From assembly GCF_026210795.1 (NCBI RefSeq), contig NC_089440.1:868001-932000 (forward strand): DNA of 64,000 bases, read 5' to 3'. The position numbers were made by a program, and so were the translations under genes. The DNA is from Rhizophagus irregularis (taxonomy: Eukaryota > Glomeromycota > Glomeromycetes > Glomerales > Glomeraceae). The notes below the pieces were generated by a model that was given only the letters and a program-made list of their open reading frames with translations, was not told where the DNA came from and made no database searches. This document shows, piece by piece, positions 1 through 64,000 of this stretch (position 1 is the stretch's first letter; each line of letters starts with the position of its first letter).

Positions 1-116
1 GTTATACCGATATTTATATGTCCTCACATATAGTGGGAAAATAAAATTTTATCGGTATAACAAGTTTTTAATAGTATATCGGTATATCGAATATCGGTAT
101 ATCGAGGTTAGACTGT
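1..116. mobile_element. Terminal part of a Tc1/pogo-type DNA element
   Basis: The stretch repeats the motif ATATCGGTATA and ends in GAGGTTAGACTGTA. Read in reverse this gives TACAGTCTAACCTC, the style of inverted terminus common in TA-inserting pogo/Tc1-like elements. The left end lies outside the window, so the pairing terminus cannot be checked. No transposase is seen. Confidence 0.45.
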
Positions 117-287
117 AAATGTTATTATTAACGCAAAATATTCGTAATTTCATTACAATTATTAAAAACAAATGATTTAGAAATTTAATAAGATTATATT
201 TATAAATTTCCATTTATTTTTATATTTTTTTAAGCAAATTAATTAGAAATTTCAAATTCATAATCAAAATTATAAAAGCAAGGTTAT

Positions 288-700
288 TTGATGATCAATA
301 ATCGGCATAATTCTTTATCAAACGTTGCTCATCAACATCTACTTGTTCTAATTTTTTGTTATACCATAAAGCTTCACATTGTTTTAAAAAAAATCGATTT
401 TCTAGAATACTTTTTTTTTAAAAAAAAAATACAATCATACAAAAATATATTAATTGAAATTTGCGACAATCTAAATAGTAATTTATTAGTGATGCAAATA
501 GCTGAATATAAATAAACTAAGACTCGCATCATTTTTTAAATTATAATTCGCCTAATTAAAAAAAAATTATTATTTTTTAAATTTCGGGATTTAACTGTCA
601 GAATTTTATATTGTCAGGTTTCTATAATTGTTGGGATTTTGATCTGTCGGAATTTTTAGGACTGTCAATATCGGGATTATGAACTAAGATTATGGATGTC
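288..700 (+). repeat. Dispersed repeat, copy 1 (inverted partner at 30480-30870)
   Basis: The segment around 481-515 (TTAGTGATGCAAATAGCTG) and the poly-A/poly-T core before it recur in reverse complement near 30720-30860, as do the phrases around 590-640 near 30510-30560. In copy 1 it lies upstream of the ML pseudogene. In copy 2 it lies downstream of the second ML pseudogene, so it moved independently of that gene. No meaningful reading frame is seen. Confidence 0.5.
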
Positions 701-1029
701 AAGAATCCAGTAAACCGTAACTTATATTGCAGATCATGTGTTTATTATAATGCTTTGAAACGCAACTTATTTACGAAATGAATGTCAATTCTAGTTAATA
801 ATACTTATTAGATTAAAAATTTGTTTGATGTTCTAGAATGATGATTCTCAAATAATGTGATTGCAATTAAAGAAAAAAGCATGATTACATTGATAGAATT
901 ATTTATTTATAACGATAAAAAAATATTTGTTGGTTGTCACGCCTAAAAATTTTCAATGTCAAAAGTTTTTCAAAAAAATTCATTCGATACCATAAGTATG
1001 ATAAATACTTTTAGACACATAATCAGTAT

Positions 1030-1314
1030 GTTAAAAATTAATTTTGTAATTCATAATAATTTTAACAAATTTGGAATTTATCTCAAAAAATTTACACCGT
1101 GCTAAAAATCACATGTTGGTCTGATGTGTAGATTGGTCATCTAAAATTAATCGTCCATTTTTAATAATTTAGAAAAAATGAAATCTTTTAATGGAACTCA
1201 GAATACTGAATTTTGTTCTTTATTAAAAGGAAGTAACTCTGAAACCAAGCTATTAACAATTACATTATAACGAGATATTTAATAATCATATACCTCCAAC
1301 TAAATGTTTTCAAG
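1030..1314 (+). promoter_or_regulatory. Conserved upstream region of the ML-domain gene family
   Basis: This region is conserved with the sequence upstream of the second ML pseudogene (about 31710-32020, opposite strand), including TTAAAAATTAATTTTGTAAT, AAAAAATTTACACCG and ATTAATAGCTTG-like stretches. Both lie directly 5' of the signal-peptide start codon. The two genes therefore duplicated with their promoters. No single element can be assigned a function. Confidence 0.45.
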
Positions 1315-1758
1315 ATGAACCGAAATTTTATTTTTGTCTTCATTTTATTTGCTACATTTTCCATGATCAATGCCGTTCCAACTTCGTGAAAGAGAAACGC
1401 GAAAGATGTTGACTTTACTCACTGTAACAGTCACATCTGGCCCTCCTGTTTCTTACAATCCCGCGAGTTTTACTGTTTCCGGTAAATTAAGTAAAGGTGA
1501 TATAACTGTAAGACAAACCTTCCTTAGAATTGAATATGATGAAGCGGATAGTATCTCTCCAAAAACTCCTTTAGGCAACATCCATTATCAGGCCCTAGGC
1601 CAATCACTTAAAGCAGGAGAACAACTGAATTTACTATTACTGCAAAGTAAATGAGACACCTACCACATAGTATTAAAGTTGCTGTTGTGGATCAACCCAG
1701 TGATCCAAAAGATCCATATGAGGTCCATGCTTGTGCAATTGATACGGTTTTACCTTGA
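1315..1758 (+). pseudogene. ML-domain (MD-2-related lipid-recognition) secreted protein, frameshifted
   Basis: A start codon at 1315 opens a typical signal peptide (MNRNFIFVFILFATFSMINA). The frame then stops at TGA (1387) and must shift to continue from about 1370 (PFQLRERET, then LTVTVTSGPPVSYNPASFTV, SGKLSKGDITV). A second shift near 1630 is needed to read EFTITAK, then VAVVDQPSDPKDP and a C-terminal HACAIDTVLP ending at 1758. The order of secretion signal, beta-rich ML core and a DPSDP/ACA end matches small secreted lipid-binding ML proteins, which bind sterols or phospholipids outside the cell. With two shifts and an in-frame stop inside the last part it is almost certainly dead. The family call is by motif recognition. 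Confidence 0.7.
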
Positions 1759-2609
1759 ACGAAAGCATAGCTCAATGTTAGTTACCCTTAAAAAAAAAAA
1801 AAAGTAGTTAAATTACTAAATTTACACTACAAAACTTAACTTTTGGGGTTAAATTTTACACTATAATATAAAATTTAACTTTCAATTAAAAAAATTTGAA
1901 TAAAAAAATATGTATTTTCATATAAATATATTTTGATTAATATATTTTTTCGATTAAAAAAAATTAAAACCTTTCTGTTTCAAAGGTAACATTATCAATT
2001 TCAATTTACCAAAAATATTTTTAGAATTTTTCATCTATTTCTTTTAAGGGATCCATTTTTAATTCTTTAATAATAACGCAATACAAAACAATTCATTAGA
2101 AACTATTGTCAACTATTTATGGTAAACTATTGTGCTAATCATTATGAGTTAAGAAAAAATATCAATTAAAATAATACAACGTAATATTATTGAACAATTC
2201 GAACAATTGTTTATTCTGATTATTCTAATTATTATTAGAAATTGGTTTGTTACATATAGAATTCACATGATTAGGACACTGAATTTATGATGATTACTAA
2301 TTTGGTCACAAAATTTACCACTTAAACTACAGTTTATTGCTAGTTATATTATAAAATTAATTTAAATATAAAAATAAAGTAATATACAAATATATTATGA
2401 AAAGTTCTTTCCTAACTATTGCAAACGAAACTTTAATTTTCTAGTAGTTAAACCCACTTCTCCTAACTACTTATAAGTCTAGATTAATCCAAGTCTTCTA
2501 GAATCTAACAACCTAAAAAACAAAAAAAAAGAAACATAAGAATGTCAATTAGGAGCCAAACTTCCCCTGTAATCATTCAAATCTCCAAGAGTTGGCATTT
2601 TTAAAGTTT
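1759..2609. other. A+T-rich intergenic stretch
   Basis: Homopolymer A and T runs and simple AT sequence follow the ML pseudogene. No gene, RNA or mobile element is recognisable on either strand. Confidence 0.5.
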
Positions 2610-2885
2610 GGAGTAAGAGTAAAAGAATTGACCCACGAAAAAGAAACAACCCACAAAAAGCAACAATCCACAAAAAAGAATTGACCTACGAAAAAGAATT
2701 GACCCACGAAAAAGAATTGACCCACGAAAAAGAAACAACCCACGAAAAGAAACAATCCATGAAAAGAATTGACCCACGAAAAAGAATTGACCCATGAAAA
2801 AGAATTAATCTACATAAAAATAATTGACTCACGTTAAAAGAACTGACCTATGAAGAAGAATTGACTCACAAAGAAGAATCAACCG
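2610..2885. repeat. Minisatellite with an about 18-base unit
   Basis: The unit GAATTGACCCACGAAAAA is repeated more than ten times with variants (GAAACAACCCACGAAAA and similar). The minus strand reads as FFVGQ repeats in two frames. That is a by-product of the unit length and not evidence of a protein: there is no conserved start, signal or flanking exon. Confidence 0.85.
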
Positions 2886-5800
2886 ACAAAAAAAAGAATA
2901 AAATATAAAATAAAAGAATATTAAAAAGCCTAAAAAAGGGGAATAAAAAAAAATTTTTTTTAAAAAAGGAGGGTAACAAAGTTAGGAAAAGGACGATGAG
3001 TAAAGTTAGAAAAAAAATTTTTTTATAAATGGTGAGACAAATGAAAGGAAGAAAGAAGAAATTTTTTCTTTAAAAAAAAAAGGTGCGAGTGGGAAATAAA
3101 TATTTTTTAAAGGGGCGACGAAGCTAAAAAATAAAAAAAGAAAGGGGGAATAAAAAAAAAGAGGATGACAAATAAAGAAAAAGAGAGTGACAAAATAAGA
3201 AAAATAAAGGAAAGAAAGGAAGATCAAAATCATATACTGTATAAAAAAAAACGTATCACAAAAAAAACAATCACGTGATCGCATGTTATGATACGGAATT
3301 AAAATTATTAGCTAAAAAAGATCAGTTAATTATACGAAATCTATAAAAATGTATGCCAAACGTATACAAGACATAACAGATTTTTTATAGGGTATTGAGG
3401 TCTATAAAAGTTTAGTCTATTTATATCTTATTAATTTTTACAAAATGATATTTTTTATAATTTATTAAAGTTAAATTGATTTAAAAAAAAAATAATTAAT
3501 GAATTAAAATTGTGATTCATCGTCAAGTAATATTTAATGCATCGAAAAAATATCTTGAATTGATTTTTTCGGCTAAATTTTGATGCCAATTACCATCTAT
3601 TCACCACCTATTCACCACCTATTTACCACCTATTTAATAGCATTTTACAACTTCGTAAAGATATGTTATAGTCAATTTCACAAGATCGTTTGGTACCACA
3701 TCGTCACATGTTGGATAATAGATCGTTGTGATTTGATGGCGATTTCTTAACTGCATGGTAACAAATCACGGGTTTCTGCAAAGTAATTATGGGTTTCACT
3801 ACTCTTTCATTATAAAAGAAAATATAAAATATCATTTTTTATTTTTTTTATTTTTTATATTTATTGATCTCATTTATAAAAAATGATAATGATGCATTGC
3901 AGTAAATATTCAAAAAAAGAAACATGGCATTACGTTTTTACCAAGAAAAAAAGATAAGAATAAGCAAAAATTATAGAAATCAAAAATGAATAAAAAATTT
4001 TTTTAAGATTAATTTCAATCAATTGATCGAGATTTTTTTTTATTTTTTATCAAAAAAAATATGGATTGAGAAAATTGGCTCAAAAATCCAGGGTATTGAC
4101 GCTTTCATAGTACAATAATTAAATATGTGGAGTACGCAAGTGTACTTAGTAGCAGCTTCAACCCAAAAATCGAAAGAACGAATTTAAAGAATAAAAAACG
4201 CGTTTGAAAATTTTAATAAACTCAGTATTATTAACAATTATAGACTATTATCCAAAGTCTCATTTATAATAATACCCTGCGAAACACGCTCGGAAGGCTC
4301 GATTTACTCATTAAAAATAGCGTTATTGACACTATACCCGTGTTCTTCAAAGTAAAGACTTTTATGAAATAATTGTTTGGAAGAGGCTCAGTCTTAAATT
4401 GCAAACCGGAAGGGACATTTTATTTTGGAAATTTCAACTTTTTCATTGTTATTTGAAAAAATCTGTCACGCGAAAGATCATTCTCAAAATAAAGACCATG
4501 AATCTATCCTTGCTAAACTAAAAGTAATTAAGTATATTACTATTTTGGAGAAGGGATTAGTAATAGGCTTATGGAAATATTGTTGGATATACCTGACGAG
4601 CATTCTGATATTAAAAAATTTACAGTTATCTAAACTTTTTAGCGTTCTAGAATAGCATTGATAAACAATTTTTTTGCAAATGATTTGTTCATTTTGTTTG
4701 TCACCTTCATTCTGCCTTGTTCTCTTGCTGCGCCTGCCGCAGCCTTAAGGTCAGAATTTTGTAGAAACACTATATTAATTTAGGGGTATATACTAATACA
4801 GTAATACTTTGACATGTTCTCAAAAAACTAGGAAAAGTTGGTAATAAATGTTGCTTAAAAGCATGTTTCTGAAATATTTTTGAATAAAAAATTGGTTACT
4901 TCAAAAAAAACTTATATTCAAATTCTTCTCGTGAATAAAATATAGTATCGTTGGAAGTACAATGTTACCTCTGATATATTTGTATAATTTGGCAGAGTGC
5001 CAAGTAAAAATAAGCAAATAAAAATAGCATCGTTGGAAATAGAAACGGAACAGAAAAATCACAAAATCGTCGTTTACGACCTACCGCAAACATAAAAAAG
5101 ACAACATCATACGGCGGGCGAGCCGCGTTCACGCTACATGTTCAGGCTTGTTTATTCCAACCCGTATAACGATTTTAGAAGGCTTTTAGATGATAGATCT
5201 ATGTGGATTTATTTCACCAGTTCAAATTATTTGCATAATATTCCATGGTTAAAAAGGTTTGATTTTTCTTTGTTAATTTTTCTTTAATTTTTACTTTAAT
5301 ATTTAATTTTTGTTCCCCTTTGATGCCGACTAGAATAGCAACACCGTTACTAGTAGTTAGTCTTTTTTTTCGAAGGGTAGGTCCAGATAGGAAATGAGCA
5401 CAATTCGTCAAGTTTGATTAGAGCTTTGGTTTATAATTTATATAATTTGACCGCTGTGACTACCTTTCTTAAGTAATAATAATATCGTTGGAAAAAAATT
5501 TCCGATCCTCATATTATTAGAGAATACTGCTTTTAAACATAAAGAAAATAAGATATTCATATTTTAAAATATTTATTTTCATGCTTAATAACATACTAAA
5601 TTGTTAGTTATTATGTAATTTTTATTAAATTGGAACAATCTTATAGAAAACATTTGTTTATGCATAACGTAATTAACGTATCCTATTCATTTCGTCTTCA
5701 AGTTTCCAAAAGGCAGTTAAACCTATGCTCTAAATCTTTTACAAAATATAAAAAAATGAATAAACCAGTTAATATATTAGTCGGTAGTAAAATAAATATA

Positions 5801-6384
5801 AAAATAATAATTTCAAACTACTTTTAATACTTTTTATTTGAAATTAAAAAAAAAAGAAAGGAAATAAATTGATACGTAATTATTGCTTTTTAAGCATAAC
5901 ATGGGTTGATGCGCTACAAAAAAATTACGTAGTTAGAAAAAGTGAGGTGATACTGGAGAGGATTATATATATCTATTATTGTAGAAAGAGATTTATATTG
6001 AATACGTGTATACACATCAAATTTCACTACAGCGCCTGTCTTAGGCGGATTGGTAATTACTGGGGTTTTCAAGTTTTCAACATCAATAAAAATTTTCTAT
6101 ACAGTTTGTGATGTGGATTTTTCGGTATATTTTCCAGATATTACGTAAATATTTCCAGACAAAATTTTATTGTGGTTTTTTTTTGGTTTTTGGTTTTTGT
6201 CCGGAAAATATCCTGGAAATTTTATTAATTCAATAATTACGACAAAGTTAAGGATAATGTGAGCTTGGTAAAATAGTTAAAAGTAAAAAGCCTTTTTTTG
6301 AAATTTTCCAAAATTGCCAAAATAACAAATTTCTTTGGCTAAATAGTATATAATTTGACTACAAAATTCTTAGCAAAATCTTAG
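2886..6384. other. Gene-poor stretch with minor repeats
   Basis: No gene can be supported. A purine-rich tract fills 2890-3260. Four copies of an 11-base unit (CACCTATTCAC type) lie at 3595-3645. An inverted pair of segments (TTTTCCAGATATT against AATATCCTGGAAAA) at 6120-6222 looks like a MITE remnant. Between 4420 and 4770 short frames occur, including a hydrophobic LFILFVTFILPCSLAAPAAA that resembles a signal peptide, but there is no start codon or continuing frame. Confidence 0.4.
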
Positions 6385-6467
6385 GCCCAGTGCAGGAATT
6401 GAACCCGCGTTTCCACGATTCAAACAATGAAAAGATGTGGCGTTCTAACCAACTAAACTAACCGGGC
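6385..6467 (-). tRNA. tRNA-like gene with a likely short intron, isotype uncertain
   Basis: On the minus strand the acceptor arms GCCCGGT and ACTGGGC pair over 7 bp with one G-U. A box-like D arm (GTTTAGTTGGTTAGAAC) and a T arm (GCGGG TTCAATT CCTGC) are present. The anticodon region is about 11-13 bases too long, with CCAC/GTGG as stem, which fits a short intron after the anticodon. The acceptor and D-arm sequence resemble tRNA-Lys, and a CTT anticodon can be placed after a U at position 33, but the following base is not the usual purine. It may be a tRNA pseudogene. Confidence 0.55.
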
Positions 6468-9400
6468 ACTTTAATGCATTTTTACTTAAGTTTTAAACTA
6501 AATATTATTAAATTACCAAACTGATATGCATTTAAACTAAAACTATACCTAAAAAGCCAAGTAAAAACTTATGATAACATTTTAAAGTATTAATATAAAT
6601 TTATTGGAATGCCAAACACCAATTGAATTTGAGCATTGACATTATGACAAAAAAATACAATAGTAGAACAACAAATTGTCAATCAAAAATTAAAAATTCA
6701 ACCTTCCTAAATACTTCCTAAATTAAAAATACTGAAGATTCTACCTGTTATATAATTTTTTGAGATAAAAATTGTGTAGAATTTTCTTCATTTATGAGAA
6801 AAAATTTTAATGTTGTATTTGCTTAGCTAACTAATTATTTGTAACTTATTATTTTCTTTACGTCTTTAATTGATTGTGTCAGACCGTCTTTCATCACTTC
6901 ACCAGTTTCCTTTACTCCTTGATTATCAGTTACTTTAAACGCCTTTTTACTTAACGTTTTGAATATGAAAAACTCTCACGCACGCACTAGTCCCATTTGC
7001 TGCGGCCTTACGTCACGTACGATAATAGGGTAATCACATTTGTACAATGTAAATATTACCTATATATTACGTCATTTTACTTTACTAATCCGAACTTTAA
7101 GTTCATAATTGGAAATATTTGACACAATTTTTCACCAAACAATGGCACTCAATCACTAAATATTTCAGCCGTTTACGTCGACTCCGTCAACTCCTCAGAG
7201 AATATTACGGAGTATTTTATCACATGTTGCTAAGATCCGACGTAAACAAAACAGCTGCGGTAATGTTCAAATAACACCCTGCGCAAATTTTACTAAAGAT
7301 CGTGCGAATCGTCAAGATAGACACATTTTAGTAATCGACTGAAGATCAAGTACATTCAAAAATAACGACTAACAAACTTAAGAAAATTTATGACCCAAAT
7401 AAAAGTTTAAAATATTACAGTAGCCTAGAATTTGATTTAAGTTTACGGCTTAGCTCTAATATTAGAGATCAAACATAAACAAACTTGTTAATTTATTACT
7501 AAGAAAAGATGGAATAGTCTAGTTATTTATTACAACAAATTTCTATATGAATTCTTAATGTTTCAAAGTGATATTATTATATATAATAAATAATAAATAA
7601 TCATAATCATCATGTACCAAACATGTATACCTGTAGATATAAGAAATTATATACAAAATCTAGGCGACGAAATCGTCGTTGCATATTGCAAGAATTAAAA
7701 TAACTTCCTCGATATGTAGCATTTGCGCTCTTAAAAGATGAAATAGAAAACTTTACTCCAAGATAGGTGTTCATAGTAGATAAGACAAACGCTAGTTCCA
7801 ATCTCAGCGTTTTACCAGGTATATCACCTCAATCATCAATTGAACCAACACAAACAATCTTATTAAAGGGAGAATTCGAGTTATATAAAAAAACGAAAAT
7901 TTTTGATTAAAAAAAAATTAAATATTCCCTTCACATCACCTTTACGCAGAAAACGAAAATCATTTAACCCGAGACAAACACTCTCCGTCGTCCGTCTGTT
8001 TTATATACGAACGATATGGTGGGAACTGGGAAGTTCGGAACGCCTTATGTCAACGGGTCAACAACACACTCATAGGAATTCCGCAGTATTACGCGTAAAA
8101 GCTACTAGAAGCAAAATGATATCATTTCTCCTAGTATTGGATGTTAAATGTACACTTTCATTAGGAATGGGCCGAACAAACCTTTCAGGTGATGTGAAAA
8201 AATGAGGTGAACGAGTAAAGACTCGTTCAGAGAAGTAAAACATTTTCCAAGTTTGCTTGTCATTTAAAAACACGTGCGTCCGCGTTCGAACTTGTGTAGA
8301 AGAGTCAGCTTGATCTTTCGATCCTTTGCGTTTATGTTTATAGTACGCAAGGATATAAGGTTATTGATGAATTATTGTTGAAGTGGTCAGAATCGACTTC
8401 CCCGGCTCTGTTTGAGTACCGAGGTAGGCCCTCTTATAGAGTTTTAATATAATTTGGCGAGGTCCTGCTATCATTCCTCATAATTTAGAATAGACACTCG
8501 GATACAAGTTAAAGTTTACTTTTATCTTTTGTAATCTGTATGTATTCTCTTATTTGTACGCTTAAAAATAAACTTAAATACAGTTATTCCAGAATTTTCT
8601 ATAATTAAGTAATTAAAATTAGTATAAAGAATGCTAATTTTATTTGAGTTTAAAAAATAAATAGATGGATAATCACTGTTTTCCTTACTTGAAACGATAA
8701 GCTGTTGGTCGTACTCATTCACAACCGATCAGATGTAATACCATTTTGATTTTAATTATTGATGAACTAACAAACTATCTTTTTTTTTCTCTTTATAAAT
8801 AACAGATAAATTACAAATTGAATTACACAACTTGGTAAAGTATGTTTTCTCATTGTTTCATACTAACTCAATAATTGATTTATTCATCATCGTGATACCA
8901 AGTATGTTATATAGTATGTCATATGTTATATGACATTTCATTATTTTCTTTTTTTCTTTTACCATAAATTCATATAATTTATAGTAAAAAAATAACGTCC
9001 AATAATTAATAATGCCGCAATATACGGATGATATCAATTTCTAATAATGATAGAGATAGATATTGTGAATTATAAAAGTAAAATTTTTCCCCAGATCAAA
9101 AAAATTTTAAAATTTTTTATAATGAATTTGAAGAAAATATGATTGGATTTATTGTTATTTTTATTTTTTACACACCAGAAGATGCTATTTACAATCTATT
9201 AATTTTGTACGAAACATCATTTTCTTTTGAATTGACCATAAGAATCTGCTGATGAAGATAATGAAATAAATCCATGTCATTATAAAAGATGCTCAGCCGG
9301 TCTTTCGGTCTTATTCAGTCCCTGAATGGTCTTTTAAAGAAAAATCTCTAATTCTTGTACCGCAGCGGGATTGATACTGGCCTTTATAAAGCTAGCAGAG

Positions 9401-9859
9401 ACCAAATTAGCTAAAGATCGAGAAAAATTATATTTATAGAATGATTAAGTTGTTATTTATGATCGTGTTACGAAACTACTCCGCTTTAGAATGGTGATTT
9501 CGGCCCATTATGGGACTTGGTAAATTATGACGTTAACCGTGTGGCATATTTTTAAGAAGAATTTCCATTAACTGCAATTTAAGTTTATGGTACTCGCTAT
9601 ATTTTAATTTAATTTAATTTTATAGAATATTTGTTTAATCAAATAATTTTGATTCTGTATTCCATTTAAAACACGGATATTTCTTAAAATAAAATAAATG
9701 ATATTTATTATAATTAAGTAAAAATCAATATAATATACTTTAGAAATAATACATATAATACAACGAATATTAACTAGTTTTAATACGTTTTCCTACTGAA
9801 AAAAAAAATTAAATATTAATATAAACAAAAAGAAAAAATAAACAACAACAAGTATATTT
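6468..9859. other. Intergenic region, no gene supported
   Basis: The region holds scattered short frames only. A slightly GC-richer island at 7970-8420 is open on both strands for 60-100 codons (8205-7903 and 8070-8273), but neither reading shows a recognisable domain or splice pattern. The remainder is A+T-rich. Confidence 0.4.
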
Positions 9860-11285
9860 ACCACTATTATCATATGTATCAAGGTTTAATTCTTCATTGT
9901 TTCGTTTTCTTAGTGAGGGTGAAGAATTTTGAATTGTTAAATTTTGCGATGATAAACTAAATTGCAAATTAATATAAATTTAATTAGTACACAGAGTATC
10001 ACCTAATAAATATAATTGTAAATACCTTTCAATGTCTATATCAAGATCTTTTTCTTTCGAAATATAATTATAATTATAATCTAAAGAAAATAACATGCAT
10101 TTTAAAGATTATTGTACATAATATTTTAATTGCAATTAAATTTTTTACAGTAGTACCTTGATTATTACCAAATGAAATTGTTGATGATGAATTTGTGGAT
10201 AAACATTTAGAAATTAAAGCACTTAATGGCCTACTTGTATAAATGGCTTTTGAGTGATATTTTTCAGCAAATTCAGGACCAATCTTCTTTGATTTTATCA
10301 GTTTATTTCTTTTTTCTTCAGCTTGAACAAATTCTTTTTTAAAAAACCAACTACAAAGAGTTACATGAATTTCTTTTATTGGTGGTCTTTTTTTTGGATC
10401 AGGATCCCAACAACTTTTCATTAGATTAGCATAACATTCTGGTGTATCTTCTGTAATTTTGGGACGTTCTCCATCAAGAATTTTATAAATAAGATGAATA
10501 TCATGTTCAACATTAGCAAAAGGTTTACAACCTGTTGTAAGTTTTCACATAATCATACCAAAACTATAAATATCAGCTTCTTTAGAAAATGTAGACCCTT
10601 TAAATATTTCTGGTGCAATATAAGGTATAACTCCATATATTTCATTATTTGATGATTCATTATTTACAGATTGTGATAATCCCAGATCCCCAATTTTCCA
10701 TTCAAATATATCTAATAATATATTCCCGCTATGGAAATCTCGATGTATAAATTCATTATTATGAATATATTCAAGCCTAAATAAAAAAAGTTAATAACTT
10801 AAATTTTGAAAATATAGTGAATACATTAAAAATATAAGTACCCTTCCGAAATATTCCTTAAAATATTTAGTTTAGAATGTACTAGCATTATATTATAACT
10901 ATTCCACTTAATATTTGTAAAATTCTTTTGTAAATACTTATGTAGATTTCCTTCTGACGCATATTCCATAACTAATATATAATCTTCTAATTCAGGATCT
11001 TTTGTAAAGCCATAAGTATTAATTATATATTGATAAGTAAAACATTGTTGATTTGATCTTAACTATAAAATTATAAGATTTAATAATCAGAGATTAAAGA
11101 CCAATTATTTAGATAATAAAAATCACTCACGCAAGTTTTAAAATATTCACCTCATTTAAGAAATATTTATTATTATTTTTAGAATTTTCAAATCTTTTTA
11201 AAATGACAGTTTTATTATTTAACCTTAACCAAGTTGCTTTATATATAATACCATATCCTCCTTTTGTCATTTCTTTTATATCTTT

Positions 11286-11444
11286 AAATTGAGAATATGG
11301 TATCCACCTTACTGGTTTTACTCTACCTTTTTCTTTAAAAATATAATATAATAGAGTTAATGGTAAATTGAGAATATGATATCCAACTAACTGGTTTTAC
11401 TCTACCTTTTGTTTTAAAAATATAATTTAATAGAGTTAGTGGTT
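11286..11444 (-). repeat. Imperfect tandem duplication of about 80 bp inside the kinase pseudogene
   Basis: The two copies (11286-11364 and 11366-11444) both encode PLTLLxYIFKxKGRVKPVxW with an SQF end. They differ at about nine positions and the junction shifts the reading frame. Intact paralogues would be expected to have one copy before the glycine loop. Confidence 0.75.
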
Positions 11445-12154
11445 CAAAATATTCATCAATGGTTTTTGCAAAGTCTAAACTTAAGTCCTCATATATATTA
11501 TCATTAAAAAGGAAATCAGCAAGATCTCTATCTACGACGTTGTCTATAATAAGTGATATTCTTTTACATTTTTTACAATGAGTTTGACCTGTAAGTCCAA
11601 AAATAATGTTTGTTGTTAAGCAATATCTGCATCCAGTATAAAATATAAGACAAGATGTACAATATTTTTGGCAATCTGATGTAAATGTTAACTCTAAACT
11701 ACACATGTTGCAACTAGGAGTATTATGCTACCATGGTAAGTAAAGAATTAAAATTTGCTTTTTAACCAAGGTTGATTTTACAAATTCAAAAGAAATTAGA
11801 TAACAATCTGAGCATATTCTTAATTTCCTTGCAGTACGTTCATTTAATAACTTTCCACATAATTTACAATGCTTTACACTTTCTATCACCTTAATGTATA
11901 TGTTGGAATAATCGATATCAACAGGAAAATATCCTTCTATTTGTTTAAAATATAAAATTCTCAAACAATTTCTACAGCATTCTTGAATACATTGTGGTAC
12001 TTTTGTCTTACTTGTCTCATGCTTAATACATCCCAAGTCCATTGTGTAATATATATCCAAGTATATACAGTATTATTATCAGCAGTAATATCATTAATAT
12101 AAGGCGATAAACATTTTTTGCAATATTTTTGATCATAACAAAGAGTCTTAATAT

Positions 12155-13187
12155 TAGTGCCTCGACCCGTATCCGGATCAATCCGGATTGATCCGGATTT
12201 TTTTTTTTCGGATATCCGGATTTTCACGGTTTTCATCCGGATTATAAACCGGATGAAAAATATCCGGTTTGACCCGGAATCCGGATGAAATTTTTATTAT
12301 TTTTTTTTTATTGATAATAATTTTGCTGATCCATAAAGATCTATATCTAAATGATATTATGGCTAATTATTTTTGCGCCTAATACCAATTTTTTTATTAA
12401 AATTTATTAAATTTATATTTGTTATATTAAACTTTTTAATACAGTAAGTTTAAGAAGATTTTTCAATTATAATTTATTTATTGAAGTTTGTATCAGATTT
12501 GTTTATTTAAATTTATACATTAACAAATAACAAATAATTTTAGATTTTACATTCAAACGTTCAAAAGAAAAAAAACTTTATATTATTTTTGTTACAACAA
12601 AATAATAATTATTGTTTTAAATGAAAAATTGTTCAATATTATAAATTTATATAATTATAACAACTTTTTTAAAAAATTAAAACTAGTGTTATATAATTTG
12701 ATTCAAATGATTCTTTAATTTTTGAAAGAAGAAACAAATCCTTAAAAAATTACCTTACTAACCCAACACATCTATTTATAGTAATCTTTAGCTGTATATA
12801 AAAATATCTTGTTTAAAAGAAATTGTTTTAAATAAAAGTATTTAATGAAATTGGAATTATGTAAATTTCGTGGTCTTGGATAATTTTGGCCAAATTTGTT
12901 AATTCTGGCCGAAATTAACATCACGTGACACCAGAAAAATAGTTTAGCCACCGGGCAAAAAATTTTTTATCGGCTGGCATGAAAATTTAATGTTACACAA
13001 TTTGTAATTCTGGCAGGCGTTATGAATTCTGGCCAGAATTATTGCCGATCATTTGTAAATCCAATCCGGTTTCCGGTTTCTATCCGGATTATCTGATCCG
13101 GATTCAAAATCCGGGTCAATCCGGATATAATCCGGATTTTTTTTTTGTGTAATCCGGATGACGGTTTTCATCCGGGTCGAAGCACTA
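12155..13187. mobile_element. Non-autonomous hAT-type element in the kinase gene
   Basis: Ends are TAGTGCCTCGACCCG and CGGGTCGAAGCACTA, 15-bp inverted repeats with one mismatch. They are flanked by the 8-bp direct repeat CTTAATAT (12147-12154 and 13188-13195). Removing one copy joins the kinase reading frame exactly. An 8-bp target duplication and TAG-type ends are hAT hallmarks. Subterminal ATCCGGAT repeats cluster at both ends, as in hAT elements. No transposase frame is present. The right part holds the palindrome AATTCTGGCCAGAATT (13025-13040). Confidence 0.85.
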
Positions 13188-13325
13188 CTTAATATATATT
13201 CCTCCACAATTAAAACACTTTTCATCATATATATTAAAAGATATAAAATTAATTGGTATAGGACTAGATTTAAACCTTGGTGTTGGGTCAAAAAAATTTT
13301 CATCATTTGTATTTACAAGTTCCAT

Positions 13326-16300
13326 TTTAATGACTATATGTTATAAATAAATATCGATAACAATGATTTGGAAATTTTTGAACGTATTTTATTTATAAAA
13401 TTTTTATTTTTATTTATACCTGAAATGAAAGATGGAAATTTCTGTTAGTGATACAGAAAGTATTATGGAATTTTGAATTATTACAGAAAGTTCGTCAAGA
13501 CATCGGCATTATTTTTTACTTATTTAGTTCATAAGATCAACTAGTGGAAATACTTTTTAGGTATTAGGCGTAAATATTATTTCATCATAGAAGGTAATAA
13601 TGGAAACAAAAATGTTACACAAATTAAGAAAGGAAATCAAATGAGAATTTGAATAAGGTTTAAAAATTATTTTGTAAGGCCAATTGGACGTATAAAAATT
13701 TTATTCCAGAGCTTGTCAATTCGTCATAAATTCATAATAGATACTATTATAAATTTGAATTACTGTAAAATCTTATAAATTAACAAAATTTTTATGGTTT
13801 TGCTGAAGCAAAAACAAGGTAGAGTATTCCCTTAAATATATCAAAAAAATATTCGTAATGCCAATTTTCAATTTTTTGTGCTGTCACTAGTATATCATTT
13901 ATAGAAAGTTGAAAATAATTTATATAATTAAAAAAATTCCTTGGCCCGTATAAATTGAATTGTGTAACGTGAAACTCGTGATATACTAATGAGTTGAGAT
14001 TAATCCATATAATCCAGTTTCGGTTAATGAAATTTTTGATCGGATTTTTTTACGAAAAAAAGTGTACTAACGAAAAGGTTTAGTTTATTTCCATTAGCAG
14101 AACGTGATGATTTTTTTTTCGAGTTTATAATTGTGGACATCAAGCCGAAAGGATTATCTATTATTTTTTTTTCAGTTTAAACTGGTTTTTTTTCCTTAAA
14201 CAAATTTTCTTTTTATTTTTACTTTTTTTTCGGATTTAATTTTATTTCTATATAGTAATATTTTTTTCCTAATTTTTTTTTGTCCCTTCACCTCTTAAAA
14301 TTTGGATCAATGATCGGATTAATACTGCGGTGCTACGGAAAGCACTAATAATTTTTTTTTCTTGGTTAATTTTTTTTACTATTTTTTTTTGCCTTTTAGG
14401 TTTAAATCAGGCAGGTACTGCGATGTGATTTCTTTTTTATTTAGAATAAATGATTTTTAAATAATATCCAGCCAAAAAAAAAAAATAATAAAATTAATTT
14501 TTTTAAATTATATTTATTTATTTAATATAGTAAACTTTTATTTTCACCCACATTATAATCCAAATAAATTAATATTATGTATATAGTCAGAAATTTTATC
14601 ATGATTTAAATTCCTTAATCCTGTTGCAACGCGACGAATGGGTAATTATGAAAGCTCGAAATAGACATTCTAATTTACTTATAATAGCTATTTAGGATAT
14701 CTATTTAATTAATTTAATCGGATATTTAATTTATTTAATATACAGTAATTTAATAAAACATTAAAAATTAAGATTTGCAAGTTAAAAAAGTTTTAATAAA
14801 AAATCACTATTATTCAAAGCCTACTATTAACTTTTATTAAACTCTTAAATAAGCTTTAAAAAAATTCAAATTATACTATATTTCAGTTATTATTAAAAAA
14901 ATAATAATTCTAATGATTGCTTGAAGACTCTTTCTGATCATGAATTTTATATATTCCAACATATTCTTTTTTCTCTATTTTATTATACTTTACATGCCTC
15001 ATTACGAGAAATACTTGTGATCGGTTATTACTCTCCTAATGATCAATTATTCACGTGCTATATAACATATTTTGATGAGGAAAATGCATAAATAATACAT
15101 TTGATACTGCTCTAATAATGATAATATTTCTTTTTTTTTTGAAAATAATAATGACAAATAATTAATTGTTCTAGCTAATGTATATTTCAGTTCCTGTTTT
15201 AAGAATATTCAATAGCTATATTATTAATTAACATAAAACTCTCTTTGATTTAACAAAATCTCAAAATCTCGATATGCTTTAATGATTGCCATATTCGTCT
15301 TTTGTATTATTTTATTCATCTTATTATTATTATAATTATTTGATAAAAAAATTGTATGTATGAGTATACCAGTTTATTTTGTTATTGTGAACCATAAAAG
15401 ATATATTGCCATTGCAATTAATCATCGATGAATACCATCTTTAGTCCTCTATTTGACATTATTAGACCAATGCTAGGAGATAGAATCATCTTGGCTTGTA
15501 CTGTTGTGTTGCTTTTTTTTTGTTGTTACATTAGTAATTATCACTCAAGAATCATTACAGAAACACTCATGTCAATAGAACAGTTAAGTGAAATATAATA
15601 ATTCTTCTACGTAATACTAATTCTCCTTAATTTGATAATAATAAATCAGTAAGTAAGTAAAAGATATTGCAATTTAATAATATTATAAGATTATAATAAC
15701 TTAAATAACTTACCATTAATTTAATGTATGTATATATAAAAATATTTAATGGAGTGATATAAAAAGGAGCGTAGTTCGTTGTTGTTCATCTTTATTTGGA
15801 AAATTATCAGTAATATGTGGATTAGCACTGTTCATTACTTTAAATGTACTGCTAATAAATATTCAAATAACTCATATGTCCTCATGAATTTGTATGTCAA
15901 AATTCTTGGAATCTACAAGAATAGGATCTAATTCCTGCTGAGTGACTAATGATTCATATATGAAAAGGAATCTTGGCTAAAAAGATGATATTTATTATGT
16001 ATTCAAATAATGATGGTATCGACTATCGACTATTGAGTCTGATAACTGCCAAAATTGCCATATACAATTTTTTGTATCCTATTTACTCTCTCACCTTGGG
16101 CGAGTGGTACAAACATCGAGAGCTTTATTTTCGTATTTTGTTATTCTTCGTCGTTGGATCTATATAGAGCTTTGGCGCTGATTTTTTTTCTATATCAAAA
16201 TTTTTATGAAAAAATTTTTCCGTGATTATAAAGTTAAATCTAACTCTTTGTTTATCATGTGATTTCTAATATTATAGAGATTTATTTGAGATTTATTATA

Positions 16301-18760
16301 GATTATTAAGTTTTGATCAGTAAAAGTTGATATAGCTCAACTTATGAAATTCCATTATTATAAATCATATTTTCACTAGTAAAATTATATGGAAAAGAGG
16401 CAAAAGTGATATCTATATATATATATATAATAATTTCTTTTAACTTCCTATTATATTACGCAATATATTTATTGTATTTTTTATTCTATTTTTATGAAAG
16501 TGCATGTATTATAAAATTGTTTTTTAAGTCCATAAATTTATGAGAATAAGAAATGAAACTATTTATAGAGTCAAACAGTATCGTTTATATCATTTTTGAC
16601 TTAAATTATGGAACTATTGATAATACTACAAAAAAAAAATTTATTTATAAATGAAGAAAAAAATAATGAAATAAATACTGTAAATTATTGCAACTCAGAT
16701 AATCTAAATGTATTTTAGCTAATTAAGTAGTATTACTTTATATATATAATCCTATTCAGAATATTTAAACAACTAGAATTAATTTAATAGGAATTTTTCA
16801 GAAGTTGAGTAAATGATGTTAATAGGTTTCTGAACATGCATAAATCAAAATAATCATTAAATCAGTACTAATTAGATATTGTTTTACCTCAAAAGCATCT
16901 TAATATAATATTAGTTTGAATAAAAAATTTCTTATGCCATTCAAAAGCTTACAATTTTTTTTGTTATACAAGTATGGTAGATCTTAGATTAATTATTTTT
17001 CTTTACACGCTGTTTTGGTGGTAGTATTGCAGATTTAGTATAATATATAAAATAAGTATAGTTCAGTCATTAGGAATACTGTGGTGACCAATAGGAATTA
17101 ATGTTACTAATAACGTTTTCTCTCATAAAAATATCGGTCATTAATCCTGCATATTCCTAATCGACTGAACAATAATAAATGTTATCCTAAAGCCAAATAG
17201 GATCATGCTTTATTCATCATGCTGATGTTTTTGTTATTAAGCTATAAATAAACTACAATTACATAATTATTATTGATATTTTTTCAGATACTAATAACAT
17301 ATAAAAGGTTATGGGACACGTCATATTAAACCGGAAATAGTTATAATTTGCAGTTCGGTGATATTCTAACCCCCTATCAAATAACTTATACATAATGATA
17401 ATTCTTATCCTTAATGGTATGACAATGATGTTGATTATTTAGGAAATTTATAGTATGTATTATAAGGTTTATTAATCTCAATTTGTAAGAAACCCATAAA
17501 GTTATTATTCTAGGTATCTATTCATTTTAATTACATTGCAGGGTTATTAGGCTAATCACTAATATATTTCAAATAGTTGTTAATAATATTAATGAACAAT
17601 TTTAGTAAATCCCTTTAAAAAAAAAATTTCAAGCAATTTTTTATTAAGAATATACAACAATCAAATAAATCTGTTAAAACTGGAATAAAAAAGTCTCTTT
17701 CAATAAATTCTTCTAGTAATATATACAATATATGTAAGAATATATAAATATGTCGTCTATACTTTAATCTCTACTGATGAGTTTTTAACTAGCAGATTCC
17801 TGCTTACAAAATTATATTTAGTAATATTGAACTTTTCAGTAAATTTGTCTATTCAAATTTTATAACATTTAAATAATAATATTAAGATATAATTAATTAC
17901 TCTCCTTCATATTACTACTGTATACTCATAAAAATACCTGATATAAATTTTAAATGGCACGAAGTGCAAAAAATACTTGACAAAGTTTTAAACTAATTGC
18001 AAATAGATTGTTTGTATTTTGCCTTGAAAATCGTCTAATACGATTTAATAACAATAATGTATCAAACCCCTTATTGCTAGTTCAAAGTTTCAAAGTATTC
18101 TGAGCTACAATCAAATTAGATTTTCAAAAGTTTGCCACCATCAAGAACTTCTAAAGTCTGTGAACCCATAATCGCCACCATCATCATCCCGTACAGTGGA
18201 GAGAGCCAACCATTTTTTAATGGTTTTAGTACATAATTTTTATTATTTTATAAATAGTTTTTACCATTATTTCATTTGTTTCGAATGTGGAGGAAATAAT
18301 ATATTTTAAATTATTATTATAATATTACAATTAACTTATATTTACATGTATATTAAATTATAACTGTATTATTTCTGGTATTATTTTATAAATATGTTTA
18401 TTGATACCTGTAATAAAATTCCAAAACCTAATAAGAGACCATAAGGTAAGAAAATTACAGAATGATATGATTTAATTTAATTATTCTTTAAAAATTTAAT
18501 TTCTACATTTTTTCTTTGATTAGATGATGCGAACATATATGAATTGTAATTATTTTCTTAGTTTTTTAAATATGTTTCAAACTTGATATCTGTAATATGG
18601 ATTGTACTTATTTTTTATTTTATTTTATTTTATTTTTTTTGGATATGTATGATTCTAATTTTATTAATAAAAAAAGCAGTAAAATTATCATTTATAAACA
18701 GTACATGCATTTGAAATTTTAAATAATTTATGATATAAATTATAAAATAATATTATTTAT
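13326..18760. other. Long A+T-rich intergenic region
   Basis: Roughly 5.4 kb without a supportable gene. It holds poly-T/poly-A runs (14100-14450), a TA dinucleotide tract (16410-16430) and one MITE at 17060-17171. A 64-codon frame at 15973-16167 has no start context, domain or splice support. Confidence 0.45.
17060..17171. mobile_element. Short MITE-like inverted-repeat element
   Basis: Left end GTTCAGTCATTAGGAATAC pairs with the reverse complement of right end TATTCCTAATCGACTGAAC with one extra base. The core is about 75 bp. The target duplication is unclear. Confidence 0.55.
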
Positions 18761-20252
18761 TCATTTAATGACTTGAAAAACTTCATAATCCTCTACATCA
18801 AAAGTTACTAAAGGTGGAAACATTCTAGGATAAGAATATGCTCTATAACTTGCCCAAGTACCATCATTTTGACAAAATAAATCATGACCACCACCAAATG
18901 TTGGACCATAATTTTCATTACAGTATATAGAAGAAAGGTATTCATTTTCATCAGGATAACCTAATTTTACACTTTGATAATCATTCTTATCTATAAATGA
19001 AAATATGAAACTATCTTTAGTTGATTTAAAATTTTCACTTTTATCCCAAAAAAGTGGATTATAACCTCCAACTATTTGTTCAGTATTTGTAATTTTTGCT
19101 ATAACTATAGTAGATTCTATATTATCACATTTCTCATGGAATGCCTTTGAAGTATTACCATCCCTACTTCTACGATAAAGTAATTTAAATTTATAAGGAA
19201 TATTTTTTAAATTATAAAATGAATCATCTTTTCTATCAATCCAACTAGCAAACGTAGTAAAATGTTTACGATCAATTATGATTGAATCATAAATACTTTT
19301 TGATTGTCTAGGTGGTAATATAATAATATTTGTTTTTAAATTTGGTGTCAAAAGACTATTATAAACATCTTTTAATAGTAAAGTTTTCAAAGGAAATACT
19401 TTATCATGAAGATCTTCCTGAGACATATGATGAAATCTAACTAACGGAATACATCTATGAAGAGTTTTTTTCATCATGTTAATTTCTTCCTCATCCCATT
19501 TTTTAAAATCTTGTTGAATTGAAGGATTTTGAGTAAGTCCCCATTTTATCAAACTATCCCAAATAATAGTTTCATCTAAATTTAAATCATCTCGTTTTAA
19601 AAGTAATTCTAATAAAGGTTCTTTTATAGTAACAAAATTTTCAGAATTAAATATTATATCCGGTTCTTCACAAATTTTCTCAAAATAATAATTATATAAA
19701 TCTGTGAATAATTCACATTGATAAACCATTTCAAAAATTTCTATAGGATTTTGATATAAAAACTCATCTTTATGTTCATTCAAGTATTTTTGAATACAAG
19801 GAATTAAAGTTTGAATATTAAGTTCATCCACCGCAATCAAAAGTTCTAATGCGTCAAGACCTTGTAATTTTGTTAAATCAATCTTTCCGCAATAAATAAA
19901 TCTATGATAAAAGTAATTGTAATTAAGAAAAAAAAAAATCAACATGTACAATAATTATTACGAACATCAAAAATTATATATTTATTATTTTACGTTACCT
20001 TAGAATAATATTAAATATTTGAGGAGGAATATTGGGTTTTTTAAAAATAAATTTTCCATCCTTTTTTTCAGCCCATTTATTAGAAAATGCAGCACAAAAA
20101 TATTGTAACCTGGTACATAAAATAGGTGAATGCGCATGAAATTCTTTTATATTTTCATTTTCACCGACATAAATAATAACATCATATCCTATTTCAGTAA
20201 TAAATAATTTTTCTAAATCATTAACGACTTCTTGATAATATTCGTGAGACAT
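18761..20252 (-). CDS. BTB-BACK-TLDc domain protein (copy A)
   Basis: Two exons: 20252-19999 and 19901-18761, with a GT-AG intron of 97 bases that splits an Arg codon (ILR/FIYCG), giving 464 residues. Exon 1 is a BTB fold (YDVIIYVGENENIKEFHAHS, then PILCTRLQYF, then WAEKKDGKFIF). Exon 2 opens with FIYCGKIDL, followed by a helical BACK-type region (DELNIQTLIPCIQKYL onward) and a C-terminal TLDc domain from about residue 285 (TFASWIDRK, YKFKLLYRRSRDG, IVGGYNPLFW, FGGGHDLF, DYEVFQVIK). BTB-BACK proteins are often cullin-3 adaptors and TLDc domains are linked to oxidative-stress resistance and V-ATPase binding. The role here is inferred from domains only. Same intron position and strand as copies B-D. 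Confidence 0.9.
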
Positions 20253-20321
20253 ATTAGTTTTATTAGGTTGAATGAGAGAGTGTTAAAATTTTGTAGAAAG
20301 AAATATTTTTATAAAAAATTT

Positions 20322-20362
20322 CGTACGACAGTTACGCTCCGGATAATAATTGTACCGTAATT
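20322..20362 (-). promoter_or_regulatory. Conserved upstream motif of the BTB-TLDc array, copy A
   Basis: 70-110 bases upstream of the start codon the minus strand reads GGTACAATTATTATCCGGA and then a CGTACGA stretch. It resembles the motifs upstream of copies C and D. Confidence 0.4.
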
Positions 20363-21624
20363 TTAGTTACATATGATTATCGGAAAAAAAAAGTTAGTAT
20401 CTAAATCTTTTTTAAAGTTAATTTTAACCCACAACATGACGAAACATGTGATATTCATGCAAAAAAAAATTTTTCTAGAAATTTTTATTAATATGCTAAG
20501 AAAATTGATACAAAAACTTGAAATTTTATAATGATTTGATTCCTTCAATTTAAAAATACTATAGTGATTATTTAAATTTCTGTTTATTCAAAGTGATAAT
20601 ATAATGGCGTAGATATTTTATATTAAACTCCTTTGAATACTTAGGTTGATCAAGTTGATCTGGTATTTGCCGCAGTTACCAGGGTTCACGGACAATCATA
20701 TCCACCGACAAACGTTTCATCGACAAGGCCACTTCGCTGATTGGTTCAATGCAAAGCTATTTAAATTTTTTTTTCTAATTTTTTGCTCATCGCAGCTATA
20801 AATAACTGATATGTGTAGTAATTAATAAAAATTTTTAAAAAATTTGAGGCTACATATTAGTCATTACTAAATTAGGACAATATTAAAAAAAAAAGAAAAG
20901 AAAATTTTATTTTTATTACGAAAGACATAATTATATGGTTTTTTTTTCTTAAAAAAAAAAAAATTTATATTTAAAAATTACCATATATGTCGTCTGTGGT
21001 GAAACATTTGTCTGTGAGTCGAGTGCATCCCGGAATATTGCGGACCGTTACCCGACTAATGCTGGCGTTAGATCTCTGCATAACTCTGGCCAAATCTGTC
21101 GGGAAAATTTCCTGTCGGGGAATCTCCAAGGAATCTCCTTCGGGAAATCGCATTATTGCATGTTTTAATTGGTCATATTTTGTACTACAATGTTTATTTG
21201 GTTTCTCTTGAGGACCCGAACCACATTTTATGATTTAAAATTAACATTCATAAACGTGGAAAATAGGACAAGCCTATCAAATGTGAGTAAATTAATTTTA
21301 TAAAATTAGCAGATAAATGTTGGGTTTAATTGAATCACACTTCAAATGATATAAAGAGAAATTTAATATAAAATTTTTTCCAATAAATAAACTTTTAAAC
21401 ATTATTTGTGACGTGGCTAAATTTCTAGTAACACAAATTAACAATATTAAAGAAATCATTAACTCGTAAAAATCAAAAAACACTACTATTTTACACTCTT
21501 CTGCATAAATTTTATATAAAGAATGCCATGATACTTTAATACTTTATGCCAAAACTAATTAATTTTATTTTAATTAACAATTTTAATATAAAGAATTCTA
21601 CTAGTATCTCATACACAAATTTGA
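20363..21624. other. Spacer between BTB-TLDc copies A and B
   Basis: A GC-richer block at 20985-21190 is open on both strands for about 60-74 codons but shows no domain. It may be a decayed coding or transposon fragment. The rest is A+T-rich without features. Confidence 0.35.
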
Positions 21625-23118
21625 TTATCTTTTAATAACTTGAAATACTTCATAATCATCTACTTCAAACCTTGCCGGTATATCATCAATTTCAGGATAT
21701 GAACTATAATAATTGTCAAAAGAACTATGCCAAGGACCTTTTCTATCACGATATAAATTTGGACCGCCACCAAACCCTGGTCCACGATTGGAAAAATTCC
21801 TTATAGAATATTTATTACCATTACTATAACCTATTTTCGCTGTTTCGATATTTTTTTCATCTGTAATTAAGTATATAAAACTATCAAATGTAGATTTATC
21901 TTGATCGCTTGCATCCCATTGAAGTGGATTATATCCCCCAACTATACTTTCTGAATTTGCAATTTTTGCAACAACAATAGTAGCTCCTTTATTATCACAT
22001 TTATTATGAAACATTACGGGCGTATCACCATCTTTACTAGCACGATAAAGTAAATTGAATTTGTAAGGAATATTTCTTACACCATAATGTGAATTTTCTT
22101 TCTTATCAATCCAACTAGCAAAAATAGCAAAATGTTGACGTTCAATTAAAGTTGAATCATAAATAAAATTTGATTTTCTTGGAGGTTGAATATCATTTTT
22201 TAATTTCTTATTTGACGAAACATGATATTTTATGAGATCATCAACTAAATCCTTTGGTAGTAATTTTTTAATAGGATATACCTTTTCAATAAAATCATCT
22301 GAAGAAATATGATAAAATCTTATTAATGGAATAAATCCATGAAGAGCTCTCTCCATAATTTTAATATCCTCTTTACTCCATTTTGTAATGTCTTGTGAAA
22401 TAGAAGGATTATGTGCAAGTCCCCATTTCAGTAAACTATCCCAAATAAGAATTTCGTCCAAACCTAAATCATCCCTTTCTAAAAGTAATTTCAATAAAGG
22501 TGCATTTAAACTGGTAAATTTATCAGATTCAAATAATATTTTAGGTTCTTCACAAATCTTCTCAAGATAATAATTCCATAAATCTGTAAATGATTCATGT
22601 TGATAAACTGTTTCAAGAATTTCTATAGGGTTCCGTTGCAAAAATTCATCTTGATGCTTAATCAAATGATTTTGAATACAAGATATTAAAGATTGAATAT
22701 TAAGTTCATCCACTACAATCAAAAGTTTTAGTACCTCGGGACCTTGTAACCTTGTCAAATCAATCTTTCCACAATAAATAAATCTAATTAATTAAAAATA
22801 TTTAAATATAATCATTTGCGATTTTTAATTTTTATAAAATATCTTTATTTTACATTACCTCAAAATAACTTTAAAAAATTCGGGAGAAACATTAGGTTTC
22901 TTAAAAATAAATTTTCCATCATTTTTTTCTGCCCACTTATTAGAGAAAGCTGTACGAAAATATTGTGATCTTGTACATAAAATATTTGAATGTGCATACA
23001 ATTCTTTCATACTTTCATTTTCACCAGCATAAATAATAACATCATATCCTATTTCAGTTGTAAGTAATTTTTCAAAATCGTCAACAACTTCTTGATAGTA
23101 TTCGTAAGACATTTTCAA
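21625..23118 (-). CDS. BTB-BACK-TLDc domain protein (copy B)
   Basis: Exons 23118-22859 and 22783-21625, intron 75 bases at the conserved Arg codon, 472 residues (470 if the second Met at 23112 is used, the position equal to the start of copies A and C). BTB segment: EIGYDVIIYAGENESMKEL, then WAEKNDGKFIFKKPN. BACK-like region: VDELNIQSLISCIQNHL and ERDDLGLDEILIWDSLLKWG. TLDc: HFAIFASWIDKKE, IPYKFNLLYRASKDGD, GATIVVAK, IVGGYNPLQWD, FGGGPNLY, DYEVFQVIKR. All segments are open and ungapped against its paralogues, so it is probably functional. Its target is unknown. Confidence 0.9.
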
Positions 23119-23845
23119 ACTAGTTTAAGGAAGATAGAAAAAAAAATCCGAAAAATTTGAAAGTCTAATAAGAATGGACTTACTAAATTTATAAAGAATT
23201 TTGTCATGATCTGCAAAATTTATTTCTTTTTTTTCTAAGAAGCTGTACCACCATATGATTAAAAGTGGATCTCGATTTAGAACTGATTTTCAATTTAGTA
23301 TAACGGTTGTAAATTAATCGTTATTTGATAGAAATTAATCAAAAATATTCCTAATGATCAGTATACCATATTTACTGCACATGTGGCTTATCTTATAATA
23401 AGGTGTATTCACTTTTTTTCATTACTATTAAGAGCTTCCAAGAATTTTTCAAACTGATGAGATATTTTAAATGTTCATTGATATGGAGTATAAATTAAAC
23501 AATTTATTTGTTGTCAAACTTATTTTAATAATTTTGAAAAGATGTAAAAAAAAAAAAAAATTCGATCAAATTAGCAGTGACCATCACATGAGATTCAAAT
23601 TGGTTGGTTCCGTGAGCGTGCATTGCAGATCATCTAGACGAAAAAATCGGTATTTGATCTAATACTTTAATTATTCGTAAGTATAATTTTATATTCTCAT
23701 ACTTAAATAAACATTTCCTTTACTTTATTTATTAATAATTGTAATATTTTTAAACGTAAATCTATCAATATAACGATAATATAATTTAAGAAAGATACAT
23801 AAATAGAATATAAAAATTTTTATACAAGTATAATCAACATTAAAT
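23119..23845. other. Spacer between BTB-TLDc copies B and C
   Basis: A+T-rich with a poly-A run near 23545. No gene or clear element is seen. The conserved upstream motif of the other copies is not clearly present 5' of copy B. Confidence 0.4.
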
Positions 23846-25301
23846 TCAATCCTGATTTTTAATAATTTGGAATACTTCGTAATCATCTACTTTAAACCTT
23901 ACCGGTATTCCTTCAATTTTGGGGTAAGAATTATTATAATCATAAGAAATATTTCCACTATGCCAATTACCATCATTATTAAAATACAAATCACAACCAC
24001 CACCAAACGCTAGCCCATGATCAGAAAGATTTCTAATAGAATATTGATTACCATTACTATAACCTACATTTGCAGTTTCTATATCATTTCTGTCCGTAAA
24101 TAAATATATAAAACTATCGATTGTAGCCTTCCATGTATTGCTTGAATCCCATTGAAGTGGATTATATCCTCCAACTATTCGTTCTGAATTTGTAATTTTT
24201 GCAACAACAATAGTTGCACCTTTATTATCGCATTCAACGTGAAATGCTGCGGGTGAAAAACTATCCCTACTAGCACGATAAAGTAAATTGAAATAACAAG
24301 GAATATTTCTTACACCATAATGTGATTTTTCTTTCTTATCAATCCAACTAGCCAAAATAGCAAATTGTTTACGTTTAATTATTGTTGAATCATATCTTTT
24401 AGGTGCAGTATGAAACCTCACGAGGTCAACAATCAAATCTTTCGGTAGTAATTCTTTAAAGGGATATACTTTTTCAAGAAACTCGTCCGAAGAAATACAA
24501 TAAAATTTTATTAATGGGATAAATTCATGAAATGTTTTTTCCATAATTATAATATCTTCTTTGCTCCATTTTGTGATGTCATGTGAAATAGAAGGATTTT
24601 GTGCAAGGCCCCATTTCAATAAACTATCCCAAATAATACATTCTTCCAAATTTAAATCATCTCTTTCTAAAAATAATTTCAATAAAGGTATCTTTATACT
24701 GATAAATTTATCAGAATCAAATAGTATTTTAGGTTCTTCACAAATGATTTCAAAAAAATAATTCCAAAAATCTGTGAATGATTCATGTTGATAAACTGTT
24801 TCAAGAATTACAATAGGATTCTGTTTTAAAAACTTATCTTCGTTTTGAATCAAATAGTTTCGAATATAAGAGATTAAAGATTGAATATTAAGTTCATCAA
24901 CTGATATTAAGAGGTTCAATACTTCAGAAATTTGTAAATTTGTCAAATTAATCTTACCACAATAAATAAATCTAATTATTTAAAAAAAAAGTATATTTAA
25001 TTACGATGTTAAATTTTTTATAATTTATCATTAACTTATTACGTTACCTTAGTATAACATTAAATAATTTAGGAGGTATGTTAGGTTTATTAAAAATAAA
25101 TTTTCCATCTTTTTTTTCGGCCCATTCATTAAAGAATGCTGCATAAAAATATTGTGATCTGGTACATAGAATATTTGAATGTGCGTGCAATTCTTTCACA
25201 TTTTCATTTTCACCAGCATAAATAATAACGTCAAAACCTATTTCAGTTGTGAGTAATTTTTCAAAATCGTTAAGTACCTCTTGACAATATTCATGAGACA
25301 T
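23846..25301 (-). CDS. BTB-BACK-TLDc domain protein (copy C)
   Basis: Exons 25301-25048 and 24971-23846, intron 76 bases, 459 residues. Starts MSHEYCQEVLNDFEKLLTTE. BTB: FDVIIYAGENENVKELHAHS. BACK-like: VDELNIQSLISYIRNYL and ERDDLNLEECIIWDSLLKWG. TLDc: FAILASWIDKKEKSHYG, IPCYFNLLYRASRDS, ATIVVAKITN, IVGGYNPLQWDS, FGGGCDLYF, DYEVFQIIK. The linker between BACK and TLDc is shorter than in B and D by about ten residues. Nothing indicates inactivation. Confidence 0.9.
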
Positions 25302-25363
25302 TTTTTTTTTTATATAAAATATATAAAATAATTTCAGAAATTTTATATTGAAAAGTTTCGGAT

Positions 25364-25408
25364 TCTTGTACTACTGAAATTGGGCTTCGGGTAATAATTT
25401 AACCGTTT
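25364..25408 (-). promoter_or_regulatory. Conserved upstream motif of the BTB-TLDc array, copy C
   Basis: About 65-105 bases upstream of the start, the minus strand reads GGTTAAATTATTACCCGAA followed by CAGTAGTACAAGAATCC. It matches the copy D motif closely. Confidence 0.5.
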
Positions 25409-25879
25409 TTTTTTCCTTTTTTATCATAAAAGGCTAAATTCATTATATTACAAATAATGATGTCAAAATACCCAGCCGCGAAAATCTGCAGAATATTTTT
25501 CTATAGTTATATATTTCCAAAAAACAGATCCGTTATTGTAATAAATAATACAAATAATGCAAAACAATAATTTACTAAGCAATTCTATAAATAATAGTTT
25601 TGTTGAATTAATAAAATGTTATAAACAGTATTTGTGCTTTACTTATCTGCAATTAAGGAGTTTTCATGAGTTTTATTTACATTTTGTTTTCTTCTCGTTA
25701 ATATAAGTGTAAAGCTTTAATTTTATTTAAGATACCAATCTCGAAAAGTCGAAATTTTATCTCATTTCATAAATTGCAAAAAAATTTTTACTTTATTTAA
25801 ATACGGCTGACATCCAGTAGACCCGAATTACGTACAGCCACGGCTGAGCTATTTATCACAGCTAAGACGGCTGGTCAGC

Positions 25880-27315
25880 CTCACTATTAATTACGTCAAA
25901 GTTTCTGAAAATCATGATCTTCATGAAATGATCCTATCTGCTTCCTTTTATGAAATGGAAAAATTTTGGGCAAGACACTAAATATTTCAATAAATTATAG
26001 TGCTCTGAACGATACGAGTCGACCCGGGTTAATTTGACCCAACTCGACTTTTAAATCAGGTCGGTACTAACGATTTTTAATGACCCGTGACCCGCATGAC
26101 CCGCATGACCTGACCCGCCGGGTCGGGTTATAAATTTCCTTGACCCGGGTTTGACCCGGATCGTTTTAATTCTGGCAAAATTATAATTTTGGCCAAAATT
26201 AAGCCAAGAATTAGTTTTAACAAATATTAACATAGCTTATTAAAGCAGAAAAATAAAAAATTAACCTTTGGCTTTTGAGAATAATATTTTTTCGATAGCT
26301 TTAGAATTCCAATTTATCTTTGATTTGAATATCTGCTAATTATTTTGCATAATTCTTTGACTTTTATTATATTAAACCAGGTTCAAAATTCGTATTTTTG
26401 ATTTCATTTTAGTTAATTAGTCTAGGAGTAAAATAAGAGCTAGTGTTATATGTTTTGTATAACCATTCATGATACAAATTTCAGGTGGCTACTAGTGGTT
26501 AATCACTAAGTCACCTTTTTTTCAAATAAAAGGAAATTAATTTTGTTATTATTATAAGAAAATCTCACATAATATAAGTTAGTACCCATTTTACTTAAAT
26601 GTTCGGGTTTAACCCGGGTTACACGAGTTAAATTATACTCGGTCGAGTCAAGGGTCGGGTTACGAAAATATGAGACCCGAATAAATCCGAGTCTTATATT
26701 TTTTTATTCAGATCGCGTCGAATATTTCCTCAAAACCTGACCCAACTTGACCCGGTAGGAGCACTACAATAAATTATCCAAAATTACAATTTTTTCTAAA
26801 CCCAAGGTTAATCCCGTTTTAAAAGTAATTTTAACAAAGGATTTTAAATTGGTAAACTCATCAGAATTAAATAGCAGTCCAGATTCTTCACAAATCTTCT
26901 CAGAAAAATAATTCTATAAATCTGTGAACGATTCATGCCGGTAAAATGTTTCAAGAATTTCTAGTTTCAAGTATTTCTATAGGATGGATTCTGTTGCGAA
27001 ACCTTTCTCGATATAAGGTTGAATATTAGGTTTATTTACTGTAATTAAAAGAAAACTGTGTAATTTTGTTAAATCAATCTCAATAAATAAATGCAAATAA
27101 TTAAAATTATATATCACACTGTAGCAAATTACGGTACAAAATGGTAAATTCGGAAGAGTTTTGGAAATAAATTTCCGCCCTTTTATCGAGCCATTCATTG
27201 GAGAGTGCTATTTATGACCATGTACTATTCGAATAAGCATGATATTTTTTTTATTTTTTACTTTCTCTGGCGTAAAATGACATAATATCTCTCTTTAGTT
27301 ACAAGATTTTGAAAG
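25880..27315 (-). pseudogene. Degenerate BTB-BACK-TLDc copy split by a hAT-like element
   Basis: On the minus strand from 27315 the order of paralogous remnants is MSFKIL, RDIMSFYARE (from YDVIIYAGE), MNGSIKGRKFISK (from EWAEKKDGKFIFKK), then around 27060 IDLTKLHSF and after it TVNKPNIQPYIEKG (from VDELNIQSLI), then YFSEKICEESGLLFNSDEFT near 26900. Past the insertion LAQNFSIS appears at about 25960. Stops and frameshifts are frequent and the TLDc part is missing. It sits between intact copies C and D in the same orientation, so it is a dead member of the tandem array. Confidence 0.75.
25998..26766. mobile_element. Non-autonomous hAT-like element inside the BTB-TLDc pseudogene
   Basis: Left end TAGTGCTC and right end GAGCACTA are inverted repeats. 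They abut the direct repeat CAATAAATTA (25988-25997 and 26767-26776), which contains an 8-bp target duplication with a 2-base ambiguity. Subterminal regions carry clustered GACCCG / CGGGTC repeats. The middle has TTTTGGCCAAAA and AATTCTGGC motifs also seen in the element at 12155-13187. No transposase is present. Confidence 0.75.
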
Positions 27316-27766
27316 ACATTTTATGATAAGTTAAGAAAGTTAGAATAAATAAATAAATAGATGAACAAGCAAAAAACTAATTTTTAGAAGAATAATTTGT
27401 GAACAGCAGCTTAATAAATTTGCTTCTTTTTTTGTATTGGTAAACAAATTTTTATGGATTAAAGAAATATCTTTTGTGATACGGTAATAAGGAGATCAAA
27501 AAAAACCGAACAGAAAGTTTTTCAAACGAATTTTACAAGTTCGACGTTGCGACGCGTAAAGATATTCAACTACATCATTATTTAATGTTTATTGAAGTTG
27601 ACAGCATTTTTTTATTTATCAGATTTATAATGTATTGGAAGTAAAGAATAACTTGAATCAATGAATTATTTTGAGGACAGTTTTTGGCACACGTTGTACT
27701 TGAGTCTTCTCTTTAATAAAAAAATATTTTAAGTATGACTAACGTCAAATACATTCAATAAGAATC
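27316..27766. other. Spacer upstream of the degenerate BTB copy
   Basis: A+T-rich, with no gene, RNA or element recognised. Confidence 0.4.
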
Positions 27767-29259
27767 CTATTTTTTAATAACAAGAAAAACTTCAAAATCT
27801 TCTACATTAAATCTTCCTACCGGCATACCATCAATTTTAGGATAAGACCTTGGACCGTTCCTATGCCAAGCACCATCGCTATTTTGATATAAATCACAAC
27901 CAGCACCAAACCCTAGTCCAAGTGAAGAAAAATTTCTAATAGAATGTTGATCACCATTACTATAACTTACTTTTGCGGTTATTATGCTCTTCCTATCTGC
28001 AAAAAAATATATAAAACTGTCAATTGTGGACTTATTCTGATTACTTGAATCCCATTGAAATGGATTATATCCCCCAACTATTTGTACTGAATTTGTAACT
28101 TTAGCAACAACGATAGTTGCACCTTTATTATCACATTTATTATGAAATGCTGCAGGTGTATTACCATCTCTACTAGCGCGATAAATTAAATTGAATTTGT
28201 AAGGATTATTTCTTATATTATAATGTGAATTCTCTTTCTTATCAATCCAACTAGAAAAAATAGCAAAATGTTGACGTTCGATTAAAGTTGAATCAAACTT
28301 TGATTGTCTAGAAGGTTGAACATTTGGTTTTCTATTAGGTGCAATATGAAATGTTAACAGATCATTAACTAAATCTTTTGGTAGTAATTTTCTTAAAGGG
28401 TGTACTTTATCAAGAAAATCTTCTGGTGAAATATGATAAAATCTTATTAAAGGCACAAGTCCATGAAGAGATCTCTCCATAATTGTAATATCTTCCTTAC
28501 TCCATTTCGTGATGTCTTGCGAAATAGAAGGATTTTGTGCAAGTCCCCATTTCAGTAAGCAATCCCAAATAAAACATTCGTCCAAACCTAAATCATCCCT
28601 TTCTAAAAGTAATTTTAATACATGCGCCTTTAAACTGGTAAATTTACCAGATTCAAATAATATTTTAGGTTCTTCGCAAATTTTCTCAAGACAATAATTC
28701 CATAAATCTGTGAATGATTCATGTTGATAAACTGTTTCAAGAATTCCGATAGGATTTTGTTGCAAAAATTCATCTTGATGTTTAATCAAGTAATTTTGAA
28801 TATAAGAGATTAAAGATTGAATATTAAGTTCATCCACTACAATCAAAAGCTTTAACACTTTAGGACCTTGTAATTGTGTTAAATCAATCTTTCCACAATA
28901 AATAAATCTAATTAATTAAAAATATTTAAACGTCAATTATAATCTTGTGAATTTAATTTTATAATAAATAATAAATTAAATTTATTTTTACATTACCTTA
29001 GGATAACTTTAAATAATTCGGGAGAAACATTAGGTTTCTTAAAAATAAATTTTTCATCCTTTTTTTCAGCCCATTCATTTGAGAACGCTGTATAAAAATA
29101 TTGCGTTCTAGTACATAAAATACTCGAATGTGCATGAAATTCTTTCATATTTTCATTTTCTCCAGCGTAGATAATAACATCATAACCTATTTCAGTCGTA
29201 AGTAATTTTTCGAAATCGTTAAGTACTTCTTGACAATATTCATGAGACATTTTTTTCAA
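27767..29259 (-). CDS. BTB-BACK-TLDc domain protein (copy D)
   Basis: Exons 29259-28997 and 28907-27767, intron 89 bases at the conserved position, 467 residues from MKKMSHEYC (466-464 if an inner Met is used). BTB: EIGYDVIIYAGENENMKEF, then WAEKKDEKFIFKKPN. BACK-like: VDELNIQSLISYIQNYL and ERDDLGLDECFIWDCLLKWG. TLDc: HFAIFSSWIDKKENSHYN, PYKFNLIYRASRDGN, GATIVVAKVTN, IVGGYNPFQWD, FGAGCDLYQ (others have FGGG), DFEVFLVIKK. It is the most upstream gene of the array. No damage is seen. Confidence 0.9.
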
Positions 29260-29307
29260 AAGAAATGAGTAAAGGTTTTGGAAATACTATTTATGTATTA
29301 ATTTGGA

Positions 29308-29358
29308 TTTTTGTACGACCGTGATTTTGGGGCATTCGGGCAATAATTTAACCTTAAT
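29308..29358 (-). promoter_or_regulatory. Conserved upstream motif of the BTB-TLDc array, copy D
   Basis: About 50-97 bases upstream of the start the minus strand reads GGTTAAATTATTGCCCGAA, then a CGGTCGTACAAAAATCC end. It shares the core GGTTAAATTATTRCCCGAA with copy C. Confidence 0.5.
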
Positions 29359-29634
29359 ATTCTGATCAAATGATTTCACGTGATAATTGTTTAAATTTAT
29401 TAAAAAAAAAAAAATTGCAGTGAGCAATATCAAACTTTCCACGAAAAAAGTAAAATACATACGGTATAATTTGAATGCTACAAAATATGTGGAATCAATA
29501 AGTAGAGTACGTGTTACAAAAATATGATTTATTATTATTTTTTTTTTTTGGTAAATGCGCTTCTTTATTGGGTATTAATAAAAATACATTAAAGGCCCCC
29601 TTTAGAATCCAAGTCACGATGCTGATTTAAAGTG

Positions 29635-29995
29635 GTATTCAGACTTTTCGCCGAAGTCTATTTCACCGAGACACATTTCGCCGAAGAGAAATGGACATTT
29701 CGCTGAAACTTCAAATATTTTTCCAAAATGTCCATGATAATTACGAAAATTTTGTTACTAAATTATTATTAAAAAAATTTATTTCGATTTAACTGTTATA
29801 GTTTAACGTTAATATTTATTAATAAAAATCGGGGATTAGATTGATAAAATGTCAATCGCCAACATTTTTGGCGGAATATCCTATTTGATGAAGTAGATTT
29901 CGGTGAAATGGATGATTCAGAGGAAAGGATTCAGCAAAAGTCCATTCAGCGAAATTTCCATTCGGCGAAATGTCTCTTCTGAGCCGAATTTTTGC
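29635..29995. mobile_element. Element with TTTCGCCGAA subterminal repeats
   Basis: Both ends carry several inverted copies of ATTTCGCCGAA / TTCGGCGAAAT and variants (CACCGA, GCTGAA), about 75 bp left and 100 bp right, around an A+T-rich core of about 180 bp. A looser relative (TTTCACCGACATG, CATTTCGCTG) occurs at 42950-43440. This looks like a non-autonomous DNA element. The superfamily cannot be named from sequence alone. Confidence 0.55.
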
Positions 29996-30063
29996 TTTTC
30001 CTTTGCGTGTTTTAACAAAAATGTCATATTGCATGCATAATTTTTTTAGATTACATTACTAAG

Positions 30064-30252
30064 TCCCTGTAAAAAAGTCTATCCGTTTTTTATATTCCAT
30101 CTTTTTTCCGTAAAAGGCTCATATTTCCGGAATTAATAATAGCCTTATATCACGGAATTTATCAAATTATTTACATTTTCCGTGAATGGATCCGTGAAAG
30201 GCTCATTTTTACGGAGTTTTTACAGAAATAACGGATAAAATTTTTTATAGGG
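30064..30252. mobile_element. MITE with CCCTRTAAAAAA termini
   Basis: Left TCCCTGTAAAAAAGTCTATC pairs with right end ATTTTTTATAGGGA in reverse complement. The internal halves also pair (TATCCGTTTTTT against AATAACGGATAA). Related termini occur at 56281-56391. Confidence 0.6.
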
Positions 30253-30479
30253 AGTGTCAAAGGATTATTACAGTGTACTATAAACGAAGCGTCATACTAT
30301 TCAAAAATCCTGGGTGGTTCAGTTACCCTGGTAACCACGCACGAACATTATAGCTCCTCATAATGTTCCTGGGATTTACCACAAAATCCTGGGATCCATA
30401 ATCTTGACAGTCAATAATCCCTGCATCAACGGCGCCCCTATAAAATGATTTTCCGGTAAAAACTTTAGTTTTTATTGTA

Positions 30480-30870
30480 AGAATTCAGAATTTTCTAAAA
30501 AATTTTTATAGGGCACTAAAATCCCGACAATTCCCAAATTCCCAACAGATCAAAATTCCAAAAATTATAGATGTACAAGAAACGTACGTAGTTTATAAAG
30601 CTTACAAGATAAATTAAACAGACAGTATAAAATTCTGAAAGTCAAATCTCGAAGCTTTTGAAAAAAAATATATACTTTTTTTAAATTAAACGTATTATAA
30701 TTTAAAAATAATATAAAGTCTTGAAATTTTATATTCAGCTGTTTGCATCACTAATAAAATTTCAATTCCAATTCCTATTAATGTATTTTTGTATTGTATT
30801 TTTTTATTTTAAAAAAAAAGACACTAGTCAGAAAATCAATTTTTTTCTTTAAAACAATGTGAAGTTATTA
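30480..30870 (-). repeat. Dispersed repeat, copy 2 (inverted partner at 288-700)
   Basis: This is the reverse complement of the first copy over CAGCTGTTTGCATCACTAAT, the poly-A block near 30815, and CCCGACAATTCCCAAATTCC-type sequence near 30513. It is non-coding on inspection. Confidence 0.5.
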
Positions 30871-31128
30871 TGAATCATCGAAGGATTTTGGGAGATCCCA
30901 AGAAGTAATATAAAAAAATTTAACTAATCCTGCGCAAATTAAGTTTTGCAAATTAATTAATAACAGATAATGAAATACATTACTCTTTACCTCAATTTTT
31001 TTTATTTTATTTATAACCTCACTGGAAGCAGTAGCTTTATTAAGAAATAATATTTTATGCACGCATAAATCATTTCTATACTAGCATCCATCCAACCAGC
31101 AGACGTTTCCAGAGAGCATTATTAAAAT

Positions 31129-31707
31129 TCAATTAAAATTATCGATAGGGCATGATCTCTCGGCGATTGGATAATCAGCGATAGGATAGGCTTTCTCTCC
31201 AGCAACTACAGCATATACACAGACAACACAGTCATAGACATCTAATGGTTTTTTTGGATCACTTGTTGGATCCAACAACAACTCCGATAAGATATGAATC
31301 AGGGAGTTTAGACGTCAATATGACTCAGCAAAATTTAAAATTCTGAATATAAGGGGTAACTATGGGGTTCATCATAATCAACTAGAAGTATTGTTTTTTC
31401 TGCAGTTATCTTTAATTAATGTACCGGAAACAGTATATATGTTGTATATGGTTTCTGAATCGGTGGAAATCGGATCTTGGCCAGCATTACGAAATCCTAG
31501 TCCGGCATTATGCTTTAATTCTGACCAACATTATATGTGGATTCGGAATCCACATAGACCGTTTCCACCTACAACATATATAAGTTGCGGGTTTTTAAGA
31601 AACAGGAGGGTCAGGTGACATCGATTAAATAAAGTTCCTCTTTTACGAAGTTGGTATGGCATTGATCATGGAAAATATAGCAAATAAAAAATAAAAATTT
31701 GGTTCAT
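31129..31707 (-). pseudogene. Second ML-domain secreted-protein pseudogene, with a MITE insertion
   Basis: The start at 31707 opens a decayed signal peptide (MNQIFIFYLL), which shifts frame to read MPYQLRKRGT, matching the other ML pseudogene. After the MITE the phrase CTGTTTCCGGTA resumes the homologous sequence. The end reads DPTSDPKKPLDVYDCVVCV, equivalent to DPSDPKDPYEVHACAI. Several stops and the 149-bp insertion show that it is inactive. Upstream sequence is shared with the first copy. Confidence 0.65.
31434..31582. mobile_element. MITE inside the ML pseudogene
   Basis: Ends TATATATGTTGTA and TACAACATATATA form inverted repeats, with inner pairing of GGTGGAAATCGG against CCGTTTCCACC. 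The homologous ML copy at 1480 lacks it, so the insertion point can be read directly: CCCGCNA.TT then ACTGTTTCC. The target was TA-rich. Confidence 0.65.
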
Positions 31708-34553
31708 TTTGAAAATATTTAGTAGGGATAATACTTTTTTGTGAAACTTAATAATAGATATTCCATTATAATGTAATGTAATCATTAATAGCTTGATTTC
31801 GGAGTTACTTCCTTTTTATAGAGAAAAAAAAACAGCTTTCTGAGAATCTGAGTACCATCAAAAGATTTCATTTTTTTTTTTAATTATTAAAATGGATGAT
31901 CATTTTAGAAGAATGAAAATTTGACCGACCGATCCGCTTCATTTACGCAGACCAACAAGTGCGGTGTAAATTTTTTGGGATAAATCAAAAAATTTGTTGA
32001 TTACTATTACAAAATTAATTTTTAACACACACGTGAAATATGATAAAAACTTTTTATTAAATAAAAAATAAAACCCGGGTCTCTTTTAAATTTTAATGTT
32101 ATGTGAACCGAAAATATTAATTAGCGTGGGCTAATCTCATCAAATGAGTTGTTTTCATAGAAAAATTCTAAAAATAAATTGTTATAAGTCCGAATTAATT
32201 TTATGTGATTGTACCATCATGTAATTTATTAATTTTTTTTTTAAGACATTTAGGAATATTATCCTAAAGATATTTTCAAATCAACCTCATAAAAATTACT
32301 AATCTAGAAATGTATCTTGGAAAGAAAAATTTGGACTTTATATTTACGTGAACATCTATTAATCTTGACATAATACAGTTTGTAATTTTCAACGATCATT
32401 ATTTGTAATATAAATCATATAAAATAGTTTTTATGGATGGAATGAAACAATTATTGCTTAAAGACAATACATGAGAAATATCAATATTTATTTATGATAA
32501 AAAAGAAAAAATAATTTTGGTCTTACAATTGTCACTTGTTTTAATAAAAGCGGTAGTGTTTATGATGGAAACATTCAAAATCCCAACGATCAAAATCAGT
32601 TATAATACAAACTCGATGTTCACGACCTAATCCCGAAAATTCGAAATCTCACTCATTATCCCTATATTCATTATCAATTATATTACAATGCAAAAATTTT
32701 AATCAATATATCAGATATTGATCTTTTACATATTAATAAAAAATTAATTGTTACAAAAGTATTACGTACATAAGATTTAAGGATAATGAGTGTCAGGAAT
32801 TTGATTTCAGGGTTAATGATTTTCAGGTTGTGGTAAATCCGTTTTATATTTGTAGATCTCTCTATAATGGAATTCATTCTGTGTATATAATTAGGAATTC
32901 TAAGAAGATTTATGTAGATTATGTACTATATAAAGTTGGGTCCCTTCATAATCAAATTTATCATAAAAATAAAAAGTATGATGTAAACGAAAAAGTAAAA
33001 TTACATAATTGCCTACATAATTATAATGTAATCACAAATCTCATTAATACGGTAATTTCTTTTTCCGTATTAAATTCTTGGCGTTTTCAATCAAGAATTT
33101 TAGTTTTACCAATACACATCACGAATATCATGTTTATTAGGTACAGCTATCTTAATAAATCCTTATCAATTCCGCGTGGTGGACGCGGGTTTGAGCTTTT
33201 AGTAATCTAGCTTTTGCTGCAGTCCTGCAATAGGACCGATCGGTTGTGGTGTCAAACTTAATTTTATGGATGGAGCATAGTGTGCTGCCGTATTAAGTAC
33301 ACGAATTTCAACAGCAGCTTCTTTAGTTAATACTTTCAAGCAAATAAATATTCTGACATTCTAAATTAAGTTAATTGGATGGATAAATTATTAATATAGA
33401 TATAGAAATACTTTACTCGGTTATATTTGGGTAACATATACTATAAATTATTTTAAATAATTTATAAATACGCGATATTTGAAAAAAGATTTTTTTTTTT
33501 TAAGCTTCGTTAAAGTAATTTTTGAAATAATTTTTGAAAAAAAGTTGAATTGGAGATAATTTGATGATTAATAAAATGGAAGTGATTTATTTAAAAAATA
33601 AGTTGTTGGAACGTACCTGAAATAACATGACAGGGAAAATGTCAGTTAATTAACTAGTTAATAACATTTATTTCAGTCCGATATAAATTTATACATTACG
33701 CGAATTTTATTTTCAGGTGTTAATTCCGGGGCAGAATTAAGCTTCAATTTATAATGAGTTATGGCAACTTTAACACTGATATCATAATATGATCATTAAC
33801 TAAGATCATCTTAACGGACTCGTTTCCGTCATATCGATATTGTTTGGTTTGAAATCATTTTAATATAGTTAGGTTAAATATGATCTTGACGATCTTGTTT
33901 CAGTACTATCGTCATTACTCTAATAATGACGTAATATTGTGTCGCTCATAATCTTTAAACCAATCATTTTCAAACTCTATCTTAATGGCTAACGATAAAT
34001 GATTAACAATAATTGAACAATTAATCGAACAATTTAATCGATTAATCTTTATAAAATTGCACTTTTAACATTATTATCGATTCTACAATATGTTGATCGA
34101 GGGATCGATCAAGTTCGAATTAATTTGCTAATCTATAAAAAACTAGTTTGGATTGAGGAAACATATTTAATAATTTATTTTAATATTTTGAATATGAAAG
34201 TTATTAATATTTTGCATTTTAATAGTTAAAACGACTTACTAAATACTAATACTACACTTATATGTTTCTACATAATAATGAATGTATTTTCATGCATTTT
34301 TCTTGTTTATTTTCAAATTAATAACATATTATCTGTTATGACATTTCATCTATAAAAATTGTAGATTAACATTTGTACATCGTTATTTATAACCATGCGA
34401 GTGAAAATCACCTCTTTTAGTTTCGTATATAGACCATATTTAGATATTGATCATTTAAAGTTGTGAAAGAAGAATAAATGGAATAATTACTCAACCGTAC
34501 CGTACTGTGTAACAATTATTCGGTATATAATTTTACCTTAATAACACATAATT
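31708..34553. other. Intergenic region with one coding relic
   Basis: On the minus strand 33360-33199 reads an open, protein-like stretch (LTKEAAVEIRVLNTAAHYAP followed by an IGPIAGLQQKLDY end, then a stop) and after it short pieces GFIKIAVPNKHDIRDVYW. It is not recognised. The A+T-rich remainder includes the conserved ML upstream region (31708-32020) and shows no intact gene. Confidence 0.4.
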
Positions 34554-34563
34554 ATATAAATAG
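34554..34563 (+). promoter_or_regulatory. TATA box of the UDP-glycosyltransferase gene
   Basis: TATATAAATA lies about 41-50 bases upstream of the start codon at 34604, a plausible core promoter distance for a short 5' leader. Confidence 0.45.
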
Positions 34564-34603
34564 AAAGACTTTGAAATATCGTATCAATCAAGTTAATTCA
34601 AAA

Positions 34604-36621
34604 ATGAATAAAAAAAATTTTATTTTCTTATTATCGTTATTCTTATTAAATCTAATCTTTCGTGTCAATATCATTATAGCGACACGAAATCATATTCCTA
34701 CAAATTTTGATATAAACCTCTCGCCAAAAAATATTTTGGTAGGCTCTTATACTGGTGGGAGAAGTCATCTTAAACCAATGTTAGATATTGCTGCTATATT
34801 AATTGAAAGAGGTCACAATGTGAGTAATAAAAATATATAATTTTTCAAAACTCATAATTTTATCTAATTATATTTATACTTTATACATAGGCAATAATGT
34901 TATCATCAGGAAATTATACGCCAGCGTCAGAATATCCAACCATTAAACAAATTTCAATGGGACCTCCATTGAACGTTAAAAATACAAGAGATTCTGCACG
35001 ACTTATAGTACAAGCAGAATTTGATTATATAATTTTAGCAAAAATATTTGAATCGAGCGTACAATCATACAAGAGCACATACGAAATATATAAAGATACT
35101 GCAATTGATAATAATATTGATTTATTTATTTGTTATGCTATGTTTAATGATGCTTGTTTAGATGTCGCTCATGCTTTAAAGAAGCCTGTCGTTGGATTTA
35201 TGTCTTTTCTTTATGGTAATTACTTATATATTATTTTTCAAATAAAAAAAAAATAATTAAATAGAAATCATCTTTCTTTTTTTTTAGTAATAGACGCTCA
35301 AACATATAAATCTGATCCAGTGTTCCGTTGTAATATTTCATTGGAAAATGAATCATTTTTGGAAAGATTTAAGTGTACAATAATACGACCTCTTCATATA
35401 ATTAGTTTATTACATACTCCTTTAAATCAAATAAATGATTTAAGAAACCAAATGAGTATTGAACCCGTTTATATGTCTTTTAGAAGATTACTTCGAACTT
35501 CTCTAGTTTTTATTGATACTTTCTTTGGTCTTGAGGTAAAGTAAAATAAACAAAATATTTTTCTTTTATTAAATTAAATTTATTTTATTTTGAATTCAAA
35601 TTTTTCTTTTTTCGTTCAAGTTACCGCAAGCTTTACCATCAAATGTTCAGGTAATGATACCAATCAAAAAATATTATGACATGCGAAGTAAAATATGATA
35701 CATGTAATTTATAATAATTTAATAATTTTCATTCTTTCTTCTTCAAATTATTAGGAAATTGGACCAATAATATCAAAAGATTATCCTCCGCTTACACCAG
35801 AACTCTCGAATTTTATGAATGTACATGAGCGAGTTTTATATATAGCTTTTGGTGGTCGTTTCTTTACAACCACTGAGAATAATAACAAAATTTTACAATC
35901 CATTATTGAAATTATTAATAAGAATATGATTGATGGTGTAATTTGGGCATTAGTTATGACATCAAAGAATGATTTTTCTCCTACATTAAATTTATCTAAT
36001 GGTTTACAAGTTCAAACATCTTCAATTTTAAATAACGAACATCCACATATACATATTACAAATTTTGCTCCACAATTTGCTGTACTTAATCATACCAATA
36101 CGAAATTATTTTTTAGTCATGGAGGTGCAGGAAGTATTCATGAATCCCTTTTTACTGGTACACCCATGTTAGTATTACCTATTGGTGGTGATCAGATGGG
36201 TAATGCTCAAAAATTAAAATCAGCTGGTGTAGCATTATCATTAAATAAATTTACTTTGGATGTTAATGATATTATAACTAAGATAAATTTCTTATTAAAT
36301 GATAATGATGTAAAGAAAAATGTAGATAGAATGAAAGTTTTGGCTAAAATTAATAGTAAAAGAAAATATAGGGCTGCAGATTTAATTGAATATATTTTAC
36401 ATCGAGGTTCTTCTAATCAAGAATTAAAGGAATTGATTCCTGCTGATAAAAGAATGGGATTTATAAGAGGAAATAATTATGATGTTTATATAACTTTATT
36501 AGGTATCGTTCTTGGATTTATTGTAGTTATTTTACGGATTACATTTAAATTAATTAGGTTCTTTCACTTCTTTGTAAGAATAATTTCTCCTTATTCTGAT
36601 CAAAAACCAAAAAGAGAATAA
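34604..36621 (+). CDS. UDP-glycosyltransferase (GT1-type), ER membrane
   Basis: Five exons: 34604-34819, 34891-35215, 35288-35535, 35621-35650 and 35755-36621, all GT-AG, introns 71-104 bases, 561 residues. Residues 1-27 form a signal peptide. SYTGGRSHLKPML holds the likely catalytic His (about 55). The sugar-nucleotide-binding signature is SHGGAGSIHESLFTGTPMLV with IGGDQMGNAQ (about 394-423). A hydrophobic segment at about 517-538 followed by a basic tail fits a type I membrane anchor with luminal catalysis, as in animal and fungal UGTs. The acceptor (sterol, lipid or small molecule) cannot be told. The frame stays open over all exons, including the 30-base exon 4, so the gene looks intact. 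Confidence 0.88.
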
Positions 36622-37782
36622 TTCAAAAAAAAAATTTCTTATAAATTTTAGATTTCCATTTTTTACTTTTAATATATATATATATTTTTTTTTTACATAA
36701 AGAGAATTATGGTTATGATTAATTGTGAAAATTAGTCTATAATTTACAACCTAATAAATAGATTCAATATTCTTATATTTTATAACTGTATATAAATTAC
36801 CCTAGTTTATTCGTCTTTTTGACTAAGTATATTTTTTTCTTCAAAAAGATTTCAGTCAAGTAATCATCTACATGTACTGTAGCTATAAGAATGAGTAATT
36901 TGATTTTAAAAATATAAAAGGAACGAAAAGGAAATTTTTTAAAAAACTAATTATTAAATTTTATTTTGGTATTGAAAAAAATTTATCCTTCGATTTGAAA
37001 ATAAAAAAAAATCAATTAAAAAAATTTAGTTTGAAAAGAAAAATAGAAATAAAAAAAAAACTATTAAAAAAAAAACTCGGTATTGAAAAAAAAATTAAAT
37101 TTTTCGTTAGGCATTCAGTATGGGCGGATTTGACACTTGATGAGATTATTTTGGCCAAAATCAACGTTAATTTTAGCCAAAATGATCGGTATTCCGATCA
37201 TCAAGTGATTCGGTGTTATAGATTGGGCGCAGGAACATCACGCGTTTAATGTTACACAATTTAAATTAGAGAAGTCTAAAAATCACAAAATTTTTATAAA
37301 ATAAAACAAAGAACTATTAATCATAAAATAAGATTTTAACCCCCCGGGTCACTTTTTCAAATTTCAATAAAAAAAAAGTTCATATATAAAAAATTTATCA
37401 TGTAACAATAGAATGAAACTTTATTGCTTTTTATATTGTTTATTATTCGTGTGTTGTCTCAGAAAAATAAATATAACAGTAAAAATAAATGTACTATTAT
37501 AATTCTTTTTCCAACAGCAGTAAAAACTCGATTTTTCGTTGTGTAAAAAGATTACAAATAAGAGTGGAAAAAGATTAATATCAGGTAGTTTTGACATTTT
37601 TTTTTTACTCAAATTTTACAAATGTCTTTTCTTCTCACCATGAACTTGAAAGAGTAGCATTACTAGCAAGGTACGATCGTTTGGAACCAATTTATATGTT
37701 CGGATAATATTATTCATGGTTGTTGCAATATTACGATGCGTAAGTGGAGCATCTAAATTTCATTTATTCATGTCAAGCTTCT
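36622..37782. other. Intergenic stretch downstream of the glycosyltransferase
   Basis: Simple A+T sequence. 37140-37260 contains TTTTGGCCAAAA, a related TTTTAGCCAAAA and TTTAATGTTACACAATTT, motifs shared with transposons elsewhere in the window, so it is probably an element remnant. No gene. Confidence 0.4.
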
Positions 37783-38699
37783 TCAAGTGATGTATTGTGC
37801 TGAAACTTTTCCACCAACTAATGTTTTTGATAACCTAGATTTCGCTTCAAAATCTGCTTCCCATCAATCAGATGATAAATGTAAAATCGATCTGTCTCCA
37901 CAAAAGTCTTTCATTTTTGCTTTTTTTTCAACAAGTAAACCTTCCCAATCTTTCAAATTTTCTGCCTCCAGATGTAAACTCCCATAATCATAGAAAAACT
38001 GTATATATCGCTAGATGGAGTGTAAGGTTTACCTCTTAAAACTTCAGGTGCCATAAATGGTTTAACACCATAAATATCATCTTTTCTAAAAGATTTTACA
38101 GGGTGACATAATCCTAAATCACTAATATAAACACAATCTACTTTATCCGTTTCACGATTGTTCTTATTTAAAATATTGCCATCATGAAAATCACGATGAA
38201 CAATATTTTGTTCATGCATTTCAATAAGTCCACGAATAATATTATTCAACATGCACAATTTATGTTTCCAATTATATTTAATTACTTTCGACAAATTTCC
38301 TCCCAAATTGCCTTTGTTTGCATAATCCATTACTGCCATATATTGCAAAGTATTTGAATTCTTTGTGAATCCATACAATGTTATATACAACTTTAAACTT
38401 ATATGACATCCCACTATATATATAAAATTCAATATTAGTTTAAATAAATTATTGAAATTAAAAAAAATAAATAATGTATTATCATACTTCATTTATAAAT
38501 TCATCTAAATTTTCATTCAAATTATTAACACATTTAAGATCCTTCCCATATAGCTTTATGTATAGACAGTATAGTACCAAATCCTCCTTTATCAATATAT
38601 TCAACATTTTTAAATTCATTATAAGAAATCCAGTTTAATTTATTTTCAAAAATAAGTTTATCCAAATTTGCATTTCCACTGCTTTCAAAACAATAACTT
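37783..38699 (-). pseudogene. Protein kinase (TKL-like) pseudogene, rearranged C-lobe
   Basis: Minus strand from 38699: ANLDKLIFENKLNWISYNEF, glycine loop DKGGFGTI, a shift at GS, then DLKCVNNLNENLDEFINEV. A GT-AG intron follows (about 38495-38420), then VMDYANKGNL, catalytic HRDFHDGNIL, SDLGLC, MAPEVLRGKPYTPSSDIYSF. After SMIM a +1 shift gives WEFTSGGRKF, where paralogues have the PPF/RPxI C-lobe. Here that part is missing and a tail-like segment follows (DFEAKSRLSKTLVGG) with stops, ending near 37783. The N-terminal Cys-rich part is absent. Probably inactive through a deletion plus frameshifts. Confidence 0.75.
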
Positions 38700-39169
38700 A
38701 AACAATTAATGAAAAAATCATATTAAAATTTAAGGGTAGAGTATTTCCCCCTAAGTGATCGCCTTGGTGCAATATGAACTTTCGGTTAAAAAGCCACGGT
38801 TTTGAACTTTATCTTTTGACTTAAAATATACTCCTTATTTAAAATTTTTGGTTTGTAACTTTTGTATGAAGTTTTAAAACTTTCGCAAATGTCTATTTTT
38901 TTCTGGCGAATGTGGAATAAATAATATTATTGGTTTCCATTTTATTGGTTTAGTTTTGAGTCAACAATAGCCATAGTAAGTTTATTTTTAGAAATATATC
39001 CATTATGTAAATATACACTATTTTTTTTTATTTTCGTCGCGGTCGCGCTGGTTTATTTTAATGTTACACAATGACTGATTTTATATACCGGTAAATTATT
39101 TAACCGGTTGTTTATCTGGCACATGACAGTGAACATTTTCTACCCTCAAATTAAAGTAAAATATTATTA
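38700..39169. other. Intergenic stretch
   Basis: No gene seen. TTTTAATGTTACACAATG at about 39057-39074 resembles the motif at 12993 and 37240. Confidence 0.35.
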
Positions 39170-39905
39170 ATACTTACTCTAAAATTTAAATAAATATGTA
39201 ATTGTATAAATATATATAATAACTTGGCTAAAAGTTTTAATTATATAGCTTAGTAGATCGTAAATGATCAGCTGATACGCCGATCAATCCGATCATGTTC
39301 CAAATTTTACAATTCCAATTAAAAAAAAATATCAAATAATTTTTAAATAAAGAAATTAGTTAGTTTAAATTATGTGTAAATATTATATAAATAATTTATA
39401 ACTTAGCTTACAAGAAATAAATTACCAAATTTTAAATAAAGAATTGTGTAAATATTATTTAAATATGCAATAGAATTAAATGAATGACTTACAAAACTAT
39501 ATTGTAAAATTATTAATTTAAATTATATAAAATATAAAAATATAAATATTATATAACTTACACCCTGTAGTATTATTTATTAATTATTAATTAATTAGAC
39601 ATAAATATATGTCACTTACAATCTAACCATTTAAATAAAGAATATAAATTAATTTAATTTGAATTATATGTAAACATTAAATACTAAGTACAATTAAATA
39701 CTGTAGCTTACCTTCTATAATGGAATTAGTTATAAATAGTTATTTAAACAAAGAATTAGTTATTTGACATTATATAAATATAGTAAAAAATAAATAACTT
39801 ACTAACTGTAGTTATTATTAATCATTAAATGAATTATTTTAGTTATAAAGAAGTAATTCCATTTTTATTCAAATTATAAGATAAAATATTGGCTTACGAG
39901 CTAAA
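39170..39905 (-). repeat. Array of intron-like units around 3-nt candidate micro-exons
   Basis: On the minus strand five places show an acceptor (TAG or CAG), exactly three bases, then a consensus donor GTAAGY: CTC (39900-39898), TTA (39805-39803), AAG (39714-39712), ATT (39622-39620) and GGT (39564-39562). Another has four bases (TTTT, 39496-39493). Degenerate sites occur near 39400, 39233 and 39175. Intervening segments of 55-92 bases share A+T-rich wording such as AAATTAATTTATATTCTTTA and are of intron size. The array lies just downstream of the 3' end of the MGHC gene on the same strand. Whether the units are spliced is unknown. Confidence 0.55.
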
Positions 39906-40097
39906 TTATTTAAAATAATTTTGTACAACAGACAAAAATATAATTAGTTTAAATTATATGTGAATATCACATGAAGTATAGTAATTTTTAAATTATTTAT
40001 GAATAATTTTCTAAATAATTAAAAAAGAAGTTTAATATATTCCAAATTGTTTAGTGTATTATATTTACCTTTAGATTCCTTTGTACTACTTCCTAGA

Positions 40098-40390
40098 TTC
40101 CTCAACGCTACTTTTTTCAGAATTTCTCAACGCTACTTCTCTCAGATTCCTCAACGCTACTTTTTTCAGACTCCTCAACGCTACTTCTCTCAGACTCCTC
40201 AACGCTACTTCTCTCAGACTCCTCAACGCTACTTCTCTCAGACTCCTCAACGCTACTTCTTTCAGATTCCTCAACGCTACTTCTTTCAGACTCCTCAACG
40301 CTACTTCTTTCAGATTTCTCAACGCTACTTCCTTCAGATTCCTCAATTCTACTTCTCAGTGCTACTTTCTTCTGATTCCTCATTGCTACT
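40098..40390. repeat. 24-base tandem repeats
   Basis: The unit CTCAACGCTACTT plus an 11-base variable part (CTCTCAGACTC or TTTCAGATTC) is repeated about ten times with substitutions and small indels at both edges. Because 24 is divisible by three, all frames stay open for long stretches on both strands. Only the minus-strand SSVEESER frame joins flanking exons with splice sites. Confidence 0.9.
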
Positions 40391-40680
40391 TTCTTCGGAA
40401 CCTTCGGTTCAGATTTTTTAATATTACTGGAAACTAGTTTTGTTATATTGCAAATTTGTTTCAATTATATTTATTTATTTACAATTAATTTTTTTTTAAT
40501 AAATAAAATTTAATATTTCAACTTGTTTAGCTAGCGTATTATATTTACCTTTAGGTTTCTTGTCGCTACACGAACCTAGTTTTATTATATTGCAAGTTTG
40601 TTTTAAAAATTTTGAATAATTCTAATTTATATTATATATTTATGCCATATGCTTTTACCTTTACTAGTACAATGACCCAT
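40117..40680 (-). CDS. MGHC-start Ser/Glu-rich repeat protein
   Basis: Exon 1 (40680-40659) has 22 coding bases: MGHCTSK plus one base. Exon 2 (40575-40549) is 27 bases. Exon 3 starts at 40433 and reads to TGA at 40117. Joined, the start is MGHCTSKGSCSDKKPK, about 121 residues in all. Gly2 and Cys4 fit an N-myristoylation/palmitoylation signal, so membrane anchoring is inferred. The body holds basic KK-rich residues, then about eight copies of an acidic SSVEESER octad from 24-base repeats. Introns 1 and 2 end alike (CAATATAAYAAAACTAG), and exons 2 and 3 both end AAAG/GTAAATATAATAC, so the exon-intron units arose by duplication. Exon 3 could also splice at 40069. No known family is recognised. 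Confidence 0.55.
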
Positions 40681-40751
40681 TGCTAATATAATTATATCAA
40701 AATTCTCCCTAAAAAAAAATAGTGTAAATATCTTTTTTTTTCTTTATCAAA

Positions 40752-40768
40752 CCGCCTTTATTTATGCA
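40752..40768 (-). promoter_or_regulatory. TATA-like element of the MGHC gene
   Basis: The minus strand reads GCATAAATAAAGGCGG 72-88 bases upstream of the start codon, a plausible TATA variant. Confidence 0.3.
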
Positions 40769-41332
40769 AATGCAGATTTCAGATGCCGTGTTATGTTGAT
40801 CACAACATGACACGTCCGGAGGCTCATTGTAGTACAGCAAAGAATCAAACTTTAATGTATATTAATATAAAATCTTTTTTTTATCAAGTTCATCTTAAAA
40901 ATGATCGGCAAAAAACGATATTTTTATACACTGTAACGCTCAAGCCCGTGTTAATCCACGTTGTCACCTTGGACTTGACAAAAATGATCCTTTATTCAAT
41001 AATAAAATATCTGTACCATTTAAAATAACAATGCTTGGTTTTCTAAACTAAGTTTTCTATATTAAATTATTTAAAATCAAACTGCGATAGTTTCCCCTTA
41101 TGAGTAAGTTCTATCAACCATTAAATTAATTAATGTGGCACTTTTTCATCATAAGAAAAAGGCAAAAAGAGTCGAAAACTAATCTAATGGTAAAAGGGAA
41201 AATAAAATTATTCTGGAGATGGTCGAATAGGCTTTCTTTTTATCATCATTGTTTATTTCGCTTTCCTTATTTGAATATCTGGTTATAATTACTTGTCGAT
41301 CAAATAATATAAATTAAAATACAACGAACTAT
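40769..41332. other. Intergenic stretch before the solo LTR
   Basis: An 81-codon plus-strand frame at 40783-41028 has no recognisable domain and no splice support. Nothing else is seen. Confidence 0.35.
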
Positions 41333-41948
41333 TGTTACGATAAAAAACGATGTGACGAAATCACGTGATATAACCGTTGATCATTTATCGGGACGATTAA
41401 TATTATTGGATGATCAACGTCATATAACGGGAGGATCAATGTTCGAAATGTTTGATATATCAAATATATCAAATATATGAGATATATTGCACATATTAAA
41501 TATATCACACATATTAAACATATCAAACATTTTAAACATTTTTAGCTTAGTGTTTTTACATATAAATAGACGCGTTAATTTTCGATGTATAAAAGATAGG
41601 TATCCAAGTCACTAAGATATTTACTGATATTAAATAAAAACACTTTTTATTATTATTTATATCTTTGGTTATCTCATTGTCATTTGTTGTCATATACACC
41701 TAACCTATTGTTATTTATTGTCTAAATCCTTTATTTGTGTCTGATCGTATTTGCCATTGGGAGTGCAATACTTTATTCACATCTGATCGGATTTGAAGTA
41801 AAATTGATTAATTATAATTTAGAGATATAAATTTTGTTTATTAATCTTGCATTAACTATCGTTATTTTACATATACACATATACCTTCTGCTTACCCTAA
41901 ATAATCTTTTGTTTATATTAATAAACGATAAAAGAACTGATTCTAACA
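41333..41948. mobile_element. Solo LTR of an LTR retrotransposon
   Basis: It begins TGTTACGA and ends TTCTAACA (TGTTA...TAACA inverted ends) and is flanked by the 4-bp direct repeat CTAT on each side. Inside, in LTR order, are TATAAATAGA (41561-41570), then AATAAA (about 41633) followed by T-rich sequence, fitting U3, R and U5 in plus orientation. A degenerate ATATCAAAT tandem repeat lies in the U3 part (41450-41530). No gag-pol flanks it. Confidence 0.65.
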
Positions 41949-42039
41949 CTATGTAATACTAAACATTACATATGAATCAGATGACCTGAAGTTTTAACAA
42001 TAAGAATATAAAATTTATACAATATAGACTTCCCTAGCG

Positions 42040-42255
42040 TAACCTGAAAAAAATGTCACGAAATGGCCGGCATTACGCAACTTGACTGAAATTAAGTGTG
42101 GCGCACTTGTGACGAATAATGTGTGACGAATAAGTTTTTACCTACTCGAAAAAAACTAAGTCCCTCAGATACTTATAGAAAATGGAAACGCAGTGGGGTG
42201 TGACGGTTGTGACAAAAAAACTCACGTGATTTTTCGTGACATTTTTTTCAGGGTA
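42040..42255. mobile_element. MITE flanked by TA
   Basis: Left ACCTGAAAAAAATGTCACG and right CGTGACATTTTTTTCAGGG are near-perfect inverted repeats of over 20 bp, each bordered by TA. Core CACTTGTGACGAATAAT-type direct repeats lie at 42105-42135. It is a Tc1/mariner-style non-autonomous element. Confidence 0.7.
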
Positions 42256-43695
42256 CGAAAGTCATACAATATACTACTGCGCCTTACAATTATTAAATTC
42301 ACTTGGTAATTCTGGCATTAAAATTCTACTAGAGCTATAAATAGATTAGTGGCGCAGTTTAATATTTATTTGGTATATTGTTTATTTTCAGTGATAGTAT
42401 ATTTGGTTTGGCGGTCCGCAATGACCTTATATTATGGTAGTTGGGGTCCGAGATGACCTTAAATTTAAGAGTAAGTCCAATGGTAATTGATAGTTAAATA
42501 GGATCATTTTTATTTATAAATAGGCTGAACTAGTATTTTTACGCACATTTATTATTAATAAGTTTATTATTTTACCCAAGAAACAATTCATTGTGTAGGT
42601 CAGCTAGTTGGCAAAGGATATAATCCTTGCAGGTAATGCTGCGGTGGTCATACAACACTAAATTCAAAGACCTGTATTAAAATTTCCTTCCAAACTCTAG
42701 GCAATCTTTCAGAACAATTAAGATACTTCTATCGTAGAACTTTGAAGTTTTATTTTAAAGGAAAAGATATTAATTTATTAATTTATTTATCTATTTTTTT
42801 AAAAAAGTTTGGAGGCTTACACATTCAAGATGTATCCATACTTTTTAATATCTCTAAAATATAGACAACGCCAAAAAATAAATTGTTAACATAAGAATTT
42901 AACAAAACAAGTATTTGGAATTTTTAAAATGGTTATGATACGATTTACAGACAGCCATTTCACCGACATGAAATTAAACGACACACCATTTACTATAGCT
43001 AATTTCCATTTTACCACCATGAACATTTCGCTGCGCCTCGCTCTTAATTTTTAAATTATTATAAGTAAAATTTTGCTGCTTTTAAAAAATTATAGGCTCA
43101 TTATTTTTTTTTTAGAATTTTATTTTTTTTACATAATTAATGTATTTATATTTTGTATTTATCGTTTTACTTTATAAACACTAAAAAATGAAAGGGGTTT
43201 TCATCGAATATTGAAGTAATAATTATTTGGAAATAATAAAATATCGGATATTGATTACTGAATAATTCAATTTTGTAATTGCAATTTGAAAGGCAAAATA
43301 ACATGATCGATACTATGTTGCAAAATGCTATCGGCAAAATGATGATTCATTGATGTTGGTGAAATGACAAGTCAAAAAGTGAAGTCAGTAAATTTTATGT
43401 CGGTAAAATAGGTGTTGGTAAATATTCTTTGACGTAAACTGATTATACAGCAAAAAAAAAAAACTTCCTGGTTATGAACTGCATACCTTATAGTTTATTA
43501 TACTTTTATTATTTTTTTTTTTTTGATAAGATCAAAATCAAATGATTGAAATAAACTGAGTTTGATGCTTATCTTATACAATATTTGGTATTACTATAGT
43601 AAATAGTTTCATTTGGATTAGTAATACTAAATAATAATAATTAATCATTTTTATAAAAATTTACTCACAATGCCACAGCAATTTAAATAGTTCAG
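42256..43695. other. Intergenic region with a degenerate TTTCACCGA-repeat element
   Basis: 42950-43440 carries scattered CATTTCACCGACATG, TTTCGCTGCG, GTGAAATGACAAG and TCGGTAAAATAGG variants around an A+T core, a likely relative of the element at 29635-29995. 42300-42660 contains a possible decayed LTR (TATAAATAGG near 42515), not provable. No gene. Confidence 0.4.
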
Positions 43696-43703
43696 TATAA
43701 AAG
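43696..43703 (+). promoter_or_regulatory. TATA box of retropepsin-like gene 1
   Basis: TATAAAAG starts 43 bases upstream of the start codon. The same box at the same spacing, within a conserved stretch of about 130 bases, precedes gene 3 (55229). Confidence 0.6.
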
Positions 43704-43738
43704 ACCTCATAATTGATTAAAATTACTATTTAGCAAAA

Positions 43739-44423
43739 ATGAGGTTATTATCCTTAGTTAAAGCATATAAAGTACCGTACTATAATCATGTTAAAGCATA
43801 TAATGTACCATGTTATAATTACAAAAAACCAGCAATAGTTGGCATTAAAACTTGTGAGTTTATAATATATATATTTATTTATTTTCTTCTTTTCTTTAAC
43901 TGATTTTATTTTGTAACTTTAATTCTTAGTTTGCACTCTAAATTTTTATAAAAAATCTGATGTCTTTGCACCAATAATGCCTGATGATTCAGATGTTAAA
44001 TCAAAAGATTTGTATGAAAAAGTTTCAGAAATTCTTAATGTTAAATACCTCTCAGATACTACACAAGAATTAGATGAAGTCAACGGAATTTTATATGGAT
44101 ATTCTAACCGATTTTTTGGAGTAATGACGATGAATATAAATGATAAAATTAAAAATTTAATTTTTCTTATTGATACTGGTTCTCCAAAGACTTACATCAC
44201 TAAGGAAGTGTTAGATTCATGTTTGCCAAATATTACTAATACATATAATCCTTTTTCTGTGATATTAAATAAAAGACATATAGCAGTAAATGTATCTCCT
44301 GTTGGTTCTACTTTTAGTGATTTGAATATATTAGGAACAGATTATATGAGTGTATATAGAGCTAAGTTGGATGCAGATTTTAAGCAAAAAAATTTTAGTA
44401 TTAAATTTAAGTCTAGTTATTGA
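43739..44423 (+). CDS. Retropepsin-like single-domain aspartic protease 1
   Basis: Exons 43739-43853 and 43930-44423, GT-AG intron 76 bases, 202 residues. The N-terminus (MRLLSLVKAYKVPYYNH...) is basic, hydroxylated and free of acidic residues for about 45 residues, which suggests a mitochondrial presequence. The core has FFGVMTMNIND, then FLIDTGSPKTYI with catalytic Asp at about 120, and later SDLNILGTDYM, the hydrophobic-hydrophobic-Gly element of a retropepsin fold. Only one DTG is present, so a dimer would be needed for activity. There is no reverse transcriptase or integrase nearby, so it reads as a host gene. Exon 1 holds an in-frame 33-base tandem duplication (VKAYxVPxYNx twice) relative to gene 3. 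The substrate is unknown. Confidence 0.75.
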
Positions 44424-45503
44424 AACAAAATCAAATCACAGTATATTTGAATAATAGTGTAATTATTTTTTCAACAAATATCTAATAAATGGTCATACAA
44501 GTTATATATGAATTATAGTATTTGTTTAATTCAAATGTGTGGTTATTATTGGCATTTTGCATATGAAATATTTACCAGTAAAGTAATCCTACACGTTCTT
44601 TGAAAAAAAGTATAAACTTTTTATTTATTATATTAATGTAAAAAATCCATTAATTACAAATTTTTGTTATTAAAATTCTCTCATGTGTATGTACATCATT
44701 TATTTTCAGTTTTCTATTTGATTATACAAAGAGAAATTACAAGTAGACTGCCTGAATCTAGTTTGAAACCTACATTTTAAAGATTTTTATATATTGATCA
44801 ATACTAACTTAACTAAATATCAATTGATTATTAATCTATTCTCAAAATATATTATACTGTATTGAACTGATTAATATATACTTATAAAATTCTTTAAGCT
44901 TCATAATGACTATTAAGAAACACAATTTTTAAATACTCTCATATTAAAATTTTCACTTTATTGATAATGTATTTTATGAAAAAAGGGGGTAAATGTTAAT
45001 TTAATTAGCATTATACAGAACATAGCCAAATTATCAAAAATACGAGAGTAACATAATAATTAATATTAGTTTTATTTTTTGGATTTCTATCTTCACAAAA
45101 ACTAAGTTCCACTAGTTTAAATTTCATTCAGCATTGCAAAATTTGGCTTGTACTAATGACAATTTTTTAATTTTTCTTATTTAAGTAGTAACTGCAATAA
45201 TATATTAATTTACATTAGAAATAAAGGATATACAAAGTGCTATCTATTGAACAACTAAATGTCATATTGTGTCATATCTGCACAGATTGAATCAGACAAA
45301 ATAAAGTTAGGCTTTGAATTGAATTAATCAAGTCACGTCAAATTTGAATATTAATCAATCAAATCTGAACAAATTTAATTAATAATTAGTCATTTTATAA
45401 ATTTACTTATAAGAATTTTTTTTTTAAATATTTATTCTTATACATCTTGAAAACTAATATACAATCAAAAATTTAAATAATTAGAAGCTTTATCAGAAAA
45501 AAA
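44424..45503. other. Spacer between retropepsin-like genes 1 and 2
   Basis: A+T-rich. No gene, element or clear promoter box is seen. Confidence 0.4.
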
Positions 45504-46338
45504 ATGAGATTATTGTCTTCACTAACATCATTTGAAGTGCCATATTATTATCACAAAGGAATTGCTTTCAAAACTGGTATATAATATTATTTTTACTTGA
45601 TTTAATTAAGCATATTTCCCTCATTTTTTTATTTGAATGAATTTTCTAAATATAGTTTTTCCCCAGAATTATAATAATAAAAAATTGTTTGCCTTACCAT
45701 ACCATTTTCTTCCAACTGTAAAGACCTGTAAGTTATTATATAATTCATTTATTATTGGAATATATTTATTTTACAATTTTGCAGACTGAAATAAAACTCT
45801 TATTATTTTTATTTTTCAAGTTTACACTAGAAACAGTCATGATGATGTGATGGTTATTGATGTACATGATGCCATCAAATCAGAAGATTTGCACAAAAAA
45901 GTATCAGAAAAACTTCATGTCAAATACCTTTCAAACTCTGCACAAGAATTGGATGAAGTTAAAGGAAATTTTATTGGTGATAATACGAGACCTTTTGGTG
46001 TAATGACAATGAAAATAAACGGACAGGTTAAAAATATACATTTCCTTATAGCTACAGGATCTCCAAAGACTTATATTTGTAGAGAAGTATTAGATTCATT
46101 CAAATTGACTATTCCTAATTCAAATGAAACTTTCACAACAAGACTAAATAAAAGACAAATATTGGCAAATGTAACACCTGGTGGTTTTTACTTTAGTGAT
46201 CTAAATATTCTTGGAACAGATTACTTGTGTCAATATAAAGCTCAGCTATTCAAAGATTTTGAACAAGGACATTTTGCTATAAAATTTGATAATTATTATT
46301 CTGGAATCAATACAACTCAAGATAATTGTACTAAATAA
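45504..46338 (+). CDS. Retropepsin-like protein 2, catalytic Asp replaced
   Basis: Three exons: 45504-45576, 45656-45727 and 45821-46338, all GT-AG, 220 residues. N-terminus MRLLSSLTSFEVPYYYHKG is again free of acidic residues. Exon 2 adds 24 residues not found in genes 1 and 3. The core matches gene 1: AQELDEVKGN, FGVMTMKING, then FLIATGSPKTYI, where GCT (Ala, about 126) stands in place of the catalytic Asp codon GAT. The SDLNILGTDYL element is intact. The frame is open throughout, so it is probably a maintained pseudoenzyme or a recent inactivation. Same strand as gene 1, 1.1 kb downstream. Confidence 0.72.
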
Positions 46339-47637
46339 ATTTTTAATAAAAGATTTACCTTTTTCCAATTTTTCAAATAATAAAAGATTTAATTGTACAA
46401 ATGGATTTATTTTCCTATTATTAAATGAGAATATATAAAAAGATATAGCTTAAATATAAGTAAAAAAGTTTTTATAGACTAAAACTCAATATACTATAAA
46501 TAAATAACATAAAGTAATAAAATAGTTTTATTAAATCTTTAAAAGTCTTATACAATTACTCATCCATTGGATATTTTTTAAAAGGTAAAAGAAGATTCAT
46601 TTGAAATAAAATTTATTAAGAAAAAAAATTAAAAGTTTGCTTGGCCTTATTAACATAAACTATTAAACTTATGCTTGAATAACCAGGTCCTTTTTGTTGG
46701 ACCAAAAAAAGGGCAACTTAGTTTGATTTTTGAAATATCATGAATTTTTTATAAATTAAGACTTTATTATTTTGGCTCAGCAATTATTTTGAATGTAAAT
46801 GTACAGCATATATAAATCAAATAATAATAACATTTCCAGAATCACAAAATTTCTTTTCTTTAGAAAAAGTTCATAACAAATTGATTTAAAAATTCTCTCT
46901 TATTGAGATTAAATGGTGGTATTAAAGTTGACCTGAATAGAATGAATTGTTAAGTGCAAAATATATATAATGGAAAATCAAAACTTTTTATATAGAAACA
47001 ATAAATTCAAAATCTAGCCTTAAGAATTCTGAAATTATTGACGATTAATTGTGTTATATGTATTTGTTCTTTTATGAGATAGAGATATGATATCAGTGAT
47101 TGTTATTGAATTAACAATTAAACATTTTAGTAGTGAATTTACCATTTGTGATGAAAAAGTAGGAAAATATATGAAGTATAATTATTCAGATTTGGAGGAT
47201 GAATTCAACAAGAGGGTAATACAACTAGTGATAAGGAGAATGGCCCTTTACCATAGTGACTATACAAAATTTTTCAGAAAAATGATCACATATTTGTGTT
47301 GGGATTTTGTCGGAATCTTTTTAAATAGGGACACTCAACTAAAGTAACTATATAGATAATTAAGAGGTGAATATAAAGAGTTTACTGTAATACTCAAAAA
47401 TTTTGTCAAAATAAAACCTGATTGTTGAAATTAGTCTGAATTTGGTTAATTATATTGATGCATCAAATTAATATAAACAATACTATTATTCACACTTATA
47501 CATGCTGACTTTTAGGATACCAATCAAATTGGTTTTAAAAGATTTTTAATTTACAAGATATCTTTATTTATAATTGCTGTCTATTTTGATTAATCAACTG
47601 ATCAATTAACTCCTTTATTCTCTAATTAAAATTGCAC
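46339..47637. other. Intergenic region left of the 6.4-kb element
   Basis: Mostly featureless. A plus-strand frame at 47087-47347 ends inside a MITE remnant (TTTTTCAGAAAAATGATCAC, 47262-47335) shared with the element at 56281-56391. Its first 50 codons (KYMKYNYSDLEDEFNKRVI) are not recognised. Confidence 0.4.
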
Positions 47638-47643
47638 TTAATC

Positions 47644-48349
47644 TACGGTGTACCGTTTGGATGAAAAGTGCCAAAATTTCGAAAAATTGATTTTTCGAAT
47701 TTTTGAATTTTAAAATCTCCTTATAAGGAGATTCTCCTTATAAGGAAAATCTCCTTTTATGGCAATGTAACGTTACACAAATGTCCAAATAAGGAAGTTT
47801 GTATTACCAAATTTCCTTTTTTGGACGTTTTGTGTAACGTAGATCTATCCTATAAAAGGAAAATTTCCTTATAAGGCGATTTTAAAGTTCAAAATTTCGA
47901 AATTTCGAAATTTCAAAAAAAAATTACCATAAAAGGAAATTTTTTTTAAGATTTTTGAAATTTTGAAATTTCGAAATTTTGAATTTGAAAATCGCCTTTT
48001 AAGGAAATTTTCCTTTTATGTAAGGGATCTACGTCGCACAATATTTAATTTATAGTGCCAGCCAGAATTATAATCTCCTTATACAGAAATTTTGTTTAAA
48101 AATATTTTTTTAACAAATCTGGTGGCTAAACTATTTACCCGAATTCCGAAATCATGTGTTAATATTTATTTTTACCAAAAATTGGAGTAATCCTGGCCGG
48201 ATTTAAGAAAAATATTAATGTAACGTTACACAAATTTCCAAAAAAGGAAATTTTGCTTCTCGCAAAAAATTGGAAATTTGGTTTCACAAATACTCCAAAA
48301 AAGGAAATTTACATGGCGATCACTTAATTCCGGCCAGCATTATAAATTT
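47644..48349 (+). repeat. Left long terminal inverted repeat
   Basis: Contains inner hairpins (CTCCTTATAAGGAG and TAACGTTA) and many TTTCCTTTTTTGG / AAGGAAATTT words. The inner end reads TTAATTCCGGCCAGCATTAT. It matches the reverse complement of 53286-54061. Confidence 0.85.
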
Positions 48350-49399
48350 TTTATATTCTTTATTAATTAAAAAAATTTAATTTTTTTTAATAAACTTTTA
48401 ATTTTTTTTTAATGATCTATATATACTTTATTAATATTAAGTTCATATACCATATAAACAAATTATCATAAGCTATATCCATCCAATAGAATGCAATCAT
48501 CAAAATAATAAACTTTTAATAAACTTTAACTTTTTAATTTTTTTTAATAATAATAATAATTATTATTATTATTATTAGCATTATATTAATTTTTTAATTA
48601 TGCAAAATAATTATCAATTTTACCAATGGCTGGTATCTTCTAATATTTGTATTTGAATAATACATATTTTTAATGAAGAAAAAGCAATATATGATAAAAT
48701 TTATATTAATAAAATTTTTAATAATTTTTATTTTTTTTTGTTTTTTTATCAAATTTTCAATTATACAAAATAAATATTTATATTTAAGTGATGTATTAAA
48801 TATGTTTTTAATGAAAAGAAAACAATATATAATGAATTTATTTAATATTCTTTTTAATAAATTTTTTTATAATTTTTATATTTTTATTTTTTAATTTTTC
48901 TTAAAAAACTTTTTAACTTTTAACTTTTCTTAATTTTTTTGTTTTCTTTTATCAAATTATTTTCAATTATACAAAATAATTATCAATTTTACTAATGGCT
49001 AGCATTTTCCAATATCTGTATTTAAGCGATATATTAATGTTTTTAATGAAAAGAAAGCAATATATGATAAAACTTATATAATATTCTTTTTAATAAATTT
49101 TTAATAATTTTTATGTTTTTTTTTAATAAACTTTTTTTATAAACTTTTTAATTTTTCTTAATAAACATTTTAATTTTTTTTAATAAGCTTTTTAATTTTT
49201 TTTAATTTTTTTTGTTAATTTTTTTATCAAATTTTCAATTATACAAAATAATTATTACTGATTTTATTAATAACTCAATATTTGTATTTAAGTGATATAT
49301 TAAACATATTTTTAATGAAAAGAAAACAATATATAATAAACTTATTTAATATTCTTTTTAATAAAATTTTTTATAATTTTTATAGGAATATGTTTTTTT

Positions 49400-51135
49400 T
49401 TCACCTGCAATATGTCACATCTTCCTTTTTTTTATTTTATTTATTTATTTATTTTATTACTAAAAGAGTGGCAAAACCCAGGCTATTACAAATAGAAGGA
49501 GAAAGAATTCGAAAAAACTTAAGACTAATATATGTGTATAGACCTTTGTTCGTCATCCCCTACGGGACCTCACTCTTTGATCTGTACTATTTGATAAAGT
49601 AGGACTACGCTAATAAATCAAATGGGAACCATAAAAAAAACCATCCGAGAGACTAGCGGCTATCTAAAAAAAGAAAGTTAAAGGCAATCAAAATATAAAA
49701 ATTAAGATCCGTATTTTCCTTTCAACCAAGGTTGCCACCTGTGAATACTGTAAGAGGTGGAATGTTTCACACTATTTTAAGTTGTGTTATACATATGATA
49801 ACGAAAAAAGAACCGAAAATGTAGATTAAACTACTAGATAAATGTAAAAACTCCAAATAAAAGAGTACTAATATATATATATAATTAATTAAACTGTCTT
49901 AGAACTTGAAGGTCCTGGTACCAGGGAGTCATCGGTAGTATCTGGTGAAGGACGTAGTCTTTGCATGTTATAATCCTGAAATGAGAAATAATGATTCTCG
50001 TTATTAATATTATCACGTTTGTTGGGCCGATATTCGACCTCTGCTGTATCATCTGATACATCAATATATTGAACGAGAAATTGAAGAAGGTTTTCGTTGT
50101 TGTATTCTTATTGTTGATTTTTTGTTCACGTGATTTGATAAACGTGATTCTATCTAATAATTTTTGGCGTATCATATTAAAATATTTTTTTTTGAATACA
50201 GCGTGGAAAAACTCGTTGGGCAGAAAAAAAATGCTGAAGCTGTTTGCTAATTTGAAATTTGGCGCTTGGTAGTGCACTTGTGGAATGATACTGAATAGGG
50301 GTAGTTGACATGAGATAGTCATTTGTGTGTATCCTTAAGTGAATTTGATTGGTGTCTAAATTATGATCAACAATCTCAAAAAAGAAACTTTTTGAACGTC
50401 TGAATTCATAGATCTTGTTGTAACCGGCTTTGTGTATTCTGGTCACGTGAAATTTTGTGAAAGAAATGAGAAAAGAATTATTTTCGCACGAAGGCGGTGA
50501 AAGGCATAAAGGAGTGTGGACATGTATAGTCGAGAATAAAGTATCCTGTAGTTGTATATTTGTATCTAAAACATTATTTTCAGCAGGTCCGTCTTCAGCA
50601 ATATTACTTCTGATATCGGAAATAGCGTCCAACTGTCTATAAGATTTCAGAGACTCGTATGATACCGAGGAAAAATCTATCTCAATAAAGTTTGAAGAAG
50701 TCATATCCCTAATATATGGGCATTAATAAGAACAAAAACCTCATACTGTGACCGAAGCGCCCTACAGGACCTCTTATCCCTTTGGGTGTTTCAAATAGAA
50801 ACGAAAAAAAACCTTGCGCTAAATTACTGCGGAAAACTAACAAAATTAAAAAAGGGGAAAGAGTTTTTTTTTTTCATCTTCCTTTTTTTTGGTAATTTTT
50901 ATATATTAATTATGTTGATCATTTTGATCACATAACTTTGTTAAGATTTTCCATTTTTTTAAAAAATCCTGGTGTAAAACCTTATGCACTTATTATGTAC
51001 TATAAGAAACCTTATACTATATGTATTTTTGACCGCTCTGCAAGTTTTCTTAATATATCAAAAGAGATTTAGATTGTCATTTTGACTTTTATATGTAATA
51101 TGTTATAGGAATGCGACATAACACAGGTATGATAA
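49400..51135. mobile_element. Nested element within the repeat array
   Basis: At the left boundary CACCTGCAATATGTCACATC, and on the reverse strand at the right boundary TACCTGTGTTATGTCGCATT, give imperfect inverted ends. Between them base composition is richer in G+C than the flanks, and repeat units resume on both sides. Exact ends and target duplication are not certain. Confidence 0.5.
49889..50704 (-). pseudogene. Unrecognised gene carried by the nested element, frame-broken
   Basis: Start at 50704 (MTSSNFIEIDFSSVSYESL), then a well-formed frame of about 175 codons (FHVTRIHKAGYNKIYEFRRS, FFFEIVDHNLDTNQIHLRIH). It ends at 50177 after a poly-T/poly-A tract. A +1 frame continues protein-like sequence (LPNEFFHAVFKKKYFNMIRQ) and the original frame reopens from about 50110 to TAA at 49889 (EVEYRPNKRDNINNENHYF, LVPGPSSSKTV). 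One-base changes in homopolymers or an unseen intron would explain this. No domain is recognised. Its position suggests a transposon-encoded accessory or gag-like protein, but that is a guess. Confidence 0.45.
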
Positions 51136-51471
51136 AAAATAAAACCCATTTTTATTTTTTTATTTTTTTATTTTTTAATTTTTCTTAAAAAACTTTTTTT
51201 TCTTTTAACTTTTCTTAATAAACTTTTTAATTTTTTTTGTTTTTTTTTGTCAAATTATTTTCAATTATACAAAATGATTAAATATTTGTATTTAAACGAT
51301 ATATTAATATTTTTAATAGTGAGAAAGCAATATATGATAAAACTTATATAATATTCTTTTTAAATAATTTTTATATTTTTTTTAATAAATTACAATAAAC
51401 TTTTTTTATAAACTTTTTAATTTTTCTTAATGAACATTTTAATTTTTTTTTTTTTATCAAATTTTCAATTA

Positions 51472-51626
51472 CAATCAACCCTTGTTATAACGAACCCTAG
51501 ATTCCAGACCTCAACTTCACTATATAGTTATAGTAAAGATTTTAAGAAATTTAATTGGTTAATTCATTATAACAAGGGGAAATTTATTATAGTTGTCTGA
51601 AAATTCACTATATCAAAAGTTGACTG
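51472..51626. mobile_element. Pogo/Tc1-type MITE in a precisely readable TA target
   Basis: Ends CAATCAACCCTTGTTATAAC and GATATAGTGAA-type TIRs (right end TTCACTATATCAAAAGTTGA, then CTG) are flanked by TA (51470-51471, 51627-51628). The surrounding repeat units give the empty site TCAATTATACAAAAT, so the insertion duplicated exactly TA. 155 bp, no coding capacity. Confidence 0.85.
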
Positions 51627-53285
51627 TATACAAAATAATTATCAATTTTACTAATAGCTAGCATTTCCAATATCTGTATTTAAGCGATATATTAATGTTT
51701 TTAATGAAAAGAAAGCAATATATAATAAAACTTATATAATATTTTTTTTAAATAATTTTTATATTTTTTTTAATAAATTATAATAAACTTTTTTTATAAA
51801 CTTTTTAATTTTTCTTAATAAACATTTTAATTTTTTTTTAATAAGCTTTTTAATTTTTTTAATAAACATTTTAATTTTTTTTTTTTAACAAATTTTTAAT
51901 TATACAAAATAATTATTAATTTTACTAATGGCTTAATATTTGTATTTAAGTAATATATTAAATATGTTTTTAATAAAAAGAAAACAATATATACAATATA
52001 TAATGAACTTATTTAATATTCTTTTTAATAAATTTTTTTATAATTATTATATTTTATCTTTTAATTTTTCTTAAAAAACTTTTTAACTTTTTTCTTAATA
52101 AACTTTTTAATTTTTTTTTGTTTTTTTTGTCAAATTATTTTCAATTATACAAAATGATTTTCAATTTTACTAATGGCTAGCATTTTCCAATATCTGTATT
52201 TAAGCGATATATTAATATTTTTAATAAAGAAAAAGCAATATATGATAAAACTTATATAATATTCTTTTTAATAAATTTTTTAATAAATATTCTTTTTAAT
52301 TAATATTCTTTTCTTTTTAATAAATTGTTTTAATAAATATTCTTTTTTTTATAAATTAAAATTAATATAAATTTGAAAATCATAAAATAAGCATATCTTA
52401 ATCTGTTTTATAAGTTTACTTAAAGAAAAAAAATAGTTTTTAAATACTATTTTTAACTTTATATTTAAACGAAGATTTTGCTAATTATATCCAAAAATAG
52501 AAAAACAAGAAAATGGCATTTAAAACCTCATTTTGTATTTTAAGTAAACTTATAGAGCAGATTAAAATAGTACATTTAATATATTGTATATGTTTAAAAG
52601 ATTGTATTATTTTATATATATGGTGAAAATTTTATTTATAAAAAAATTTTTTTTTGAAATTATATAATTTACTTCTACTTTAGACATTTTTCAAAAAGGA
52701 AAGTGTAATGCATTATATATGTAATGAATAAATTTACTTATAATAAAATAATATAAAAAGGATATTAAAGGCAAATATTGGAGAGACTTATTGGAAAAAA
52801 TATAAAAAATTTATTAAAAAAAAATTTTATTAATTTGCATTTTAGGTAAAATTATCTAAAATAAAATTTAGCAGTTTAAACAATTGTTAAAATTTAGCCT
52901 ACAACATTACCACTAGCTAATAATAAATAATAACAGATTAATTATTGAAAATAAAAAATAGAAAGTATAATGTCTGTAATAAATAGCTTTTTTAGTATTA
53001 TTACAAAATTTTTCTTATATAATCATAGCAAAAATTTATCACCTTATATAATAAATACTTTAAATACTCTTCACATTTCCATTTTTATAAGTATTCTAAA
53101 AACAGAATTTTTTCAGTAATTAAAATCTATTTATTATGATCTTATTTATCATATGGTTCATAATGTTAGCCAAAAAATCATGAAAAAAAAATTTTGTAGT
53201 AATACTACTAATAAATTAAATAAAAATTAAAGAATATAAAAGAATATTAAAAAGAATATTAAAAAAATTATCACACTATAATTAA

Positions 53286-54061
53286 GCTATAATGCTGGCC
53301 GGAATTAAGTGATCGCCATATAAATTTCCTTTTTTGGAGTATTTGTGAAACCAATTTTCCAATTTTTGCGAGAAGTAAAATTTCCTTTTTTGGAAATTTG
53401 TGTAACGTTACATTAATAATTTTCTTAAATCCGCCCAGGATTACTCCAATTTTTGGTAGAAATTAAATATTTCCTTTTTTGAAAAATTGATCACAAGTAA
53501 TTGTAAAATTAATAAAATCAATTATAATTCCGGCCAGAATTACAATCACATGATTTCGGAATTCGGGTAAATAGTTTAGCCACCAGATTTGTTAAAAAAA
53601 TATTTTTAAACAAAATTTCCGTATAAGGAGATTATAATTCTGGCTGGCACTATAAATTAAATATTGTGCAACGTAGATCCCTTACATAAAAGGAAAATTT
53701 CCTTAAAAGGCGATTTTCAAATTCAAAATTTCGAAATTTCGAAATTTCAAAAATCTTAAAAAAATTCCCTTTTATGGTAATTTTTTTTTGAAATTTTGAA
53801 ATTTTGAAATTTTGAACTTTTAAAATCGCCTTATAAGGAAATTTTCCTTTTATAGGATAGATCTACGTTACACAAAACGTCCAAAAAAGGAAATTTGGTA
53901 ACACTAACTTCCTTATTTGGACATTTGTGTAACGTTACATTGCCATAAAAGGAGATTTTCCTTATAAGGAGAATCTCCTTATAAGGAGATTTTGAAAATT
54001 CAAAAATCGAAAAATCAATTTTTCGAAATTTTGGCACTTTTCGTTCAAACGGTACACCGTA
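53286..54061 (-). repeat. Right long terminal inverted repeat
   Basis: Reverse complement of the left repeat with about 70 extra bases near 53460-53540 (including AATTCCGGCCAGAATTA). It is otherwise collinear to the end. Confidence 0.85.
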
Positions 54062-54202
54062 TTAATCACTGCAATGAGGGATCTAATAATTCTGGATTTG
54101 TTCAATCAACTTTCTGTAATAAATATATCTAAGTGATTCTGTTAAATTTACTCGCTTAAACAAAATGAATATTATATTTGTTTTGTCAATTTCATTTATT
54201 TA

Positions 54203-54370
54203 TTACTTCAAAATAATTTTAAATATTTGAGGATAATCGTTAGATTTCTTGAGAATGAACTCTCCATCTTATTTTATAATGCATGAAATAAGAGTATGTG
54301 TAGAATCTCTTGTGTATTCTTGTCTTTAGTCTTTACCAGACATAGATAATAGTACTATATCCACTATCAA
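54203..54370 (-). pseudogene. BTB exon-1 fragment of the BTB-TLDc family
   Basis: Minus strand shows, in broken frames, GYSTIIYVW (from YDVIIYAG), a WRVHSQEI/FILKKSN stretch (from GKFIFKKPN) and PQIFKIIL at the exon end near 54205. It is only a remnant; the donor site and exon 2 are not found. Confidence 0.5.
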
Positions 54371-54860
54371 CTTCAAATAATCATTAATCTCAACAAGAAC
54401 TGATCACATGATTGCTGTTAAGTGAATTTTAAATTTATGTGATCTGAATTTTATGACAAAATTTCTAAATTATAAGCAATTTTTTGGAACACCTATATGT
54501 GTTACAAATAAGTGATTCAGCTAATATAGATCCATTTTGTAAAAATAAACACCATCAGTATTCAGTAGATTATACTCAAATAAAAAAAATACATCATAAA
54601 TTCTCTATCCAGACAAATAACTTGAAGTGACAAATAATTACAAATGATGGGTTATTCCACTTCTCAAATGACAAATGACCTGAGTCATTTGAGGTTAGTG
54701 TTACCTAAAATGACTAAATAACAGATTATGAATAATGAAAATGATTAGGTAAATCCTTAAATGACCAGGTCAATTCCGAACAATTACTACAATTCCCACA
54801 CAAGCCTCTTTAGGCCATTTTTAACTTGTTGCAGTTCGCTCTTGTTGACATCTTCAAGAA
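54371..54860. other. Intergenic stretch
   Basis: Contains repeated CAAATGAC / AAATGACC words (54640-54775). No gene recognised. Confidence 0.35.
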
Positions 54861-55016
54861 ATGACTAACGAAGAAAACGTCAATAAAAATAATAATACAA
54901 ATGAAGATGTCCTCGATTTTGAGGAAACTCAAATACCTGGACTTCTAGCGGTCCCATGGCAAACTTACCCACAGAAATTTATTGTGGCAACTCTCTTGAG
55001 CCTGCTAATTAAATAA
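54861..55016 (+). CDS. Short open frame, 51 residues, unrecognised
   Basis: The frame MTNEENVNKNNNTNEDVLDF, then EETQIPGLLAVPWQTYPQKF and a hydrophobic end, is less A/T-driven than its surroundings and starts in a normal context. It stops directly before a poly-A run. It could be a genuine small protein or the truncated 5' end of a transposon gene. No domain and no intron are seen. Confidence 0.35.
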   Translation: MTNEENVNKNNNTNEDVLDFEETQIPGLLAVPWQTYPQKFIVATLLSLLIK

Positions 55017-55228
55017 AAAAAAAAAACTTAGATTTTATTGACAGGAAACTAATTAAAATATGAAGAAATAAATAATATAAATATTTATTTTTAATAATAT
55101 GAGCTCTTATTTTATGCAATATTATTAAATACAAATTGTATTATAATAAAAAGTTTCATTTGGATTAGTAATACTAAAATATTAATAATTAGTCATTTCC
55201 ATAAAAATTTACTAGCCACAGCGTTCAG

Positions 55229-55236
55229 TATAAAAG
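55229..55236 (+). promoter_or_regulatory. TATA box of retropepsin-like gene 3
   Basis: TATAAAAG sits 43 bases upstream of the start codon, in a stretch of about 130 bases nearly identical to that upstream of gene 1. Confidence 0.6.
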
Positions 55237-55271
55237 ACCTTGTAATTGATTAAAATTACTATTTAGCAAAA

Positions 55272-55908
55272 ATGAGGTTATTGTCTTTAGTTAAAGCATA
55301 TAATGTACCGTACTATAATTACAAAAAACCAGCAATAGTTGGCATTAAAACTAGTAAGATGATAATACATATATTTGTTTATTTTCTTATTTTTTTTAAC
55401 TGATTTTATTTTGTAACTTTAATTCTTAGTTTGCACTCTAGATTATTATAAAAAATTGGATATTTCTGCCATAGAGGATCTAATAACGCATGATTTTTCA
55501 GATATCAAAGAAAATTGGCATGAAAAACTTTCAGAACTTTATAACCACTCAGATCAAGAATTAGATGAAATTAATGGGTTTTTATATGGACGCGCTAACC
55601 GATTTTTTGGATTAATGAAAGCAACAATAAGTGGGAAAACCAAGAATGCATACTTTCTTATTGATACAGGTTCTCCTCGAACTTACATTTCTGCCGAATT
55701 ATTAAATGCATATAATATAACTGTTTCTAATGAAACACATCATGATATCATATTAAATAAAAGGCCAATCACAGCGGGTATATCCCCTGCAACAAGTATT
55801 TTTTCTTATTTAAATATTTTAGGAACGGATTATATGAGTTCATTTGAGGCTAAGCTACACGCAGATTTTGAAGAAAAGAAGTTTACTATTAAATTGAAAC
55901 CTAGATAA
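55272..55908 (+). CDS. Retropepsin-like single-domain aspartic protease 3
   Basis: Exons 55272-55353 and 55430-55908, GT-AG intron 76 bases, 186 residues. Promoter, exon 1 and intron are nearly identical to gene 1, so this is a recent duplicate 11.5 kb away, beyond the 6.4-kb element. N-terminus MRLLSLVKAYNVPYYNYKK is basic and lacks acidic residues up to about residue 31, like a mitochondrial presequence. Core: ELDEINGFLYGRANRFFGLM, FLIDTGSPRTYIS with catalytic Asp106, and SYLNILGTDYMSSF near 155-167. As in gene 1 there is one DTG and no second lobe, so activity would need a dimer. The role is unknown. Confidence 0.75.
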
Positions 55909-56280
55909 TTAGAAAAATGATTTTTTAAAACTTTAAAATTTTTTTTTAACATAATCTTAAATAATATAATATATATAAGTTTATTTTGAATTAAAGAAAT
56001 CCAAATATTTGGTTCCAATTTGATTTTATAGAATAATTACGTATAATTATTTTAAAATCAATTTGTAGTATGTTGGAATTGTTTGAATAATGGGAAAATT
56101 ATATCTTAATATAAAATAATTCTCACTAAATAATTATATAGTATTAATTATTTCAAACTGACGGATGTGTATAACGAATACAAATAATACCCTTAACCAT
56201 TTAATTGTCATATCCTTCTTCATACTTGTTAAATTTGATAACTATATTCGCGTTCATTATAATGAAATGAAGCAAATCTA
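55909..56280. other. Spacer downstream of retropepsin-like gene 3
   Basis: A+T-rich; nothing recognised. Confidence 0.4.
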
Positions 56281-56391
56281 TCCCTATAAAAAATTTTTCA
56301 GAAAAATGATCACGTGTCTGAGTTTCTTCGGAATAAAAACTAGAAAAATGATCATTTATCGGAGTTTTTTCCAGAATTTTTTTTATAGGGT
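56281..56391. mobile_element. MITE with CCCTATAAAAAA termini
   Basis: Left TCCCTATAAAAAATTTTTC and right AATTTTTTTTATAGGGTA are inverted repeats. Internal ATGATCAC and TCGGAGTTT words are repeated in both halves. TA flanks both sides. Related termini occur at 30064-30252 and a remnant at 47262-47335. Confidence 0.65.
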
Positions 56392-56488
56392 ATATTTAAT
56401 AATGAATAAGCTACTAACAAATCATAGATTGTTGATAAGCAAACAATTTTTTCTTAATAATTTGTTTTTATAAAAAATATAATTTATA

Positions 56489-58746
56489 TCATTTCCTAAT
56501 AACGTGAAATACTTCACAATCGTCTGATAAAATTCTTCCTATTGGTACATTATCTATTTTAGGATAAAATGATGGCGAACCATCGTACCAAGAATCAATA
56601 CCTATAAATAAGCCGCTAATACCAAATATTGGTCCATAAGATGATAAATTTTGTACAGAATAATTATCACCTGTACTATAAACTACTTTTGCAGTCTGAA
56701 GATTCATTCTACAGTTGTGTATCACTGAAATGCTGCGACTATTTTGCTTTTCTGAAGGGCGTCTTTATATATTTTCAGATTAAGCAAAATGTTCTGTCAC
56801 CATGTCAACCCAATCATTCATATTTTTTGGTTCAATAGTACAGTACTCACATATTTTATATTTCATATTATTTATTCTAAGAAGATTGTAAAGTTGACAA
56901 TATGCAATAAACAAATTTCTTGAATAAATGATAACATTATTAAAAAAAATATATAACAACATAAATAATTGTACTTCTTTTTTTAAAAATTGTATTATTA
57001 ATCCAAAAAAAAATTATTTAATTTTTTATTTATAATAATTATTTATTCTGTTTATTAAAATAAATTAATGATTGAAATTATTATTATAATTAAAAATGTT
57101 TGTATTACGTAAATTCTACTGAAGTATTTAAGTACCCTGTGATGCAAGAAATTCCACCATTTACTTGATTATTTAAGCGTAGTGTATTTATAATGTAACA
57201 AAGAACTAACTATATTTATCAATGATGGTTTTTTCAAATTTTACATTTTATCATGTGGGTATCAGGTGTGAAACCTTTTATAAGTCCATAGAACTGGCCA
57301 TAAATTTACATAGTATTTGCATATAATTTTTAAAAGTCATAAATTATAAATAATTTGTTATAAAAAAGTATTATATGTTAATAGAAGGAATACCTGGAAC
57401 TCATCCAAGTTATACTTTGGTTTGTGTAAGAATAAATATTCCTTATTATCTATTATTTAATTATACTTTTATTATTAGATTGCAAATCTTGCAAACAAAC
57501 TTTCTTATGCAAAAGAAGAATATACAGTATGACTGTATGAGTATGCTAAATCCATTCATAAAGAATTATTCGAAAGTCTAAAGGTAAACAATAATTTTTA
57601 CATATTATAATATCTCTACTAGCACGATAAAGCAAATTAAAATTAGAAATATTCCTTATATTATAATGCGAATTTCTTTCTTATCTTTCCAATTAGCAAA
57701 AATAGCAAAATGTTGACGTTCAATTAAAGTTGAATCATATGAATTATGGATATTTTTTAGTTTCCTAGAAAGTTTTGTATTAATGTTTGTTTCTTTTATT
57801 TGGTACCATATGGAACATAAATATATTGCTAATCAAATAATCTTGTAACAATAAGTTCTTTATAAGGAAATCCTTTAGAAATAGATCTTCTGAAGAAATA
57901 TCATAAAATCTAATTAGAGGAATAAATCTATGAATAGCTCTTTCTATAATGTAACATCTTCCTTATTCCACTTCTTAACATCTTGCGGGATATTTGAATG
58001 TTGTGCCAAACACCACTTGATTAAATTATTCCAGACAATAATCTCATCCAAATTTAAATCATCCCGATTTAAAAGAAATTCCAGTAAAAGTGCATTTAAC
58101 TTGATAAATTTGTCAGAATTAAATAACATAAGAGGTTCTTCACAGATTCTATCAAGGTAAACATTCCAAAATTCAGTAAATGATTCATGCTGATCATGCG
58201 ATGATTATCATGCATCGCTCTTAAATAAAATTTATAAATCGTTTTAAGAATTTCTATAGAATTTTGTTGAAAAAATTCACGATGGTGTTTAATAGTATTC
58301 CTGAATGCAAGGAATTAATGGCCGTGATTGGATATTAAGCTCATCCACTGCCATTCAAGAGCTTTAATACTTCAAAACCTAGTAAATTCGTCAAATCTAT
58401 CTTTCCACAATAAATAAATCTAAAAACAAAAATATTTATTAATTCTACAAATTTAGTTACAGTACTTAAATTACTACCTATGTATATTTTTATTATTTTT
58501 ATTTTTTACCTTAAAGATATTATAAATAATTGAGGAGGAATGTTGGGTTTTTTGAAAATAAATTTCCCATCTTTTTTTTCGGGCCATTTCTTAGAAAATT
58601 CTGTACGGAAATATTGTGACCTCGTACGTATAATTAGAGAATATGCATATATTTCTTTTACACTTTCATTTTCACCAGCATATATAATAACGTCATATTC
58701 TTCGTCAGCTTCAAGCAATTTTTCGTAATCGTAATTTAGTATAGTA
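56489..58746 (-). pseudogene. BTB-BACK-TLDc pseudogene with foreign insert in TLDc
   Basis: From 58746 the BTB exon reads YDYEKLLEADEEYDVIIYAG, WPEKKDGKFIFKKPN and ISLR before a donor at about 58511. Exon 2 starts FIYCGKIDLTNLLGFEVLKL, then shifts frame repeatedly (VDELNIQS, CEEPLMLFNSDKF, DDLNLDEIIVWNNLIKW, ERQHFAIFANWKDKK). TLDc breaks off at NLLYRASRD near 57610. About 890 bp of unrelated DNA follows, and the domain resumes at NLQTAKVVYSTGDNYSVQN, ending DDCEVFHVIRK at 56489. Around 65 TLDc residues are lost. No usable start codon is seen. It lies 28 kb from the main array. Confidence 0.8.
57375..57595 (+). other. Plus-strand exon fragments within the TLDc insert
   Basis: MLIEGIPGTHPSYTLVC, a consensus intron (GTAAGAAT to TATTAG, about 57427-57480), then IANLANKLSYAKEEYTV, a TGA, and LYEYAKSIHKELFESLK before a GTAAAC donor. 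This resembles two exons of an unidentified gene captured with the insert. Confidence 0.35.
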
Positions 58747-59640
58747 ATTTGAACTATTTAAGGTTAGGAGCTCCCATAATAATTAGAATGTCAATCAACG
58801 TTTCACATGAACAAATGGTATGATTTTCTCGCTCAATTTGGAAATCATTAGCGATTGTAGCTAATGGCATTTTTTTTTCTTTAAAGACTTTTAGACGGTT
58901 AAATTCGTAGGTTAGATATAAGGAAATTTACGAATTTAAAAATATTTTTTATTCACAATACGAAATTTGAGGACACATAAATTATTGCATAAATTCTTCC
59001 ATGGTGAGAGTAAGTTATTTAATTTGATATTTCAGCTAACTGAGCGCGCAAAAAAAAAAAATTGTCATCATTTTCTTTCAATAAAGGATATCTTTTTGTA
59101 ATTTTAAAACTACATTTTTTTTTACTGTCAAAGGAAAGAAAAAGGTAAGAAGATCACATACAAGAATATTTTGATGCTTTTTTTTAATTAAACTTAAAAA
59201 AGAAATTCAAAAAAACAAACCTGATAGTAGAAACATTATAAAAAGTGCTTTCTCTAAAATTAATTTATATTTTATTTTCTTTGCCGATTTTGTTAAAGGA
59301 ATTAAATTATAAAAATATGGAGATACAATATTAAATTAAAGTATAAGTATAAAAGATGATATAGTATAGTAAAGACGTATACCTTAGGGTATTAAACTAA
59401 ACTTTAAAATTTTATGTACAAACTAAAAAAAAAAGAATTGAAATTAACCTCTCTAATCATTATTTAAAATATTTAAAATGATATCATTTCGTCATCTCAT
59501 AATTCTCGTATCATTGTGAATTTATCATGTAAGATATTTATTCCAACAATGTGATTTCTAAATTTAAATATATGTAATTATCATACTCTAAGATCTTTTG
59601 CCTCAAATATTGTATTAGCATCGATGAAATCGATAGGAAT
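58747..59640. other. Intergenic stretch
   Basis: A+T-rich. No gene or element recognised. Confidence 0.4.
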
Positions 59641-59801
59641 CCCAGTAAATAGTTTTTGTATAAATTTATGCCAAACGGGCTCATTGGCTCGAAATTAGCT
59701 CAAATTTATGCAAAAAATAATCCAAATTTAAGCCAATCTAGAGCCAATTATATATGGATGAGCCCATTTGATACAAATTTATACAAAAACTATTTACTGG
59801 G
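59641..59801. mobile_element. 161-bp hairpin MITE
   Basis: CCCAGTAAATAGTTTTTGTA and seven further bases form a perfect inverted repeat of 27 bp at both ends. GGGCTCAT and GCCAATCTAGAGCC/GGCTC parts extend the hairpin inward. AAT flanks both sides as a possible 3-bp target duplication. A 60-codon frame across it is a by-product. Confidence 0.8.
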
Positions 59802-60582
59802 AATCAAAAAAACACATTATCTGTCTTGTATTACATAATGTATTTTAATAAATTCTCTTTCAAATTTCCAATCACAAAATATTTAATACAGATTGTTATA
59901 AACATTAAATACCTTACAAATACAAAAATCAGGACTTTGAGTATTGCAATAAAATTTGTAAAGTTGCAACATCTATTACAGGGTAAATTAACATTAATTG
60001 CATGAAGGAATAACATTTAATTGATTCATCCTAAAGGTGAATTTTATCCTAAAACATTAAAAATTATGCTATTTGAATACTATCATAATGATTTAACACC
60101 AAACAGTTTTATACTGTCATAAAAATTTTCAAATAATAATTAGACTATAAAATGTAATAAGTATTCCTTCATATCTAGCTTTAATAAAATCTACAGACTA
60201 AGTCTTTCCAAAGTTTTGACCCATTTAACTTTATCTAAGTTGACATTTGCTTGTATTATATTTACATCAAAGACCATTTAGGATTGTAAATATTAGTAAA
60301 AGAAATAATATTGATATTAAAAGATGCTGTTAATCGACGTCGGTCAACAACAAAGTATAAAAATGATGGTGACTCCAATGCTGATGCAAAGCCCTTCTTT
60401 TATATAATTTCTACTTTTACATAAATTATGTTAACACTTTCATCATATTCTACCTGAATGATTTAAATGAATATAATTTAATATTATTATTGGTAATACT
60501 TTCATTATCTGTCATATGCTTAATTTATATAAGCTTCAAATTTTGAATATACAATTCATTATTCTTTCTATTTATTTGGCCT
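59802..60582. other. Intergenic stretch
   Basis: Short broken frames only, possibly the decayed 3' part of the minus-strand relic to the right. Confidence 0.3.
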
Positions 60583-62811
60583 GTAATATGTTGAGTTCCA
60601 ACGAGTTTTTACATCTAATTTTAGACTAAATATTTAATACATAATTTGCAAAGCCATGATGTATTTCCTTCTGGCACATATTTTGTATCATGTATTTTTT
60701 TAGTGTTTTGCATAAAATTCTTCCATGATAAACACCTTCTATCCAAGAATTCATTTATTCCTTCAGTCTTATGTCTTTGAGAAATACATCTGTTTCCCAC
60801 TTCTGTGTCCACTTTTTTCTCAATAATGCATAGAAGGGGACATAATAAATTCACCAAAGAAATAGCAAAATAATCTCCTTTGATCAACTACTGGCTAGTA
60901 TATTCTCCTCTGTACACTCTACATTTAGACAATTTCTAAAACTGTGCCATAATAATTACAAATATGACACAGATCTATTGCTAATCTTTCCTCCACTGTT
61001 TCTGTATCCATTTATGCTTCCATTTCTACATCCACTTATTCTACTTGTTTTTCTCAATAATGTATAGAAGGGAACATAATAAATTCACCAAAGAAGTAGT
61101 AAAATAACCTCCTTTGATCAACTACTGGCTAGTATATTCTCCTCTGTACACTCTACATTTAGACAATTTCTAAAACTGTGCCATAATAATCACACATATG
61201 ACACAGATCTATTGACAATCTTTCCCCCTCTACTGTTTCTGCGTCCATTTACTCTGTTGTCTTTTCCTATTTCTACATCCACTTATTCTACTTGTTTTTT
61301 CTCAATAATGTATAGAAGGGAACATAATAAATTCACCAAAGAAGTAGTGAAATAACCTCCTTTGATCAACTACTGACTAGTATATTATCCTCTGTATACT
61401 CTACATTTAGACAATTTCTAAAACTGTGCCATAATAATTAAAAATATGACACAGATCTATTGCTAATCTTTCGTCCATTTTTGTTTCTACATCCACTTAC
61501 TGTAGTTTCTAATTTAATTTTGACTTAAAGAAGTAAACAAATTTCTAATGCTCTTCTTAACATATTAATTAATACATGTTAAAAGTTTCCCTACTGTCAT
61601 CAATGGTTCTATTATTTAAATATGTAATAGTTACGAATTTCTATTGTATCATTCAATTTCCCATGTAAAAGCATTAGTTTTTCAAGTTCAATATTATTAA
61701 TGTCATAAAAAATTTAGTTTCAAGGTATTTAAGACCCAAAAACTGGAAAATCTTTATCATAGTATTTTATACTTTCATGAAATTCATCATCATATCTAAA
61801 TATTATAGTTTTGATAAACTTAGCTAACATAAATATACAATGCCAATATAGGAGAGTATCTATTTTTAAATAATTCCATGCAAAGAATTTCTTCTCTATC
61901 ATAATGAAAACTTAAAAACTTTGCTAAATTAATAATATGATGTGAATAAATTTTATGTTAATTTCTAACAAATTGCTAAATATTTACATTCATCTTTTTT
62001 TATAATATTTATAAATTTTTATCACAATACAATAGTATAATCATTGAAATACAATAACTCTTGGTTAAAGTTTCTTGGTAGTTTTTTTTTTTACTTTCAT
62101 CTTTATTATGACTGAGATATAGTGAGCAGGAAATTTGGTCATATTTGTCATTATGAATTCTGAGATTATCTATAGTTGGTAGTAAATTATTAGAGCACTT
62201 AATGAGTGTTGTTTCCATTATTTAGACTTTTAATATATTTCCAAAATGAGTCCCATTTCCATCCTGAACCCATGTGCAATGTTTCTATATTGCTTCCTCT
62301 AATGATCTGATATTATTTTACTAAAATTTCTTATATTTCTATATATTTCTATATTATTCCATATTTATGGAAACTACAATACAAGCTAATCTGTCAACTT
62401 GTAAAACTGTTCTTATTTCTATTGACTTGATTCTTTCAGGTGCTTCAAGCACTATATATATGTGTGGGCATCCCAAGATAACAATTGCTTAAATTAGCTA
62501 ATCTTTTTTCCAATAATAATACAGTATCATGGAGTGATCTTATAACAAATATGAGAAACTTTAGGTCATTGAAGAAATTCCATGTGTATAATATTAAGTC
62601 AAGTTTATATATAGCTTCAGAATAAAATTGAAAAGCATTCAGCATTATAGAATCCTAGCAATTTTATTTAATTAAACATCAAAATCTCTATTTCTTTCTC
62701 TACTTCTTCTTTTGAACTTTCTTTTTCAACTTCTTCTATTTGTTTTGCATCTGATACTAACTGACATTCAACAGGAACTCTAGCCTCTTTTCCTTTCCAA
62801 CTTATAGTCAT
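60583..62811 (-). pseudogene. Coding relic, possibly hAT-transposase-derived
   Basis: Protein-like open pieces lie on one strand in order: MTISWKGKEARVPVECQLVS to MFN stop (62811-62668), LNAFQFYSEAIYKLDLILYT (62642 down), APERIKSIEIRTVLQVDRLA (near 62450-62350), WVQDGNGTHFGNIL (near 62270), METTLIKCSNNLLPTIDNLR (62218 down), LAKFLSFHYDREEILCMELF (near 61900), NNIELEKLMLLHGKLNDTIE (near 61690), and, after tandem repeats, a frame at 60887-60621. A shifted frame then gives LDVKTRWNSTYY (60618-60583), close to the DVxTRWNSTYxML signature of hAT transposases. The other pieces are not recognised, so only the end is assigned with any weight. Intron-rich gene and pseudogene cannot be separated by eye. 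Confidence 0.4.
60800..61500. repeat. Three tandem repeats of about 240 bp
   Basis: Units share AATTCACCAAAGAARTAG, CTTTGATCAACTACTG, CTGTACACTCTACATTTAGA and GACACAGATCTATTG. Starts of the shared word TCACCAAAGA fall at about 60851, 61085 and 61333. On the minus strand each unit encodes ERLAIDLCHICNYYGTVLEI or a close variant. Confidence 0.85.
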
Positions 62812-64000
62812 GGTTCTCTTCTTTTTTCCACAGCACATTTATAGATTTATTAAAGTTAACTATAGAAGTATACAAAAAGTAAAATACTATGCATTACTCT
62901 AATATCATTGATCTATAAACCATTTATTATTCTATATAAAAACCTCATGTGTGCACTGTCAGGTGATCATAATAGCTCAATAGGTAACCTTAGCAAAACT
63001 GCTCTATATTCATCATTCAGATCATGAGATCCAAAACATCAAAATTTCTAAATGATATTAAATTATTAAATTGTTACTCTGTATTTATACTCTTCAATGT
63101 TGCTTTTTTTCAAATGGTGCTAAAGTATGATCTTTGATGATGTTAATTGCTAATCTTAAAATATTATATTTAGTATATTCTCTTTTATAATTATTATTGT
63201 ACTAATAAGCATTAAATATTTTTCAAATAAGTAATATTGCTTTAAGCATAATCTATAAGAATTAGGACATGCATACTTTTGTCATATTTTTTTCCATTTT
63301 ATATGAAAATAACAATTTTGTCAAAATAATATTGTAATAATATAAAGAATACACATTTAAGTTATTACATATTTTAAAAGAATATGTCTAGGTCGACCTC
63401 CAGTGTAATGTTGGTATGAATTGAGTTATTAATGTTTAAAAATCTAAATAATGTATATTAATGAGTTTTAAATTTTGTTTTGAATTTTTAGAAGTTTATT
63501 TTAATAAAGAATTTTGGGAAAATATTATATAATAATTAAGTAATATGAATTTTTAAAAAAATGAAATTTAATCATTAAATAATCTTTGATAAAATGTAGA
63601 TTGAAATCTGGGCTTATTTATAAAAAAAAAAGATGAGTTAATATCATATGATTTAAATTATATAATCATGGCAGTGAAGACTGAAGTCAATAAATAAGCC
63701 TAAAAAAAAAAAAAAATTTATTTATAATAACAGATATTTATTGATAATGAAATTATTTACATCTCTTCAATTTTTATATGAAAGAATTAATATTAATTTA
63801 CTATCTAATCTAATGATTTTTATTTATAAGACCTTTATCTGACCATATCAGATATTTTAATATTTTAATATTTACTTTTATTAATTAATTGCGCCAGGTT
63901 TCGGATATACTTTGCCACCGAGCCACAAATAATAGCTCAGCCAATGTGCCAATGTTCATATGATTATGTAAAAAATTAAATTTATTATTGAAACATAAAC
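62812..64000. other. Right-hand end of the window, no gene supported
   Basis: A+T-rich. A poly-A run lies near 63700. No RNA, gene or element can be supported. Confidence 0.4.

Follow-up and report, generated by a model that had tools for sequence, protein, structure and literature searches.

Can exons of exactly three bases be joined in series into a translated message, and how would such a series be built? The question is raised by a locus in the window, by which we mean the whole 64,000-nucleotide stretch of Rhizophagus irregularis DNA analysed here, for which an initial annotation had proposed a series of single-codon exons between consensus splice sites. Re-reading of the sequence confirmed the five minus-strand sites of the form YAG-NNN-GTAAGY, enclosing CTC (39898–39900), TTA (39803–39805), AAG (39712–39714), ATT (39620–39622), and GGT (39562–39564), and the annotated sixth site proved to be a degenerate four-base unit on the same strand, TTTT (39496–39493), with TAG before and GTAAGT after it. 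The measured exon spacings of 95, 91, 92, 58, and 68 nt agree with the 58–95 bases given there. Chance is, as had been argued, an unlikely source of the three-base interval: the pattern occurs six times in the window (both strands), five of the six matches being packed into 350 nt, against a mean of 0.55 and a maximum of 5 in 100 dinucleotide shuffles.

The window locus is, in our judgement, very probably a degenerate member of a large fungal protein-kinase family with arrays of 3-nt exons that would be consecutively spliced and translated. An intact member is predicted to contain three short 5′ exons, an array in which every exon is exactly three bases long and the introns, of about 96 nt, nearly always start with GTAAGT and end with TAG, a closing one-base exon A, and finally the kinase-coding exons; splicing would remove every intron and join the tiny exons in order. 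This gene design is extreme and little studied, part of each protein seemingly being encoded at one codon per exon. If RNA agrees, thousands of three-base and dozens of one-base exons are accurately processed, well outside the range in which exons are normally recognised, and for an entire family of receptor-like kinases the coding part could easily escape standard gene prediction; the family would then also serve as a natural system for how spliceosomes define introns without exons, and for how a fungus builds variable recognition proteins.

Anatomy of the window locus and of its paralogues

Three 5′ exons precede the array in the window, all on the minus strand. Exon 1 (40659–40680) has the sequence ATGGGTCATTGTACTAGTAAAG, encodes MGHCTSK, and ends in phase 1; exon 1 of the paralogues L011 and L015 reads MGQCIGK, and we take the common N-terminus MG[HQ]C.. 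to suggest lipid anchoring. Exon 2 (40549–40575; 27 nt) ends in phase 1 at AAAG/GTAAAT and has counterparts in the paralogues. Exon 3 (40069–40433) is 365 nt long (2 mod 3), contains an in-frame stop, and is largely occupied by Ser/Glu-rich 24-nt tandem repeats (40086–40357) encoding SSVEESER-like units. Downstream of the five single-codon exons and the TTTT unit, a trinucleotide CTT (39412–39414) with the donor GTAAGC but without an AG acceptor is probably the remnant of a penultimate CTT exon, by comparison with the CTT tails of the paralogues, and a 1-nt exon A (39178), with TAG before and GTAAGT after, is conserved in the paralogues. The kinase-coding remains (37956–38690) show homology from about 38690, and their ORF 37956–38492 gives a partial match to the kinase profiles (PF07714 / PF00069; E = 1.2e-20). 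An intact open kinase was not found in this copy, in which inspection by eye of about 38690–38500 revealed no AG acceptor, an in-frame stop, and frame damage; the distance from the 1-nt exon to the kinase region is about 490 nt, versus 66–93 nt in the paralogues. It is most likely that the window copy is a decayed, degenerate paralogue with a broken kinase, that is, a pseudogene.

Other features of the window were noted in passing. Four related long ORFs of 377–397 aa lie on the minus strand at 18761–28915 and presumably encode BTB/TLD-type proteins; three further related ORFs (43923–44423, 45790–46338, and 55423–55908) share a DTGSPKTYI-like motif, which we take to be that of an aspartyl protease; and a tandem array of 2.8 copies of units of about 234–248 nt, with 90% matches, occupies 60813–61501.

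A DNA search with the window region returned 279 matches across the genome, self included. The family was described from 28 array stretches, 25 taken from these matches and two (L010 and L014) from the genome-wide list of 3-nt exon patterns, while L035 continues L009, the whole representing at most 27 genes; L001–L006 were left out of the counts, and L032 and L036–L040 were analysed apart. Exons were chained in runs of at least four with gaps of at most 130 nt, those outside chains being dropped. The nearest YAG lies exactly 3 nt upstream in 864 of the 877 array donors (GTAAGY), where the spans counted are bounded by the outermost chained 3-nt exons and their ends are thus set by this length itself; the remaining spacings are 2 nt (1), 6 nt (3), 7 nt (1), 10 nt (2), and more than 30 nt or no YAG (6). 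These figures bear directly on the idea that the units are recursive splicing points, at which one long intron would be removed stepwise with nothing left in the message. Acceptor and donor do stand close together, as they do at recursive sites, which however are of zero length (AG/GT), and a 0-nt spacing is found at none of the 877 donors; moreover, a message lacking the array and the 1-nt exon would put the kinase out of frame. Recursive splicing was rejected on the acceptor–donor spacing, and we rate it as the most improbable of the readings weighed here.

The arrays that would instead be joined into the message are long. Tens of consecutive 3-bp exons are found in family stretches, against only five in the window copy, and a gene has from 11 of them (L007, with a single gap) to 56 or more (L009, interrupted by gaps). 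Their introns have a median length of 96 nt (range 66–125; n = 793), 659 of the 793 containing a CTAAY branch-like motif; the donor is GTAAGT in 816 and the acceptor TAG in 807 of 860 units. At the 5′ side, the start-exon pattern (ATGGG..., MGxC) was matched in only six of the 28 stretches, and the exon-3 pattern in seven, always with a length divisible by 3, one of the seven (L012) having stops and probably spanning an extra intron; exon 3 of the paralogues is Ser/Glu-rich and ends in phase 1. The array opens with CTY TTR NNN ATT GGT in 18 of the 28 stretches, this motif as searched being absent from the other 10, and the window copy has AAG as its third unit, the same as L013. Toward the end of the array, most stretches have CTT and then TTG or TCG. 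In 23 of the 28 stretches, the array ends in a 1-nt exon A flanked by YAG and GTAAG, with an acceptor AG/[AG]TTTG 66–93 nt beyond it in 20 of the 23; this exon was not found within the remaining five (L009, L031, L034, L023, and L029), a match being present beyond the fetched end for L009, L031, and L034.

The kinase itself was scanned for in L011 and in the window ORF, ORF L011:3214–4092 matching PF07714 at 4.2e-34. The segment directly after the 1-nt exon (L011:2915–3145; 77 aa) itself matches no Pfam family, and we assign it to the kinase by its position and by what we take to be a glycine-loop motif. An intronless copy of the array was not found with one joined pattern of the first micro-exons (one mismatch allowed); the two matches were taken as chance, one lying within a kinase-like exon elsewhere in its domain and the other where stops abound. 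A 17-residue protein query likewise had no match, as expected for a query so short and split.

In the whole genome of 146.7 Mb (32 contigs), a normal-size intron followed by YAG-NNN-GTAAGY was found 4,325 times (2123 + 2202), against 55 (30 + 25) for the reversed control pattern. The corresponding counts are 39 (18 + 21) versus 99 (52 + 47) for 4-nt exons and 98 (52 + 46) versus 51 (31 + 20) for 6-nt exons, so that three bases is a singular length among those tried. The 1-nt exon together with the start of the following exon occurs 70 times, versus 2 in the control, and a two-exon pattern gave 70 + 57 matches versus 0, in which array starts and tails are mixed, making it no count of genes. The excerpted text of PMC10234402 puts the kinase tally of Rhizophagus irregularis at 2,533. 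A few clusters of other lengths were also seen: four 4-nt exon matches at C5:150555–151543, two of them back to back, may form a separate short array, and clusters of 6-nt exon matches, some consecutive, lie at C21:741112–741495 and C24:854776–920528, with introns resembling those of the 3-nt arrays.

Reading frame and junctions between array exons

The frame of the array is defined from both of its ends. The exon after the array starts with one base of a codon, so entry into it must be in phase 2; exon 3 leaves phase 1, and 3n bases plus the single A of the closing exon convert this to phase 2, whatever the value of n. In the array, each amino acid would thus be encoded in phase 1, by the last base of one exon and the first two of the next. 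Over 793 adjacent junctions, a single phase-1 stop was observed, where 27.8 ± 4.1 were expected, and none of 2000 within-chain exon shuffles gave a number as low (minimum 14). Since the arrays contain duplicated blocks, the count was repeated on distinct exon pairs only, giving 1 stop in 299 types, versus a mean of 17.4 in 343 (minimum 9) in 1000 shuffles. No depletion was found for the same following exons after A, C, or G (36 vs 29.9, 39 vs 29.3, and 49 vs 34.2), and reversed neighbour pairs show an excess (42 stops in 793 vs 27.7 expected). Stop avoidance is thus confined to immediate neighbours in the forward order. Local sequence bias is unlikely as its cause, because the two parts of each junction codon sit an intron (about 96 nt) apart. 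Phase 2 contains 149 stops in the kinase arrays, and phase 0 is nearly stop-free (5 TGA in 862 exons); phase 1 is favoured over phase 0 by the frame at both array ends and by the order-dependent result, not by stops alone. Because junction stops are avoided only between adjacent exons, the array exons appear to be selected for consecutive splicing and translation, selection at the junctions and the frame being, like the anatomy and the counts, legible in the genome itself.

The same test bears on combinatorial alternative splicing, in which each 3-nt exon would be optional and one gene would yield many proteins. All the exons share phase and length, so that any subset stays in frame, and optional inclusion of microexons has a precedent in the NACHT-ankyrin genes of Tuber melanosporum, as excerpted in PMC10197012, PMC4986451, PMC9815663, and PMC3689799. 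Such splicing predicts, however, that stops should be avoided also at skip junctions, which is not seen with one exon skipped (32 stops in 724 vs 25.3 expected) or with two (30 in 655 vs 22.7), a comparison that would miss minor or degraded isoforms. We therefore consider free optional inclusion rather unlikely.

Far less probable still is an array that stays untranslated, as a minisatellite or a splicing decoy within a single long intron or a 3′ untranslated tail. One of the two readings offered by the initial annotation was a splicing decoy or a product of decay located downstream of the MGHC gene, and the upstream stop in exon 3 and the broken kinase frame (by eye) of the window copy are in line with a lack of translation there; for this copy the suggestion stands insofar as a decaying gene is meant, not a decoy. 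For the family it is contradicted: the array sits between the 5′ exons and the kinase-coding region, the kinase frame works only with the closing 1-nt exon, and order-specific stop avoidance requires the 3-nt exons to be joined and translated. An untranslated array leaves unexplained both this avoidance and the conservation of a 1-nt exon that sets the kinase frame, and the decoy or minisatellite reading was rejected on the junction stop counts.

With consecutive splicing in phase 1, five of nine chained stretches have no stop between the beginning of the array and the 1-nt exon, namely, L015 (33 exons), L017 (23), L019 (31), L021 (27), and L033 (32), with one weaker site each in L015, L019, L021, and L033 and none in L017. 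A complete open chain was not obtained in the other four, in which L011 retains one junction stop, the L016 chain began inside the array, and the L027 and L030 chains ended short of the 1-nt exon. Translated, the array is predicted to place between the N-terminus and the kinase domain a variable segment, about 20–60 residues long, in which D, R, W, F, N, and Y are abundant. Of the 793 residues encoded at the junctions, 12.0% are D, 10.3% R, 10.2% W, 8.1% F, 7.4% N, and 7.2% Y, and one is a cysteine; this mix of aromatic and charged residues would suit a binding surface. We propose that the segment evolves fast and serves for recognition or docking in a kinase attached to the membrane.

How arrays change, and a second array type

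The initial annotation had described the intron-sized segments in the window as homologous to one another. This does not hold, all 10 pairs of the five being similar to shuffled sequence (z from −0.6 to 2.3). Instead, each window intron resembles the intron at the same position in at least one of three paralogues (best z 14.4, 9.8, 9.8, 4.4, and 4.7; for L013 alone, 14.4, 9.0, 9.8, 3.8, and 1.4), and it is the long paralogue arrays that do contain homologous neighbouring introns. The accompanying proposal that a gene adds codons through duplicated units of intron plus micro-exon is well supported for the family by the thousands of matches, by some segmental duplications of units, and by the neighbour-only stop avoidance.

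Simple duplication is nevertheless not the whole account. When three or more introns in a row could be matched, the interior exons differed in 293 of 397 cases although the introns were nearly identical (1913 edits in 56161 intron nt), the same introns entering several pairs so that the pairs are not independent. Introns with less than 2% flank divergence surround different codons, both within and between loci, and identical adjacent introns can separate three different codons; where two neighbouring introns are 97% or more identical (27 pairs), the exons that follow them match in 12 cases and those that precede them in 7. Simple tandem duplication alone does not explain near-identical introns around different codons. 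Extreme hypermutation of the exons was set aside, since clear segmental duplicates retain their codons (L028 runs, 0/6; L021 runs, 6/17).

Our preferred but unproved route for the evolution of the arrays is unequal recombination within homologous introns. A crossover within an intron would add or remove whole three-base exons only, and the frame would survive the gain, loss, or exchange of units. Its main rival is the spread of introns by insertion, in which near-identical, introner-like mobile introns would have entered between the codons of an existing coding sequence. The near-identical introns around different codons, within and between loci, and the identical adjacent introns between three different codons are what such insertion would leave; by itself, however, it gives no 3-nt spacing, and the codon-keeping segmental duplicates of L028 and L021 speak against it. 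We regard spread by insertion as doubtful, though worth retaining beside unequal recombination.

Arrays of a second type occur in the same genome. From C1:1723678 onward (L032), 52 consecutive 3-nt exons are separated by introns of 89–129 nt unrelated to those of the kinase arrays, with donors GTAAGT (29), GTGAGT (18), and others (5) and acceptors CAG (48), AAG (3), and TAG (1). The array reads MDERLWEELEESLKGLLPPTIPPPPPLPGRLPLGTKIPSPPPLPGRLPIKK in phase 2 only, there being stops in phases 0 and 1, and the start codon is split across the first two 3-nt exons; the phase-2 stop count (0 observed vs 0.56 expected) has little power. Past a gap, 17 more 3-nt exons precede an ORF for a coiled coil and an AIG1-type GTPase (PF04548; 1.3e-17). 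The AIG1-type array is located at L032 (G000:C1:1723400–1732000) and L037. A DNA search with the L032 array matched only itself and one C17 locus (L040; G000:C17:3898500–3907500), which has L032-like introns and a run of 15 3-nt exons, uninformative on phase because it is open in all three. This run lies upstream of kinase-like ORFs, presumably of a zinc-ribbon plus kinase type.

Taken further, as a tentative picture that falls somewhat short of probable, the family would be a multigene family of membrane-anchored kinases, each bearing a hypervariable recognition segment encoded at one codon per exon, with the near-identical introns serving as recombination scaffolds in a system of codon-level diversification that would have arisen in this genome with two or more unrelated intron types. 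We infer in this picture the splicing of the RNA, the recombination route, the membrane attachment, and the recognition role.

Comparison with known systems

Looser parallels to the present arrays are provided by the schistosome micro-exon genes (MEGs) and the aphid bicycle genes, closer ones by the nank genes of a truffle. The exons of MEGs are not uniformly one codon in length and those of bicycle genes are longer than one codon, and we know of no kinase among bicycle genes. Instead of the signal peptide of the MEG products, the N-terminus MG[HQ]C.. of the present proteins would suggest lipid anchoring. According to the excerpted text of PMC4350168, MEG products carry this signal peptide and are described as alternatively spliced, and the likeness lies in coding regions consisting largely of very small symmetrical exons and in variable proteins. 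The bicycle genes likewise form a fast-evolving family with numerous micro-exons that nearly all share one phase, although this phase is 2 and the products are putative effectors (PMC9168663, in excerpt). Another likeness is seen in the hypervariable repeat domains of fungal NLRs (e.g., the WD repeats of Podospora), in which homologous repeats with variable positions are reshuffled by unequal recombination, as far as the excerpts of PMC9815663 and PMC10197012 go; there, the scaffold is protein, whereas here the homologous scaffold would be the intron, with one codon per unit.

The literature found contained no report of Rhizophagus microexons, and no micro-exon arrays in arbuscular mycorrhizal fungi were among the matches listed. 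In Tuber melanosporum, an expanded NACHT-ankyrin family contains tens of codon-sized, alternatively spliced microexons, the 3-bp microexons of nank being attributed to Iotti et al. 2012, as given in excerpts of PMC10197012, PMC4986451, PMC9815663, and PMC3689799. Judged from these excerpts, both systems combine tens of codon-sized exons, an expanded fungal family, and a variable region joined to a signalling domain. The present genes, however, encode kinases and, in one case, an AIG1-type GTPase, and a scan of four pieces, including two of the kinase gene L011, gave neither a NACHT nor an ankyrin match at E ≤ 0.001; the kinase arrays end in a 1-nt exon; the avoidance of stops suggests consecutive inclusion, not free skipping; and the pattern matches number 4,325 in one genome. 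Thus, codon-sized microexon arrays as such are already known from the truffle, as far as those excerpts describe them, whereas the gene family, the fungal phylum, the closing 1-nt exon, and the thousands of exons are new here, as is the evidence, drawn from junction stops, that points to consecutive rather than optional inclusion.
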